This document shows, piece by piece, positions 1 to 64,000 of a stretch of 64,000 nt of DNA. This DNA comes from Nitrospirota bacterium. GTDB lineage: Bacteria > Nitrospirota > JACRHL01. The stretch's first letter is position 1, and every line of letters starts with the position of its first letter. The stretch covers positions 62,001-126,000 of the forward strand of contig JACRHL010000019.1 in NCBI GenBank assembly GCA_016212085.1. The letters are read 5' to 3'. A program made the position numbers and the translations under genes. The notes under the pieces were generated by a model. The model was not told the origin of the DNA, ran no database searches, and worked only from the letters and a program-made list of their open reading frames with translations.

Positions 1-357
<357 letters not shown>

Positions 358-409
358 ACCCGGCTTGGGTCAGCATGACCTGTCCATTCATTAATTGAGA
401 GAGAAGACG

Positions 410-715
410 ATGAATCTTTTTGTTGGCAACCTTTCCTTCGAGACCACCGACCAGGATCTGCGCGAGGCCTTCGGGAGCTTCGGCCAGGTGTCCTCGGCCA
501 CCGTCATCACCGACCGCGAGACGGGCCGTTCGCGCGGCTTCGGCTTCGTCGAGATGAACGCGGACGCGGAAGCCCGCGCCGCCATCGAGGGCCTGAACGA
601 GAAGGCCCTGCACGGCCGCAACCTGCGCGTCAACGAGGCCCAGCCCCGCGAGGCGGGTCGTAGCGGCGGCGGCGGTGGTGCCGGCGGCGGCGGTCGCGGT
701 CGCGGCCGCTTCTAG
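410..715 (+). CDS. small RRM-type RNA-binding protein with glycine-rich tail
   Basis: Single RNA-recognition-motif protein of 101 residues. RNP2 is LFVGNL (residues 3-8) and RNP1 is RGFGFVEM (about 43-50), followed by a Gly/Arg tail from about residue 83 ending GRGRGRF. These small bacterial RRM proteins bind single-stranded RNA and are often cold-induced; the target here is unknown. ATG 410 was chosen over the in-frame TTG at 395 because a purine-rich GAGAGAGAAG ribosome-binding site lies just upstream and the protein then starts directly at the first beta strand (MNLFVGNL). A strong terminator follows about 55 bases after the stop. It lies after a helicase gene on the same strand. Confidence 0.93.
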   Translation: MNLFVGNLSFETTDQDLREAFGSFGQVSSATVITDRETGRSRGFGFVEMNADAEARAAIEGLNEKALHGRNLRVNEAQPREAGRSGGGGGAGGGGRGRGRF

Positions 716-770
716 GCCCCAAACCGCCGCTCGGGGCATCCCCCCGTCCGGCGGCGCCTGAACAAGACGA

Positions 771-808
771 ACCAGGGGTGGACCATCCGGTCCGCCCCTG
801 GTTTTTTT
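771..808 (+). terminator. Rho-independent terminator after the RRM gene
   Basis: Inverted repeat ACCAGGGGTGGACC (771-784) / loop ATCC / GGTCCGCCCCTGGT (789-802): a 14-bp stem with one G-T pair, immediately followed by a run of T to 808. This is the clearest intrinsic terminator in the window, and it ends the helicase/RRM transcript. Confidence 0.93.
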
Positions 809-930
809 GTGCCCGCCGTTCGGTCCCCAAGGGGGACGGCCGCCGGGCGGAATGACGGCGCCGTGAACGGGGCGCTACCGTCGACCGCCACGAGCCCCGC
901 GCGGCGCTGCCCCGGCCGATCCGTCCGGGA

Positions 931-1329
931 TCAGGCGGGACGGTCCGCGCCCAGCCGCGCCGGCGCGGTCTGGTGGAGCATGATGGCGTTGCCGTCCGGG
1001 TCCAGGACGAAGGCCATGCGGCACACGTCCCGCCCCTGGTCGTCCTGGTTGAGCCAGGGCTCCATCCCGATGCGCGCCCCCGCCGCCCGCAGGCGCGCCA
1101 CCTCGCCATCGATGTCGTCGGTCTCCAGCGCCAGGTAGGGCGTGGGCGTCTCCGAGTATTTGGGCGAGAAGGTATCCAGGGCGACGGTCTGACCGTCGGG
1201 CGTGGTGAACTCGCTCCACACCCCCTGAAAATCCGCGCCGGGGGCCAGCCCCAGCACCTCGCCATAAAAACGCCTGGCGGCCCCCATGTCGCGCACGGGA
1301 TGGGCGACGAAGGCGACGCGGGTGATCAT
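931..1329 (-). CDS. VOC superfamily (glyoxalase/bleomycin-resistance fold) protein
   Basis: Protein of 132 residues with the vicinal-oxygen-chelate fold. The N-terminal strand is ITRVAFVAHPVRDMGAARRFY and the C-terminal part carries the typical MAFVLDPDGNAIMLHQ strand/turn. Candidate metal ligands are His9 in the first strand and His/Glu residues in the later strands. The family includes lyases, dioxygenases and resistance proteins, and the substrate cannot be deduced. The start is set at the ATG complementary to 1327-1329, preceded on the coding strand by GGAGGGGG; a longer frame upstream begins with low-complexity residues and is unlikely. It is a single gene convergent with the RRM gene; 809-930 holds no gene. 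Confidence 0.85.
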   Translation of the reverse strand: MITRVAFVAHPVRDMGAARRFYGEVLGLAPGADFQGVWSEFTTPDGQTVALDTFSPKYSETPTPYLALETDDIDGEVARLRAAGARIGMEPWLNQDDQGRDVCRMAFVLDPDGNAIMLHQTAPARLGADRPA

Positions 1330-1561
1330 GGCCCCCTCCTTTCCCGCCGGGGCGGGGTTCGAGTCTTGCCGATACTGCCGACCCCCCGTTCTACGCCGGA
1401 CAGGCACCGGGTTGCAAGCCCGTTGGCGCCGAGGACAAATGATGCCGACGGCCCGGCGGGGTACCCCGTGGCATGTTCGGGTGGCCGCATTGAGGTGAGC
1501 GTCGGTCGAAGGCCCACGATCTCACGCATCATTGCGGTCAGCACGCCTCACGGCCTACGCA

Positions 1562-1590
1562 TTGCGTTTCGATAGATACGCGCATATAGT
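1562..1590 (+). promoter_or_regulatory. candidate sigma-70 promoter of the RloC-like gene
   Basis: TTGCGT (1562-1567), a 17-base spacer and TATAGT (1585-1590), the -10 box matching 5 of 6 consensus bases. The expected transcript start near 1597 leaves a leader of about 30 bases before the ATG at 1626. It sits where base composition falls from the GC-rich host pattern to the AT-rich island. The rest of 1330-1561 shows no gene. Confidence 0.45.
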
Positions 1591-1625
1591 GAACCACCGC
1601 CTGACCACACGACAGGGATTTGTAT

Positions 1626-4001
1626 ATGCTGCAACGAATCGCGTTAATCAAAAACGTCGGCAGATTCGCGACCTGTAAACCTTCAGATGCAACACTAAAA
1701 AAGTTCACTCTCATATACGGTGAGAACGGGCTAGGAAAGTCGACACTATGCGCAATCATTCGGTCCTTATCGTCTGGATCAATATCGCCAATAGCGTCAC
1801 GAACACGACTCGGAGAACACCCAGACAAAACTCAAAAAATCGAGATCTTATTAAAAGGCTCATCGATCGAATTCGAACAAAACGCCTGGTCGACAGGATA
1901 TACCGGCATTGAAATATTTGACCACGACTTCATCCACGGAAACGTCTACGCTGCAGACTCCATTACCTCCGACCACAGACAAAACCTATGTACCTTCGCA
2001 TTGGGAGAAGAGGGAGTAACACTATCAAAAAAAATAGCTGACCTATTATTAGTAAGATCGGACAATAACACTGAAGTCAAAAACACTGAGGAAAATCTAA
2101 AGGCGCTAACTCCGGACACACAAGACCTTCGGAAACTTAGAAGTGCGCTGGAGGTCCCAAACACTGCTCTGTTGATAACAGAGTTAGAGCAAGAACTAAA
2201 AAACGCTAATAACTCCGAAACGATAAAAGGCGGAAAAAACCTTCTTGACTTTCAAATTCCGGAAATACCGGGTCTTTTTTTCAGTATCCTCGACACCACA
2301 CTTCCTGACATTCAGGAAAGCGTGTCACGAGCCGTTGCGGACCATATCTCAGATCATAATATGGGAATACATGGAGAGCGTTGGTTAGCGGATGGACTGT
2401 CATTCATCGAAGGGTCAAGTGGCGCAAAAACAGCCGGCAAAACGTGCCCGTTTTGCCAGCAACCTTTAGATGCGGCAGGAATAGTGAGATTGTACGAAGA
2501 GTTTTTTAGCTCTGCGTACAAAAACCACGTAGCAAGCATAAAGGATGCAGCAACAAAAATTCACGACGTGTTCTCAGACATGGCTACTCGCGCTATAACA
2601 AGTGCATTTTTAACTAACACTGAGGCCAGTTGTTTTTGGGAAAAAAATGAGCTGAATGTGCCACAATTTCAAGCTACCACCGAAAAAACATTTCTGTCAG
2701 CGTTAGACAAAACAAAGCAAGCATGCCTTGACCTTCTTCAGAAAAAATTGCAGGCGCCGCTCAGCAGGATACCTATTAGCCAAGACCTCACGACCACACA
2801 GAGTGAACTTAGGAATGCAAGAACCACCGCCGATAAACTCAACAAGTTAGTTCAGCACTGGAACCAGGAGATCGAAAAGTTAAAAAAATCCGTTCAACAG
2901 GCAGACAAAGAACAAATCACCTCATCTTTACGATCCGCACGCACCTCACACGAACGCCACTGCGTGCCAGAGATTAAATCGGCTTGCGATAAACTTGACC
3001 GCCTTAAGGGAAAAAAAGGTGAGATCAACATCGAACTGGAAGGCGCGCGCGAGAAACTTGAGAAGTATTCAGCAGATCAATTAGATAAGTACCAAGAAAA
3101 AATCAACGAATACTTGCGAAAATTCTCGGCCACATTCAACCTGGGCTCGTTCGCGCCGCCCGACCATCGCGGAAAGCGGCAAAGCATCAAATACCCTGTA
3201 ATAGTAAACAACACGGAAGTGGATATACACTCCGCTGGAGCCGAAAACGAACCTTCGTTCAAAACCGTGTTAAGCGAGGGGGACAAACGCTCATTAGCGC
3301 TATCGCTTTTTCTCGCAAGAATTGAAGCTGACTCCGACCTTGAGACGAAGACTTTGGTTTTCGATGATCCGTTTACGAGCCTCGACGGCAATAGGACGAT
3401 AGCGACCATCAACGCCATGGTTCACATCGGATTACGATGCAAGCAAATGATTGTGCTTTCTCATGATGACGAATTTTTGGGTGATTTAACGCAAAGGCTG
3501 CGCGAAAGTGGCATTTACGACACAAACATTCAATGCCTTGAAGTCAGAAGAGATGGCGACACAAAAAGTACAATATCGACCTGGAACGTCGATGTAGCTT
3601 TAGAGGACAAATTTTTTACCCGACTAAACAGGCTGAAGGAGTTTGTAGCGACTGGGAATGGCGATCGCGAAGCAATCAGAGGCAGCATCCGTAAAGTTTT
3701 AGAGCGATACTGTAGGGTTTCGACAGAAGGCGAATTTAGAAAAAAGGATGCCCTCGGTTCGATGATCAGGGAAATCAAGAAGACTCCCTCTCACCGTCTT
3801 TCTCCATTACTTCAAGAATTAACGGAAATCAACAGTTATGTAACCACTACCCACCACGATCAGGGAAGCAGCCGCGACAAAGAAAATACTACCCAGTCGA
3901 CCGAACTAACAAGCTACGCAAAAAGGACACTAACTCTAGTTTCAAGTCTCTCGTACAAGCACGATGACAGAGATTCACCGACGAATTGGCGCATCGTCTA
4001 A
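1626..4001 (+). CDS. RloC/PrrC-like zinc-hook ABC ATPase (putative anticodon nuclease, anti-phage)
   Basis: A protein of 791 residues of the AAA_13/RloC-PrrC type. Walker A is GENGLGKST at 32-40. Coiled-coil-rich flanks surround a zinc hook, CPFC at 274-277, as in Rad50 and RloC. The ABC signature LSEGDKRS is at about 549-556, Walker B ends at D580-D581 (LVFDDPFTSLD), and the switch His is H613. In RloC/PrrC the ATPase head controls a C-terminal tRNA anticodon nuclease. Here the C-terminal domain has R689-x3-E693 and H723, a spacing close to the catalytic Arg/Glu/His triad reported for PrrC; that assignment is inference. The ATG at 1626 has AGGG 8 bases upstream; a TTG six bases earlier is the alternative. 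The gene is AT-rich and its codon use differs sharply from both neighbours, so it was probably acquired by transfer. No hsd genes are adjacent. A general SMC-like defence ATPase is the alternative. Confidence 0.82.
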   Translation: MLQRIALIKNVGRFATCKPSDATLKKFTLIYGENGLGKSTLCAIIRSLSSGSISPIASRTRLGEHPDKTQKIEILLKGSSIEFEQNAWSTGYTGIEIFDHDFIHGNVYAADSITSDHRQNLCTFALGEEGVTLSKKIADLLLVRSDNNTEVKNTEENLKALTPDTQDLRKLRSALEVPNTALLITELEQELKNANNSETIKGGKNLLDFQIPEIPGLFFSILDTTLPDIQESVSRAVADHISDHNMGIHGERWLADGLSFIEGSSGAKTAGKTCPFCQQPLDAAGIVRLYEEFFSSAYKNHVASIKDAATKIHDVFSDMATRAITSAFLTNTEASCFWEKNELNVPQFQATTEKTFLSALDKTKQACLDLLQKKLQAPLSRIPISQDLTTTQSELRNARTTADKLNKLVQHWNQEIEKLKKSVQQADKEQITSSLRSARTSHERHCVPEIKSACDKLDRLKGKKGEINIELEGAREKLEKYSADQLDKYQEKINEYLRKFSATFNLGSFAPPDHRGKRQSIKYPVIVNNTEVDIHSAGAENEPSFKTVLSEGDKRSLALSLFLARIEADSDLETKTLVFDDPFTSLDGNRTIATINAMVHIGLRCKQMIVLSHDDEFLGDLTQRLRESGIYDTNIQCLEVRRDGDTKSTISTWNVDVALEDKFFTRLNRLKEFVATGNGDREAIRGSIRKVLERYCRVSTEGEFRKKDALGSMIREIKKTPSHRLSPLLQELTEINSYVTTTHHDQGSSRDKENTTQSTELTSYAKRTLTLVSSLSYKHDDRDSPTNWRIV

Positions 4002-4666
4002 CTTGTCCTCTTAATCTCCTAGACTTGCTCCATGATAGAAAGCCTAGAAGGTTAAGATGACACATTGTGTTCCAGGTAACCAGTCAGTCGACCGAGAGTA
4101 GGCGGCTTCGGATCAGGTCCGTCGATTTCGTGGATAGGGCGAAAGGCACCACGACGGCATCACTCACGCCGGATATCACCAACCCGTTTCAACCCCCTCT
4201 TGGCGGAACCAGTCCGCACGGGGGAGCCCTCCTGCCCCCTCTGGACCTTCCCTACACCGACTACCTGGTGTGCGTCACGATCGAGATCGAAAGCGACGTG
4301 GGGAGCGACCGTTACGACCTGGAGTTCCAACTGACCCCGTCCTACAAGGAACACTGGGGCTTCCCCCTGTGGGATGGGCTGATGGGCATCTAGGGCCCGT
4401 TGACCCAAAGCCCATATGGACAGCGCGAAGCCCAACACCCACCCGGCCCGCCGTGGGGCGCCAGCTTCCGGGAGACGTTGGGCTTCATTGCATTCTGCCC
4501 AACCTACCCCATCCGGCCCGGCGTCCGCCACCCCACCCCCCGTAGGCCTCGGATTTTTCGTCGGATCAAGGCGGAACGCGCAAACGACCGCAGGCGTGGC
4601 AGCGCCACGTCGAGGATCGTTTGCAAAGTGACAACGCGGAGCCCGGCGGAAAAGCCGTGGCCGGTG
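4002..4666. other. intergenic stretch after the AT-rich island
   Basis: Apart from the doubtful 4067-4393 frame, this stretch returns to GC-rich sequence with no convincing gene. It contains an inverted repeat GTTGGGC (4477-4483) / GCCCAAC (4497-4503) followed by CTACC. This resembles the GTAGGTTGGG-type hairpin repeats that are common between genes in proteobacteria. No tRNA or attachment-site duplication was found at the island edges. Confidence 0.5.
4067..4393 (+). CDS. hypothetical protein (108 aa), doubtful
   Basis: An open frame with a GTG start directly after an in-frame stop. No clear ribosome-binding site is visible. The second half (LDLPYTDYLVCVTIEIES, then YDLEFQLTPSYKEHWGF) alternates like real beta strands and reads as protein; the first half is less convincing. 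No family is recognised. It lies 65 bases after the RloC-like gene, and its composition is between that of the island and the host. It may be a partner gene of the island, a remnant of a longer gene, or not coding. Confidence 0.35.
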   Translation: MFQVTSQSTESRRLRIRSVDFVDRAKGTTTASLTPDITNPFQPPLGGTSPHGGALLPPLDLPYTDYLVCVTIEIESDVGSDRYDLEFQLTPSYKEHWGFPLWDGLMGI

Positions 4667-5785
4667 TCATTCGAATAAATTTTTGACCTTCTCGAAGATG
4701 CCGCCTTCGGCGGATATCTCCTCGCCGCTCTCCCGGGCATACTGCTCCAGGATCTCCTTCTGGCGGGCGGAGAGGTGGGTGGGGACGGCCACCTGCACGG
4801 TGACGATCTGGTCGCCCGTGCCCCGGCCGGACAGGCTGGTAAAGCCCTTGCCCTTGAGGCGGAAGCGCTTGCCGGTCTGGGTGCCGGCGGGGATCTTGAG
4901 GCGCACCGGCTCGGTCATGGTGGGCACCTCGATGCTGGCGCCCAGGGCCGCCTGGGAGAAGGAGATGGGCTGGTCCAGGGTGACGTGGTGGGCGTCGCGG
5001 CCGAACCGGTCGTGGATCAGCACCTGCACCACCACGTACAGGTCGCCGGGGGGGCCGCCCCGGCTGCCCGCCTCGCCCTCGCCCACCAGGCGCAGGCGGT
5101 TGCCGCTCTCGATGCCGGCGGGGATCTTGACGTTCAGGGTCTTCTCGGTGCGCACCTTGCCCTGGCCGTGGCAGGTGGTACACGGTTCCGCCACGATCTG
5201 CCCCTGGCCGTGGCAGTCGCTACAGGTGCGCGCCACCGTGAAGAAGCCCTGCTGGAAGCGCACCTGCCCCGCGCCCTTGCAGGTGGCGCAGGTCTTGAGG
5301 CCGGTGCCCGCCTTGGCGCCGGAGCCGTTGCACTTCTCGCACTGCTGGTAGCGCGGGATGCGCAGCTTCACCTCGTCGCCGTGGAAGGCCTGCTCGAAGG
5401 TGATGTCCAGGTCGTAGCGCAGGTCGGCGCCGCGCTCGGCGCGGCCACGGGCGCGCCCGCCGCCGGCGCCGCCAAAGAAGTCCTCGAAGATGTCGGAGAA
5501 GATATCGCCCATGCCGCCGGCGCCCATGCCGCCGCCAAAGCCGCCGGGGCCGGCCTGGCCGTCCACCCCCGCGTGGCCGAAGGCGTCGTAGGCGCGGCGC
5601 TTCTCGGGGTCGGACAGCACCGAGTAGGCCTCGCCGATCTCCTTGAAGCGGGCCTCGGCGGCGGCATCGCCCGGATTCTTGTCCGGGTGATACTTCATGG
5701 CCAGCTTGCGGTAGGCCTTCTTGATGTCGGCCTCGGCCACGCCGCGCGCGACGCCCAGCACCTCGTAATAGTCCCGCTTCGCCAC
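4667..5785 (-). CDS. dnaJ: chaperone protein DnaJ
   Basis: Full-length class I J-protein of 372 residues. The J domain is at the N-terminus ([12 protein letters not shown]) with the HPD triad in KYHPDKNP at about 31-38. A Gly/Phe-rich linker follows, then four zinc-binding CxxCxGxG repeats ([32 protein letters not shown]) and the C-terminal client-binding domain. It delivers unfolded clients to DnaK and stimulates DnaK ATP hydrolysis. It is the last gene of grpE-dnaK-dnaJ, 142 bases after dnaK. All catalytic and zinc-binding elements are intact. Confidence 0.98.
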
Positions 5786-5927
5786 GCTGTAAAATCCCGC
5801 TTCGGGTCAATGCGAATGGGCCGCCCCCGCCCGGACGGGGCGAAGGCGGCCCTTTGGATCGGCAGGTCCGCCGGACCTGTCGGGTGCCTCCCCTGACCGT
5901 CGCGAGCGCGCCGGCTCGGGGTGCCCC

Positions 5928-7847
<1,920 letters not shown>

Positions 7848-7891
7848 GTGTGTTCTCTCCTTGTCGCGCCGGTCGAATCCGTGAGGCGCGC

Positions 7892-8458
7892 TTATCCCTT
7901 GTTCCTGCCCACCACGACCATGGCCGGGCGGAGTACGCGTTCCTTGTAGAAATACCCCTTGCGGAAGGCCTCGGCCACGTGGCCGTCGGGCACGTCGGCG
8001 GTGTCGATCTGGCTGACCGCCTGGTGCACGTTGGGGTCGAAGCGCTCGCCGTGGGCGGGGATCTCCTTCACGCCGAAGCGGTCCATCACGTCCATGAACT
8101 GCTTGTGGATCAGCTCCACCCCCTCGTGCAGCCGGTCGATGCCCTGGTCCGCGTCGGCGATGTGCTTGATGGCCAGGTCGAAGTTGTCGAGCACGCCCAG
8201 CATCTCGCGCAGGATGGCCTCGTTGGCGTACTTCCTGAAATCCTCGTTCTCGCGCCGGGTACGCTTTTTGTAATTCTCGAACTCGGCGGCCAGGTGCAGG
8301 TGGCGGTCCTCGGCGGCGGCGAGCTTCTTGGCCAGTTCGGCGGCCGGGTCCGGGGGTGCGGGCGCGGCGCCCGCCGGGGCTTCGGCGGCCTCCGCCGGCT
8401 CGGCGGTGGCGGGCCCGGTCCGGGGGGCCGCGTCGGGATGATGCGGTTTCTTGCTCAT
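7892..8458 (-). CDS. grpE: nucleotide exchange factor GrpE
   Basis: 188 residues, usual length. An Ala/Pro/Glu-rich, disordered N-terminus runs to about residue 45. A long coiled-coil helix follows ([20 protein letters not shown] and on), then the beta-wing domain with [18 protein letters not shown], and it ends [12 protein letters not shown]. It releases ADP from DnaK. First gene of the grpE-dnaK-dnaJ operon on the minus strand, placed upstream of dnaK as is typical. Confidence 0.97.
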
Positions 8459-8543
8459 GCGTTACCTGTCAGGCGGTTGCGATGGACGGGGCCCCCACTC
8501 GGGCCCCTCTCCCGGGCGCACCCCGGGGGCCCGCCTGGAGGGG

Positions 8544-8571
8544 TATTTAATCAGTGATCCGGGGGCGTCAA
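8544..8571 (-). promoter_or_regulatory. candidate promoter of grpE-dnaK-dnaJ
   Basis: On the minus strand, TTGACG (complement of 8566-8571) is followed after 15-16 bases by TTAAAT or TAAATA (complement of 8544-8550). The -35 box is good and the -10 box weak. No convincing sigma-32 promoter or CIRCE repeat was seen in 8459-8753. That leaves the mode of heat control open. Confidence 0.35.
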
Positions 8572-8753
8572 CCCCGGCAACGCACTCCTGCGGGAAAAAA
8601 GTACGCGGGCGCGCCACGCGGCCCCGGCGGCACGGCCAGTGCCTTCCCATTTGCTTCCCGCCCCCCTTTGCCGATACGATTTTCGGTCGGGCGCCGGCTT
8701 GCCCGGGCGCCCGGTTCCGGCTTTCAATATCCATAGATTAGGTTTCCAATCTC

Positions 8754-9476
8754 ATGCTGCAACTGATCCGCACGATGGCCGTGGAAAAACGCTGGGTGCT
8801 CGGCCTGGTGTTCGGCACCGTGGCCGTCGTGTTCGTGTTCTCCATGGGCTGGATGGGCATGTCGGCCCCCAGCGGCGTGTACGCCGCCAAGGTGAACGGC
8901 AGGGAGATCCTGCTTGCCGACTACGCCCGCGCCTACCAGAACCAGTACAAGCAGTACGAACGGCTCTACGGCGAGCAGTTCAACGCCGACCTGGCAAAGG
9001 CCATGGGCCTCAGGGAGCGGGTGCTGTGGGAGCTGGTGGACCAGCTGCTGTGGGTCGACCTGGCCACCTCCATGGGCCTGACCGTGTCCGACGCCGAGCT
9101 GCGCGACCAGGTAACCCGTTTCCCGGCCTTCCAGGTCAACAACCGCTTCGACAGCGCCCACTACAAGCGCGCCCTGGCCCGCGCCGGCCTGGCGCCGGAG
9201 GTCTTCGAAAGCTCGGTGCGCCAGGACATGCTGGCGGCCAAGGCCCAGGAACTGGTGCGCGCCGGCGCCCAGGTGACCCGGGCCGACCTGGTGGTGTTCG
9301 CGCAGAACCCGGACGGCGACCTCTCCGAGGCGGAGCGTGCCGAGCGCGACCAGCAGCGGCTGACCGGCCTGCTCGGCCGCAAGCAGGGCCAGATGCTGGC
9401 CGCCTTCGCGGGGCAGTTGCGCGCCCAGGCGGAGCTCGAGGTGTTCTGGGACGCCGTCAAGACCGCCGCCCCCTGA
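8754..9476 (+). CDS. SurA N-terminal domain protein, membrane-anchored, no PPIase domain
   Basis: 240 residues. It has a short cytoplasmic N-terminus and one membrane helix (about 14-35, VLGLVFGTVAVVFVFSMGW), then a SurA/PpiD-type N-terminal chaperone domain (VYAAKVNGREILLADYARAY onward). Homologues usually carry a parvulin PPIase domain after this region; here the protein stops after the helical chaperone part (ELEVFWDAVKTAAP). It probably binds unfolded outer-membrane or periplasmic proteins while anchored in the inner membrane, in the manner of PpiD/YfgM. The ATG at 8754 follows an AT-rich leader. It lies 72 bases before the kinase gene and could be co-transcribed with it. Confidence 0.8.
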   Translation: MLQLIRTMAVEKRWVLGLVFGTVAVVFVFSMGWMGMSAPSGVYAAKVNGREILLADYARAYQNQYKQYERLYGEQFNADLAKAMGLRERVLWELVDQLLWVDLATSMGLTVSDAELRDQVTRFPAFQVNNRFDSAHYKRALARAGLAPEVFESSVRQDMLAAKAQELVRAGAQVTRADLVVFAQNPDGDLSEAERAERDQQRLTGLLGRKQGQMLAAFAGQLRAQAELEVFWDAVKTAAP

Positions 9477-9548
9477 CGCGCCCCCGGTCCGGGCACCAGC
9501 GCCGAAAAACTGGCGGCGGCACGCGTCTCCCTCTATCCTGGAGGGGCC

Positions 9549-11588
9549 ATGAAGCCCGACGACGCCAAGCTTCCCCACGGGGCGGATGACGCCCCCCGGC
9601 CCGCGCCCCAGGCAACGCCGCACGCGGCGCCCCGGGACGCCCCGGCCCCCGCGCCCGACGACGTGCCGCGCTACGGCGCCTTCCGCGGGCGCCTGCGCAA
9701 CCGCCTGCTGGTCCCCTATTTCCTGCTCATCACCATCGCCTTCTCGGCGGCGGCGGTGGTGTACCTGAAGACCTCGCAGGACGCCCTAGACGACTCCATG
9801 TCCACCCGCCTCACCGCCCTGGCCGGCGTGGTGGCCGGCGAGATGAAGCCGGAATACCTCAAGCGCCTGGGGCCCGGCGACGAAACCACCCGCCTGTACC
9901 GGCTGCTGATGACCAAGCTGGAACGCTACCGCGCCGGCGCGGGCATCGCCGACATCTTCGTGATCGACCCGGACGGCCGGGTGCTGCTGGACGTGGACGA
10001 GGAGATCCCCATCGGCCGCGAATACCTGTTCCTGAAGCTCGACACGGTGGAGTTGCAGCGGGTGTGGCAGGGCGATTCGGTGGCCTCCACCCTCTACGCC
10101 GGCGACGACGGCCGCCTCTACAAGAGCGGCTACGCCCCCATCCTCGACGCCAGCGGCACGGTGATCGCCGCCGTGGGCGTGGAGGCGGGGGCCGACTTCC
10201 TGGCGGCGGTGAACACCCAGCGCCGGAACGTGCTGGTGCTGATCGCCGTGGCCATGCTCATGACGGGCCTCATCAGCGTGGGGGTGGCGCGCTCCATCGT
10301 CATGCCCATCAAGCGCCTGGTGTCCGCCATCGGCCAGGTGAAGGGCGGTGGCCGCTATCCCACCGTGGAGGTGACCACCCACGACGAGGTGGGCTACCTC
10401 ACCCAGGCCTTCAACAGCATGACCCGCCGCCTTCAGGACAAGGACGCGGAGCTGAAGCGCCTGTACGAACTGGAGCGCGACCGCGCCGAGCGCATCGAGG
10501 ACCTGTCGGGCCTGGTGTTCGAGGGCATCCCCAACGGCGTGGTGGCGGTGGACCTGCTGGGGCGCATCCTGCTCTGCAACCAGGCGGCGGCGCGCATCGT
10601 GCGCATCGCCGGCTACCCGTTCCCGGAGACGGGCATCCCCCCCTCGGCCATCACGGCGCTGGGCGCGGACAACCCGGTGCAGCGCTACCTGGGCACGGTG
10701 CTCAAGGAGGGGCGCAGCTTCCTGCGCGAGGACGCCCGCTTCATGGGCGACGACGGCACCGAGCGGATGCTGGGCATCAGCGCCTTCCCCCTGTCGGACC
10801 GCGAGGAGCACCCGGTGGGCGCCATCGCCATCTTCTCGGACCTGACCGAGGTGACGCGCCTGCAGGACCAGTTGCGGATCAACGAGCGGCTGGCGGCGCT
10901 GGGCGAGCTGTCCGCCGGCGTGGCCCACGAGATCCGCAACCCGCTGGCCGCCATCCGCGGCTTCGTGGAGCTGCTCGGCCGGCGTGTCCCGGACGAGCGC
11001 GGCCAGACGCTGGTGACCAGCATCCTGGAGGAGGTGAACGGCCTCAACCACATCGTCACCGACTTCCTCACCTTCGCCCGCGAGCCGGTGCTGGAAACGG
11101 AAACCGTGCAGCCCGGCGAGCTGCTCCAGGCCGCCCTGGCCCTGGCCATTCCCGAGGACGACGGCCCGGTGCGGGTGGACCTGACGGTGGCCGACGGCCT
11201 GCCGGCGCTGGAGATGGACCGCATCCAGGTGAAGCAGGCGCTGGTCAACATCATGCAGAACGGCGTGCACGCCATGGAGCCGGATGGCGGCACCCTGTTC
11301 GTGGAGGCGATGGAGGACAAGGGCGGCGTGGCGTTCCGCGTCACCGACACCGGCCCCGGCGTGCCCGACGAGGTGCGCGACAAGGTCTTCAACCCGTTCT
11401 TCACCACCCGCGCCGAGGGCACCGGCCTGGGGCTGTCCATCGCCAGCAAGGTGGTGGCCGGCCACGGCGGCCGCATCGAGCTGGAAAACACCCGCGAGCA
11501 CGGCGCCCGCTTCACCCTGTGGTTCCCCACGCACCCGCCCCGTTCCCCGCAACCCGCCGCCGCAAGGAAGGCCCGAGACACCCCATGA
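9549..11588 (+). CDS. sensor histidine kinase (NtrB/PAS-HAMP type)
   Basis: 679 residues. An unusual Pro/Ala-rich cytoplasmic N-terminus of about 45 residues precedes the first membrane helix (LLVPYFLLITIAFSAAAVVY). An extracytoplasmic sensor region of about 150 residues follows, then a second helix near 225-245, HAMP, a PAS domain from about 318 (GIPNGVVAVDLLGRILLCNQ), the HisKA box GVAHEIRNP with H460, and the ATPase domain with DTGPGVPDE and GTGLGLSIA. It autophosphorylates and should donate phosphate to the sigma-54 activator encoded next. GGAGGGG precedes the ATG. Its stop overlaps the next start (ATGA), so the two are translationally coupled. The signal is unknown. Confidence 0.93.
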   Translation: MKPDDAKLPHGADDAPRPAPQATPHAAPRDAPAPAPDDVPRYGAFRGRLRNRLLVPYFLLITIAFSAAAVVYLKTSQDALDDSMSTRLTALAGVVAGEMKPEYLKRLGPGDETTRLYRLLMTKLERYRAGAGIADIFVIDPDGRVLLDVDEEIPIGREYLFLKLDTVELQRVWQGDSVASTLYAGDDGRLYKSGYAPILDASGTVIAAVGVEAGADFLAAVNTQRRNVLVLIAVAMLMTGLISVGVARSIVMPIKRLVSAIGQVKGGGRYPTVEVTTHDEVGYLTQAFNSMTRRLQDKDAELKRLYELERDRAERIEDLSGLVFEGIPNGVVAVDLLGRILLCNQAAARIVRIAGYPFPETGIPPSAITALGADNPVQRYLGTVLKEGRSFLREDARFMGDDGTERMLGISAFPLSDREEHPVGAIAIFSDLTEVTRLQDQLRINERLAALGELSAGVAHEIRNPLAAIRGFVELLGRRVPDERGQTLVTSILEEVNGLNHIVTDFLTFAREPVLETETVQPGELLQAALALAIPEDDGPVRVDLTVADGLPALEMDRIQVKQALVNIMQNGVHAMEPDGGTLFVEAMEDKGGVAFRVTDTGPGVPDEVRDKVFNPFFTTRAEGTGLGLSIASKVVAGHGGRIELENTREHGARFTLWFPTHPPRSPQPAAARKARDTP

Positions 11589-12991
11589 AACGCATCCTCG
11601 TTGCCGACGACAAGCAGTCCATGCGCGAATGGATCACCCAGGCCCTGGAGGACAAGGGCCACGAGGTGCTGGTGGCATCGGACGGCGATGCCGCCATCAC
11701 CCAGGCCGCCACCGGCGTGGACCTGGTGATCACCGACCTGCGCATGCCCAAGCGCGACGGCCTGGAGGTGCTCAAGGCCGTCAAGGCCATGGCACCGGAC
11801 ACGGAGGTGATCGTGATGACCGCCTTCGGCACCGTCGAGAACGCCGTGGAGGCCATGCGCCGGGGCGCCCACGACTACATCCTCAAGCCGTTCTCCATCG
11901 ACGAGCTGGAGATCCGCGTGCAACGCGCCCTGGAGGCCGGCCACCTGTCGGAGGAGGTGGCCTACTTCAAGGAGCGCGAGGCCAAGCGCACCGGCACCAT
12001 GATCGGCGGCGGCCCGGCCATGCGCCGCATCCACACCCTCATCGACAAGGTGGCGCCCGCCGGCGCCCCGGTGCTGGTGCTGGGCGAGACGGGCACCGGC
12101 AAGGAGCTGGTGGCGCGGGAGATCCACATCCGCAGCCCGAGGGGCCACGGGCCGTTCATCGCCGTCAACTGCGCCGCCCTCTCCGAGGGGGTGTTGGAGA
12201 GCGAGCTGTTCGGCCACGAAAAGGGCGCCTACACCGGCGCCGCCGGGGCCCGCAAGGGGCGCTTCGAGCTGGCGGACGGCGGCACCCTGTTCCTGGACGA
12301 GATCGGCGAGCTGTCGCCGGGCATCCAGGTCAAGCTGCTGCGCTTCCTGCAGGAAAAGGAGTTCGAGCGGGTGGGCGGCAGCAAGACCCTGCATGTGGAC
12401 GTGCGCATCGTCGCCGCCACCCACAAGGACTTGAAGGCCGCCATCGCCAGGGAGGTGTTCCGCGAGGACCTGTATTACCGCCTCAACGTCATCTCCATCG
12501 AGCTGCCGCCCCTGCGCGAGCGGGTGGAGGACGTGCCCCTGCTGGCCGCCCACTTCCTGGCCAAGTACGGCATGGAGATGGCCAAGCCGGTGCGGCTCAC
12601 CGCCGAGGTGACCGACCGCCTCACCCACTACCATTGGCCGGGCAACATCCGCGAGTTGCAGAACGTCATCGAGCGCGCCGTGGTGCTGGCGGACGGCGAT
12701 GCCATCAGCACCGCCGACCTGCCCCAGGAGCTGCTGGCCGGCCTGCCCCCGGCACCCCACGCCACGGCCCGCGCCGAGGCGCCGGACCCGCTCCTGGCCG
12801 GCACCGCCGCCGACGCCCCCACCGACCTGACCCAGCGCCTGGAGTCGCTGGAGAAGGCCATCATCGTCGAGGCCCTCAACAAGTACCGCTGGAACCAGAC
12901 CAAGGTGGCCGCCGCCCTCAACCTGAAGCGCAGCTCGCTCCAGTACAAGCTCAAGAAGTACGGCCTCACCGGCGACGACGACGAGGGCTGA
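11585..12991 (+). CDS. sigma-54-dependent response regulator (NtrC family)
   Basis: 468 residues: receiver with phospho-acceptor D51 (LVITDLRMPKRDG) and the conserved Lys in YILKPFS; AAA+ domain with Walker A GETGTGKE, the sigma-54 contact loop GAYTGA (Tyr for the usual Phe), and Walker B GGTLFLDEIGE; and a Fis-type helix-turn-helix at the C-terminus (VAAALNLKRSSLQYKLKKYG). It activates sigma-54 promoters when phosphorylated. The ATGA overlap with the kinase gene marks them as a cognate pair. No sigma-54 promoter was seen within this cluster, so its targets are probably elsewhere. Confidence 0.95.
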   Translation: MKRILVADDKQSMREWITQALEDKGHEVLVASDGDAAITQAATGVDLVITDLRMPKRDGLEVLKAVKAMAPDTEVIVMTAFGTVENAVEAMRRGAHDYILKPFSIDELEIRVQRALEAGHLSEEVAYFKEREAKRTGTMIGGGPAMRRIHTLIDKVAPAGAPVLVLGETGTGKELVAREIHIRSPRGHGPFIAVNCAALSEGVLESELFGHEKGAYTGAAGARKGRFELADGGTLFLDEIGELSPGIQVKLLRFLQEKEFERVGGSKTLHVDVRIVAATHKDLKAAIAREVFREDLYYRLNVISIELPPLRERVEDVPLLAAHFLAKYGMEMAKPVRLTAEVTDRLTHYHWPGNIRELQNVIERAVVLADGDAISTADLPQELLAGLPPAPHATARAEAPDPLLAGTAADAPTDLTQRLESLEKAIIVEALNKYRWNQTKVAAALNLKRSSLQYKLKKYGLTGDDDEG

Positions 12992-12993
12992 CG

Positions 12994-13905
12994 GTGCCGC
13001 CCCGGCCACTCGCCCCGGCCATTGCCCCGGCCATTGCCCTGGCCCTCGCCCTGGCCCTGTCGCTGGCCGCGCCCCCCGGCGCCCCGGCGCAGCCCGCCGG
13101 CGACGCGTCCCTGGCGCGCATCGAGCGCGAGGTGCGCGACATCACCCTGCGCCTGAGCCACGTGGCCGACCAGCGCGCGCGCCTGGAATCCTTCGAGGGG
13201 GAGCTGTCCGCCCATGTGGACGCCCTCAAGACGCGCCCCGCCGGCGTGGTGCGCAACGCCCAGTTGCAGGAAGCCCTCAAGCGCCTGCGCACGGTGCTCG
13301 CCAGCAAGCGCGAGCTGGTGCAGCGCCAGCGCATCCTGCAAACCACCCTGGGCACCCGCAAGGTGACGCTGCTCAAGGCCGCGCGCCGCGAGGCGGCGGC
13401 CCACCTGGCGCGCGGCCGCGAACTGGTGCTGATGGGCGACGACGACACCGCCCGCAAGGCCTTCGCCGAGGCCTACGACCTGCTCATCGTGGGCGAGGAC
13501 AACCCGAACCCGTCCCCCTCGCCGGTGGACACGAACCGCCTGCCGCTGCCGATGGACGACTTTCCCCTGCACGGCGACGAAACCCCCGAGGAGCTGCGCG
13601 AGGTGGCCCAGGTGCTGCGCGACTCCGGCGAGAAGGCGCGCTGGATGGCCACCTCGCTGGAGGCGGACCTGGGGCGCCTGCAAGCGGAACGCGCCACCCT
13701 CGCCCGGCTGGTGAGCTGGGTGGCGGCACCGCCCCCCTCCACCACCGACATCCGCGCGCGGCTGAAGAACCACATCGGCCGCCTGACGCGCCACATCGAC
13801 CTGCTGCACACCCACTTTGCCGGGCTCATGGCGCGTGCCACCGAGCTGGAGGACCGCGCCGACACCGAGGAGGCCGCGCTGCTGTCCGACGGTCAGGCGC
13901 CGTGA
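12994..13905 (+). CDS. exported coiled-coil protein of unknown function
   Basis: 303 residues with GTG start two bases after the regulator stop. A signal peptide is clear: a very Ala/Leu-rich hydrophobic core ending in APAQPAG at about 35. The mature part is almost wholly helical, with charged heptads (RIEREVRDITLRLSHVADQR) and two coiled-coil blocks around a Pro-rich hinge (NPNPSPSPVDTN) near 170. No family is recognised. It overlaps the next gene by GTGA. Export, coiled coils and coupling to a two-component pair suggest a periplasmic sensor accessory or envelope protein. That role is inference. Confidence 0.75.
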   Translation: MPPRPLAPAIAPAIALALALALSLAAPPGAPAQPAGDASLARIEREVRDITLRLSHVADQRARLESFEGELSAHVDALKTRPAGVVRNAQLQEALKRLRTVLASKRELVQRQRILQTTLGTRKVTLLKAARREAAAHLARGRELVLMGDDDTARKAFAEAYDLLIVGEDNPNPSPSPVDTNRLPLPMDDFPLHGDETPEELREVAQVLRDSGEKARWMATSLEADLGRLQAERATLARLVSWVAAPPPSTTDIRARLKNHIGRLTRHIDLLHTHFAGLMARATELEDRADTEEAALLSDGQAP

Positions 13906-14609
13906 CGGGGAGGCGCCTGATCCTGGCGCTGGCGTGCGCCCTGATCCTGGCCCCGTGGGCGCCGCCCGCCCGCGCCCAGGACGCGGACCTAGAACGCGCC
14001 ATCGCCGCCCGCGAGGACGGCCGCCACCTGGAGGCGGAGGCCATCCTGCGCGACCTGCTGGCGCGCAACCCCGGCTCGCGCGATGTCCTGGTGCAGCTCG
14101 GCCTCACCTTCCTGCGCGCCAGCAACCTGCGCGACGCCTATGCCTTCCTGCAAACCGCCGCCGTGCACTACCCGGAGGACGCGGCGGTGCACTTCCACCT
14201 GGCGGAGATCTACTACCGCGCCGGCCTCAGGGACCAGGAGATGGACGCGCTCCTGGAAACCATCCGCCTGGACCCGGACGACCTGGACGCCCACCGCCAC
14301 CTGGCCCACACCCTGGTGAACCACGGCGACCTGTACGCCGCCGCCTTCGAGTTCGACCTGCTCATCGCCCGCGCCGAGGCCGAAGGGGTGGCGCCCCACC
14401 CCTCGGTGCTGTACACCCGCGCCCTGATCCACGAGCGCCACGGCGACAAGGCCGAAGCGGAGCGGCTGTTCCGCAACTTCCTGTTCCTGTCGCCGGAGGG
14501 GGAGGAGGCGGACGCCGCCCGCGCCGGTCTGGAGCGGCTGCGCGCCAACGGGCCGAAACCCCCCGCGCCAACGCCGCAAGGCGCCCGGCCGGAACGGCCC
14601 GCGTCTTGA
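13902..14609 (+). CDS. exported TPR-repeat protein
   Basis: 235 residues with GTG start overlapping the previous stop (GTGA). A signal peptide (LILALACALILAPWAPPARA) is followed by about five tetratricopeptide units from residue 29 to 215. Recurrent motifs include LEAEAILRDLLARNPGSRDV, YPEDAAVHFHLAEIYYRAG and LDPDDLDAHRHLAHTLVNHG. TPR arrays mediate protein-protein contacts, here presumably in the periplasm. The C-terminus is a Pro-rich tail. It sits between the exported coiled-coil protein and the pseudo-receiver gene. Confidence 0.85.
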   Translation: MTGRRLILALACALILAPWAPPARAQDADLERAIAAREDGRHLEAEAILRDLLARNPGSRDVLVQLGLTFLRASNLRDAYAFLQTAAVHYPEDAAVHFHLAEIYYRAGLRDQEMDALLETIRLDPDDLDAHRHLAHTLVNHGDLYAAAFEFDLLIARAEAEGVAPHPSVLYTRALIHERHGDKAEAERLFRNFLFLSPEGEEADAARAGLERLRANGPKPPAPTPQGARPERPAS

Positions 14610-14743
14610 TTTCGGCCCCCGCCGGTGCTACCGTGCAGCGGTTAAAGAAACGGGCGCTTCCCACACCCGCCGCCACCCGTCGCGGGCTGGCCGCGCGGCG
14701 GGTCGTTGGAAACGCCCACACCCTTCGAGTCAAGCGGGGCATC

Positions 14744-16300
14744 ATGCCGCTCAAAGTCCTCGTCATCGATCACAACGCCGCCGAGGCCACCCTGGTCCAC
14801 CACGCCCTGGGCGCGGAGGGGTACGAGGTGGCCACCGCCACCACCCTCGACGAGGGCCTGTCCATCCTCAAGGACGGCGGGGTGGACCTGCTGCTGATCG
14901 CCAACGACACCCCGGCGGATGCCATCAGCACCTGGTGGTCCGAGGCCAAGGGCACCCTGGGCCAGGTGCCCATCATCCTGCTGGGCGAGGACAACCAGCT
15001 ATTGCCGGTGGTGGACAGCATCGCCACCCCCATCGACACCGGCCTCCTGGTGGACGCGGTGCGCACCCACCTCGAGGCGCTGGCGCCGGACCCGGCCAAT
15101 GTCTGGCTGCCCGAGGCGCTGCGCGAGGAGAGCGCCGAGATCGCCGAGATGGAGCGCCTGCTCGGCTGGGGCGGCGGCCCCGCCACCGAGGATGCGGACC
15201 CGGTGAGCCTGGGCATCTTCTCCCACGACGAGGCCCAGCAGCCGCATGGCCAGCTCCAGGACAAGGCCCCGGCCGTGCCGTTGGCGGCGCCGGACGACGC
15301 CGTGGACGCGGTGGACACACTGGAACTGCCCGAAACCCCCGCCCACGACCCGGAACCCGCCGGTGACGCCCTGCGGGCGGTGGACGCCCTGCGGCCCATC
15401 GAGGGCGAGGCGCCGGACACGCGGCCGCGTTTCGCCATGATGGCGCCGGATGACACCCCGGACGCCGGCACATGGGACGACCCCGCCACGGCCGGCGCGG
15501 GTGCCGCCCCGGACAGCCCCCGGCCCGTCCCGCGCCTGGACGCGGAGACCGAGGCGGCCCTGGCCCGCGAGATCGCCGGCGACCTGGACGCCGCCTTCGC
15601 CGCCTTCACCGGCGGCGACGCCCCGCGGGAGGCCGAACCGGCCGGGGACCGTGCGGAAGCCGCCCCGGAGGCGGTGGCGCCCCACGCGCCCATCCCCGAG
15701 GCGGTGGCCGAGGCCGCCCGCCACGGCGAGGCGGCCCTGCCCACGGACGAGCCCAACGAAATGGACGAGATGGCGGAACTGATGGACAGCCTGCGCGGCT
15801 TCCTCGAGGGGGAACTGGCCGAGGCGGACCTGGCGGCGGTGCGGGACGCCGCCAGCGTGGCGCCGGAGGCCACGAAACCCGCCGCCGAGCCGGAGCTGGT
15901 GCTCGGCCCCGCCGTGAACGTCTACCGCGACCCGCTGGCCGCCGCCGGTGTCCGGGACGGCCACGTGCCCCTGAACGCCGAGGCCCCCGTGGGCCCGCGC
16001 CGCGAACCCACCCCCCCGCCCGTGTCGCGCGCGGTGGTGCACGCCAACGAGCTGCCCCGCGCCATCGCCGGCCTGCCCATCGAGCAGGTGGAGCGCATCG
16101 TCGCCCAGGTGGCGCGCGAGGTGGTGGAGCAGGTGGTGTGGGAGACGGTGCCGCTGATGGTGGCCCGCTTGCTGTCGGAAAAGCAGGCCCACCAGGACCA
16201 GATGTTCGCCCAGATCGTCGAGCGCGCCGTGTGGGAGTCGCTGCCGGCCCTGGCCGAGTCGCGCATCCAGGCGGAGATCCACCGGCTCTCCGGCAACTGA
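14744..16300 (+). CDS. pseudo-receiver protein with long acidic Ala/Pro-rich linker
   Basis: 518 residues. Residues 1-115 have a response-regulator receiver fold (MPLKVLVIDHNAAEATLVHH), but the phospho-acceptor position reads LLLIANDTP, with Ala where Asp is expected, and the usual KP motif is TP (SIATPID). It is therefore unlikely to be phosphorylated. A long low-complexity Ala/Pro/Asp/Glu region fills about 150-430. The C-terminus has a repeated helix motif, VVWETVPLMVARLL and AVWESLPALAESRI, resembling the tail of FrzS-like and other deltaproteobacterial regulators. ATG 14744 is the first good start; 14610-14743 holds no gene. It probably acts as a scaffold or protein-interaction output. 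It is followed by valS. Confidence 0.72.
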   Translation: MPLKVLVIDHNAAEATLVHHALGAEGYEVATATTLDEGLSILKDGGVDLLLIANDTPADAISTWWSEAKGTLGQVPIILLGEDNQLLPVVDSIATPIDTGLLVDAVRTHLEALAPDPANVWLPEALREESAEIAEMERLLGWGGGPATEDADPVSLGIFSHDEAQQPHGQLQDKAPAVPLAAPDDAVDAVDTLELPETPAHDPEPAGDALRAVDALRPIEGEAPDTRPRFAMMAPDDTPDAGTWDDPATAGAGAAPDSPRPVPRLDAETEAALAREIAGDLDAAFAAFTGGDAPREAEPAGDRAEAAPEAVAPHAPIPEAVAEAARHGEAALPTDEPNEMDEMAELMDSLRGFLEGELAEADLAAVRDAASVAPEATKPAAEPELVLGPAVNVYRDPLAAAGVRDGHVPLNAEAPVGPRREPTPPPVSRAVVHANELPRAIAGLPIEQVERIVAQVAREVVEQVVWETVPLMVARLLSEKQAHQDQMFAQIVERAVWESLPALAESRIQAEIHRLSGN

Positions 16301-16489
16301 CGGGCCCCAAAATGGCCCCTGTGTGATGCGAACGCCCCCCCGCTGACCTTACACTATGCACCCCATGCCACCCGTGTTTCCCGATCCAGCCGGACCCCGC
16401 GCCGTCCCGGCGGCTCATGGCGCCCGTGGCCATGAGACCCCCCCGGAACGAACGCGCCCGCGCGGCGCGCGGCGACAGATAGGCACCCC

Positions 16490-19168
<2,679 letters not shown>

Positions 19169-19190
19169 CCCCCATGCCAAGGAAGCACCC

Positions 19191-20021
19191 ATGAACCCGG
19201 TGGTGGTCAAGCGCCTGGTGGCCCAGGCCCTGGAGGAGGACATCGGCAGCGGCGACATCACCGGCATGGCCTTTGGCGGCGTGCCCGCCATCGGCCGCTT
19301 TGTGGCCGAGGGCAACATCATCGTGGCGGGCCTTGCCGTGGCCCGCGAGGTGTTCCGCCAGGTGGACCCGGAGGTGGAGGTGGAGCTGGAAACGGCCGAC
19401 GGCGCCGCCGCCACCCACGGCGACGTGCTGCTGGCCTGCTCCGGCTCCGGCGCGGCGCTCCTGGCGGCGGAGCGGGTGGCCCTCAACTTCGTGCAGCGCA
19501 TGAGCGGCATCGCCACCCTCACCCGCCATTACGTGGAGGCGGTGGCCGGCACCGGCGCGCGGGTGGCCGACACCCGCAAGACCACCCCCGGCCTGCGCAT
19601 GCTCGAAAAGCACGCGGTGCGCATGGGCGGCGGCCACAACCACCGCATGGGCCTGGCGGACGGGGTGCTCATCAAGGAGAACCACATCGCCCTGGCGGGC
19701 TCCCTGGCCAAGGCCGTGGCCCACGCCCGGCGCCACGCCGGCCACGGCTACCGGATCGAGGTGGAGACCACCAGCCTGGACGAGGTGCGCCAGGCCCTGG
19801 CGCACGGCGCCGACATCATCATGCTCGACAATTTCGAGCCCCTGGCCATGCGCGAGGCGGTGGCCCTCATCGGCGGCCGCGCCATGGTGGAGGCCTCCGG
19901 CGGCATCACCCTGAACACCATCCGCGCCGTGGCCGAGACCGGCGTGAACGTGATCTCCATCGGCCGCCTCACCCACTCCGCCCCGGCGGCGGAGATCTCC
20001 ATGGACATCTTTCCGGCCTAG
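19191..20021 (+). CDS. nadC: nicotinate-nucleotide pyrophosphorylase (quinolinate phosphoribosyltransferase)
   Basis: 276 residues, standard length. It converts quinolinate and PRPP to nicotinate mononucleotide in de novo NAD synthesis. Diagnostic segments are EEDIGSGDITG near the N-terminus, ADTRKTTPGLRMLEKHAV, the HNHRMGLADGVLIKENH active-site stretch, IEVETTSLDEV and VEASGGITLNTI. The ATG at 19191 follows AAGGAAG; a longer open frame upstream overlaps valS and is not used. No other NAD gene is in the window. Confidence 0.97.
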   Translation: MNPVVVKRLVAQALEEDIGSGDITGMAFGGVPAIGRFVAEGNIIVAGLAVAREVFRQVDPEVEVELETADGAAATHGDVLLACSGSGAALLAAERVALNFVQRMSGIATLTRHYVEAVAGTGARVADTRKTTPGLRMLEKHAVRMGGGHNHRMGLADGVLIKENHIALAGSLAKAVAHARRHAGHGYRIEVETTSLDEVRQALAHGADIIMLDNFEPLAMREAVALIGGRAMVEASGGITLNTIRAVAETGVNVISIGRLTHSAPAAEISMDIFPA

Positions 20022-20189
20022 GGCCTGCCGGCACCAAGGCAACGGCGGCGACGGAACCCATTTTTTTTGCAAACCGAGGCGCTGCGGTCCGCCGCCCGCC
20101 GGCGCGGGCGCTCATATTCCGTTCGTGGATTGGATCGGCGGCGCGCGCGGGGCGCGTGTCCGGCCCGGCCGTTTCGGGCGCAAACGCCA

Positions 20190-20234
20190 AACGGCCCGTA
20201 CGATCCGCGCCAAAGCTGGATCGTACGGGCCGTT
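20190..20234. repeat. large perfect inverted repeat (17-bp arms)
   Basis: Arms AACGGCCCGTACGATCC (20190-20206) and its exact complement (20218-20234) with an 11-base loop. There is no T-run after either side, so it is not a standard intrinsic terminator. It may still end the nadC transcript, act as an mRNA-stabilising hairpin, or be a protein-binding site. Confidence 0.8.
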
Positions 20235-20317
20235 CCCGGGGTCCCCCCTACCCCACCCGATACCAAACTAACCGGTCAAGCAATGCCTCCGCCACATATT
20301 TGGCAAATTTTTTTGCC

Positions 20318-20331
20318 ATGATTTTAATCAT
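20318..20331. promoter_or_regulatory. FNR/CRP-family-like palindrome
   Basis: ATGATTTTAATCAT: the core TGAT-N4-ATCA matches the inner eight positions of the FNR consensus TTGAT-N4-ATCAA, with A in place of the outermost T on both sides. It is centred about 84 bases before the predicted start of the HPP transcript. It could add oxygen control to NO control; this is inference. Confidence 0.35.
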
Positions 20332-20381
20332 AAAAATCAAAAAAACACCGCAACGCTTCTGATCACGGCCCGCTCACAAAC

Positions 20382-20402
20382 ATGTATTAAAAATGCTATA
20401 AT
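20382..20402 (+). promoter_or_regulatory. extended -10 promoter overlapped by NsrR-like operator (HPP gene)
   Basis: TGCTATAAT (20394-20402) is a perfect extended -10 element. ATGTATTAAAAATGCTA (20382-20398) matches 13 of 16 fixed positions of the NsrR consensus ATGYATTTNAAATRCAT and overlaps the -10. Binding there would block transcription of the HPP gene. The nsrR gene is the next gene but one. Confidence 0.5.
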
Positions 20403-20461
20403 TGGCGCTCCCTGCCCCGCCCCGGCGGGAGCGCGCTGTTTTTAATGCTGGAACGGGTCCC

Positions 20462-20983
20462 ATGGATAGCACACCGCCCTCCCCCTCCCCTGTCGTCAAA
20501 TTCCTAACGGCGGCACTGCCCGCGCTGGGGGCGTTCGTGGCCATCCTGGGCGCGGCGCTCATCACCCGCTCGGTGATCGGCGGCCCCGTGCTGCCGCTGG
20601 TGGTGGCCTCCATGGGCGCCTCGGCGGTGCTGCTGTTCTGCGCCGCCGAAAGCCCCCTGGCGGCCTGGTGGCCGTTCTTCGGCGGGCACATCTGCTCGGT
20701 GCTGGTGGGGGTGGCGGCCGCCCGCTGGGTGCCGGACATGGCGCTGGCGTCCGCCGTGGCGGTGGGCGGGGCCATCGTGGCCATGCGCCTGCTGGGCTGC
20801 ATGCACCCGCCGGGGGGCGCCGCCGCCCTCACCGCCGTGGTGGGCGGGCCCGCGGTGGCCAAGGCGGGCTTCTACTTCCTGCTGGTTCCGGTGGGCATCA
20901 ACATGGTGGCGCTGGCGCTGCTGGTGCTGCTGTTCCGGCGCGCCGAGGCGGCCCTGGGGGCGCGGACGCTCAGACGATGTTGA
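20462..20983 (+). CDS. HPP-family integral membrane protein
   Basis: 173 residues, four predicted membrane helices (about 13-35, 42-62, 76-110, 138-160) and the family signature HPPGGA at about 119-124. Some HPP proteins act in nitrite transport in cyanobacteria and plant plastids; in most bacteria the role is unknown. The ATG at 20462 follows the extended -10 promoter by about 60 bases. The 3' end overlaps the convergent nsrR gene by 14 bases, so the two mRNAs are complementary at their ends. An NsrR-like operator in its promoter suggests induction by nitric oxide. A link to nitrite or NO handling is inference. Confidence 0.85.
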   Translation: MDSTPPSPSPVVKFLTAALPALGAFVAILGAALITRSVIGGPVLPLVVASMGASAVLLFCAAESPLAAWWPFFGGHICSVLVGVAAARWVPDMALASAVAVGGAIVAMRLLGCMHPPGGAAALTAVVGGPAVAKAGFYFLLVPVGINMVALALLVLLFRRAEAALGARTLRRC

Positions 20984-21401
20984 GCAGGGGTGACAGGCGC
21001 TTGTCGTTCTTCAGCACGTCCGCCAGCGTGTAGCCGTCCAGCACCTTCAAGAAACTCTCCTGGGCATGGCCCAGCACCCCCTTGATGATGCACGCGGCGG
21101 TGATGGGGCAGGTGTCCGTCTCCTTGTCGAAGCACTCCACCAGGTTGAAGGTCTCCGTGCGCCGCACCACCTCGCCCAGGGATATCTGCGCCGGGGGGCT
21201 GGCCAGGCGCAGGCCGCCGTGCTGGCCGCGAAAGGTGCTCACGTAGCCGCGCTTGCCCAGGCCGTGCACCACCTTCACCAGGTGGTTGCGGGAGATGGAA
21301 TAGGCATCGGCGATCTCGCTGATGGTGACCAGCCGCTCCGGGTTGAGGCCCAGGTAGATCAGCACGCGGATCGAATAGTCGGTATGGAGTGTCAGCTGCA
21401 T
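20970..21401 (-). CDS. nsrR: Rrf2-family NO-sensing repressor, NsrR-like
   Basis: 143 residues starting MQLTLHTDYSIRVLIYLG, very like E. coli NsrR (MQLTSFTDYGLRALIYM). Winged helix with recognition region YSISRNHLVKVVHGLGKRGYV and wing GQHGGLRL. Three Cys at 90, 98 and 104 (ECFDKETDTCPITAAC) are positioned as the Fe-S ligands of NsrR, and the C-terminus FLKVLDGYTLADVL is also family-like. NsrR represses NO-detoxification genes until its Fe-S cluster is nitrosylated. The start was moved seven codons in from the longest frame to match homologues. It is convergent with the HPP gene and divergent from the globin gene; both neighbours have NsrR-like sites. Confidence 0.9.
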   Translation of the reverse strand: MQLTLHTDYSIRVLIYLGLNPERLVTISEIADAYSISRNHLVKVVHGLGKRGYVSTFRGQHGGLRLASPPAQISLGEVVRRTETFNLVECFDKETDTCPITAACIIKGVLGHAQESFLKVLDGYTLADVLKNDKRLSPLLNIV

Positions 21402-21409
21402 CGTTAACG

Positions 21410-21459
21410 GGGCGCCTCTCAAAACCTGCTGGTCCGATTGCTGCGCTAAAGTGGTGCTC
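21410..21459 (-). repeat. local dispersed repeat, copy A
   Basis: On the minus strand it reads GAGCACCACTTTAGCGCAGC, then AATCGGACCAGCAGGTTTTG and AGAGGCGCCC. It ends nine bases before the nsrR start codon. It aligns with copies B (23737-23789) and C (27667-27719). Upstream GC-rich sequence also aligns partly with that before copy C. Each copy is preceded by a short hairpin; here it is ATATCC-TGT-GGATAG. Confidence 0.7.
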
Positions 21460-21614
21460 GGCCCCTCTCCTATCCACAGGATATATCTCGGGTCCTCCGT
21501 GGCGTGACCGGGCCGCTCCGCTCGGGGCGCCTTGCGCTAGGGGACCGCTCGCCACGGCCCTGAGGGGCGCCCAACGATCGCTCCCGTCCGCCCCACAAAT
21601 GGGCCGCATTTTTT

Positions 21615-21637
21615 ATGATACATGTTATTGACATCTT
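21615..21637. promoter_or_regulatory. weaker second NsrR-like half-matching site
   Basis: ATGATACAT (21615-21623), five bases, TGACATCTT (21629-21637). The 9+5+9 layout and the outer bases fit the longer NsrR consensus, but the two arms are not good inverted copies. It overlaps the -35 box of the globin promoter. It may be a secondary operator or chance. Confidence 0.25.
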
Positions 21638-21656
21638 TCGCCCGCTCCAATAACAT
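21628..21656 (+). promoter_or_regulatory. sigma-70 promoter of the globin-reductase operon
   Basis: TTGACA (21628-21633, perfect -35), 17-base spacer and TAACAT (21651-21656, 4 of 6). The predicted start near 21663 gives a leader of about 120 bases before the ATG at 21787. The downstream part is covered by the operator at 21655-21671. Confidence 0.65.
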
Positions 21657-21671
21657 TCATTTCAAATACAT
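21655..21671. promoter_or_regulatory. NsrR operator over the globin promoter
   Basis: ATTCATTTCAAATACAT matches 15 of 16 fixed positions of ATGYATTTNAAATRCAT; only the third base differs. The second half-site is perfect and the first is 7 of 8. It overlaps the -10 box and the predicted start point, the classical position for repression. The encoded NsrR-like protein is adjacent. Confidence 0.7.
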
Positions 21672-21786
21672 ATTACGGCGTCGCGCCGTCGCCAGCGTTC
21701 ACCACACGCCCCGCCGGACACCCGGCGGGGCGGTTTACGGGAACGGCCAGGGGCCGCCCCATAACCTACGAACGGGAGAATTCGAG

Positions 21787-22704
21787 ATGAGTGGATTGGC
21801 ATTGATCGCAACCCTGGGCTTCGGCGGGCTGGTCCTGTACGGCATCGCCCTGGGCATCCGTGGCGCGATGACGCCGTCGCCCGCATACATGCAGGGCGTG
21901 GGCCCCACCTCGCGCAGCAAGGGCGGCGCCGTGGCCGCCCCGGCCGCCGCCGCCCCCAAGTCGGTCTACGAGCAGATCGGCGGCGAGGCCGCGGTGAACG
22001 CCGCCGTGAACATCTTCTACAAGAAGGTGCTCGCCGACGACCACATCTCCCGCTTCTTCGAGGGCGTGGACATGGACAAGCAAGCCGCCAAGCAGAAGGC
22101 CTTCCTGACCATGGTCATGGGTGGCCCCAACAACTACTCCGGCAAGGACATGCGCGAGGGCCACAAACACCTGGTCAAGATGGGCCTCGACGACTCCCAC
22201 TTCGACCGCGTGGTGCAGCTCCTGGGTGAAACCCTCCTGGAGCTGCACGTGCCCGCCAGCCTGATCGGCCAGATCGCCGCCGTGGCCGAGTCCACCCGCA
22301 ACGACGTGTTGAACCGCAACCCCAAGGAGGACCCCCAGATGAGCACCGTTTACGACCAGATCGGCGGCGAGGCCGCCGTCAACGCCGCCGTGGACATCTT
22401 CTACAAGAAGGTGCTCGCCGACGACCACATCTCCCGCTTCTTCGAGGGCGTGGACATGGACCGGCAAGCCGCCAAGCAGAAGGCCTTCCTGACCATGGTC
22501 ATGGGCGGCCCCAACAACTACACCGGCAAGGACATGCGCGAGGGCCACAGGCACCTGGTCAAGATGGGCCTCGACGACTCCCACTTCGACCGCGTGGTGC
22601 AATTGCTGGGTGAAACCCTCACCCAGTTGAAGGTACCCGCCGCCCTCATCGGCCAGATCGCCGCCGTGGCCGAGTCCACCCGCAACGACGTGCTCGACCG
22701 CTAA
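21787..22704 (+). CDS. membrane-anchored tandem truncated haemoglobin (two group-I-like globin domains)
   Basis: 305 residues. One membrane helix (about 3-26, LIATLGFGGLVLYGIALGI), an Ala/Pro/Ser linker to about 57, then two truncated-globin domains (about 59-176 and 187-304) that repeat with a period of 128 residues. Each has Phe-Tyr at B9-B10 (NIFYKKVLAD / DIFYKKVLAD), the CD Phe (RFFEGVDM), the GGPNNY turn and a proximal-His candidate in EGHKHL / EGHRHL. Truncated globins bind O2 and NO; several oxidise NO to nitrate. GGGAG precedes ATG 21787. A second start with AAGGAGG and ATG 22339 lies in frame between the domains. The reductase gene follows after 23 bases. Two full tandem domains on one anchor are unusual for this family. 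Confidence 0.9.
   Translation: MSGLALIATLGFGGLVLYGIALGIRGAMTPSPAYMQGVGPTSRSKGGAVAAPAAAAPKSVYEQIGGEAAVNAAVNIFYKKVLADDHISRFFEGVDMDKQAAKQKAFLTMVMGGPNNYSGKDMREGHKHLVKMGLDDSHFDRVVQLLGETLLELHVPASLIGQIAAVAESTRNDVLNRNPKEDPQMSTVYDQIGGEAAVNAAVDIFYKKVLADDHISRFFEGVDMDRQAAKQKAFLTMVMGGPNNYTGKDMREGHRHLVKMGLDDSHFDRVVQLLGETLTQLKVPAALIGQIAAVAESTRNDVLDR
21961..22696 (+). repeat. tandem 384-bp repeat inside the globin gene
   Basis: Bases from about 21961 to 22312 are repeated from about 22345 to 22696 with a period of 384 bases (128 codons). Long runs are identical, including third positions, for example CAGATCGGCGGCGAGGCC at 21973 and 22357. The copies differ mainly at the start of each domain and near the end (CTGGAGCTGCAC against ACCCAGTTGAAG). 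This points to recent duplication or continuing gene conversion. Confidence 0.9.
22324..22341 (+). promoter_or_regulatory. internal ribosome-binding site and in-frame start within the globin gene
   Basis: AAGGAGG (22324-22330), eight bases, then ATG (22339-22341), in frame at codon 185. It is the best Shine-Dalgarno in the whole island. Translation from it would give a soluble one-domain globin of 121 residues, the canonical truncated-haemoglobin length. The same bases encode the inter-domain linker NPKEDPQ. This suggests two former genes fused by loss of the first stop codon. Confidence 0.6.
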
Positions 22705-22727
22705 GCCCGGAAACAAGGGAGGGCGCC

Positions 22728-23666
22728 GTGCCGAGCATCACCTTCGAGGGCCACCGCTACCCGGCCAACCCCGGCGAAACGATCCTCGACGCGCTGCTTC
22801 GGCACGGCGCCCTGATGCCCTCCAAATGCAAGACCGGCTCCTGCCGCACCTGCATGGTGCGGGTGGTGGCCGGCACCCCGCCGCCCGCCGGCCAGAAGTC
22901 CCTCAAGGACACCCAGGCGGCGCGCGGCTTCATCCTGCCCTGCGCCTGCGCGCCGCTGGACGACATCACCCTGGCCCACGTGCACGTGGCCGACCACGAG
23001 GTGACGCTCACCGTGGCCGGGCGGCACGAGCTGGGGCCCGGCGCCGTGCGCCTGGTGCTGCGCAGCCCGGAGCCGTTCCGCTACCGCCCCGGCCAATACG
23101 TGAACCTGGTGCGCCCGTTCGACGGGCGGGTGCGCAGCTACTGCCTGGCCAGCGCCCCGGACGAACACGATCTTCTGGAAATCCACGTGGCGCGCACGCC
23201 GAACGGCGACATGAGCCGCTGGCTGTGCGACGATCTCCGCGAGGGTGAGCCGGTGGGCTGCTACGGCCCCGCGGGCGACTGCTTCTACCTGCCCAACGAC
23301 ATCCGGCGCCCGCTGCTGATGGTGGGCATCGGCACCGGCCTGGCGGGCATCCACGGCATCTTGCAAGATGCCCTGAACCACGGCCACCAGGGGCCCATCC
23401 ACCTGTTCCACGCGGCGGAGCCCGGCGCCCACTACCTGGGCGGGGAGCTGCTGGCGCTGGCCGGGCGGCTGCCCCGCCTCACCTACACCCCTTGCGGCGC
23501 CGAGCCCGCCGACATGGCCCAGGCGGTCAAGGCCCACCGGCCGGACCTGGCCGGCTGGCGCGCCTATCTGTGCGGCGCCCCGGCGGGCGTGAAGGCCATG
23601 CAGAAGACCGCCTTTCTGGCCGGGGCCGCCATGGCCGACATCTATCAGGTGGCCTTCGGCGGCTGA
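22728..23666 (+). CDS. 2Fe-2S / FAD / NAD(P)H oxidoreductase (probable globin reductase)
   Basis: 312 residues. An N-terminal plant-type 2Fe-2S ferredoxin domain has Cys in SKCKTGSCRTCMV plus a fourth Cys about 30 residues on (LPCAC). A ferredoxin-reductase-type FAD domain follows (YRPGQYVNLV, then RSYCLAS as the flavin motif), then an NAD(P)H domain with GIGTGLAGIHGI and LCGAPAGVKAM. The order matches oxygenase reductases such as those of phenol hydroxylase or methane monooxygenase. No oxygenase is nearby. The globin 23 bases upstream is the likely partner, with electrons passing from NAD(P)H through FAD and Fe-S to ferric haem. GTG 22728 follows AAGGGAGGG. Confidence 0.9.
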   Translation: MPSITFEGHRYPANPGETILDALLRHGALMPSKCKTGSCRTCMVRVVAGTPPPAGQKSLKDTQAARGFILPCACAPLDDITLAHVHVADHEVTLTVAGRHELGPGAVRLVLRSPEPFRYRPGQYVNLVRPFDGRVRSYCLASAPDEHDLLEIHVARTPNGDMSRWLCDDLREGEPVGCYGPAGDCFYLPNDIRRPLLMVGIGTGLAGIHGILQDALNHGHQGPIHLFHAAEPGAHYLGGELLALAGRLPRLTYTPCGAEPADMAQAVKAHRPDLAGWRAYLCGAPAGVKAMQKTAFLAGAAMADIYQVAFGG

Positions 23667-23690
23667 CGCCGGGGGCCGGAAGGCCGTTGC

Positions 23691-23713
23691 GGAGCGCCGT
23701 CTTCCGGCGCTCC
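23691..23713 (+). terminator. hairpin after the reductase gene
   Basis: GGAGCGCCG, loop TCTTC, CGGCGCTCC: a perfect 9-bp stem 24 bases after the reductase stop, without a T-run. A second short stem GGCAC/GTGCC follows at 23720-23735, directly before a copy of the local repeat family. It may end the globin-reductase transcript or be part of the repeat element. Confidence 0.45.
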
Positions 23714-23736
23714 GGTTCCGGCACGGGGGGGGTGCC

Positions 23737-23789
23737 GAGCACCGCCCAACGCAACAATCGGAGCGCGCAGTAGGTTAATAGAGGCGCCC
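23737..23789 (+). repeat. local dispersed repeat, copy B
   Basis: Begins GAGCACCGCCCAACGCAACA and ends TAATAGAGGCGCCC, the most diverged of the three copies. It lies between the reductase gene and the convergent chemoreceptor gene. The hairpin at 23691-23713 precedes it. Confidence 0.65.
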
Positions 23790-23802
23790 TCCTGACGTCG
23801 CG

Positions 23803-25647
23803 CTAAAAATCCCCCATGCCGTCGTCGCGCCGGCTGTCCGGCGCGGCGGCCACCGGCCGGGCCGCCGGCTTTGCCACCTTGCTGGCGAAGCCCTTGCGGG
23901 GCGCCGCCGGGGGCGCGGCGGCCGGAGCGGCCGCGTCACCCACATTGAACACGGCCATCAGGCCGCGCAACCGGTCGGCCTCGTCCGCCAGGCTTTCGGC
24001 GGTGGCGGTACCCTCCTCCACCAATGCCGCGTTCTGCTGCACCGCCTCCTCCATCTGGGTCACCGCCCGGTTCACCTCGTCGATGCCCGACGCCTGCTCG
24101 CGGGAGGCGGCGGCGATCTCGCCCACCAGGTCGGCCACCCGTGTCACGCTGGAGCGGATCTCCCCCAGCGCCTGCTGGGTCTGGTCCACCAGCTCGGTGC
24201 CGGCCTTCACCTTGACGGTGCTGTTCTCGATCAGCGTCTTGATCTCCTTGGCCGCGTCGGCGGAGCGCTTGGCCAGGTTGCGCACCTCGGTGGCCACCAC
24301 CGCGAAGCCGCGCCCCTGCTCACCGGCGCGGGCCGCCTCCACCGCCGCGTTGAGGGCCAGCAGGTTGGTCTGGAAGGCGATCTCGTTGATGACGTTGATG
24401 ATCTGCACCACCTTGTCGGAGGCGTCGTTGATCTCGCCCATGGCGGTGATGGTGCGGGCCACCACCAGGGTACCGCTCTGGGCGGTGGCGGTGGCCTGGC
24501 CCACCAGCTGATTGGCCTTGGCCGCGTTGTCGGCGGACTGCCTGACGGTGGCGGTCATCTGCTCCATGGCCGCCGCCGTCTCCTCCAGGGAGGCCGCCTG
24601 GGCCTCCGTGCGCCCGGACAGGTTCTGGTTGCCCTCGGCCATCTCGCGGGTGCCCGCCGCCACGGTGGCGGCCACCTGGTTCACGTCGCGCACGGTGTTC
24701 GCCAGGGTTCCCATGGTGTCGTTGAGCTGGGCCAGCGTCTGGCCCATGTCGTCCTGGCTGGTGACCTGGGCGCGGTGGCTCAGGTCGCCGCTGGCGAGGC
24801 CCTGGATCACCCCCATCAGGCGGCGCACCGGCGCCAGCACGAACAGCCGCATGCACACCAGGATCAGCGCCAGGCTGATGGGCAGGCCGAACAGGAAGCT
24901 CTTGGTCAGGGTGCCGGTGACCGCCTGCTGCATGGGCGCAAGGTCGGCGATGACCTCGAACGCGCCGTGCACCTCGCCCTCCTTCCAGCCCTCCATGGGC
25001 AGGCCCAGCGGGTCGCGGTCGGTGCCGGTGATGGAGTCCTCGATGGTGCCGTGGCACACCATGCACTCCTTGCTCAGCACCACCGGCTTCATGAAGCGCA
25101 GCACGTTCTCCGCCTTGTCCACCCGGTACAGCTCGCCCAGGCCGCCCTGGCTCAGCGCCATGAGCATCTCGCGCTCCATGGGGCCCGGCTCGTTGACCGG
25201 GTTGCGCGGGTTGATCTTGGGGACCTTGAAGGTGTAGCCGGCCTTCTCGGCGTACTGCTGCCCCACGTTCCAGCCGGCCACCACCGGGATGGTCCAGTAG
25301 TAGCTGGTGCGCTTGGCCTTCTCCAGCACGTCGCCGGGGCCGGCCATGACCTCGGCCACCTCGGCCAGCAGCCGCTCGTCGTCGAAGGCGTTGCGCTTGC
25401 CGCGCAGGTCGGCCACGTAGTTGCGGGCGTTTTCCGCCTCCTGGGTGATGGCGCGGGCCTTGGAGATCATGGCGTCCATGGCCTCCGCGTTCAGGCTCTG
25501 GCGCACCACCAGCGCATTGATGAGGAAACTGACCAGAAATCCCGCCACGACCAGAAAAATGATCTTGCGGGCGAATGGCATGGTTTTGAACAAGGCGAGC
25601 CTCCGCGTCCCGAAAAAAGGAAGAGACGGCCCCCCGTCATATGACAT
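23803..25647 (-). CDS. methyl-accepting chemotaxis protein with c-type haem sensor domain (DUF3365/Tll0287-like)
   Basis: 614 residues. A membrane helix (about 29-49, [20 protein letters not shown]) precedes a periplasmic domain of about 180 residues carrying a single haem-c motif, CMVCH ([10 protein letters not shown]), typical of the DUF3365 sensor. A second helix ([20 protein letters not shown]), HAMP and a complete MCP signalling domain follow, with hairpin tip [20 protein letters not shown]. It should report redox state or a gaseous ligand such as NO or O2 to CheA. The start could be the ATG at 25647 or the internal ATG at 25581 (MPFARKII); neither has an ideal ribosome-binding site. No che genes are present. 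It is convergent with the globin operon. Confidence 0.92.
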
Positions 25648-25653
25648 ACGTCA
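25642..25653. promoter_or_regulatory. palindrome TGACATACGTCA at the chemoreceptor start
   Basis: TGAC-N4-GTCA, a CRP/FNR-superfamily-like layout, spanning the first proposed start codon of the chemoreceptor gene. A nearly identical, perfect palindrome TGACATATGTCA lies 270 bases away (25912-25923), on the side of the divergent regulator gene. Confidence 0.4.
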
Positions 25654-25911
25654 CAATCCGTATTCCCCTGTTCGGATAGCACGCCGCGAATCTTGATGCG
25701 AAATCCCGAAAAACCGGCGCCCGCAACGGAATATACAATTTCGTTGCAAAACATACACATGCCACGCGCCGGGGAGGGGGGGCGACGTTTAGCATGGGCG
25801 CCGCCGGGAGGCGCACCCGGGTCAATCGCCACGCTGCGCAAAAGATAGGCTGTTTTTTGGGGGCTTCACATCAAGGTTTGCGGCGCACCAGCCGATACCA
25901 GGAAATCGGCA

Positions 25912-25923
25912 TGACATATGTCA
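25912..25923. promoter_or_regulatory. perfect palindrome TGACATATGTCA
   Basis: A 12-base perfect palindrome in context ATGAC-ATAT-GTCAA, matching the TTGAC-N4-GTCAA type of CRP/FNR-family site except for one outer base. It pairs with the site at 25642-25653. It is centred about 77 bases before the predicted start of the regulator transcript. Confidence 0.45.
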
Positions 25924-25959
25924 ATAAGCTGAAGCGGATATATCACACACCGATTACCG

Positions 25960-25988
25960 TTGCGCTACATATATCTTACTGATATAAA
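25960..25988 (+). promoter_or_regulatory. candidate promoter of the STAND-BTAD regulator gene
   Basis: TTGCGC (25960-25965), 17-base spacer, TATAAA (25983-25988; 5 of 6). The predicted start is near 25995, with a leader of about 60 bases. The weak -35 fits activator dependence. Confidence 0.4.
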
Positions 25989-26057
25989 AAAATTGCAATT
26001 TGCGATAGTTCTTCATAGAATCCCTGCAACATCCGGTTCCACGGCCACTGGTCGGGC

Positions 26058-27557
26058 ATGGATGCCCTCAGTCCGCGGCACGGATCATCACCTATGGGAG
26101 ATCGCGTGGCAGTGACACCGATCGAACCGCACAACCCGCTGGCACCCCGTCCCGGCGCGTTCTCCGCGCTGGAACGGGCACTGGCCACCGGCACACCGTG
26201 GGTATGGGGCCCCCCGGGCAGCGGCAAGACCGCGCTGGTCGAGGGGTTCCTTTGGGCGCGCCGCATACACGCCGTGCGCCTGGCCACCAGCCCCGCCCAT
26301 GCGGAGCCGGGGGTGGCCCTCGCCCACCTGCACACCGTGGCGCGGTCGCTGCCCGGCGGCGCGGGGCTGCCCTTCCCCACCGGGCCCGAGTGGTTCACCC
26401 GCCTGTTCCACCACCTGCCCCGTCCGCTGCTGCTGGTGTTCGACGATTACCACCGGGCCCCCGCCGCCCTGCACCCGCTGGTGGCCGCCGCCGTGGCCGC
26501 CGCGCCGCCCGGATGCAAGGTGGTGGTGCTCAGCCGCGCCGAGCCGCCCGCCGCCCTGGCCAGGCGCCTGCCCCCCGGCGCCCTGGCGCGCGTCGGCTGG
26601 CGCGCGCTGCGCCTGTCCCGCGCGGACGCCCGCGCCATCGCCCACCGCTACCTGTGCACCAGCCCGCAGACCATCGCCGCGCTGCACGCGGCCAGCGGCG
26701 GCCTGCCCGCCGCGTTCACCCGGCTGCTGGCCGCCGGTGTTTCGCCGGACTCCGCCCACCACGCCGCCATGCCCATATCGGCCACGGCCGCCACGGCCGC
26801 CACGCCCCCCCTTGTCCCGCCGGTGCCGGGTGGCAACGGGCCGCTACGCCTGACCGTGCGCGCCCTGGGCCACTTCGAGATATGCACCCCGGCGGGGCCG
26901 CTGCGCCACCACCGCAAACCCCCGCGCCGCCCGCTCGACCTGTTCAAGCACCTGGCCGCCGCCGGGCCGGACGGCGTGCCGGAAATCCACATCATGGACC
27001 ATTTCTGGCCCAACGCGGATGGCGACGCCGCCTGCCGGGCCCTGGCCACCACCCTGCACCGGCTGCGCACCCTGCTCGGCTACCCGGAATGCGTGACGCG
27101 CGCGCACGGCTGGCTGCGGCTGGACCCCCAGCGCGTGTGGGTGGACGCCTGGGCCCTGGCCGAGGCGCTGGACAAGGCGGGTCCGCCCCCCGCGGGCGGG
27201 CCGCTGCCCGAGGCCCTGGCGGCCACCCTCGCCTCGGCCCTGGCCCTGTACCGCGCCCCCCTGCTCTCCGCCGATGGCGACGCCCCCTGGCTGCTCCCCG
27301 CCCGCACGCACCTGCATGCCCGCGTGATGCACTGGGTCGAGGCCCTGGGCGGCCACTTCGAGGCACGGCGCAACTGGCCCCGGGCGGAGGCGGTCTACCG
27401 CCAGGGCCTCGCCCTGGAGCCCGGTGCCCCGCGCCTGGAACGGGGATTGGCGCGGGTGCTGGCCGCCAGCTGGCACCCGAGCGACACCGGCATGCTCAAG
27501 CCCGTCGCGGGGGGTGAGGCGCGGCAAGCCGTCCCGCAGGAAAAGGCCCAATCATGA
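26058..27557 (+). CDS. STAND-type NTPase / BTAD (SARP-like) transcriptional regulator
   Basis: 499 residues. An N-terminal P-loop NTPase of MalT/LuxR type has Walker A GPPGSGKT at 51-58 and Walker B LLLVFDDYH near 130. A C-terminal part from about 270 opens with a winged-helix-like segment (LRLTVRALGHFEICTPAG) and continues into a TPR-like bacterial transcriptional activation domain (LATTLHRLRTLLGY onward). This places it with SARP/BTAD regulators. The family activates nearby operons in response to unknown ligands. An ATG at 26094 is an alternative start. The divergent chemoreceptor gene shares palindromic sites with it. It is GC-rich like the host. Confidence 0.8.
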   Translation: MDALSPRHGSSPMGDRVAVTPIEPHNPLAPRPGAFSALERALATGTPWVWGPPGSGKTALVEGFLWARRIHAVRLATSPAHAEPGVALAHLHTVARSLPGGAGLPFPTGPEWFTRLFHHLPRPLLLVFDDYHRAPAALHPLVAAAVAAAPPGCKVVVLSRAEPPAALARRLPPGALARVGWRALRLSRADARAIAHRYLCTSPQTIAALHAASGGLPAAFTRLLAAGVSPDSAHHAAMPISATAATAATPPLVPPVPGGNGPLRLTVRALGHFEICTPAGPLRHHRKPPRRPLDLFKHLAAAGPDGVPEIHIMDHFWPNADGDAACRALATTLHRLRTLLGYPECVTRAHGWLRLDPQRVWVDAWALAEALDKAGPPPAGGPLPEALAATLASALALYRAPLLSADGDAPWLLPARTHLHARVMHWVEALGGHFEARRNWPRAEAVYRQGLALEPGAPRLERGLARVLAASWHPSDTGMLKPVAGGEARQAVPQEKAQS

Positions 27558-27666
27558 GCGGGCGCCTCTGGCCACCGCCGCAAGCGCCCCGGGTGCAAGG
27601 CGCCCCGCGCGGAGCGGCGCCACCACGCCGCGCGGCACCCGAGACCCATCACGGCGATGGGGGTTC

Positions 27667-27719
27667 GAGCACCGCTTTAGCGCAGCAATCAGGGCGCGAG
27701 CAGGTTGATAGAGGGGCCC
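27667..27719 (+). repeat. local dispersed repeat, copy C
   Basis: Begins GAGCACCGCTTTAGCGCAGC, then AATCAGGGCGCGAGCAGGTT and GATAGAGGGGCCC. It is the copy closest to the consensus. It lies after the BTAD regulator gene. With copies A and B it brackets the NO-stress island. Confidence 0.7.
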
Positions 27720-27897
27720 AGAGGTGCCATCGTGAAGCGCGGGGAAGGCACCCCCGCGCGGGCGGCGGGCCGCCCGGCAGTACGTTGAAAAACGCTTCCG
27801 GCAGGCCTGCTTCGCCCAAGGCGGGCATGGGGGCGGATTCCGGGCACGTCGCCGCCCGGGATTCGGGGAAACCAGGATACCTCGCCGTTCCGGTTCC

Positions 27898-27929
27898 GGG
27901 TTGAAAAGGCCCACGGGCCTTTTCAACCC
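27898..27929 (-). terminator. hairpin at the end of rimO
   Basis: GGGTTGAAAAGGCCC (27898-27912) and its exact complement (27915-27929) with a 2-base centre. It starts four bases past the rimO stop on the minus strand. It has no T-run, but position and strength suggest a bidirectional terminator. A similar GTTGAAAAAGTCC hairpin lies at 33521-33552. Confidence 0.55.
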
Positions 27930-27933
27930 CCCC

Positions 27934-31729
<3,796 letters not shown>

Positions 31730-31867
31730 TTACGTACCGACCGAAAAAAGAGCGGGAAATAGGAAAAAAAAGTAATACAATGGGCGTAAAGCTTCCCTCC
31801 CGGTGACCGATAGGAATGGGGTATCCCTTCGTTCCCGGCAGGGCGTGCCCGCGAGCGGGGGACGGGG

Positions 31868-33514
<1,647 letters not shown>

Positions 33515-34112
33515 CGGGACGTTGAAAAAGTCCCTCCGTGGACTTTCTCGACTCGAATCCGGAAATGCGCGGTTTTCCGGATTCTCCGGATTCCAGGCAC
33601 TCGCGTGCCCGGCATCCGCCGGTACATCCCTGTACCGGACGCAGGCGCGCCGGGGCGCGGTGCCTTGCGACAGTCGGGCATGGGTTCCCCACGGGCATGA
33701 CAGGGTAGCCCCCTCGGACGAGACCGGGCGGGTTGACCGGGCTCGCCCACCCGGCGCCAACCCGCCACGCGGACGGCGCCCATCCCCCCGCCGACACGGC
33801 GCGCCCCCACAAGTTGACCGGATAGCCGTCAAGAATTCCCCCGATTTCCCCCCGGCGGCCGAGGCGGGGGCGGGCGCAAGGCGGGCGGCGGCGCGGACCC
33901 GCAGGCGTACACCCGGTACGTCGAGGACGCCGCGACCGCCGTCCAACGCCGCGCGCGCCCCCGAATCGGCCGCCGGGGCGCGTCAAAAAGTTGTCGGCAC
34001 GTCTAATCCCACCCCTGGTCCCTGCCGAAAGATACAGGGAACACAAGGCTTCCACACCGGTTCCCTACGGCCGGATGGTCGGCGGATAGCGCCCTTTTCC
34101 ATAAGGACGAAG
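33515..34112. other. long intergenic region with terminator-like hairpin and REP-like repeat
   Basis: 598 bases. 33521-33552 is an imperfect hairpin GTTGAAAAAGTCC / GGACTTTCTCGAC seven bases after the regulator stop. 33588-33671 is a REP-like repeat. The remainder is GC-rich without a convincing gene. The frame is open from 33522 into the next gene, but translates to low-complexity sequence with no ribosome-binding site. Confidence 0.6.
33588..33671 (+). repeat. REP-like dispersed repeat, copy 1
   Basis: Starts GGATTCCAGGCACTCGCGTG, contains the perfect hairpin CCGGTACA-TCCC-TGTACCGG followed by ACGCAGGCGCGCC, and ends GTGCCTTGCGAC. It aligns along its length with 55362-55446 (same strand) and 54745-54806 (opposite strand). 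All three copies lie between genes. Confidence 0.75.
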
Positions 34113-35525
<1,413 letters not shown>

Positions 35526-35717
35526 GCCGGGCCCCCCGAAAAGACCTGCCGGCGGACACAACCGTGCAGGCACCGGGGCGCCGTCCCACCCTTCAACCAC
35601 TGCCGGGACGGCGCCCCACCCGCTTTCCCCATCCCGGCACCGCCGCTTGACCGCCCCCCGGCCGCCTCCCATACTACCTGCGGTCGGCCCCCCCCCAAGC
35701 CGAGAACACGACACCCT

Positions 35718-36551
35718 GTGACGCCCCCCCGCCCAACCCGCCGCCCGCGGCGCATGGCCGCCCTGCCGCTGTTTGCCGCCGCGCTGCTCGTGGCAGGCTG
35801 CGCCACGTGGAGCGCCCATGGCGTGGGCGGGACCGGGGTGGAGCGCCTGGAGGTGGCCGTGCTGCCGGTGCGGCCCACCGCCCACGTGCGCCACCTGGCC
35901 GACATCGCCGACGCGCCCGCGCCGGACGGGGCGGACGAGCGCGCGCTGATCGACGCGGAGCTGGCCGCCGCCGCCGCGCATCTGGACGGGGTGCTGCACC
36001 CGCTGCTGGCGGATCAGCCGGAACTGGCCCCGGTGAGCCCGGACCGGGTGCGCGCGGCCCTGCCCGAGGCCCCGCCGGACGACGCGGGCGCCGCCGCCAT
36101 CGGCCGGCGGCTGGGGGTGCCGGCGGTGTTGCGCACGGAACTGTCGGGCTATGGGCGGCTCAAGGGCCGCTGGGTGGCCATCCTGATCGGCACCGGGGTG
36201 GTGGAGGGGGTGGCCCAGGGGATCGTCGCGGTGCGCCTCACCGACAACCGCTGGCTGGGGCTGGGCCTGCTCCTGGAGGAGATCGCCCAGGAGGTGCTCA
36301 CCTGGGGCGGCGGCGCCTACCTGTTCAACGCTCATTACGCGCCGGTCACCCTGGAGGTGCGGCTGATCGCCAGCGCCGATGGCCACGCCATCTGGCACGA
36401 CACCATCCTGGTGGGCATCAACCGCAAGGCCTTGAAGGTGCTGCCGGAGGCGGAACGCAAGCGCCGGTCGGTGCAACTCCGGGTGACCGCCGAGCGCGCC
36501 GCCGGCCATCTGGCCGGGGCGCTCGGCAAGGCGGCCCGCCGCCACCTGTGA
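35718..36551 (+). CDS. predicted lipoprotein of unknown function
   Basis: 277 residues, GTG start. A basic N-terminus (RPTRRPRRM) and hydrophobic stretch end in a lipobox LVAGC at about 29-33, so the mature protein should be lipid-anchored. The mature part has an internal hydrophobic segment (WVAILIGTGVVEGVAQGIVA, about 153-172) and the strand-rich VTLEVRLIASADGHAIWHDT. This is reminiscent of lipoproteins with an AB-hydrolase-free TolB/YajG-like fold, but no family is firmly recognised. Stands alone, convergent with mscS. Confidence 0.75.
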   Translation: MTPPRPTRRPRRMAALPLFAAALLVAGCATWSAHGVGGTGVERLEVAVLPVRPTAHVRHLADIADAPAPDGADERALIDAELAAAAAHLDGVLHPLLADQPELAPVSPDRVRAALPEAPPDDAGAAAIGRRLGVPAVLRTELSGYGRLKGRWVAILIGTGVVEGVAQGIVAVRLTDNRWLGLGLLLEEIAQEVLTWGGGAYLFNAHYAPVTLEVRLIASADGHAIWHDTILVGINRKALKVLPEAERKRRSVQLRVTAERAAGHLAGALGKAARRHL

Positions 36552-36566
36552 GCGCCCGGCCGGGGG

Positions 36567-37673
36567 TTAGCACCCGGCCGCCTCCGGCACCACCGGCCGC
36601 CCGTCCACCAGGTGCACGGTGGTGGTGGGGAAGGCGATCTCGGCGCCGTGGGCGGCGATGATCCGGCCGACCTTAAGCAGCACCTCCTCCTTCACCGCGT
36701 GGTACTCCGTCCACACGGTGGTGTGGGTGAAGCAGCACACAAAGAAGTTCAGCGACGACGGCCCGAAGGCGTCGAAGCTGACCATCACGGTCTGCGTCGT
36801 GTCGATGGCCGGGTGCTCCTGGAGCATGGCCTTCACCTGGGCGGTGATGGCGGGCAGCTTGTCGAAGTCGGCATAGCGGATGCCCACCGTCTCGTAAAGG
36901 CGCCGGTGGGTCATGCGCGAGGGGTTCTGCACGGTGATGTTGGCAAACGCCGAGTTGGGGATGTACAGCGGCCGCTTGTCGAAGCTGCGGATGCGGGTGA
37001 GGCGCCAGCCGATCTCCTCGACGGTGCCCTCGATGTCCCGGTCCGGCGAGCGCACCCATTCGCCCACGGAGAACGGCCGGTCCAGATAGATCATCAGCCC
37101 GCCGAAGAAGTTGGCCAGCAGGTCCTTGGCGGCGAAGCCCACGGCGATGCCGCCCACGCCGCCGAACGCCAGCACGCCCGACACGGAAAAGCCCAGGGTT
37201 TGCAGCGTCACCAAAAGCGCGGTGATGAGCACGCTCACGCGCACTAGGCGGCCGATGGCGTTCACGCTGGTGCGGTCCACCGGCTCGCCGCGCCGCTCGC
37301 GGCCGGCCACCAGGTTGTTCTCGACGCGCCGCACCACCCGCAGCATGAACCAGGTGAGGGCGGCCACCACCCCGATCTCGCGCAGCGGCCCCACCGCCGC
37401 GAAAATCGGCGCGCCGGACGCCTCGGCCATCATCTGCGCGGCAAAGGTGATGCCCACCACCCAGATGAGCAGCGACAGGGGCCACGCCAGGGCATCCACC
37501 AGGGCGTCGTCCCAGGGGTTGTCGGTCTCCACCAGGCGCCGGTGCACGCGCTTCAGCACCTTGCGCTGCGCGAAGTCCAGCACCAGCGCCAGCAGCACCA
37601 CGATGAACACCTGCGACGTCAGCCCCCAGGTGCCGGTCTCGCCCCACACGGGGCCCATCTCGTCCATGTCCAT
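36567..37673 (-). CDS. mechanosensitive ion channel, MscS family
   Basis: 368 residues. Four to five N-terminal membrane helices precede the pore-lining TM3 segment FGGVGGIAVGFAAKDLLANF, then the beta domain (FSVGEWVRSPDRDIEGTVEE, matching the usual F-x-G-D/E-W-V pattern) and the C-terminal cage domain. It opens on membrane tension to release solutes. It lies 15 bases after the PII gene on the same strand, so it is probably read from the amt promoter. That is an unusual partner for nitrogen control. Confidence 0.93.
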   Translation of the reverse strand: MDMDEMGPVWGETGTWGLTSQVFIVVLLALVLDFAQRKVLKRVHRRLVETDNPWDDALVDALAWPLSLLIWVVGITFAAQMMAEASGAPIFAAVGPLREIGVVAALTWFMLRVVRRVENNLVAGRERRGEPVDRTSVNAIGRLVRVSVLITALLVTLQTLGFSVSGVLAFGGVGGIAVGFAAKDLLANFFGGLMIYLDRPFSVGEWVRSPDRDIEGTVEEIGWRLTRIRSFDKRPLYIPNSAFANITVQNPSRMTHRRLYETVGIRYADFDKLPAITAQVKAMLQEHPAIDTTQTVMVSFDAFGPSSLNFFVCCFTHTTVWTEYHAVKEEVLLKVGRIIAAHGAEIAFPTTTVHLVDGRPVVPEAAGC

Positions 37674-37688
37674 GACAACGGCGCCCTC

Positions 37689-38054
<366 letters not shown>

Positions 38055-38071
38055 TTATAAGTGGGAGGCGC

Positions 38072-39286
38072 TCATGGCCCGTGGCGCTCCTCCGGGTTGG
38101 CGCCGATCTTGTGGACGGCCAGATCGGCGCCGCGGTACTCGTCCTCCTCCGACAGGCGGATGCCGATGGTGAGGTCCACCGCCTTGTACACCACCAGGCC
38201 GCCCACCAGGGCCAGCGCCACGCCGGCCAGGGTGCCCACGATCTGCGACAGCAGGTTCACCCCGCCCAGCCCCCCCAGCGCCTCGGCGCCGAAGATGCCG
38301 CAGGCCACCCCGCCCCAGGCGCCGGCCAGGCCGTGCAGGGGCCACACGCCCAGCACGTCGTCGATGCGCAGCCGCTCCTGGGTGACGTGGAACATGTACA
38401 CGAACAGCGCGCCGCCAATGGCGCCGATGACCAGCGCCCCGAACGGGTGCACCAGGTCCGATCCGGCGCAGATGGCCACCAGGCCCGCCAGCGCCCCGTT
38501 GTGCGCGAAGCCCGGATCGGCCTTGCCCGCCACCAGCGCCGCCAGCACGCCGCCCACCATGGCCAGGAGCGAGTTCATGGCCACCAGGCCCGAGATGCCC
38601 TGCACGCTCTGCGCGCTCATCACGTTGAAGCCGAACCAGCCGACGATCAGCATCCACGAGCCCAGCGCCAGGAACGGGATGTTGCTGGGCGGGAACGGGT
38701 GGCTGCCGCCGGTGGCGGTGTAGCGCCCCAGGCGCGGCCCCAGCACCATCACCCCGGCCAGGGCCAGCCAGCCGCCCACCGCGTGCACCACCACGCTGCC
38801 GGCAAAGTCGTGGAAGGCGGCGCCGAAGGTGCCCTTTAGCCACCCCTGAAAGCCCAGGTTGCCGTTCCAGATGACCCCCTCGAACAGTGGGTAGATGGTG
38901 GCCACCAGCAGGCCCGCCGCCAGCACCTGCGGCCAGAACCGGGCGCGCTCGGCGATGCCGCCGGAGATGATGGCGGGGATGGCCGCGGCGAACGCCAGCA
39001 AAAAGAAGAACTTCACCAGCCCCAGGCCCTTGTCCGCCCCCAGCAGGTCGGCGGCGGGGGCGAAGAAGCCCACCCCATAGGCCACCTGGTAGCCGACCAC
39101 CATGTACACCACCGTGCACACGGACCAGTCGGACAAGATCTTCACCAGGGCGTTCACCTGGTTCTTGTGGCGCACCGTGCCCACCTCCAGGAAGGCGAAG
39201 CCGCCGTGCATGGCGAGCACCATCACGGCGCCCAGCATGAGAAACAGAACGTCGGCACCTGCTGCCAATTCGGTCACACCCTCCAC
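38072..39286 (-). CDS. amt: ammonium transporter Amt
   Basis: 404 residues, eleven predicted helices. Conserved elements include FLEVGTVRHKN, IPAIISGGIAERARF, DFAGSVVVHAVGGWLAL (with the first pore His) and PLHGLAGAWGGVACGIF (with the second). It conducts ammonium/ammonia across the inner membrane and is gated by P-II. The GTG at 39286 was chosen because GGGGAGGAG lies just upstream and a sigma-54 promoter sits right before that. The longer frame adds Pro-rich residues and would run through the promoter. Confidence 0.95.
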   Translation of the reverse strand: MEGVTELAAGADVLFLMLGAVMVLAMHGGFAFLEVGTVRHKNQVNALVKILSDWSVCTVVYMVVGYQVAYGVGFFAPAADLLGADKGLGLVKFFFLLAFAAAIPAIISGGIAERARFWPQVLAAGLLVATIYPLFEGVIWNGNLGFQGWLKGTFGAAFHDFAGSVVVHAVGGWLALAGVMVLGPRLGRYTATGGSHPFPPSNIPFLALGSWMLIVGWFGFNVMSAQSVQGISGLVAMNSLLAMVGGVLAALVAGKADPGFAHNGALAGLVAICAGSDLVHPFGALVIGAIGGALFVYMFHVTQERLRIDDVLGVWPLHGLAGAWGGVACGIFGAEALGGLGGVNLLSQIVGTLAGVALALVGGLVVYKAVDLTIGIRLSEEDEYRGADLAVHKIGANPEERHGP

Positions 39287-39314
39287 GGGTCTCCTCCCCT
39301 TTGCTGCGCTGTGG

Positions 39315-39330
39315 AGCAAGGCATGGGCCG
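39315..39330 (-). promoter_or_regulatory. sigma-54 (-24/-12) promoter of amt-glnK-mscS
   Basis: On the minus strand CGGCCCATGCCTTGCT: GG and GC separated by exactly 10 bases, with the full TTGCT of the -12 element. The predicted start near 39305 leaves about 19 bases to the GTG, just enough for the ribosome-binding site. Nitrogen-regulated amt-glnK operons are typical NtrC/sigma-54 targets. Confidence 0.65.
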
Positions 39331-39365
39331 GGGGCGGGCGGGATGCCGGGGGCGGGCCGCCAAGC

Positions 39366-39395
39366 TTGACCCCCCGCCCCCCCGGTTCATACACT
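39366..39395 (+). promoter_or_regulatory. candidate promoter of the ccsA-haem operon
   Basis: TTGACC (39366-39371; 5 of 6), 18-base spacer, TACACT (39390-39395; 4 of 6). The predicted start near 39402 is about 110 bases before ccsA. It lies back to back with the amt promoter. Confidence 0.45.
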
Positions 39396-39513
39396 TACAT
39401 GTTTTGGAAACAGGGCCGCCCCACGCCGGGCGGCGCCCGCCCGGCCCCTCCGCGGCGCCGCTTTTTCTTGGAGCGACAGTGTATTTGACCCAGCAACAGG
39501 GTGGCAAGGGCCG

Positions 39514-40326
39514 GTGAGCGTCCTGTTCTTCGAACTGGCCATGACCGCCTACCTGGTGGTGGCGGTGCTGTTCATGGTCTACCTGGCCGGCCGCAGCGAA
39601 ACCCTCACCCGCGCCTGCCAGGTGGGCACGGTGGTGGGGTTCCTGTTCCACTCGCTGGCGCTGGGGCAGCAGTGGATCGCCGGCGGCGGCTTCCCGGTCA
39701 CCAACCAGTTCGAGGCGGCGTCGTTCTTCTCGTGGACGCTGGTGCTGGTGTTCCTGGTGATCGACGTGCGCTACAAATCGCACGTGCTGGGCGCCTTCGT
39801 GGTGCCGCTGGCCTTCCTGAGCGTGCTGTCCGCCGCCTTCCTGCGCGGCAACGTGCAAACCATCGACCCCGGCCTGCGCGGCCTGGGCCTCACCCTGCAC
39901 ACCTCGCTCATCCTGCTGGGCGCCACCGCCTTCTGCCTGTCGTTCGCGGCGGGCATCATGTACCTGATCCAGATGCGCCTGCTCAAGAGCAAGCACTTCA
40001 ACGCCCTGTACCACCACCTGCCGCCGCTCAACGCCTGCGACTGGCTGATCGGGCGCGGCGTGCTGGTGGGCTTTCCGCTCACCACCCTGGGCATCCTGTC
40101 CGGCGCCGTCGGCGCCAAGTTCGTGTGGGGCTCATACTGGGACTTCAGCCCCAAGCAGAACCTGTCCGCCCTCATCTGGGCCTATTACCTGGTGATGCTG
40201 GTGGGCCGCTACACCCTGGGCATCCGCGCCAAGCGCGCCGCCTACATGGCGGTGCTGGGCTTCGTGGCGGTGGCCCTGAGCTTCGTCGGGCTGGACGCGC
40301 TCATGGGCGAGACGCGCCACTTCTGA
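39514..40326 (+). CDS. ccsA: cytochrome c biogenesis protein, CcsA/HemX-like
   Basis: 270 residues, eight predicted membrane helices. It contains conserved His (LFHSLAL, LTLHTSLIL) and a Trp-rich WWD-type segment, WGSYWDFSPKQN, which departs from the common WGxYWxWDPKE form (Phe-Ser for Trp-Asp, Gln for Glu). CcsA proteins bring haem to the outer face for cytochrome c assembly; HemX relatives next to hemA influence glutamyl-tRNA reductase level. Position directly before hemA allows either role. GTG start with AAGGG upstream. No CcsB/ResB partner is in the window. Confidence 0.85.
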   Translation: MSVLFFELAMTAYLVVAVLFMVYLAGRSETLTRACQVGTVVGFLFHSLALGQQWIAGGGFPVTNQFEAASFFSWTLVLVFLVIDVRYKSHVLGAFVVPLAFLSVLSAAFLRGNVQTIDPGLRGLGLTLHTSLILLGATAFCLSFAAGIMYLIQMRLLKSKHFNALYHHLPPLNACDWLIGRGVLVGFPLTTLGILSGAVGAKFVWGSYWDFSPKQNLSALIWAYYLVMLVGRYTLGIRAKRAAYMAVLGFVAVALSFVGLDALMGETRHF

Positions 40327-40369
40327 CCGCCATGACACGCCGTTCCGCACATGGCCCCCGGGGGGCGCG

Positions 40370-41698
40370 ATGAACCTCATCGTCGTCGGCCTGTCCCACA
40401 AGACCGCCCCGGTGGAGGTGCGCGAGCGCCTGGCCTTCAAGGCCACCCAGCTGGGTGAGGTGTGCCGCCAGGTCACCGACCAGAGCGCGGCGGACGAGGT
40501 CATGATCCTGTCCACCTGCAACCGGGTGGAGGTGTACGCCGTGGCCCCCAACGTGGACGACGGCTTCGCCACCGTGTCCGCCTTCCTGAGCCGCTGCGCC
40601 GACGGCATGGACGTGAAGGCCCTGGGCCCGCACCTGTACCACTACCCCGGCAACGACGCCATCGGCCACATGTTCCGGGTGGCGTCGAGCCTCGACTCGA
40701 TGGTGCTGGGCGAACCGCAGATACTGGGCCAGTTCAAGGACGCCTTCGAGGCCGCCCTGAACGCCAAGAGCACCGGCATGGTGCTCAACAAGATCGCCAA
40801 GAAGGCCATCAGCGTCGCCAAGCGCGTGCGCACCGAGACGAAGATCGCCGAGAACGCCGTGTCCATCAGCTACGCCGCCGTGGAGCTGGCGCGCAAGGTG
40901 TTCGCCGACCTGCACCACCAGCGGGTGATGCTGCTGGGGGCGGGCGAAATGGCCGAGCTGGCCCTGCGCCACCTGATCTCCGCCGGCGTGCGCGAGGTGG
41001 TGCTGTCCACCCGCACCACCGAGAACGCCCACAAGCTGGCCGAGGCCCTGTGCGCCGAGGGAGGCCCCCCGGTGCGCGTGGTGCCCTTCGCCGACTACGC
41101 CGCCATCCTGCCCGAGGTGGACATCGTGCTGTGCTCCACCGGCGCGCCGGACTACGTGATCGGCCCCAAGCAGGTGAGCGCCGCCCTGCGCGCCCGAGGG
41201 CACCGCCCCATGTTCCTCATCGACATCTCGGTGCCCCGCAACATCGACCCGGCCACCGCCCATGTGGGCGACGCCTACGTGTACGACATCGACGACCTGC
41301 AATCGGTGGTGGAGGCCAACCTGGAGGAGCGCCAGGCCGAGGCCCGCAAGGCCATGGTCATCATCGACGAGGAGGTGGACACCACGGCGCGCTGGATCCG
41401 CTCCCTGGAGGTGGTGCCCACCATCACCGCCCTCAAGGGGCACGCCGAGGCCATCGCCCGGGGCGAGGTGGAGCGGGTGCTGAACCGGCTGCCCAACCTG
41501 GGCGAAAAGGAGCGTAAGCTGATCGAGGGGCTGGGGCCGGCGATCATCAACAAGCTGCTCCACAACCCCCTGTCGTCCCTGCGCAAGGAGGCCCAGGAGC
41601 GTGGCGGCCGCGACATGGTGGAAACCACCCGCAAGCTGTTCGCCCTGCCCGACGAGGGGGCGGCGGGCGACGCCCCCGCCGGCGGCGACGACGAGTAA
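40370..41698 (+). CDS. hemA: glutamyl-tRNA reductase
   Basis: 442 residues. The catalytic Cys50 is in ILSTCNRVEVY, preceded by GLSHKTAPVEVRE. The NADPH domain has LLGAGEMAELALRHL, and a C-terminal dimerisation helix is present. It reduces Glu-tRNA to glutamate-1-semialdehyde, the first committed step of the C5 haem pathway. The start overlaps no other gene; 43 bases separate it from ccsA. hemC follows after 53 bases. hemL is not in the window. Confidence 0.98.
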   Translation: MNLIVVGLSHKTAPVEVRERLAFKATQLGEVCRQVTDQSAADEVMILSTCNRVEVYAVAPNVDDGFATVSAFLSRCADGMDVKALGPHLYHYPGNDAIGHMFRVASSLDSMVLGEPQILGQFKDAFEAALNAKSTGMVLNKIAKKAISVAKRVRTETKIAENAVSISYAAVELARKVFADLHHQRVMLLGAGEMAELALRHLISAGVREVVLSTRTTENAHKLAEALCAEGGPPVRVVPFADYAAILPEVDIVLCSTGAPDYVIGPKQVSAALRARGHRPMFLIDISVPRNIDPATAHVGDAYVYDIDDLQSVVEANLEERQAEARKAMVIIDEEVDTTARWIRSLEVVPTITALKGHAEAIARGEVERVLNRLPNLGEKERKLIEGLGPAIINKLLHNPLSSLRKEAQERGGRDMVETTRKLFALPDEGAAGDAPAGGDDE

Positions 41699-41751
41699 GG
41701 CTCGGGGATCTGGTGCCCCCGGATTTTGGATTCAAGGCAAGAGGCGTTGAC

Positions 41752-42714
41752 GTGACCAGACTGGTGATCGCCACCCGTGGCAGCAAGCTGGCCCTGTGGC
41801 AGGCAAACTGGGTGAAGGCGGAGATCGAGACCCACTTCCCCGGCACCACCGTGGAACTGAACGTCATCAAGACCACCGGCGACAGGATCACCGACGTGCC
41901 CCTGGCCCAGGTGGGCGGCAAGGGGTTGTTCGTCAAGGAGATCGAGGAGGCCCTGCTGGACCGCTCCGCCGACCTGGCGGTGCACAGCATGAAGGACGTG
42001 CCCGCCGACCTGCCGGACGGCCTGGAGCTGTCGGCCATCACCCGCCGCGAGGACGTGCGCGACGCGTTCATCTCCAACCATCACGCGAGCCTGGCCGCCC
42101 TGCCCCACGGGGCCCGGGTGGGCAGTTCGTCCCTGCGCCGCCGCGCCCAGATCATGGCCGCCCGGCCCGATCTGGACGTGCGCGTGCTGCGCGGCAACGT
42201 GGACACCCGCCTGCGCAAGCTCGACCAGGGGGAGTTCGACGCCATCCTGCTGGCCGCCGCCGGGATGCGCCGCCTGGGCTGGGCCGACCGCATCCGCGAG
42301 TACCTGTCGCCGGAGCTGTGCCTGCCCGCCATCGGCCAGGGCGCCCTGGGGCTCGAGACGCGGGTGGGCGACGCCGCCCTGGCCCCCATCGCCCGCCACT
42401 TCAACCACCCGGACACCGCCGACGCGGTGCTCGCCGAGCGCGCCCTGCTGCGCCGCCTGGAGGGCGGCTGCCAGGTGCCCATCGCGGCCCTGGGCACGGT
42501 GGACGGCGGCACGGTCACCCTGGTGGGCCTGGTGGCGGCCACCGACGGCTCGGAGGTGATCCGCAAACGCGCCAGCGGCCCCCGCGCCGATGCGGAGCGC
42601 ATCGGCACAAAGCTCGCCGAGGAGCTGCTCGCCGCCGGCGGAGGCCGCATCCTCGAGGCGGTCTACGGCAAGACCGTGCACGAGATCCTGCACCGGGGCG
42701 GCACCCCGTCGTGA
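41752..42714 (+). CDS. hemC: porphobilinogen deaminase (hydroxymethylbilane synthase)
   Basis: 320 residues. Starts [20 protein letters not shown], with [24 protein letters not shown] and the cofactor-binding Cys240 in [13 protein letters not shown]. It joins four porphobilinogen units into hydroxymethylbilane on its dipyrromethane cofactor. The GTG at 41752 has AGAGG upstream and gives the standard N-terminus; a GTG at 41713 would add 13 residues. The stop overlaps the next start (GTGA). Confidence 0.98.
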
Positions 42715-44255
42715 GCACCCCGGCGGGCACCGTCTACCTGGTCGGCGCGGGCCCCGGCGACCCGGAGCTGATCACCGTCAAGGGCCGCCGCTGCCTGGAC
42801 GCGGCCCACGTGGTGGTGTACGACTACCTGGCCAACCCGGCGCTGCTCGAATCCCTGCCCCCCCACGTGCAGACCATCTATGTGGGCAAGCGCCACGGCG
42901 AGCACCAGGTGCCCCAGCACAAGATCAACGAACTGCTGGTGAACTTCGCCCGCCAGGGCGCCACCGTGGTGCGCCTGAAGGGGGGCGACCCGTTCATCTT
43001 CGGGCGCGGCGGCGAGGAGGCCCAGGCCCTGGCCGAGGCGGGCGTGCCGTTCGAGGTGGTGCCCGGCGTCACCGCCGCCACCGCCGTCACCGCCTACGCG
43101 GGCATCCCCCTCACCCACCGGGGCATGAACACCTCGGTCACCTTCGTCACCGGCTCCGAGGACCCCGCCAAGCCCGGCACCCAGATCCACTGGGACGCCC
43201 TGGCCCAGGCCAACGGCACCATCGTGTTCTTCATGGGCATGAAGAGCCTGCCCGCCATCATGGACAAGCTCATGGCCGCCGGCCGCGCGCCGGACACCCC
43301 GGCGGCGGTGATCCACTGGGGCACCCATCCGTGCCAGCGCACCGTCACCGGCACCCTGGCCAGCCTGGCGGAACGGGTGGCGGCGGCGGGCCTTTCCCCC
43401 CCGGCGCTGATCGTCGTCGGCGAGGTGGTGGCCCTGCGCGACCACATCAACTGGTTCGAGAACAAGCCCCTGTTCGGCAAGCGGGTGCTGGTCACCCGCG
43501 CCGCCGGCCAGCAGGGCGCCCTGGCCGCCGCCCTGGCCGCCCAGGGGGCGGAGGTGGTGGCCGCCCCGGCGCTGGAGATCGTGCCGCCGGAGGATGCCGG
43601 GCCGCTGGACCGGGCCATCCAGGGCCTGCCCGACACCCAGTGGCTGGTGCTCACCAGCGCCAACGGCGTGAAGGCCTTCTTCACCCGCCTGGCCATGAAC
43701 GGGCTGGACGCCCGCGCGCTGGGCGGCGTCAAGATCGCCGTGGTGGGCGAGGAGACGGCCCGCACCCTGGCCGCCTTCGCCGTGTTCCCCGACCTGGTGC
43801 CCGCCGGGCAGCACTCCGAGGGGCTGGCCAAGGCCCTGATCGAGACCGGCGTGGTCGGCCAGACGGTGCTGGTGGCCCAGGCGGACCGGGCGCGCAAGGT
43901 GCTGGTGGACGCGCTTGGGGACGCCGGCGCCCGCGTGCTGCCGGTGGTCTGCTACCGCTCCGTGGCGCCGGACCCGGCGCACCCGGCCTTGCAGGCCCTG
44001 GCCCACGCGGAGCCGGTGGACTACGCCACCTTCACCAGCGGCGCCACGGTGACCAACCTCCACGACGCCCTGGGGGCGGAGGCGTTCGCCCGGCTGCTGG
44101 CCCGCGCCCGCGTGGCGGTGATCGGCCCGGTCACCGCCGAGGCGGCCCGGGCCGCCGGGCTCACCGTGCACCTCCAGGCCGAAAGCCCCGCCATCGACGC
44201 CCTGGTGGCCACCCTGTGCGCCGACGCGGCCCCCGCGCGGCGCGCCGCAACCTGA
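42711..44255 (+). CDS. cobA-hemD: uroporphyrinogen-III C-methyltransferase / uroporphyrinogen-III synthase fusion
   Basis: 514 residues. Residues 1-250 are a SUMT domain ([44 protein letters not shown]). Residues 255-505 are a HemD domain ([44 protein letters not shown]). HemD closes hydroxymethylbilane to uroporphyrinogen III, and SUMT methylates it to precorrin-2, the branch to sirohaem and cobalamin. One chain thus holds the branch point. Such fusions are known in deltaproteobacteria and Firmicutes. Coupled to hemC by GTGA. Confidence 0.96.
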
Positions 44256-44275
44256 AAGGAGCGAAAGGCACTGCC

Positions 44276-45244
44276 ATGGACCTGATTGTGCGCCCCCGTC
44301 GCCTGCGCCGCACCGAGACCCTGCGGCGCATGGTGCGCGAAACCGTGCTCACCCCCGATCGCTTCATCTACCCCCTGTTCGTGGTCCCCGGCCAGGGGGT
44401 GCGCACCGAGGTGTCGTCCATGCCCGGCGTGTTCCAACTGTCCGTGGACGAGGCGGTGAGGGAGGCCGAGGTCACCTGGGGCCTGGGCGTGCCCGCGGTG
44501 ATCCTGTTCGGCATCCCCGAGCGCAAGGACGCCATCGGCTCCGGCGCCCACGCGGCGAACGGCATCGTGCAGCAGGCGGTGCGCGCCATCAAGGCCGCCC
44601 TGCCCCAGATGACCGTCATCACCGACGTGTGCCTGTGCGAATACACCGACCACGGCCACTGCGGCGTGATCGTCGATGGCGACGTGGCCAACGACGCCAC
44701 CGTCGAGATCCTGGTGCGCGAGGCCGTGTCCCACGCCAAGGCCGGGGCCGACATGGTGGCCCCGTCGGACATGATGGACGGCCGGGTGGCCGCCATCCGC
44801 GACGGGCTGGACCGGGTGGGCTTCGCCGACGTGCCCATCATGTCCTACTCCACCAAGTTCGCCTCCGGCTACTACGGGCCGTTCCGCGAGGCCGCCTTAT
44901 CCACCCCCGCCTTCGGCGACCGGCGCAGCTACCAGATGGACCCGGCCAACCGCCGCGAGGCCATCCGCGAGACCCTCCTGGATATCGACGAGGGGGCCGA
45001 CATCGTCATGGTCAAACCCGCCCTGGCCTATCTGGACGTGCTGCGCGACATCCGCGAGGCGTGCGACCTGCCGCTGGCCGCCTACAACGTGTCCGGCGAG
45101 TACGCCATGCTCAAGGCGGCGGCCAGGATGGGCTGGATCGACCACGACCGGGTGATGCTAGAGACCCTGCTCGCCATGCGCCGCGCCGGGGCCGACCTGA
45201 TCCTCACCTACCACGCCCGGGAGGCCGCCCGGCTGCTGGCCTGA
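44276..45244 (+). CDS. hemB: delta-aminolevulinic acid dehydratase (porphobilinogen synthase)
   Basis: 322 residues. Active-site zinc Cys cluster in [14 protein letters not shown], and the two Schiff-base lysines are in SYSTKFAS and MVKPALAY. It condenses two aminolevulinate molecules to porphobilinogen. AAAGGAG and GAAAGG lie before ATG 44276, 20 bases after the fusion gene. It completes the hemA-hemC-hemD-hemB block. Confidence 0.98.
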
Positions 45245-45252
45245 CGGACCCC

Positions 45253-46221
45253 ATGCGGATCGCGCGCACCCTGGGCGAGGTGCCCCCGGCGCCGGACGGG
45301 CGCATCCTGGCCATCGGCAACTTCGACGGCGTGCACCGGGGCCACCGCGCCATCGTCGGCGCGGCGGTGGCGCGGGCGCGGGAGATGGGCATCGAGTGCG
45401 CGGTGCTCACCTTCCACCCGCACCCGGTCACCGTGCTCCGGCCCGACCACCCCCACGACATGCTCACCACCTTCGAGGACAAGGCCGACCAGTTCCGGCT
45501 CCTGGGGGTGGACCGGGTGATCTGCCTCAACTTCGACCCCGCCTTCGCCGCGCAGACGCCGCACCGGTTCGCCAAGGCCGTGCTGGCGCCGCTGGCCGCG
45601 CGCGAGATCTACGTGGGCGCCAACTACAAGTTCGGCGTGAACCAGAGCGGCCACGTGGACACCCTGGAGGAACTGGGCAGGACACACGGCTTTGCCGTGC
45701 ACCCCCAGACCACGTACACCCTGGATGGCGAACGGGTGAGCAGCTCGCGCACCCGCGCCGCCCTGAAGGCCGGCGACGTGGCGCGGGCGGCGGAGCTGTT
45801 GGGCCGTCCCTACGCCGTCAAGGGGCTGGTGGTGGCCGGCGCGGCGCGCGGCCGCGGCCTGGGCTACCCCACCGCCAACCTGGAGCTGCCCGAGGAGCTG
45901 GTGCCCGCCGACGGCGTGTACGCCGCCCGCGTGGCCGTGTGGGACGCCATCGGCCCGGACGCGGCGCCCAGCGCCCCCAAGCCCGCCATCGTCTACATCG
46001 GCACCCGCCCCACCTTCGACGGCACCGGGCGGCTGATCGAGGTGCACCTGCTGGACGAGACCCTCAACCTCTACGGCCACCGCATCCGCGTGGACTTCGT
46101 GGAGCGGGTGCGCGGCGAGATGGGTTTTGCAGGCCCCGACGCCCTCACGGCCCAGATCGCGCGGGACGTGGCCCGCGCCCGCCAGGTCCTGGCGCGGGAG
46201 GCGGGCATGGGGGCCGCGTGA
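45253..46221 (+). CDS. ribF: bifunctional riboflavin kinase / FAD synthetase
   Basis: 322 residues. The N-terminal nucleotidyltransferase domain has GNFDGVHRGHRAIV and the SSSRTR motif. The C-terminal flavokinase domain has GRGLGYPTANLELPEELVPADG with the PTAN motif, and HRIRVDFVERVRGEMGF near the end. It converts riboflavin to FMN, then FAD. It lies nine bases after hemB and overlaps tilS (GTGA), linking the haem block to tilS. Confidence 0.97.
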   Translation: MRIARTLGEVPPAPDGRILAIGNFDGVHRGHRAIVGAAVARAREMGIECAVLTFHPHPVTVLRPDHPHDMLTTFEDKADQFRLLGVDRVICLNFDPAFAAQTPHRFAKAVLAPLAAREIYVGANYKFGVNQSGHVDTLEELGRTHGFAVHPQTTYTLDGERVSSSRTRAALKAGDVARAAELLGRPYAVKGLVVAGAARGRGLGYPTANLELPEELVPADGVYAARVAVWDAIGPDAAPSAPKPAIVYIGTRPTFDGTGRLIEVHLLDETLNLYGHRIRVDFVERVRGEMGFAGPDALTAQIARDVARARQVLAREAGMGAA

Positions 46222-47594
46222 GGCTGGCGCGCCACGTGCTGGGCACCCTGCGCGCCGTGCTGCCCGAATCCGGCGCCACCGTGCTGGTGGCCGTGTCCGG
46301 CGGGGTGGACTCGGTGGTGCTGCTGCACCTGCTGCACGGGATGGCCGGCCCCCTTCGCATCACCCTGCACGCCGCCCACCTCAACCACGCCCTGCGCGGC
46401 GCCGAGGCGGACCGGGACCAGGCCTGCGTGGCGGACCTCTGCACACGCCTGGGGGTGCCCCTGCACACGGCCACCATCAAGCCCGAGCGGCGCCCCGGCG
46501 AGTCGCCCCAGGCCGCCGCCCGGCGGGTGCGCTACGGCTTCTTGGGCCAGGCGGCCGCCGCCTGCGGCGCCACCCACCTGGCCACCGCCCACCACCGGGA
46601 CGATCTGGCGGAAACGGTGCTCATGCGCCTGCTGGCGGGGGCGGGGCTGGCGGGCCTGGCGGGCATGGCCGGTCAGGCCGGCGCCCCCGGCCTGCCGGTG
46701 GGGGTGACGCTGATCCGCCCGCTGCTGGATATCCCCAAGGCCGATCTGCTGGCCCATGCCCGGGCCCGCGCCATCCCGTTCGGGGAGGACGCCAGCAACC
46801 AATCCCCCCGCTACCCCCGCAACCGGGTGCGGCGGGACCTGCTGCCCGCCCTGGAGGCCGTGTACCCCGGCGCCGCCGCCACCCTGGCCCGGCAGGCGGC
46901 CCTGCTGGCGGACGAGGACGCCCTGCTGGCCCGCTTGGCCGAGGATGCCGCCGCCCGCGTCGTCACGCGGGACGGCGCCGACCTGCTGCTCGACCGGGGG
47001 GCCCTTGCCGCCCTGCACCCGGCCCTGGCCCGGCGCGTGCTGCACCGGCTGCTGGCGGCGCGACTGGCCCGCCCCGCGTCCGCCCACGTGGCCGCCGTGC
47101 TGGCCCTGGCGGCGGGCCCCTCGGGCCGCGCCACGGACCTGCCCCACGGGCTGACGGCGGTGGCGGAGGCGAAGCTCATCCGCATCGCCGCCGGTCCCCC
47201 GCCAACGGCGCCGGCGGAGGGGGGCGAGGTGACGCTGGCCCTGCCCGGCATCACCCCCCTGCCGTGGGCGGGCCTTGCCATCGAGGCGCGCCCGGCGCCC
47301 GCCATGCCCGAGGGGGATGGCTGGCTGCTGTTCACCGTGGACGGCCCGCTCACCGCCCGGCCGCGCCGCCCCGGCGACCGTTTTTGCCCGGCGGGCATGG
47401 GCGGCCACTCGCAAACGCTCAAGGACTTTCTCATCAGCCGCAAGGTGCCGCGCCGGGCGCGCGACCGGGTGGCCCTGCTGTGCGCGGACGGCGCGCTGCT
47501 GTGGGTGGCGGGCCTGCGCGCCGACGGCCGCCGCCTGGCCGCCGCCCCCGGCCCCGGCGTGGTGGCGGTGCGCATCACCCCGGCGCCGGGGTGA
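46218..47594 (+). CDS. tilS: tRNA(Ile)-lysidine synthetase
   Basis: 458 residues. PP-loop SGGVDS at 27-32, followed by AAHLNHALRG and ATAHHRDDLAETVLMRL. Central and C-terminal domains bind tRNA (GDRFCPAGMGGHSQTLKDFL is the TilS-C signature). It modifies C34 of tRNA-Ile(CAU) to lysidine so that it reads AUA. GTG start overlapping ribF stop. In many bacteria tilS precedes hpt and ftsH, as here. Confidence 0.97.
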   Translation: MRLARHVLGTLRAVLPESGATVLVAVSGGVDSVVLLHLLHGMAGPLRITLHAAHLNHALRGAEADRDQACVADLCTRLGVPLHTATIKPERRPGESPQAAARRVRYGFLGQAAAACGATHLATAHHRDDLAETVLMRLLAGAGLAGLAGMAGQAGAPGLPVGVTLIRPLLDIPKADLLAHARARAIPFGEDASNQSPRYPRNRVRRDLLPALEAVYPGAAATLARQAALLADEDALLARLAEDAAARVVTRDGADLLLDRGALAALHPALARRVLHRLLAARLARPASAHVAAVLALAAGPSGRATDLPHGLTAVAEAKLIRIAAGPPPTAPAEGGEVTLALPGITPLPWAGLAIEARPAPAMPEGDGWLLFTVDGPLTARPRRPGDRFCPAGMGGHSQTLKDFLISRKVPRRARDRVALLCADGALLWVAGLRADGRRLAAAPGPGVVAVRITPAPG

Positions 47595-47726
47595 GCGCCC
47601 GCCCCGGCGCGGCGTTCGGGTTCCGCCCCCTTTTCTTCGCGCCCCTTTTCATCCCGCGCCGGTTCCTCTATTCTTGGCGGACTCCGGCGGCGTCCGGCCC
47701 CCCATAACCCCCAGCGCACCCCATCC

Positions 47727-48260
47727 ATGGAACGCAAATTCGGCAAGGCCCTGATCGACTCCAACACCCTTCAGGAGCGGGTGCGCCAGCTCGGCCGCCA
47801 GATCTCCGAGGACTACGCGGGCAAGGGCATCATCATGATCGCCGTGCTCAAGGGCGCGGCGCTGTTCTATGCGGACCTGATCCGCCAGATCAAGGTGCCG
47901 GTCACCCTCGACTTCGTGCAGGCCAAGTCCTACGCCGGGCGCACCAGCACCGGCGAGGTGCGGCTTCTGTCCGAGCCGGAATACATCGACCGCCTGGCCG
48001 GCCGCCACGTGATCGTGGTGGAGGATATCGTCGACACGGGCGTGACCATGCAGTACCTGCGCAAGACCCTGCTCGACAAGCGCCCCGCCTCCCTCAAGGT
48101 GTGCACCCTGCTCGACAAGCCCGGCCACCGCCGCTCCAAGGTGAAGCTGGATTACGTGGGCTTCTCCATCCCCAACGTGTTCGTGGTGGGCTACGGCATG
48201 GACCACAACGAGCAGTTCCGCAACCTGCCCTACCTGGCGGTGCTGGAAGACGTGGAATAA
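47727..48260 (+). CDS. hpt: hypoxanthine phosphoribosyltransferase
   Basis: 177 residues. The PRPP-binding motif is VIVVEDIVDTGVTMQYL at about 92-108. KGAALFYADLIRQ near 50-60 and LDYVGFSIPNVFVVGYGMDH near the C-terminus are HPRT features. It salvages hypoxanthine and guanine to IMP and GMP. It lies 132 bases after tilS and 147 before ftsH. Confidence 0.95.
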   Translation: MERKFGKALIDSNTLQERVRQLGRQISEDYAGKGIIMIAVLKGAALFYADLIRQIKVPVTLDFVQAKSYAGRTSTGEVRLLSEPEYIDRLAGRHVIVVEDIVDTGVTMQYLRKTLLDKRPASLKVCTLLDKPGHRRSKVKLDYVGFSIPNVFVVGYGMDHNEQFRNLPYLAVLEDVE

Positions 48261-48332
48261 CCTCTCCGGCGGCGGCCGTTCACGGACCCCGGAGGCCGCC
48301 CCTCAAGTGCCCGATTTGCCGGGCCTTCCGGG

Positions 48333-48361
48333 TTGTCTGCCCGTGGGGGCTGTGTTAGGAT
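48333..48361 (+). promoter_or_regulatory. candidate promoter of ftsH
   Basis: TTGTCT (48333-48338), exactly 17 bases, TAGGAT (48356-48361); each box matches 4 of 6. The predicted start near 48368 is about 40 bases before the ftsH ATG. Confidence 0.4.
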
Positions 48362-48407
48362 CAGAATGCTGACTCGCACCCCCGTTTTCCCTTGAAAAAA
48401 AGCGTCC

Positions 48408-50222
<1,815 letters not shown>

Positions 50223-50232
50223 GGGAGCGCCC

Positions 50233-51141
50233 GTGGCCCACGGCCGGATCGCCGCCGGCGCGCCGTCCTGCGCCACAAGCGCCCACCCGCGCCCCGCCGG
50301 GGCCGCCTGGGCCGACCTGCTGCCCGCCGGCCGCGCCGCCCTGATGGGGGTGGTGAACGTGACCGCCGACTCGTTCTCCGACGGCGGCCGCTTCCTTGAC
50401 CCGGCCGCCGCCGTGGCCCACGCGGTCGCGCTGGCCAATGCCGGCGCCGACCTGCTGGACGTGGGCGGCGAATCCACCCGCCCCGGCGCCCGGCCGGTGC
50501 CCGAGGCGGAGGAGCTTGGGCGCGTGGTGCCGGTGATCCGGGGCATCCGCGCCGCCGGCGTTGCCATTCCCATCACCATCGACACCGGCAAGGCCGCCGT
50601 GGCCCGGGCCGCCGTGGCCGCCGGCGCCAGCGCCGTGAACGACGTGACCGCCCTGTGCGGCGACCCGGAGATGGCGCGCACCGTGGCCGAACTGGGCGTG
50701 CCCGTGATCCTCATGCACATGGCCGGCACCCCGCGCACCATGCAGGACGACCCGCGCTACGGCAGCGTGGTGGCCGAGGTCTACCGCTACCTGGAGCAGT
50801 GCCTGAAGACCGCCGTGGCCCACGGCATCCCGCGCGAGCGGCTGGCGGTGGACCCGGGCATCGGCTTCGGCAAGACCGCGCGCCACAACCTGCTGCTCAT
50901 CAAGCACCTGGACCATTTTGCCGGGCTGGGGGTGCCCGTGGTGCTGGGCACCAGCCGCAAGCGCTTCATCGGCGACCTGCTGGGCGATGCCAACGGCCCC
51001 CGCCCGGTGGGCGGGCGGGAGTGGGGCACCGCCGCCACGGTGGCGCTGGGCATCGCCAAGGGCGCCGCCGTGCTGCGCGTGCACGACGTGGCCGCCATGG
51101 CCGACGTGGCGCGCCTGGCCCAGGCGGTCGTGGACGCCTGA
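50233..51141 (+). CDS. folP: dihydropteroate synthase
   Basis: 302 residues, GTG start. MGVVNVTADSFSDGGRFLD is the pterin/phosphate loop and DLLDVGGESTRPGARPV follows. VNDVTAL, DPGIGFGKTARHNLLLI and GTSRKRFIGDLL are also conserved. It joins 6-hydroxymethyl-dihydropterin diphosphate to p-aminobenzoate in folate synthesis. The N-terminal 30 residues are longer and more Ala/Pro-rich than usual; the start could be later. Four bases separate it from cdaA. Confidence 0.96.
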   Translation: MAHGRIAAGAPSCATSAHPRPAGAAWADLLPAGRAALMGVVNVTADSFSDGGRFLDPAAAVAHAVALANAGADLLDVGGESTRPGARPVPEAEELGRVVPVIRGIRAAGVAIPITIDTGKAAVARAAVAAGASAVNDVTALCGDPEMARTVAELGVPVILMHMAGTPRTMQDDPRYGSVVAEVYRYLEQCLKTAVAHGIPRERLAVDPGIGFGKTARHNLLLIKHLDHFAGLGVPVVLGTSRKRFIGDLLGDANGPRPVGGREWGTAATVALGIAKGAAVLRVHDVAAMADVARLAQAVVDA

Positions 51142-51144
51142 CCC

Positions 51145-51963
51145 ATGCTCCAGACCCTCCAGGAGTTCCGCTTTCCCCAGGACCTGATCGACATCCTGGT
51201 GGTGAGCTTCATCATCTACCGGGTGCTCATCATCATCAAGGGCACCCGCGCCCTGCGCATGGCGGTGGGCATCGCCATGCTCCTGGTGGTGCTGGTGGCC
51301 TCCAAGGAGCTGGGGCTGTACACGCTGGACTGGATCGTCACCAGCTTCTGGTCGCAGATCGTGCTGGCCCTCATCATCCTGTTCGCGCCGGAGATCCGCC
51401 GCGCCCTGGCCCAGTTCGGGCGCAACCCGTTCACGCGCATGATGAGCGTGGCGGCGGAGTCCAAGTCCATCGACGAGGTGGTGCGCGCCGCCACGGCCAT
51501 GTCGAGCCAGCGCGTCGGCGGCATCATCGTCATCGAGCGCGAGACCGACCTGGCCGACATCGTCGAGGTGGGCACCCAGCTCGACGCGGTGGTGTCGCGC
51601 AATACCCTGCTGGCCATCTTCAACACCCAATCCCCCATCCACGACGGCGCCGTCATCATCCACCAGGGGCGCATCCTGGCGGCGGGCTGCTTCCTGCCCA
51701 TCGCCCTGCACGTGCAGGACCCCTCCCTGGGCACCCGCCACCGGGCCGCCGTGGGGCTGACCGAGGAGACCGACGCGGTGGCCGTGGTGGTGTCCGAGGA
51801 GACCGGCCGCGTCGGCCTCGCGGTGGGCGGCCAGCTCACCATGGGGCTGGAGGGGCCGCAGTTGCGCAACGAGCTGGCGGCCCGGTTCGCCGGCGCCGAC
51901 CAGGGGGCGGCGCCGTGGCTGCCGTGGCTGCGCGCCGGCCGCGCCCGGCCGGAGGGGAAATAA
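51145..51963 (+). CDS. cdaA: diadenylate cyclase CdaA
   Basis: 272 residues. Three N-terminal helices (about 16-33, 38-53, 60-87) anchor a DAC domain. Its catalytic motifs are PIHDGAVII (DGA) and GTRHRAAVGLTEETDAV (RHR). It makes cyclic di-AMP from ATP, a signal for potassium, osmolytes and envelope homeostasis. The ybbR (CdaR-like) and glmM genes follow, the conserved cdaA-cdaR-glmM trio in which both partners modulate the cyclase. Confidence 0.96.
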   Translation: MLQTLQEFRFPQDLIDILVVSFIIYRVLIIIKGTRALRMAVGIAMLLVVLVASKELGLYTLDWIVTSFWSQIVLALIILFAPEIRRALAQFGRNPFTRMMSVAAESKSIDEVVRAATAMSSQRVGGIIVIERETDLADIVEVGTQLDAVVSRNTLLAIFNTQSPIHDGAVIIHQGRILAAGCFLPIALHVQDPSLGTRHRAAVGLTEETDAVAVVVSEETGRVGLAVGGQLTMGLEGPQLRNELAARFAGADQGAAPWLPWLRAGRARPEGK

Positions 51964-51968
51964 CGGCC

Positions 51969-52652
51969 ATGGTGGAACGCCGCAAGGAGGGCCTGCGCGC
52001 CAACCTGGGGCTGAAGGCCCTGTCGGTGGTGCTCGCCACGGGGGTGTGGATGTACGTCAACAGCCGCGGCCACGTGACCGTCAACTTCGCCGTGCCCATC
52101 ACCCCCACCGGCCTGCCCGCCCACCTGGTGCTCACGGAGACCGGCGAGCCGACCGCCGACGTGCGCCTCACCGGCCGCGAGGCGGCGCTGGCGCGGGTGG
52201 ACACCAGCCAGGTGCGGGTGCCCCTCGACCTGTCCGCCGCCCAGCCGGGGGCGCAGTGGATCACCCTGCGGACGGACGACGTGAAGGTGCCCGCGCCGGT
52301 GAGCGTGGAGCGCATCAACCCGCGCCAGGTGAGGGTGACCGTGGAGCGCCGCGAGGAACGCGCCGTCCAGGTGGTGGCCGACCTCACCGGCAACCCCGCC
52401 CCGGGCATGGAGGTGGCGGCCATCGCCGTGGAGCCCCGCGAGGTAATCGTGACCGGCGGCGAGAGCGCGTTCGACGGCCTGGAGCGCCTGCGCACCCAGC
52501 CCATCGACCTGACCGGGCTGGACCGCAACCTGCGCCGCGAGGCGCGCCTGGACATGGGCGGGCGGGAGCTGGCGGTCACGTCCCGGGAGCCCATATATGT
52601 TACAATCACCGTCAAAAAATCCGCCCCGGTTGCGGGCAAATCCGCCCCCTGA
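51969..52652 (+). CDS. ybbR: YbbR-domain protein (CdaR-like)
   Basis: 227 residues. One N-terminal membrane helix ([20 protein letters not shown]) then extracytoplasmic YbbR repeats of about 80 residues each (from about 38, 124 and a partial one). CdaR proteins in this position regulate CdaA. Only two full repeats are seen, fewer than in Firmicute CdaR. The gene ends 16 bases before the glmM start; spacing and order imply one operon. Confidence 0.9.
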
Positions 52653-52668
52653 CAGCACGGATTCCCCA

Positions 52669-54030
52669 TTGCGAAACCTTTTCGGAACAGACGGCATCCG
52701 CGGCACCGCCAACGTCGAGCCGATGACCAGCGAAATGGCCCTCAAGCTGGGCCGGGCCGTGGCGCACCTGTTCAAGAACCGCGACGGGCGCCACAAGATC
52801 GTCATCGGCAAGGACACGCGCCTGTCCGGCTACATGCTGGAAACCGCCCTCACCTCCGGCATCTGCTCCATGGGGGTGGACGTGTTGCTGGTGGGCCCCA
52901 TGCCCACCCCGGCCATCTCCATGCTCACCAAGAGCCTGCGGGCCGACGCGGGGGTGGTCATCTCCGCCTCCCACAACCCGTACCAGGACAACGGCATCAA
53001 GTTCTTCTCGCGCGATGGCCTGAAGCTGCCCGACCACCAGGAGGCGGAGATCGAGCGCCTGATCTTCGATGGCGAGACCGACCGCATCCGTCCCACCGCC
53101 CACGAGATCGGCAAGGCCTACAAGATCGAGGACGCCCGCGGCCGCTACGTGGAGTTCGTCAAGGCCTCCCTGCCCAAGGGGTTCGACTTTTCCGGCCTCA
53201 AGGTGGTGGTGGACTGCGCCCACGGCGCCGCCTACCAGGTGTCGCCCATGGTGTTCGAGGAGCTGGGCGCCCAGGTGATCCGCCTCGGCGTGTCGCCCAA
53301 CGGCACCAACATCAACGCCGGCTGCGGCAGCCTGCACCCGGAGCTGATGCAGCAGGCGGTGCGCGAGCACGGCGCCCACCTGGGCCTGGCCCACGACGGC
53401 GACGCCGACCGGGTGCTGTTTGCCGATGAGCACGGCAGCCTGGTGGACGGCGACCAGGTGATGGCCGCCTGCGCCCTGGCCCTCAAGGACGCGGGGCGGC
53501 TGGCCAAGAACACCCTGGTGACCACGGTGATGAGCAACCTGGGCCTGGAGATCGCCATGCGCAAGGCGGGCATCGCCGTGGAGCGCACCCAGGTGGGCGA
53601 CCGCTACGTGCTGGAGCGCATGCTGGAGGGCGGCTTCAACTTCGGCGGCGAGCAGTCGGGGCACATCATCTTCCTGGACCACAACCTCACCGGCGACGGG
53701 CTGCTCACCGCCCTCCAGGTCACCCACTTCATGCTCCACCAGGGCAAGCCCCTGTCCGAGCTGGCCGCCTGCATGACCGCCCTGCCCCAGGTGCTCATCG
53801 GCGGCCGGGTGGCCCAAAGGGTGGAGCTGGACGACATCCCCGAGGTGGTCCGCGCCAAGGCGGCCATCCAGAAAAAACTGGGGAACGACGGGCGCCTGCT
53901 GGTGCGCTACTCGGGCACCGAGCCGCTGGTGCGGGTGATGCTGGAGGGGCTCGACCAGGGGCAGATCGAGGCCCTGGCCCAGGAGATGCTCGACACCATC
54001 CTCAAACACGTGGGCACGGCGGGAGGATAG
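52669..54030 (+). CDS. glmM: phosphoglucosamine mutase
   Basis: 453 residues. The N-terminus [18 protein letters not shown] is family-standard and fixes the start at TTG 52669; an ATG at 52597 would overlap ybbR and add unrelated residues. The phosphoserine loop is [15 protein letters not shown] with Ser101; the metal loop is [21 protein letters not shown] is the phosphate-binding end. It interconverts glucosamine-6-P and glucosamine-1-P for UDP-GlcNAc, peptidoglycan and LPS. The ribosome-binding site is weak, so translation may depend on coupling to ybbR. Confidence 0.97.
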
Positions 54031-54035
54031 GCGCC

Positions 54036-54716
54036 ATGCGCACCCTGGCGTTGATCGCACTGGCCGTGCTGACATGGGCGGCCCCCGCGGCGGCCCAGGC
54101 GCCGTACGAGGTGGCGGCGCTGGGTGCGCACAACTTCGGCGGCGCCGGCCCGCCCCAGGCCTGCGCCGGCTGCCACATCCCGCCGGACACGGGCGACCCG
54201 CTGCTGGCCATCAGCCCGGTGTGGGCGCCGGGCGCGGCGGACGGGCCCTTCCCCGTGGGGATCAAGAACCCGGACGGCGGCTATACGGAGGTGACCAGCT
54301 CCGAGCTGTGCCTGCAATGCCACGACGGGGTGACGGCCGGCGCCGTCAATCCCCCCGCCCTCACCACCGTCACCCCGGAGCACGGCGGCCAGAGCCACCC
54401 GGACCATCCGGTGCAGAGCCGCTACCCGCGCGACACCGCCGGCCTGTTCGTGGTGCCCACGCCGCTGCCCCAGAACAGCCAGTTCTGGTCCGTACCCGAC
54501 GTGCGGAACGGCCAGCTGGTGCTGCCCTCGGGCCCCACCTCCACCTATCAGCCCATCCCGGCCGGGGCCGACGCGGCCCAGTTGCACCCCACCGTGGTAC
54601 GCACCCGCGGCGGCCTGGTGGAGTGCGACAGCTGCCACAACCCGCACGACGCCACCGTGCGGCCGTTCCTGCGCTCACTGCCGCCCCGCCTCTGCCTAGT
54701 CTGTCACGATAAATAG
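54036..54716 (+). CDS. exported four-haem c-type cytochrome
   Basis: 226 residues. Signal peptide (LALIALAVLTWAAPAAAQA, cleavage near 21). Four CxxCH haem sites: CAGCH (about 43-47), CLQCH (about 92-96), CDSCH (about 198-202) and CLVCH (at the very end). The wide gap between sites 2 and 3 (about 100 residues) may hold distal ligands or a docking surface. It resembles small periplasmic multihaem proteins of metal-reducing or denitrifying deltaproteobacteria, often annotated as cytochrome c3-family/doubled-CxxCH proteins. The electron partner is unknown. It starts five bases after glmM. Confidence 0.88.
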   Translation: MRTLALIALAVLTWAAPAAAQAPYEVAALGAHNFGGAGPPQACAGCHIPPDTGDPLLAISPVWAPGAADGPFPVGIKNPDGGYTEVTSSELCLQCHDGVTAGAVNPPALTTVTPEHGGQSHPDHPVQSRYPRDTAGLFVVPTPLPQNSQFWSVPDVRNGQLVLPSGPTSTYQPIPAGADAAQLHPTVVRTRGGLVECDSCHNPHDATVRPFLRSLPPRLCLVCHDK

Positions 54717-54744
54717 CGGGCGGGCGAACAACGCCGGCTATCGG

Positions 54745-54806
54745 GGCGCCCGCGTCCGGCAGGGGGATACGCGGGAGGTTCAAGGGCGCGCGGGTGCCTG
54801 GAATCC
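54745..54806 (-). repeat. REP-like dispersed repeat, copy 2
   Basis: Minus-strand reading starts GGATTCCAGGCACCCGCG and ends GGACGCGGGCGCC. It aligns with copies at 33588-33671 and 55362-55446. It lies between the cytochrome gene and the convergent PilZ gene. Confidence 0.65.
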
Positions 54807-54831
54807 GGCCGCTTTCGCCGCCCGGCCGCCG

Positions 54832-55203
54832 CTAGCCGCGTTCGTACAGGATGCGGTTCACCAGGCGCGACAGCAGCGCCCGCGCCAGGCCGGACACCTC
54901 CATGAACTGGATGCCCATGCCATCGCCCTGGGCGTGGGCCACCCGCGACGGGATGGTCAGTTCGTGGAGGTGGCCGTTGTCGTGAACGCCGAACGACACC
55001 TGGCACGGCGAACCGGCGGGGAGCTTGCGGTCCGCCATCACATACAGGCCGCCGGTGCTCAGGTTGGCCACCTGCCCCTCGATGACATCACCCTTTCCCC
55101 CGTCGCGCGCGGCCACCGCCACCCGCACGCGGAACTGGATCCGCACCGTGGCCCGCTGCTCCTGCCGCGTGGGCACGCCTGGATTGGAAAATTGATCACT
55201 CAC
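54832..55203 (-). CDS. PilZ-domain protein
   Basis: 123 residues. The c-di-GMP binding signatures are present: RQEQRATVR at about 14-22 (the R-x3-R region) and NLSTGGLYV (N-x-S-x-x-G) at about 51-59. PilZ proteins bind cyclic di-GMP and act on motility, exopolysaccharide or secretion. The GTG at 55203 was chosen over a longer frame to 55374, because the upstream residues are low-complexity and run through leader hairpins; AAGG and GGGAGG lie upstream. It stands alone with a structured leader. Confidence 0.85.
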   Translation of the reverse strand: MSDQFSNPGVPTRQEQRATVRIQFRVRVAVAARDGGKGDVIEGQVANLSTGGLYVMADRKLPAGSPCQVSFGVHDNGHLHELTIPSRVAHAQGDGMGIQFMEVSGLARALLSRLVNRILYERG

Positions 55204-55220
55204 GCGGGCCTTGCACCTCC

Positions 55221-55291
55221 CACGGCACGGCCGCCTTTGCGTGCCGTGCCCGTCACCCCCATTGCCGTCAACTTTGGCACTTTTTTGTGCC
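55221..55291 (-). promoter_or_regulatory. structured leader of the PilZ gene (two hairpins)
   Basis: Hairpin 1: CACGGCACG (55221-55229) / CGTGCCGTG (55240-55248), a perfect 9-bp stem just before the ribosome-binding site. Hairpin 2: GGCAC (55276-55280) with a 6-T loop and GTGCC (55287-55291). Between them the coding strand carries ACGCAAAGG. Structure next to the ribosome-binding site suggests translational control. Confidence 0.4.
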
Positions 55292-55361
55292 TTTCGTCCA
55301 TAATTTTTCCACTTCAAAAATAACACACCATCCCAATATCGTCCCGCATCGCCAGCGGGAT

Positions 55362-55446
55362 GGATTCCAAGCACCCGCGTACCCTTGAATCCGCCGGTGC
55401 ATCCCTTTAGCGGACGCAGGCGCGCCGCAAAACGGCGCCTTGCGAC
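55362..55446 (+). repeat. REP-like dispersed repeat, copy 3
   Basis: Starts GGATTCCAAGCACCCGCGTA, passes through CCGCCGGTGCATCCCTTTAG and GCGGACGCAGGCGCGCC, and ends CGCCTTGCGAC. It is the closest relative of copy 1. It ends 21 bases before the comEC start and may contribute to its leader. Confidence 0.75.
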
Positions 55447-55466
55447 GGCCTGTTAGAATGCGCGCC

Positions 55467-57956
55467 ATGGACCGCCACCCCCTCGTCACCGCCGCCGTCA
55501 CCGCCGTCCTGGGGCTGACCCTGGGCCACGCCCTGGGCTATCTGCCCGTGGCCACCCTGGCGCTGCTGCTGGCCCTGGCATTCATCCTCCCCGGTGCCGG
55601 GCGCGCCGGGCACCTGTGCTACGGCCTGCTGCTGGCGGCGGCCCTGTACGGCTATGCCAACGCCTGGGACCTGCCGGCGGAGCACGTGGCGCACCACACG
55701 GGCGAGCGGGTGCAGCTTACCGCCACGGTGCTGGAACCGCCCCGGATGGAGGGGGGGCGCGGCCGCTTCACCGCCCGCGCCGAGGCCCTGGAGGCGGACG
55801 GCGCCACGCGCCCCATTATCGGTAATCTATCGGTAATTTACACCCCGGCCAAGGGCGCCCGGCCGCTGGCATATGGCGACCGCTTCCGGGCCTGGGCCAC
55901 CCTCCGCCCCATCCGCTCCCTGAACAACCCCGGCGGCTTCGACCATGCCGCCCACATGGCGCGCCAGGGCATCCTGGCCCGCGCCACCATCGCCCGCCGC
56001 GACACGCCGGAGGTGCTGGTTCCCGGCCACGGCTTCATGACCGCCGTGCACCGCTGGCGCGCCGCCATGGAAACGGCCGCGAACGCCGCCCTGGGCCCGG
56101 AGGAGGCGGCCCTGCTCATGGCCCTTTCCACCGGCGACACGGACCGCGTGTCCGATTCCCTGCGCGAGCGCTTCCAGGCGGCGGGGATGACCCACGTGCT
56201 GTCCATCTCGGGCACCCACATGGGGCTGGTGGCGGGGGTGGTGTTCCTGCTGGTGCGGCTGGCGGTCAGGGGGTTGCCCCACCGCTGGCTGCTGGGCCTC
56301 TCGGCGCGGGTCACCCCCCATGCCCTGGCGGCGGGGCTGGCGCTGCTCGCGGTGAGCGGCTACGCGCTCCTGTCCGGCTGGCGGGTGCCCACCGTGCGCT
56401 CCCTGGTGATGGTGTGGCTGGTGATGCTGGCGCTGCTCCTGGGGCGGCGCGCCCACGGCCCCACGGGGCTGGCGGCGGCGGCCCTGCTGATCCTCGCGGC
56501 GGACCCGGCGGCGCTGTTCAGCGCGTCGTTCCAGCTTTCGTTCGTGGCGGTGCTGGCCATCCTGCTGGCCCTGGAGCGGCTGCCGGAACCGCCGGAGGGG
56601 CCGCGCCCGCTGCCCTGGAGGCTGCGCCGCTGGGCCCTGTCGCTGCTGCTGGTCACGCTGGCGGCGGGGCTGGCCACGGCGCCGCTGGTGGCGTGGCACT
56701 TCGGCCAGGTGAACTGGCCCGGCTTCGTCGCCAACCTGCTGCTGGTGCCCATGCTGGGGGTGGCGGTGCTGCCCCTGGGGCTGGCGGCGGCGGTGGCCGC
56801 CCCGGCCCTGGGCCACCTGCCCCTGGCGGGGGTGGTGGACGGCCTGCTGGCCGCCTTCATCGCCGCCACGAGCTGGTTCGCGGCCCTGCCCGGCGCCTTG
56901 CAGCATGTGGCCATGCCGCCCCTCGCCCTGGTGCTGGCCACCTACGGCGCCGCCCTGCTGGCAATCCTGGGATGGCGCCACCTGGCATGGCGGCCGGGAA
57001 CGATGGGGATCTGCGTGTTCGGCGCGGCGTGGTGGCTGGCCCTGCACCCGGCGCCCCCCACGGGCGAACTGCGCGTGGCCTTCCTGGACGTGGGCCAGGG
57101 CGACGCGGCAGTGCTCACCGGCCCCGCCGGCGACACCCTGGTGATCGACGGCGGCACCCGCTTCGGCCGCTTCGACGCGGGCCGCCTGGCGGTGGCCCCG
57201 TTCCTGTGGCAGCACGGCATCCGCCGCGTCACCCTGCTTGCAAGCCACCCGCAGATCGACCACGCCGGGGGGCTGATCCACCTGATCCCCCGCTTCGAGG
57301 TGGCGGCCTTTGCCGGCAACGGCGCGCGCCGCGCCGGGGCGCGCTTCGACAACGACCTGCACCGGGCCCTGGACGCGGCGGGCGCCGCCTCCGTCACCCT
57401 GTGGCGCGGCGCGGGCTTCGCCCCCCTGCACGGGGTGGAGACGGCGGTGCTGAGCCCGGCCGTACCGCCGCGGGGGGCGGCCGGGCGGGCCGCCAACAAC
57501 GACTCCCTGGTGATCCGGGTGGGCTACGGCGCCCACCACTTCCTGTTCACCGGCGACATCGAGGCCCCGGCGGAGGCGGCGCTGCTCGCCTCCGGCCTGC
57601 CCCTGGCCGCCACGGTGCTGAAGGTGCCGCACCACGGCTCGGCCACCTCCAGCGGGGACGGGTTCCTGGCGGCGGTGCGCCCCGCCCTGGCGGTGATCGA
57701 GGTGGGGGCGGACAACCCCTACGGCCACCCCGCCGCCGCCGTGCCCGACCGCTACGCGCGCCACCACATCCCCCTGCGCCGCACCGACCGGGACGGCACC
57801 GTGCTGTTCCGGTCCGATGGCCGCACCCTGCGCACGGCCACCTGGGCGGCCCTGGCACCCGCCCCCATCCCCCCCTGGCACCCGCGTCCGCGCGGGGAGG
57901 AGTGGCGCAACCTGCGGCGGCTGCTGGCGCCGGACTCCCTGTGGACACCGCTGTAG
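55467..57956 (+). CDS. comEC: DNA uptake / competence channel protein ComEC (Rec2)
   Basis: 829 residues. N-terminal DUF4131-like soluble domain (LTATVLEPPRMEGG), a central Competence domain with about ten membrane helices (THVLSISGTHMGLVAGVVFL is the signature), and a C-terminal metallo-beta-lactamase-like domain (VAFLDVGQGDAAVL, SHPQIDHAGG, LKVPHHGSATSSG). ComEC carries single-stranded DNA across the inner membrane. All three parts are complete. ATG 55467 is preferred; an ATG nine bases earlier is possible. No other competence genes are in the window. Confidence 0.95.
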   Translation: MDRHPLVTAAVTAVLGLTLGHALGYLPVATLALLLALAFILPGAGRAGHLCYGLLLAAALYGYANAWDLPAEHVAHHTGERVQLTATVLEPPRMEGGRGRFTARAEALEADGATRPIIGNLSVIYTPAKGARPLAYGDRFRAWATLRPIRSLNNPGGFDHAAHMARQGILARATIARRDTPEVLVPGHGFMTAVHRWRAAMETAANAALGPEEAALLMALSTGDTDRVSDSLRERFQAAGMTHVLSISGTHMGLVAGVVFLLVRLAVRGLPHRWLLGLSARVTPHALAAGLALLAVSGYALLSGWRVPTVRSLVMVWLVMLALLLGRRAHGPTGLAAAALLILAADPAALFSASFQLSFVAVLAILLALERLPEPPEGPRPLPWRLRRWALSLLLVTLAAGLATAPLVAWHFGQVNWPGFVANLLLVPMLGVAVLPLGLAAAVAAPALGHLPLAGVVDGLLAAFIAATSWFAALPGALQHVAMPPLALVLATYGAALLAILGWRHLAWRPGTMGICVFGAAWWLALHPAPPTGELRVAFLDVGQGDAAVLTGPAGDTLVIDGGTRFGRFDAGRLAVAPFLWQHGIRRVTLLASHPQIDHAGGLIHLIPRFEVAAFAGNGARRAGARFDNDLHRALDAAGAASVTLWRGAGFAPLHGVETAVLSPAVPPRGAAGRAANNDSLVIRVGYGAHHFLFTGDIEAPAEAALLASGLPLAATVLKVPHHGSATSSGDGFLAAVRPALAVIEVGADNPYGHPAAAVPDRYARHHIPLRRTDRDGTVLFRSDGRTLRTATWAALAPAPIPPWHPRPRGEEWRNLRRLLAPDSLWTPL

Positions 57957-57995
57957 GGGGAGGAGGGCGCGGCGGCCGCCCCCTTCTGCTACACT

Positions 57996-59024
57996 ATGGC
58001 GCGGGCTTGCCACGCGCCCGCCCCACCCGTCAACCCCAGGCCGTTTGGTATCGTGAGCCGCGACCCCCATCGCCAGTCCGGGAATGCCGTGCCAAGAGCC
58101 GTGCTGAGCGGTCTGGCGGGCGTGGCCCTGTGGCTGATCCGGCACGTGCCGTGGCGCGCCCGGCGGGGGATGGCCATGGCCATCGGGCGGCGCGTGGCCC
58201 GCGCCCAGCGCAAGCGCCACCACGCCGCCCACGTGAACCTGACCCTCGCCTTCGGCGACCGCTATTCCGACGCCGAGAAGCAACGCATCGCCGAGCAGAG
58301 CTTCGGCCACTTCATCCGCTGCATGCTCGACGCGGCGGCCCTCATCCCCACCCTGAACGCGCGCACCTGGCACAATGTCGTGCGCGTGCCCGTGGCCGAC
58401 ATCGCGCGCCTGAACGGCCATTTCGCCCGCGGCAACGGCGTGCTGGTCATGTTCTCCCACTACGGCAACTGGGAGCTGATGGGAGCGGCCATGCCGTTCA
58501 TCTGCCGGCACCCGGTGCACGTGGTGGCCAAGCGCCAGGCGGGCTGGTCCAACCCGCTCATCGAGGGCTTCCGCACCCTCACCGGCAACAAGGTGATCTA
58601 CAAGGAGGGGGCGGTGCGCGCCACCCTCAAGGCCCTCAAGGCCAACGAGCTGGTGGGGCTGTCCATCGACCAGAATTTTTCCCAGGGCATCTTCGTGCCG
58701 TTCTTCGGCGTGCCGGCGGGCACGGTGGACACCCTGGCCGCCCTGGCCCGCGCCAGCGGCGCCCCCATCGTGCCCCTGGTGTGCACGCCGGACGGCGACG
58801 GCGCCTACACCGGCCGCCTGCTGCCCGCCGTGGAGCCGGTGCGGACCGACGACAAGGACGCCGACATCCACGCCATCACCCTGGCCTGCTTCAAGGTGCT
58901 GGAGGAAACCATCCGCCAGCGCCCGGAGTTCTGGCTGTGGGGCCATAAGCGCTGGAAGAGCCGCCCGCCGGACGAGCGGCCCCGGCGGGATTTCTACGGG
59001 CATTCCCATCAACCCCCCGCGTGA
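57996..59024 (+). CDS. lysophospholipid/lipid A acyltransferase (LpxL/HtrB-like)
   Basis: 342 residues from the first ATG. One N-terminal membrane helix (LSGLAGVALWLIRHVPW) and the catalytic H-x4-E motif in FSHYGNWEL identify the LABLAT family, which transfers secondary acyl chains to Kdo-lipid A in the inner membrane. Other conserved parts are KRQAGWSNPLIEGFR and LSIDQNFSQGIFVPFFG. The first 20-30 residues do not look conserved; GTG 58053 or GTG 58089 (with GGGA upstream) may be the true start. It follows comEC by 39 bases. Confidence 0.9.
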   Translation: MARACHAPAPPVNPRPFGIVSRDPHRQSGNAVPRAVLSGLAGVALWLIRHVPWRARRGMAMAIGRRVARAQRKRHHAAHVNLTLAFGDRYSDAEKQRIAEQSFGHFIRCMLDAAALIPTLNARTWHNVVRVPVADIARLNGHFARGNGVLVMFSHYGNWELMGAAMPFICRHPVHVVAKRQAGWSNPLIEGFRTLTGNKVIYKEGAVRATLKALKANELVGLSIDQNFSQGIFVPFFGVPAGTVDTLAALARASGAPIVPLVCTPDGDGAYTGRLLPAVEPVRTDDKDADIHAITLACFKVLEETIRQRPEFWLWGHKRWKSRPPDERPRRDFYGHSHQPPA

Positions 59025-59063
59025 TTGTGTCGCGGGGATGAACCCATCAATAGGAATCATGCC

Positions 59064-60116
59064 ATGACCCCCACCCTGTACTGGAAGGACGGCTTCGTGG
59101 AGATGCTGGACCAGACCCGGCTCCCCACCGCCGTGGTGTACCAGACCTGCAAGGACGCCGACACCGTGGCGCGCGGCATCAAGGAGCTGTGGGTGCGCGG
59201 CGCCCCGGCCATCGGCGTGGCCGCCGCCATGGGCATGGCCCTGGGCGCCCAGGGCCTGCCGGAGGGCAGGGAATTCCAGCAAGGGCTGGAGCGCATCGGC
59301 GCGATGCTCATCTCCCAGCGCCCCACCGCCGTCAACCTGGCGTGGGCGGTGCGGCGGATGCAGGCCTTCGCCCGGTCCCTGGAAGGCCAGCCGGTGGCGG
59401 CGGTAAAGGCGGCCATGGTGGCGGAGTCGCAGCGCATGCTGGAGGAGGACGCGGCCATCTGCCGCGCCATCGGCAAGGCCGGCGCCCACCTGCTGCCCGA
59501 CGGCGGGGTGCTCACCCACTGCAACGCCGGGGCCCTGGCCACCGGCGGCTACGGCACCGCCCTGGGGGTGATCCGCGCCGCCGTGGAGGCCGGCCGCGCC
59601 CTGGCCGTGTTCGCCGACGAGACGCGCCCGGTGCTGCAAGGCGCCCGCCTCACCGCCTGGGAGCTGATGCAGGACGGCATCGACGTGACCCTCATCACCG
59701 ACAACATGGCCGCCCACACCATGAAGTGCGGCCGCATCCACGCGGTGGTGGTGGGCGCCGACCGCATCGCCAAGAACGGCGACGCCGCCAACAAGATCGG
59801 CACCTACGGCGTGGCCATTCTGGCAAGGGAGCACGGCATCCCGTTCTACGTGGCCGCGCCCCTCTCCACCGTGGATTTTTCCATGGCCAGCGGCGCCGAG
59901 ATCCCCATCGAGGAGCGCGACGGCCGCGAGATCACCCACGTGTTCGGCACCACCCAGATCGCCCCGGACGGCTGCAAGACCTTCAACCCGGCCTTCGACG
60001 TGACCCCGGCCAAGTACATCCGCGCCATCATCACCGAGCGCGGCGCCGTGGCCCCGGCGGACCTGCACCGCCTCCAGGACCCGGACCTGGACGCCACCCC
60101 ATGGCTGGTCAAGTGA
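59064..60116 (+). CDS. mtnA: S-methyl-5-thioribose-1-phosphate isomerase
   Basis: 350 residues. Conserved [19 protein letters not shown], the catalytic Cys segment [18 protein letters not shown], and [18 protein letters not shown] with the catalytic Asp. It converts 5-methylthioribose-1-P to 5-methylthioribulose-1-P in methionine salvage. ATG 59064 follows TAGGAATC; a longer frame from 59025 is not supported. No other salvage genes are adjacent. Confidence 0.95.
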
Positions 60117-60270
60117 GGGCCGTGGCCACCACGCCGGGACGGCCGTTCGCGGCCCAGGGATGGGCCGCCATCGGCGCGCCCGCGCGCCGGAGCGGTCGGG
60201 AAACCGCGCTTTTCCGTCCGCGAGCTCCGCAAGGCCACGACGGCCTTGCGGAGCATGGAGCGGCACGCGG

Positions 60271-60852
60271 ATGAGAATCACCGATGCCACCTTCGTCACC
60301 AGCGCGGCGGACCCGTCCGGCTACCCCCCGGCAAGCCTGCCGGAGGTGGCCTTCGTGGGGCGCTCCAACGTGGGCAAGTCCACCCTCATCAACGCCCTGC
60401 TGAACCGCAAGGGGCTGGCCAAGACCAGCTCCACGCCGGGCAAGACCCAGCTCATCAACTTCTTCCTGGTGAACGGGCGCTTCCACCTGGTGGATCTGCC
60501 GGGCTACGGCTTCGCCAAGGTGCCCATGGCCGAGAAGGCGCACTGGACGGAGCGCATCGAGACCTTCCTGGGCACCCGCGAGACCCTCAAGCTGGTGGTG
60601 GCCCTGGTGGACGTGCGCCACGGCCCCACCCCGCTCGACATGCGGATGCTCCAGTGGCTGGCCCACTACCAGCGCCCCACCCTGGTGGTGGCCACCAAGG
60701 GCGACAAGCTGTCCCGCGCCCAGGGGCTGAAGGCCCTGGCCGGCATCCGCGCCGGCACCGGCCTGCCGCCGGTCCTGGTAAGCGCCTCCAAGGGCGACGG
60801 CATCGCCGACCTGTGGCGGCGCATCGGCGAGTTCCTGTTCGACGGCCCGTAG
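60271..60852 (+). CDS. engB: ribosome biogenesis GTPase YihA/YsxC (EngB)
   Basis: 193 residues. G1 GRSNVGKS, G2 region SSTPGKTQ, G3 DLPGYG, G4 TKGDK and G5 SASKG are all present and in order. It is a Ras-like GTPase needed for 50S subunit assembly. The ATG at 60271 gives the standard N-terminus; an upstream frame to 60160 is low-complexity. Confidence 0.96.
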   Translation: MRITDATFVTSAADPSGYPPASLPEVAFVGRSNVGKSTLINALLNRKGLAKTSSTPGKTQLINFFLVNGRFHLVDLPGYGFAKVPMAEKAHWTERIETFLGTRETLKLVVALVDVRHGPTPLDMRMLQWLAHYQRPTLVVATKGDKLSRAQGLKALAGIRAGTGLPPVLVSASKGDGIADLWRRIGEFLFDGP

Positions 60853-60936
60853 CAAGACCGTGAACGCGCCCGCCCATCGCCTTTCCGCGGCGCCCGGCGC
60901 CGCCCGGCGCCGCCGTGGTGTTGCCGTGGTGCTGCC

Positions 60937-62037
60937 GTGATCCTCGACCGCTACCTGGCGCGCGAGATCGCCGTGCCCTTCCTGCTGGGCCTGTTCGGCC
61001 TGATCGCCCTGTTCATGATCAACCAGTTCGTGCACCTGGCCGACCTGCTGGTGGGGCGCGGCATGTCCCTCTACGGGCTGCTCAAGGTGCTGGCGGTGCT
61101 GGTGCCGCCGTTCCTGCTCATCACCCTGCCGGCGGCCATCTTCCTGGCGGGCATCGTGGCCTTCGCGCGGCTGTCGTCCGACAGCGAGTTCGTGGCGCTC
61201 AAGGCGTCCGGCGTGAGCTTCCTGCGGCTCATGCGGCCGGTGCTGGCCATCGCCCTGCTGGTGGCGGCGGCGGCCCTGTGGGTGGGGGTCGCCTTCGAGC
61301 CGTGGGGCAAGGGCAAGCTGAAGCACCTGGCCACCCGGACCCTGAAGGAGAACACCGGCCTCGCCATCACCCCCGGCACCTTCAACGACCTGTTCGGCGA
61401 CGTGGTGGTGTATGCGGAAACCGCCACCTCGTCCGGCCGCCTCACCGGCATCTTCATCTCCGACGAGCGCGACCCGCGCCGCCCCTTGCTGGTGACCGCC
61501 CTGGAGGGGCGCCTGGTGCAGGACCCCGGCCAGGACTTCCTGGGGCTGCACCTCACCGGCGGCGAGATCTTCCGGCCCGGCATCAAGGTGCAGCGGGTGC
61601 GCTTTGCCGAGTACGACGTGAAGCTGCGCATCACCAGCGGCGACGAGCCGCTGCTGTTCGACTCCCCCCAGGCGCTCAAGGCCGAGCTGGAGCGGCGCCG
61701 CGCCGCCGGCGAGCCACCCGGCCGGGTGCTGCAACTGTGGCTGGACCGCACCAAGAACGTCACCTTCGGGGCGGCGTGCCTCATCTTCGGCCTGCTGGGC
61801 CCGGCCCTGGGGCTGCACCACGTGCGCAGCGGGCGCATGGGCGGGCTGACCCTGGGGGTGGTGCTGATCCTGATCTACTACGTGCTCATCTCCGTGGCCC
61901 AGGCGCTGGTGATGGGCGAGCGCGTGCCGGTGGTGGTGGGTGCCTGGATGCCCAACGCGCTGTTCCTGCTGGGCACCCTGTACGTGATCGCCCGCGCCCA
62001 GGGCGACCGGCCGGTGACGCCGTGGGGGCGCCGGTGA
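60937..62037 (+). CDS. lptF: LPS export permease LptF
   Basis: 366 residues. Begins ILDRYLAREIAVPFLLGLFG. Six membrane helices in two groups of three flank a periplasmic beta-jellyroll domain (about 135-260). SDSEFVALKASGVSFLRLM is the YjgP/YjgQ cytoplasmic coupling region for LptB. It works with LptG and LptB2 to extract LPS from the inner membrane. GTG start. The stop overlaps lptG (GTGA). Confidence 0.95.
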   Translation: MILDRYLAREIAVPFLLGLFGLIALFMINQFVHLADLLVGRGMSLYGLLKVLAVLVPPFLLITLPAAIFLAGIVAFARLSSDSEFVALKASGVSFLRLMRPVLAIALLVAAAALWVGVAFEPWGKGKLKHLATRTLKENTGLAITPGTFNDLFGDVVVYAETATSSGRLTGIFISDERDPRRPLLVTALEGRLVQDPGQDFLGLHLTGGEIFRPGIKVQRVRFAEYDVKLRITSGDEPLLFDSPQALKAELERRRAAGEPPGRVLQLWLDRTKNVTFGAACLIFGLLGPALGLHHVRSGRMGGLTLGVVLILIYYVLISVAQALVMGERVPVVVGAWMPNALFLLGTLYVIARAQGDRPVTPWGRR

Positions 62038-63107
62038 ACACCCTCATGCGCTACGTGGCCGCCGAGCAGCTGCGGATGCTGCTGCTCACCGTGGTGGGCC
62101 TGGCCGGCGTGTACCTGTCCGTCGAGGCGCTGGACAAGCTGCGCCACTTCCTGTCCCAGGGGGTGGACCTGTTCACGGTGCTGGAGTACTTCGCCCTGGT
62201 GGCGCCGCGCATGGTGGCCGACGTGGCGCCGTTCGCGCTGCTGGTGGCCACGGTGGTGGCGCTGGGCACCCTGTCGGCGCGCTCCGAGATCACCGCCATG
62301 CGCGCCGCCGGGGTGGGGGTGCTCAAGGTGGTGTCGCCGCTGCTCCTGGTGGGGCTGCTCACCAGCCTGCTGCTGGGCTGGGGGAGCGTGGCCTTCATCC
62401 CCCACGCCAACGCCCTGGCGGCCCGGGTGCTGGACCGGGCCGGGGCGGACGGCATGGCCGTGTTCTCCCGCGACAGCATCTGGTTCAAGGCGGCGGACGA
62501 CACCGTGTTCGGCATCCGCAGCGCCGCGCCGGACGGCGCCACCATGTGGGGGGTGCGCATCATCCAGACCGGGCCCGACGGCCGCGTGGCGCACCTCACC
62601 CAGGCGCTGCGCATGGACTATGCGGACGAGCGCTGGACACTGGTGAACGGCCGCCGTCTGGACGCCGCCGGCGACACCCTGCGCCTTATCCCGTTCGCCA
62701 CCGCCCCCGCCCCCCTGGACCGCCCCCCGGCATCCCTGGGCGACGTGCGGGTGCCCCACGCCGAGCTGTCATCCGGCCGCCTGGCCGCCTACATCGCGCG
62801 CCTCAAGGCCGACGGCTACGCGGCCCTGGACTACGAGGTGGAGCTGGCGCGCCGGGCGGCGTTCCCGTTCGCCTGCCTGGTCATGGTGCTGGTGGCCATC
62901 CCCCACGGCATCACGCCGCCGCGCAGCCACAGCCTGTCCAAGGGCATCGGCATGAGCATGCTCATCGCCCTCGTGTTCTGGCTGCTATACTCCCTGTCAC
63001 TGGCCCTCGGGCGGGCGGCCATGCTGCCGCCGGAGGCGGCCGCCTGGCTGCCGCTGGCGGTGTTCGCCGCCTACGGCGCCAACCGCCTGCTGGCGGTGCG
63101 GCAGTAA
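62034..63107 (+). CDS. lptG: LPS export permease LptG
   Basis: 357 residues with the same plan as LptF: helices at both ends, SARSEITAMRAAGVGVLKVV as coupling region, a periplasmic domain (about 130-250), and the final helices including SKGIGMSMLIALVFWLLYSL. GTG start coupled to lptF. The two together form the permease of the LPS transport ABC exporter. Confidence 0.95.
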   Translation: MNTLMRYVAAEQLRMLLLTVVGLAGVYLSVEALDKLRHFLSQGVDLFTVLEYFALVAPRMVADVAPFALLVATVVALGTLSARSEITAMRAAGVGVLKVVSPLLLVGLLTSLLLGWGSVAFIPHANALAARVLDRAGADGMAVFSRDSIWFKAADDTVFGIRSAAPDGATMWGVRIIQTGPDGRVAHLTQALRMDYADERWTLVNGRRLDAAGDTLRLIPFATAPAPLDRPPASLGDVRVPHAELSSGRLAAYIARLKADGYAALDYEVELARRAAFPFACLVMVLVAIPHGITPPRSHSLSKGIGMSMLIALVFWLLYSLSLALGRAAMLPPEAAAWLPLAVFAAYGANRLLAVRQ

Positions 63108-63235
63108 CCCGGAACCACAGGAACACCCCCTTGGGCACATCCACCAACCGTCACGCCGCGCGGCATCCGGGCCATGGCGCCGGGACCGGCGCGGGATCAC
63201 GCGCCACGGCGCCGCGCGATGGGGGCGCGCGGCGG

Positions 63236-64000
63236 GTGAATGCCCCCCCCCGGCCGACCCCCCGCGGCCGCCTCCTCGGGCGCATCGTCCCGCTGGCCGC
63301 CGCCCTGCTCATGGCCTGGGCGGCCCCCGCCCTGGCCACCGGCGACGCCTTCACCCAGGACGACAACGGCGAGGTGTTCATCGCCGTGGCCCCGGTGCCC
63401 GGCGCCGGCACCCGCGTGCACGAGCAGCTGGCGGCGGTGCTGAACCGCACCATGGCCGACGCCCACTACCTGACCGGGCGCCTCTCGGTGCGCACCCTCG
63501 ACCAGCCCGTGGCCCCCGCCAACCTGGCCGACCCCGCCTTGGCCGAGGCCGTGCGCCAGGCCACCGGCGGCGCCACCTTCCTGGTGTGGGGCGACGCCCA
63601 GGACGACGGCGCCGTGTATTGGTACCTGGTGCACCTGTACGCCCTGGACCCGGCCTTCCAGTCGCGCCGGGCGGCGGGGCAGCGCCCCATCGTGCCCGTC
63701 ATCCACCGGCTGCCCGACTTCACCCCCGACGACCCCCTCAAGACCGCCTACGCGGTGCTGGGCGTCACCTACATGCGGCAGGACCGCTACGAGGCCGCGA
63801 ACCAGGTGCTGAGCGTGGTCAACGACTACCCGGAGCTGGGCCTGGAGGAGCGCCTGCCGGTGGTGTTCTTCCTGGCCCTGTCGGACCTGGTGCGCGGCGT
63901 GGGCATGGGCGACGCGGAGCTGACCGACCGCGCCCTGTTCCTGTTCGACACCGCCCTGCCGGTGATCCGCCAGAGCCGGAACCCGGAGCTGATCGGCGCC
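63236..64000 (+). CDS. exported helical-repeat protein of unknown function (3' end outside window)
   Basis: At least 255 residues, open to the right edge. GTG start, then a basic N-terminus and signal peptide (IVPLAAALLMAWAAPALA, cleavage near 36). The next part resembles a nucleotide-free alpha/beta domain (EVFIAVAPVPGAGTRVHEQL). From about 168 helical pairs resemble TPR units (KTAYAVLGVTYMRQDRYEAANQ). It may be an outer-membrane-associated assembly protein or lipoprotein partner. An in-frame TTG at 63131 exists but would place Arg/Gly-rich residues before the signal peptide. Confidence 0.75.
   Translation, partial: MNAPPRPTPRGRLLGRIVPLAAALLMAWAAPALATGDAFTQDDNGEVFIAVAPVPGAGTRVHEQLAAVLNRTMADAHYLTGRLSVRTLDQPVAPANLADPALAEAVRQATGGATFLVWGDAQDDGAVYWYLVHLYALDPAFQSRRAAGQRPIVPVIHRLPDFTPDDPLKTAYAVLGVTYMRQDRYEAANQVLSVVNDYPELGLEERLPVVFFLALSDLVRGVGMGDAELTDRALFLFDTALPVIRQSRNPELIGA

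Follow-up and report, generated by a model that had tools for sequence, protein, structure and literature searches.

In one of the closest known systems, that of Legionella pneumophila, a group-1 globin gene, glbN, lies next to a ferredoxin-reductase gene under a repressor of the NsrR type, and Rodionov et al. predicted that this NsrR-controlled pair oxidizes NO (PMC1274295). Drawing on the same linkage, a review by Gardner put forward ferredoxin reductases as the source of the electrons (PMC3820574). The locus described here lies in a 64-kb stretch of DNA (hereafter the window). Judged by its genes, it appears to be an NsrR/reductase-type NO-detoxification operon of this known type, i.e. an ordinary context. 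Whereas the Legionella unit has a single soluble globin, the window encodes a predicted membrane-anchored double globin with a candidate internal start (Table 1).

Table 1. Features of the globin locus, and genes for small membrane proteins related to its anchor. Coordinates are those of the window unless a locus is named.
Feature	Coordinates	Strand	Remarks
NsrR-like Rrf2-family repressor gene	20970..21401	-	Divergent from globin gene; ATG at 21401, mechanical ORF to 21422
Candidate NsrR half-palindrome, GATACATGTTATTGACATC	21617..21635	.	3 mismatches to consensus; weak alone
Candidate NsrR site, CATTCATTTCAAATACATA	21654..21672	.	3 mismatches to consensus; weak
TM-globin-globin gene	21787..22704	+	305 aa, single open frame without stop
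Membrane anchor	21787..21933	+	Homologous to 50-57-aa single-TM proteins encoded after trpB; N-out, C-in predicted
Globin domain 1	21964..22317	+	aa 60-177; Tyr78 B10, Gln99 E7, Gln103 E11, His126 F8; aligned to 3aq5
Linker NPKEDPQ	22318..22338	+	Equals stop-to-start junction minus one base; disordered in model
Shine-Dalgarno-like AAGGAGG	22324..22330	+	8 nt ahead of in-frame ATG 22339
Candidate internal ORF for a soluble globin of 121 aa (domain 2)	22339..22704	+	Tyr206, Gln227, Gln231, His254 (full-length numbering); start context and MSTVY N terminus
2Fe-2S ferredoxin/FAD/NAD(P)H reductase gene	22728..23666	+	PF00111, PF00970, PF00175; adjoins most related globin genes
~52-aa single-TM genes	L018:1501-1653, 1867-2040 (G000:C23 near 147 kb); L014:1501-1659, 1954-2112; L019; L020

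A predicted membrane-anchored double globin between an NsrR-like gene and a reductase gene

The preliminary description of this DNA had reported a membrane helix, a linker, and two truncated globins in one frame, and our analysis bears this out. The 305-aa product contains two stretches matching PF01152 (Bac_globin, E 1.3e-40, Pfam), preceded by a TM segment (aa 4-22) with a mean Kyte-Doolittle hydropathy of 2.14. A longer start for this gene, at 21622, is not favored because Met 21787 is where homology of the N terminus to small TM proteins sets in. Both domains have the features of group-1 truncated hemoglobins (trHbN/GlbN), i.e. a Bac_globin profile, a 2/2 globin fold, a proximal His F8, and a polar distal site. 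As assessed by alignment to 3aq5, TyrB10, GlnE7, GlnE11, and HisF8 are present in both domains, and these residues are invariant in our alignment A2. In a structure model of the 305-aa protein, two confident 2/2 globin folds are joined by a disordered linker (aa 179-185) and preceded by a low-confidence N terminus. The best PDB matches of the modeled domains are all group-1 truncated hemoglobins (trHb1), from Tetrahymena (3aq5), Chlamydomonas (1dly), and M. tuberculosis (HbN, 1idr), with TM-scores to the target of 0.82-0.88; these proteins share the fold and the heme-pocket residues but consist of one domain without an anchor. The two domains are 92.1% identical at the DNA level over 354 nt (118 codons) and 91.5% identical as proteins, the 28 nucleotide differences corresponding to a dS of 0.17 and a dN of 0.06. 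No further globin domains were found in the 2.70-Mb draft genome (23 contigs). Automatic annotation would be expected to give just one long "truncated hemoglobin" for such a gene.

The divergent repressor gene matches PF02082 (E 1.4e-36), and its best NCBIfam model is NsrR, with a score (146 bits) below the 182-bit cut-off; the encoded protein has three Cys in ECFDKETDTCPITAAC. Divergently oriented orthologues of this gene stand beside globin genes in Mariprofundus and others. An HPP-family membrane protein gene (PF04982, 20402-20983) converges on this repressor gene. Potential operators were scanned for with the consensus gATGyAT-N5-ATrCATc, taken from PMC1274295. At three mismatches, two of the four matches in the 64 kb (2.5 expected by chance per window) fall in the one intergenic region between the repressor and globin genes. 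The downstream reductase is the probable electron donor to the globins. By analogy with described systems, the most likely role of the locus is NO dioxygenation, both in the cytoplasm and at the membrane, and we hold this with good confidence.

A candidate internal start at the second globin domain

The preliminary description had placed AAGGAGG at 22324-22330, eight bases before an in-frame ATG at 22339 from which a 121-aa product could be made; positions and size are as it claimed, and this ATG corresponds to the canonical N terminus of domain 2. As a background set, we used 443 kb of the same genome (the window and 20 further stretches) containing 269 likely ORFs and 1,565 internal in-frame ATGs. 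AAGGAGG lies 5-9 nt upstream of only three of the 1,565, ATG 22339 included, and at least seven contiguous anti-SD bases are found at ten. Local folding energy (-30 to +30) at ATG 22339 is -8.9 kcal/mol, whereas internal ATGs average -21.1 and a set of 41 likely true SD-led starts averages -15.3; no other ATG among the 1,565 combines a Shine-Dalgarno (SD) match of six or more bases with folding energy as weak as this. Of the 207 other codon positions compared within its own ORF, none is as weakly structured as this region. The energy needed to open it (7.8 kcal/mol) is near that of the annotated start (8.2), the ORF median being 13.6 kcal/mol. The combination of SD and start codon inside the frame is above background, as expected for a gene with an internal in-frame start.

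A caveat is that the peptide K-E-D, in the codon usage of this genome, yields AAGGAGG often, almost by default. Because the motif is nearly automatic, the weight rests jointly on its position, the Met, and the weak structure. On this combination of sequence features, the internal start at 22339 looks genuine, and we have moderate confidence that the short 121-aa form is made. Stand-alone relatives have a comparable RBS and N terminus, e.g. AAGGAGG-AAGAT-ATG and MSSVYEQ, and their RBSs, when read as protein, give KEEDM or LEEPM.

Origin of the linker and of the membrane anchor

The 21-nt linker reads AAC CCC AAG GAG GAC CCC CAG, flanked by CGC on the domain 1 side and by ATG on the domain 2 side. 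The sequence at 22315-22323 is CGCAACCCC, and the domain junction within 22250-22400 contains CGCAACCCCAAGGAGG. A junction consisting of TAA, an RBS spacer, and ATG gives the observed linker once a single T is lost. Domain 1 ends in VLNR, which is a natural globin C terminus (domain 2 and the Mariprofundus globins end in VLDR and a stop), and domain 2 starts with MSTVYDQIGGEAAVNAAVD (MSTVYDQ), resembling the MSTVYEQLGGEAAINAAVD (MSTVYEQ) of the stand-alone Mariprofundus genes L023 and L048. Fusion of adjacent genes is supported because the linker spans a natural C terminus to a natural start and one lost base of a TAA suffices. This agrees with the preliminary description, which had read NPKEDPQ as a translated SD region and had proposed two neighboring genes fused by stop loss. 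The fusion itself is very likely real. Its most economical history, as suggested by the junction, is loss of the stop codon between adjacent copies, which we regard as probable.

In the domain tree, which has few columns and many open forks, the two domains are sisters (SH-aLRT 99) inside a clade that comprises globins of Zetaproteobacteria and of the same bacterial family. As sisters, they point to recent duplication or conversion rather than to the union of two old diverged genes, and we rejected the joining of anciently diverged genes, with the proviso that gene conversion could mask an older origin. Two genomes of the same family (G001 and G003) have a single soluble globin each and nothing more; duplication, anchoring, and fusion were thus probably later events in the lineage of the window.

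The N-terminal 49 residues resemble single-TM proteins of 50-57 residues with the consensus GI..G.KGA..D.PPYMQGEG, and these small membrane proteins of the same bacterial family are thus the probable source of the anchor; identity to one of them (G000:C23:146977) is 54% over aa 1-52 (E 1.5e-10). These homologues are encoded after a trpB-like gene, with two tandem copies in this genome, and also occur in three same-family genomes. No Pfam model matched the anchor or the small single-TM proteins. There is no Lys/Arg before the anchor helix and there are Arg/Lys after it, a charge pattern that predicts a cytoplasmic globin part (N-out, C-in). The ~52-aa family (PPYMQGEG motif, ending in AA) is present in all four genomes of this bacterial family examined, likewise without a Pfam match, and its genes stand in tandem after the trpB-like gene where flanks were read (L018 and L014).

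Separate and fused globin genes in other bacteria

At eleven Mariprofundus/Zetaproteobacteria loci, a soluble globin gene is followed by an adjacent TM-globin gene. In the flanking DNA examined, nearly all of these pairs are accompanied by an NsrR-like gene, which is divergent, and by a reductase gene downstream. The Mariprofundus loci with soluble globin, TM-globin, and reductase genes (L023, L029, L031, L034, L036, L039, L040, L048, and L059) resemble the window in that soluble and anchored trHb1 lie side by side, with the NsrR-like gene divergent and the reductase downstream. They differ in that the two globins are encoded separately, with the soluble one first, the reverse of the order in the window, and in that the TM segment is unrelated to that of the window. 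In six loci (L023 at 4385-4393, L029, L031, L033, L034, and L036), the soluble gene ends in a single TAA, and two further codons separate this stop from the ATG of the TM gene, which is in the same frame and nine bases on from the first base of the TAA. The two genes are in frame at other distances in L039, L040, and L127, and out of frame in L048, L059, L092, and L126. Because of the latter four, the arrangement is not conserved, and we rejected programmed read-through of the stop that separates the two globin genes in Mariprofundus. At five Methylobacter-type loci (L057, L073, L076, L083, and L087), two globin genes and reductase genes, a duplicated globin-reductase pair, lie on opposite, facing strands with an NsrR-like gene on one flank.

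TM-globin-globin proteins are encoded in three other genomes (L021, L126, and L127). Two came from a scan of 74 Mariprofundaceae genomes, in which a soluble gene and a fused TM-globin-globin gene were found together twice (G467/L126 and G430/L127), whereas the TM segment of L021 is of a third kind, and the genome that encodes it also has a separate gene for a soluble globin (L046/L154). All three share with the window the domain order in one frame, but their domain 2 is without Met or SD, their TM segments are other ones, and their genomes have an extra soluble globin gene; in the genome of the window, where Met and SD are kept, such a gene is absent. The preliminary description had known of no truncated hemoglobin with this layout and had suggested searching for the same architecture and for split genes. 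The search recovered both the three genomes above and the two-gene Mariprofundus loci, and among 396 genomes of the phylum no second one with this exact gene or layout. Uniqueness of the TM-globin-globin order must be given up, since L021, L126, and L127 have it; what stands is the junction, none of the 15 other fused ORFs having a strong SD and a Met at the canonical domain start. The layout is therefore recurrent, and the start-bearing junction is distinctive. No description of a TM-tandem trHb1 was found in the open-licence literature.

Twelve loci in Gammaproteobacteria MAGs (L022, L024-L028, L030, L032, L035, L037, L038, and L043) encode untethered trHb1 proteins with two or three globins, in which the domains are likewise in tandem in one frame, but there is no TM helix (Kyte-Doolittle 0.0-0.6, two checked). 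They have a conserved LAG[FY]T-EEKAA-like linker and an internal Met that is not conserved. A conserved internal start was rejected for these tandems, the Met of EEKAAM often being Q, R, K, or I and the SD weak in most. In the flanks examined at the 12 loci, neither an NsrR gene nor a reductase gene was found. In another family of the phylum of the window, globin matches lie inside frames of 957-962 aa (L104 and L105, from G205 and G136), possibly a multidomain globin protein.

A model for two products and its alternatives

We propose that, in an NsrR-type NO-detoxification operon, the globin gene was duplicated, fused, and given a membrane anchor. The TM segment of a small membrane protein would have been set before one globin copy, and the adjacent, RBS-bearing copy would then have been fused to it by loss of the first stop, a course of events that we find likely. 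Ribosomes starting at 21787 would produce a double globin anchored in the membrane and facing the cytoplasm, and those starting at 22339 would, somewhat less surely, produce a free 121-aa globin. Both forms would draw electrons from the downstream reductase and use bound O2 to oxidize NO to nitrate, in the cytoplasm as well as at the membrane, just as the soluble and the anchored globin that Mariprofundus encodes in two genes would do. The reading as a whole, an anchored double globin and a free globin from one gene of an NO-detoxification operon, is one that the sequence data lead us to favor with reasonable, not high, confidence. That a single gene with a retained RBS at its fusion junction supplies both forms and replaces the two-gene set of the relatives, its anchor coming from an unrelated small membrane protein, we judge to be evenly balanced. 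The locus would be a clear example of the way in which two products may survive a gene fusion by means of an internal start. At least three apparently unrelated anchor sequences and repeated domain duplications suggest a recurrent strategy, in which NO-scavenging globins are tethered at the inner membrane face while a soluble pool is kept.

Counting against two products is the fact that a recent fusion would retain the old RBS as a relic, used or not. The tethered double globin might then be the sole product, SD and ATG being remnants of the fusion and the gain being two hemes per anchor. We consider this rather unlikely, although the fused proteins of L021, L126, and L127 have been kept without an internal start, a relic RBS would hardly have had time to decay at a dS of 0.17, and K-E-D codons give the motif by default. 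Moreover, domain pairs are sisters within many tandem proteins, so repeat duplication itself seems favored. A mere relic accords poorly with the start-like canonical N terminus, with structure at the internal start that is unusually weak for a gene of 69.5% GC, and with a genome devoid of another soluble globin gene when the relatives have one. The fusion could also be a sequencing or assembly error, a T missing from TAA in what are truly two genes, TM-globin and then soluble (the other order from Mariprofundus). The loss of exactly one base would convert a plausible stop and RBS junction into the observed linker, and the assembly is a draft of 23 contigs. However, the domain copies differ at 28 sites, and are hence resolved rather than collapsed, neighboring long genes are intact, and real fusions exist in other genomes; we regard such an error as very improbable.

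With respect to function, the globins might bind or deliver O2 at the respiratory membrane, or handle peroxide, instead of dioxygenating NO. The heme-site residues are compatible with O2 binding in general, and the relatives are often microaerophilic iron oxidizers, for whose globins O2 binding has been discussed (PMC3770913). This alternative appears improbable to us in view of the NsrR-like neighbor and the linked reductase, a pairing that has been proposed for NO oxidation.
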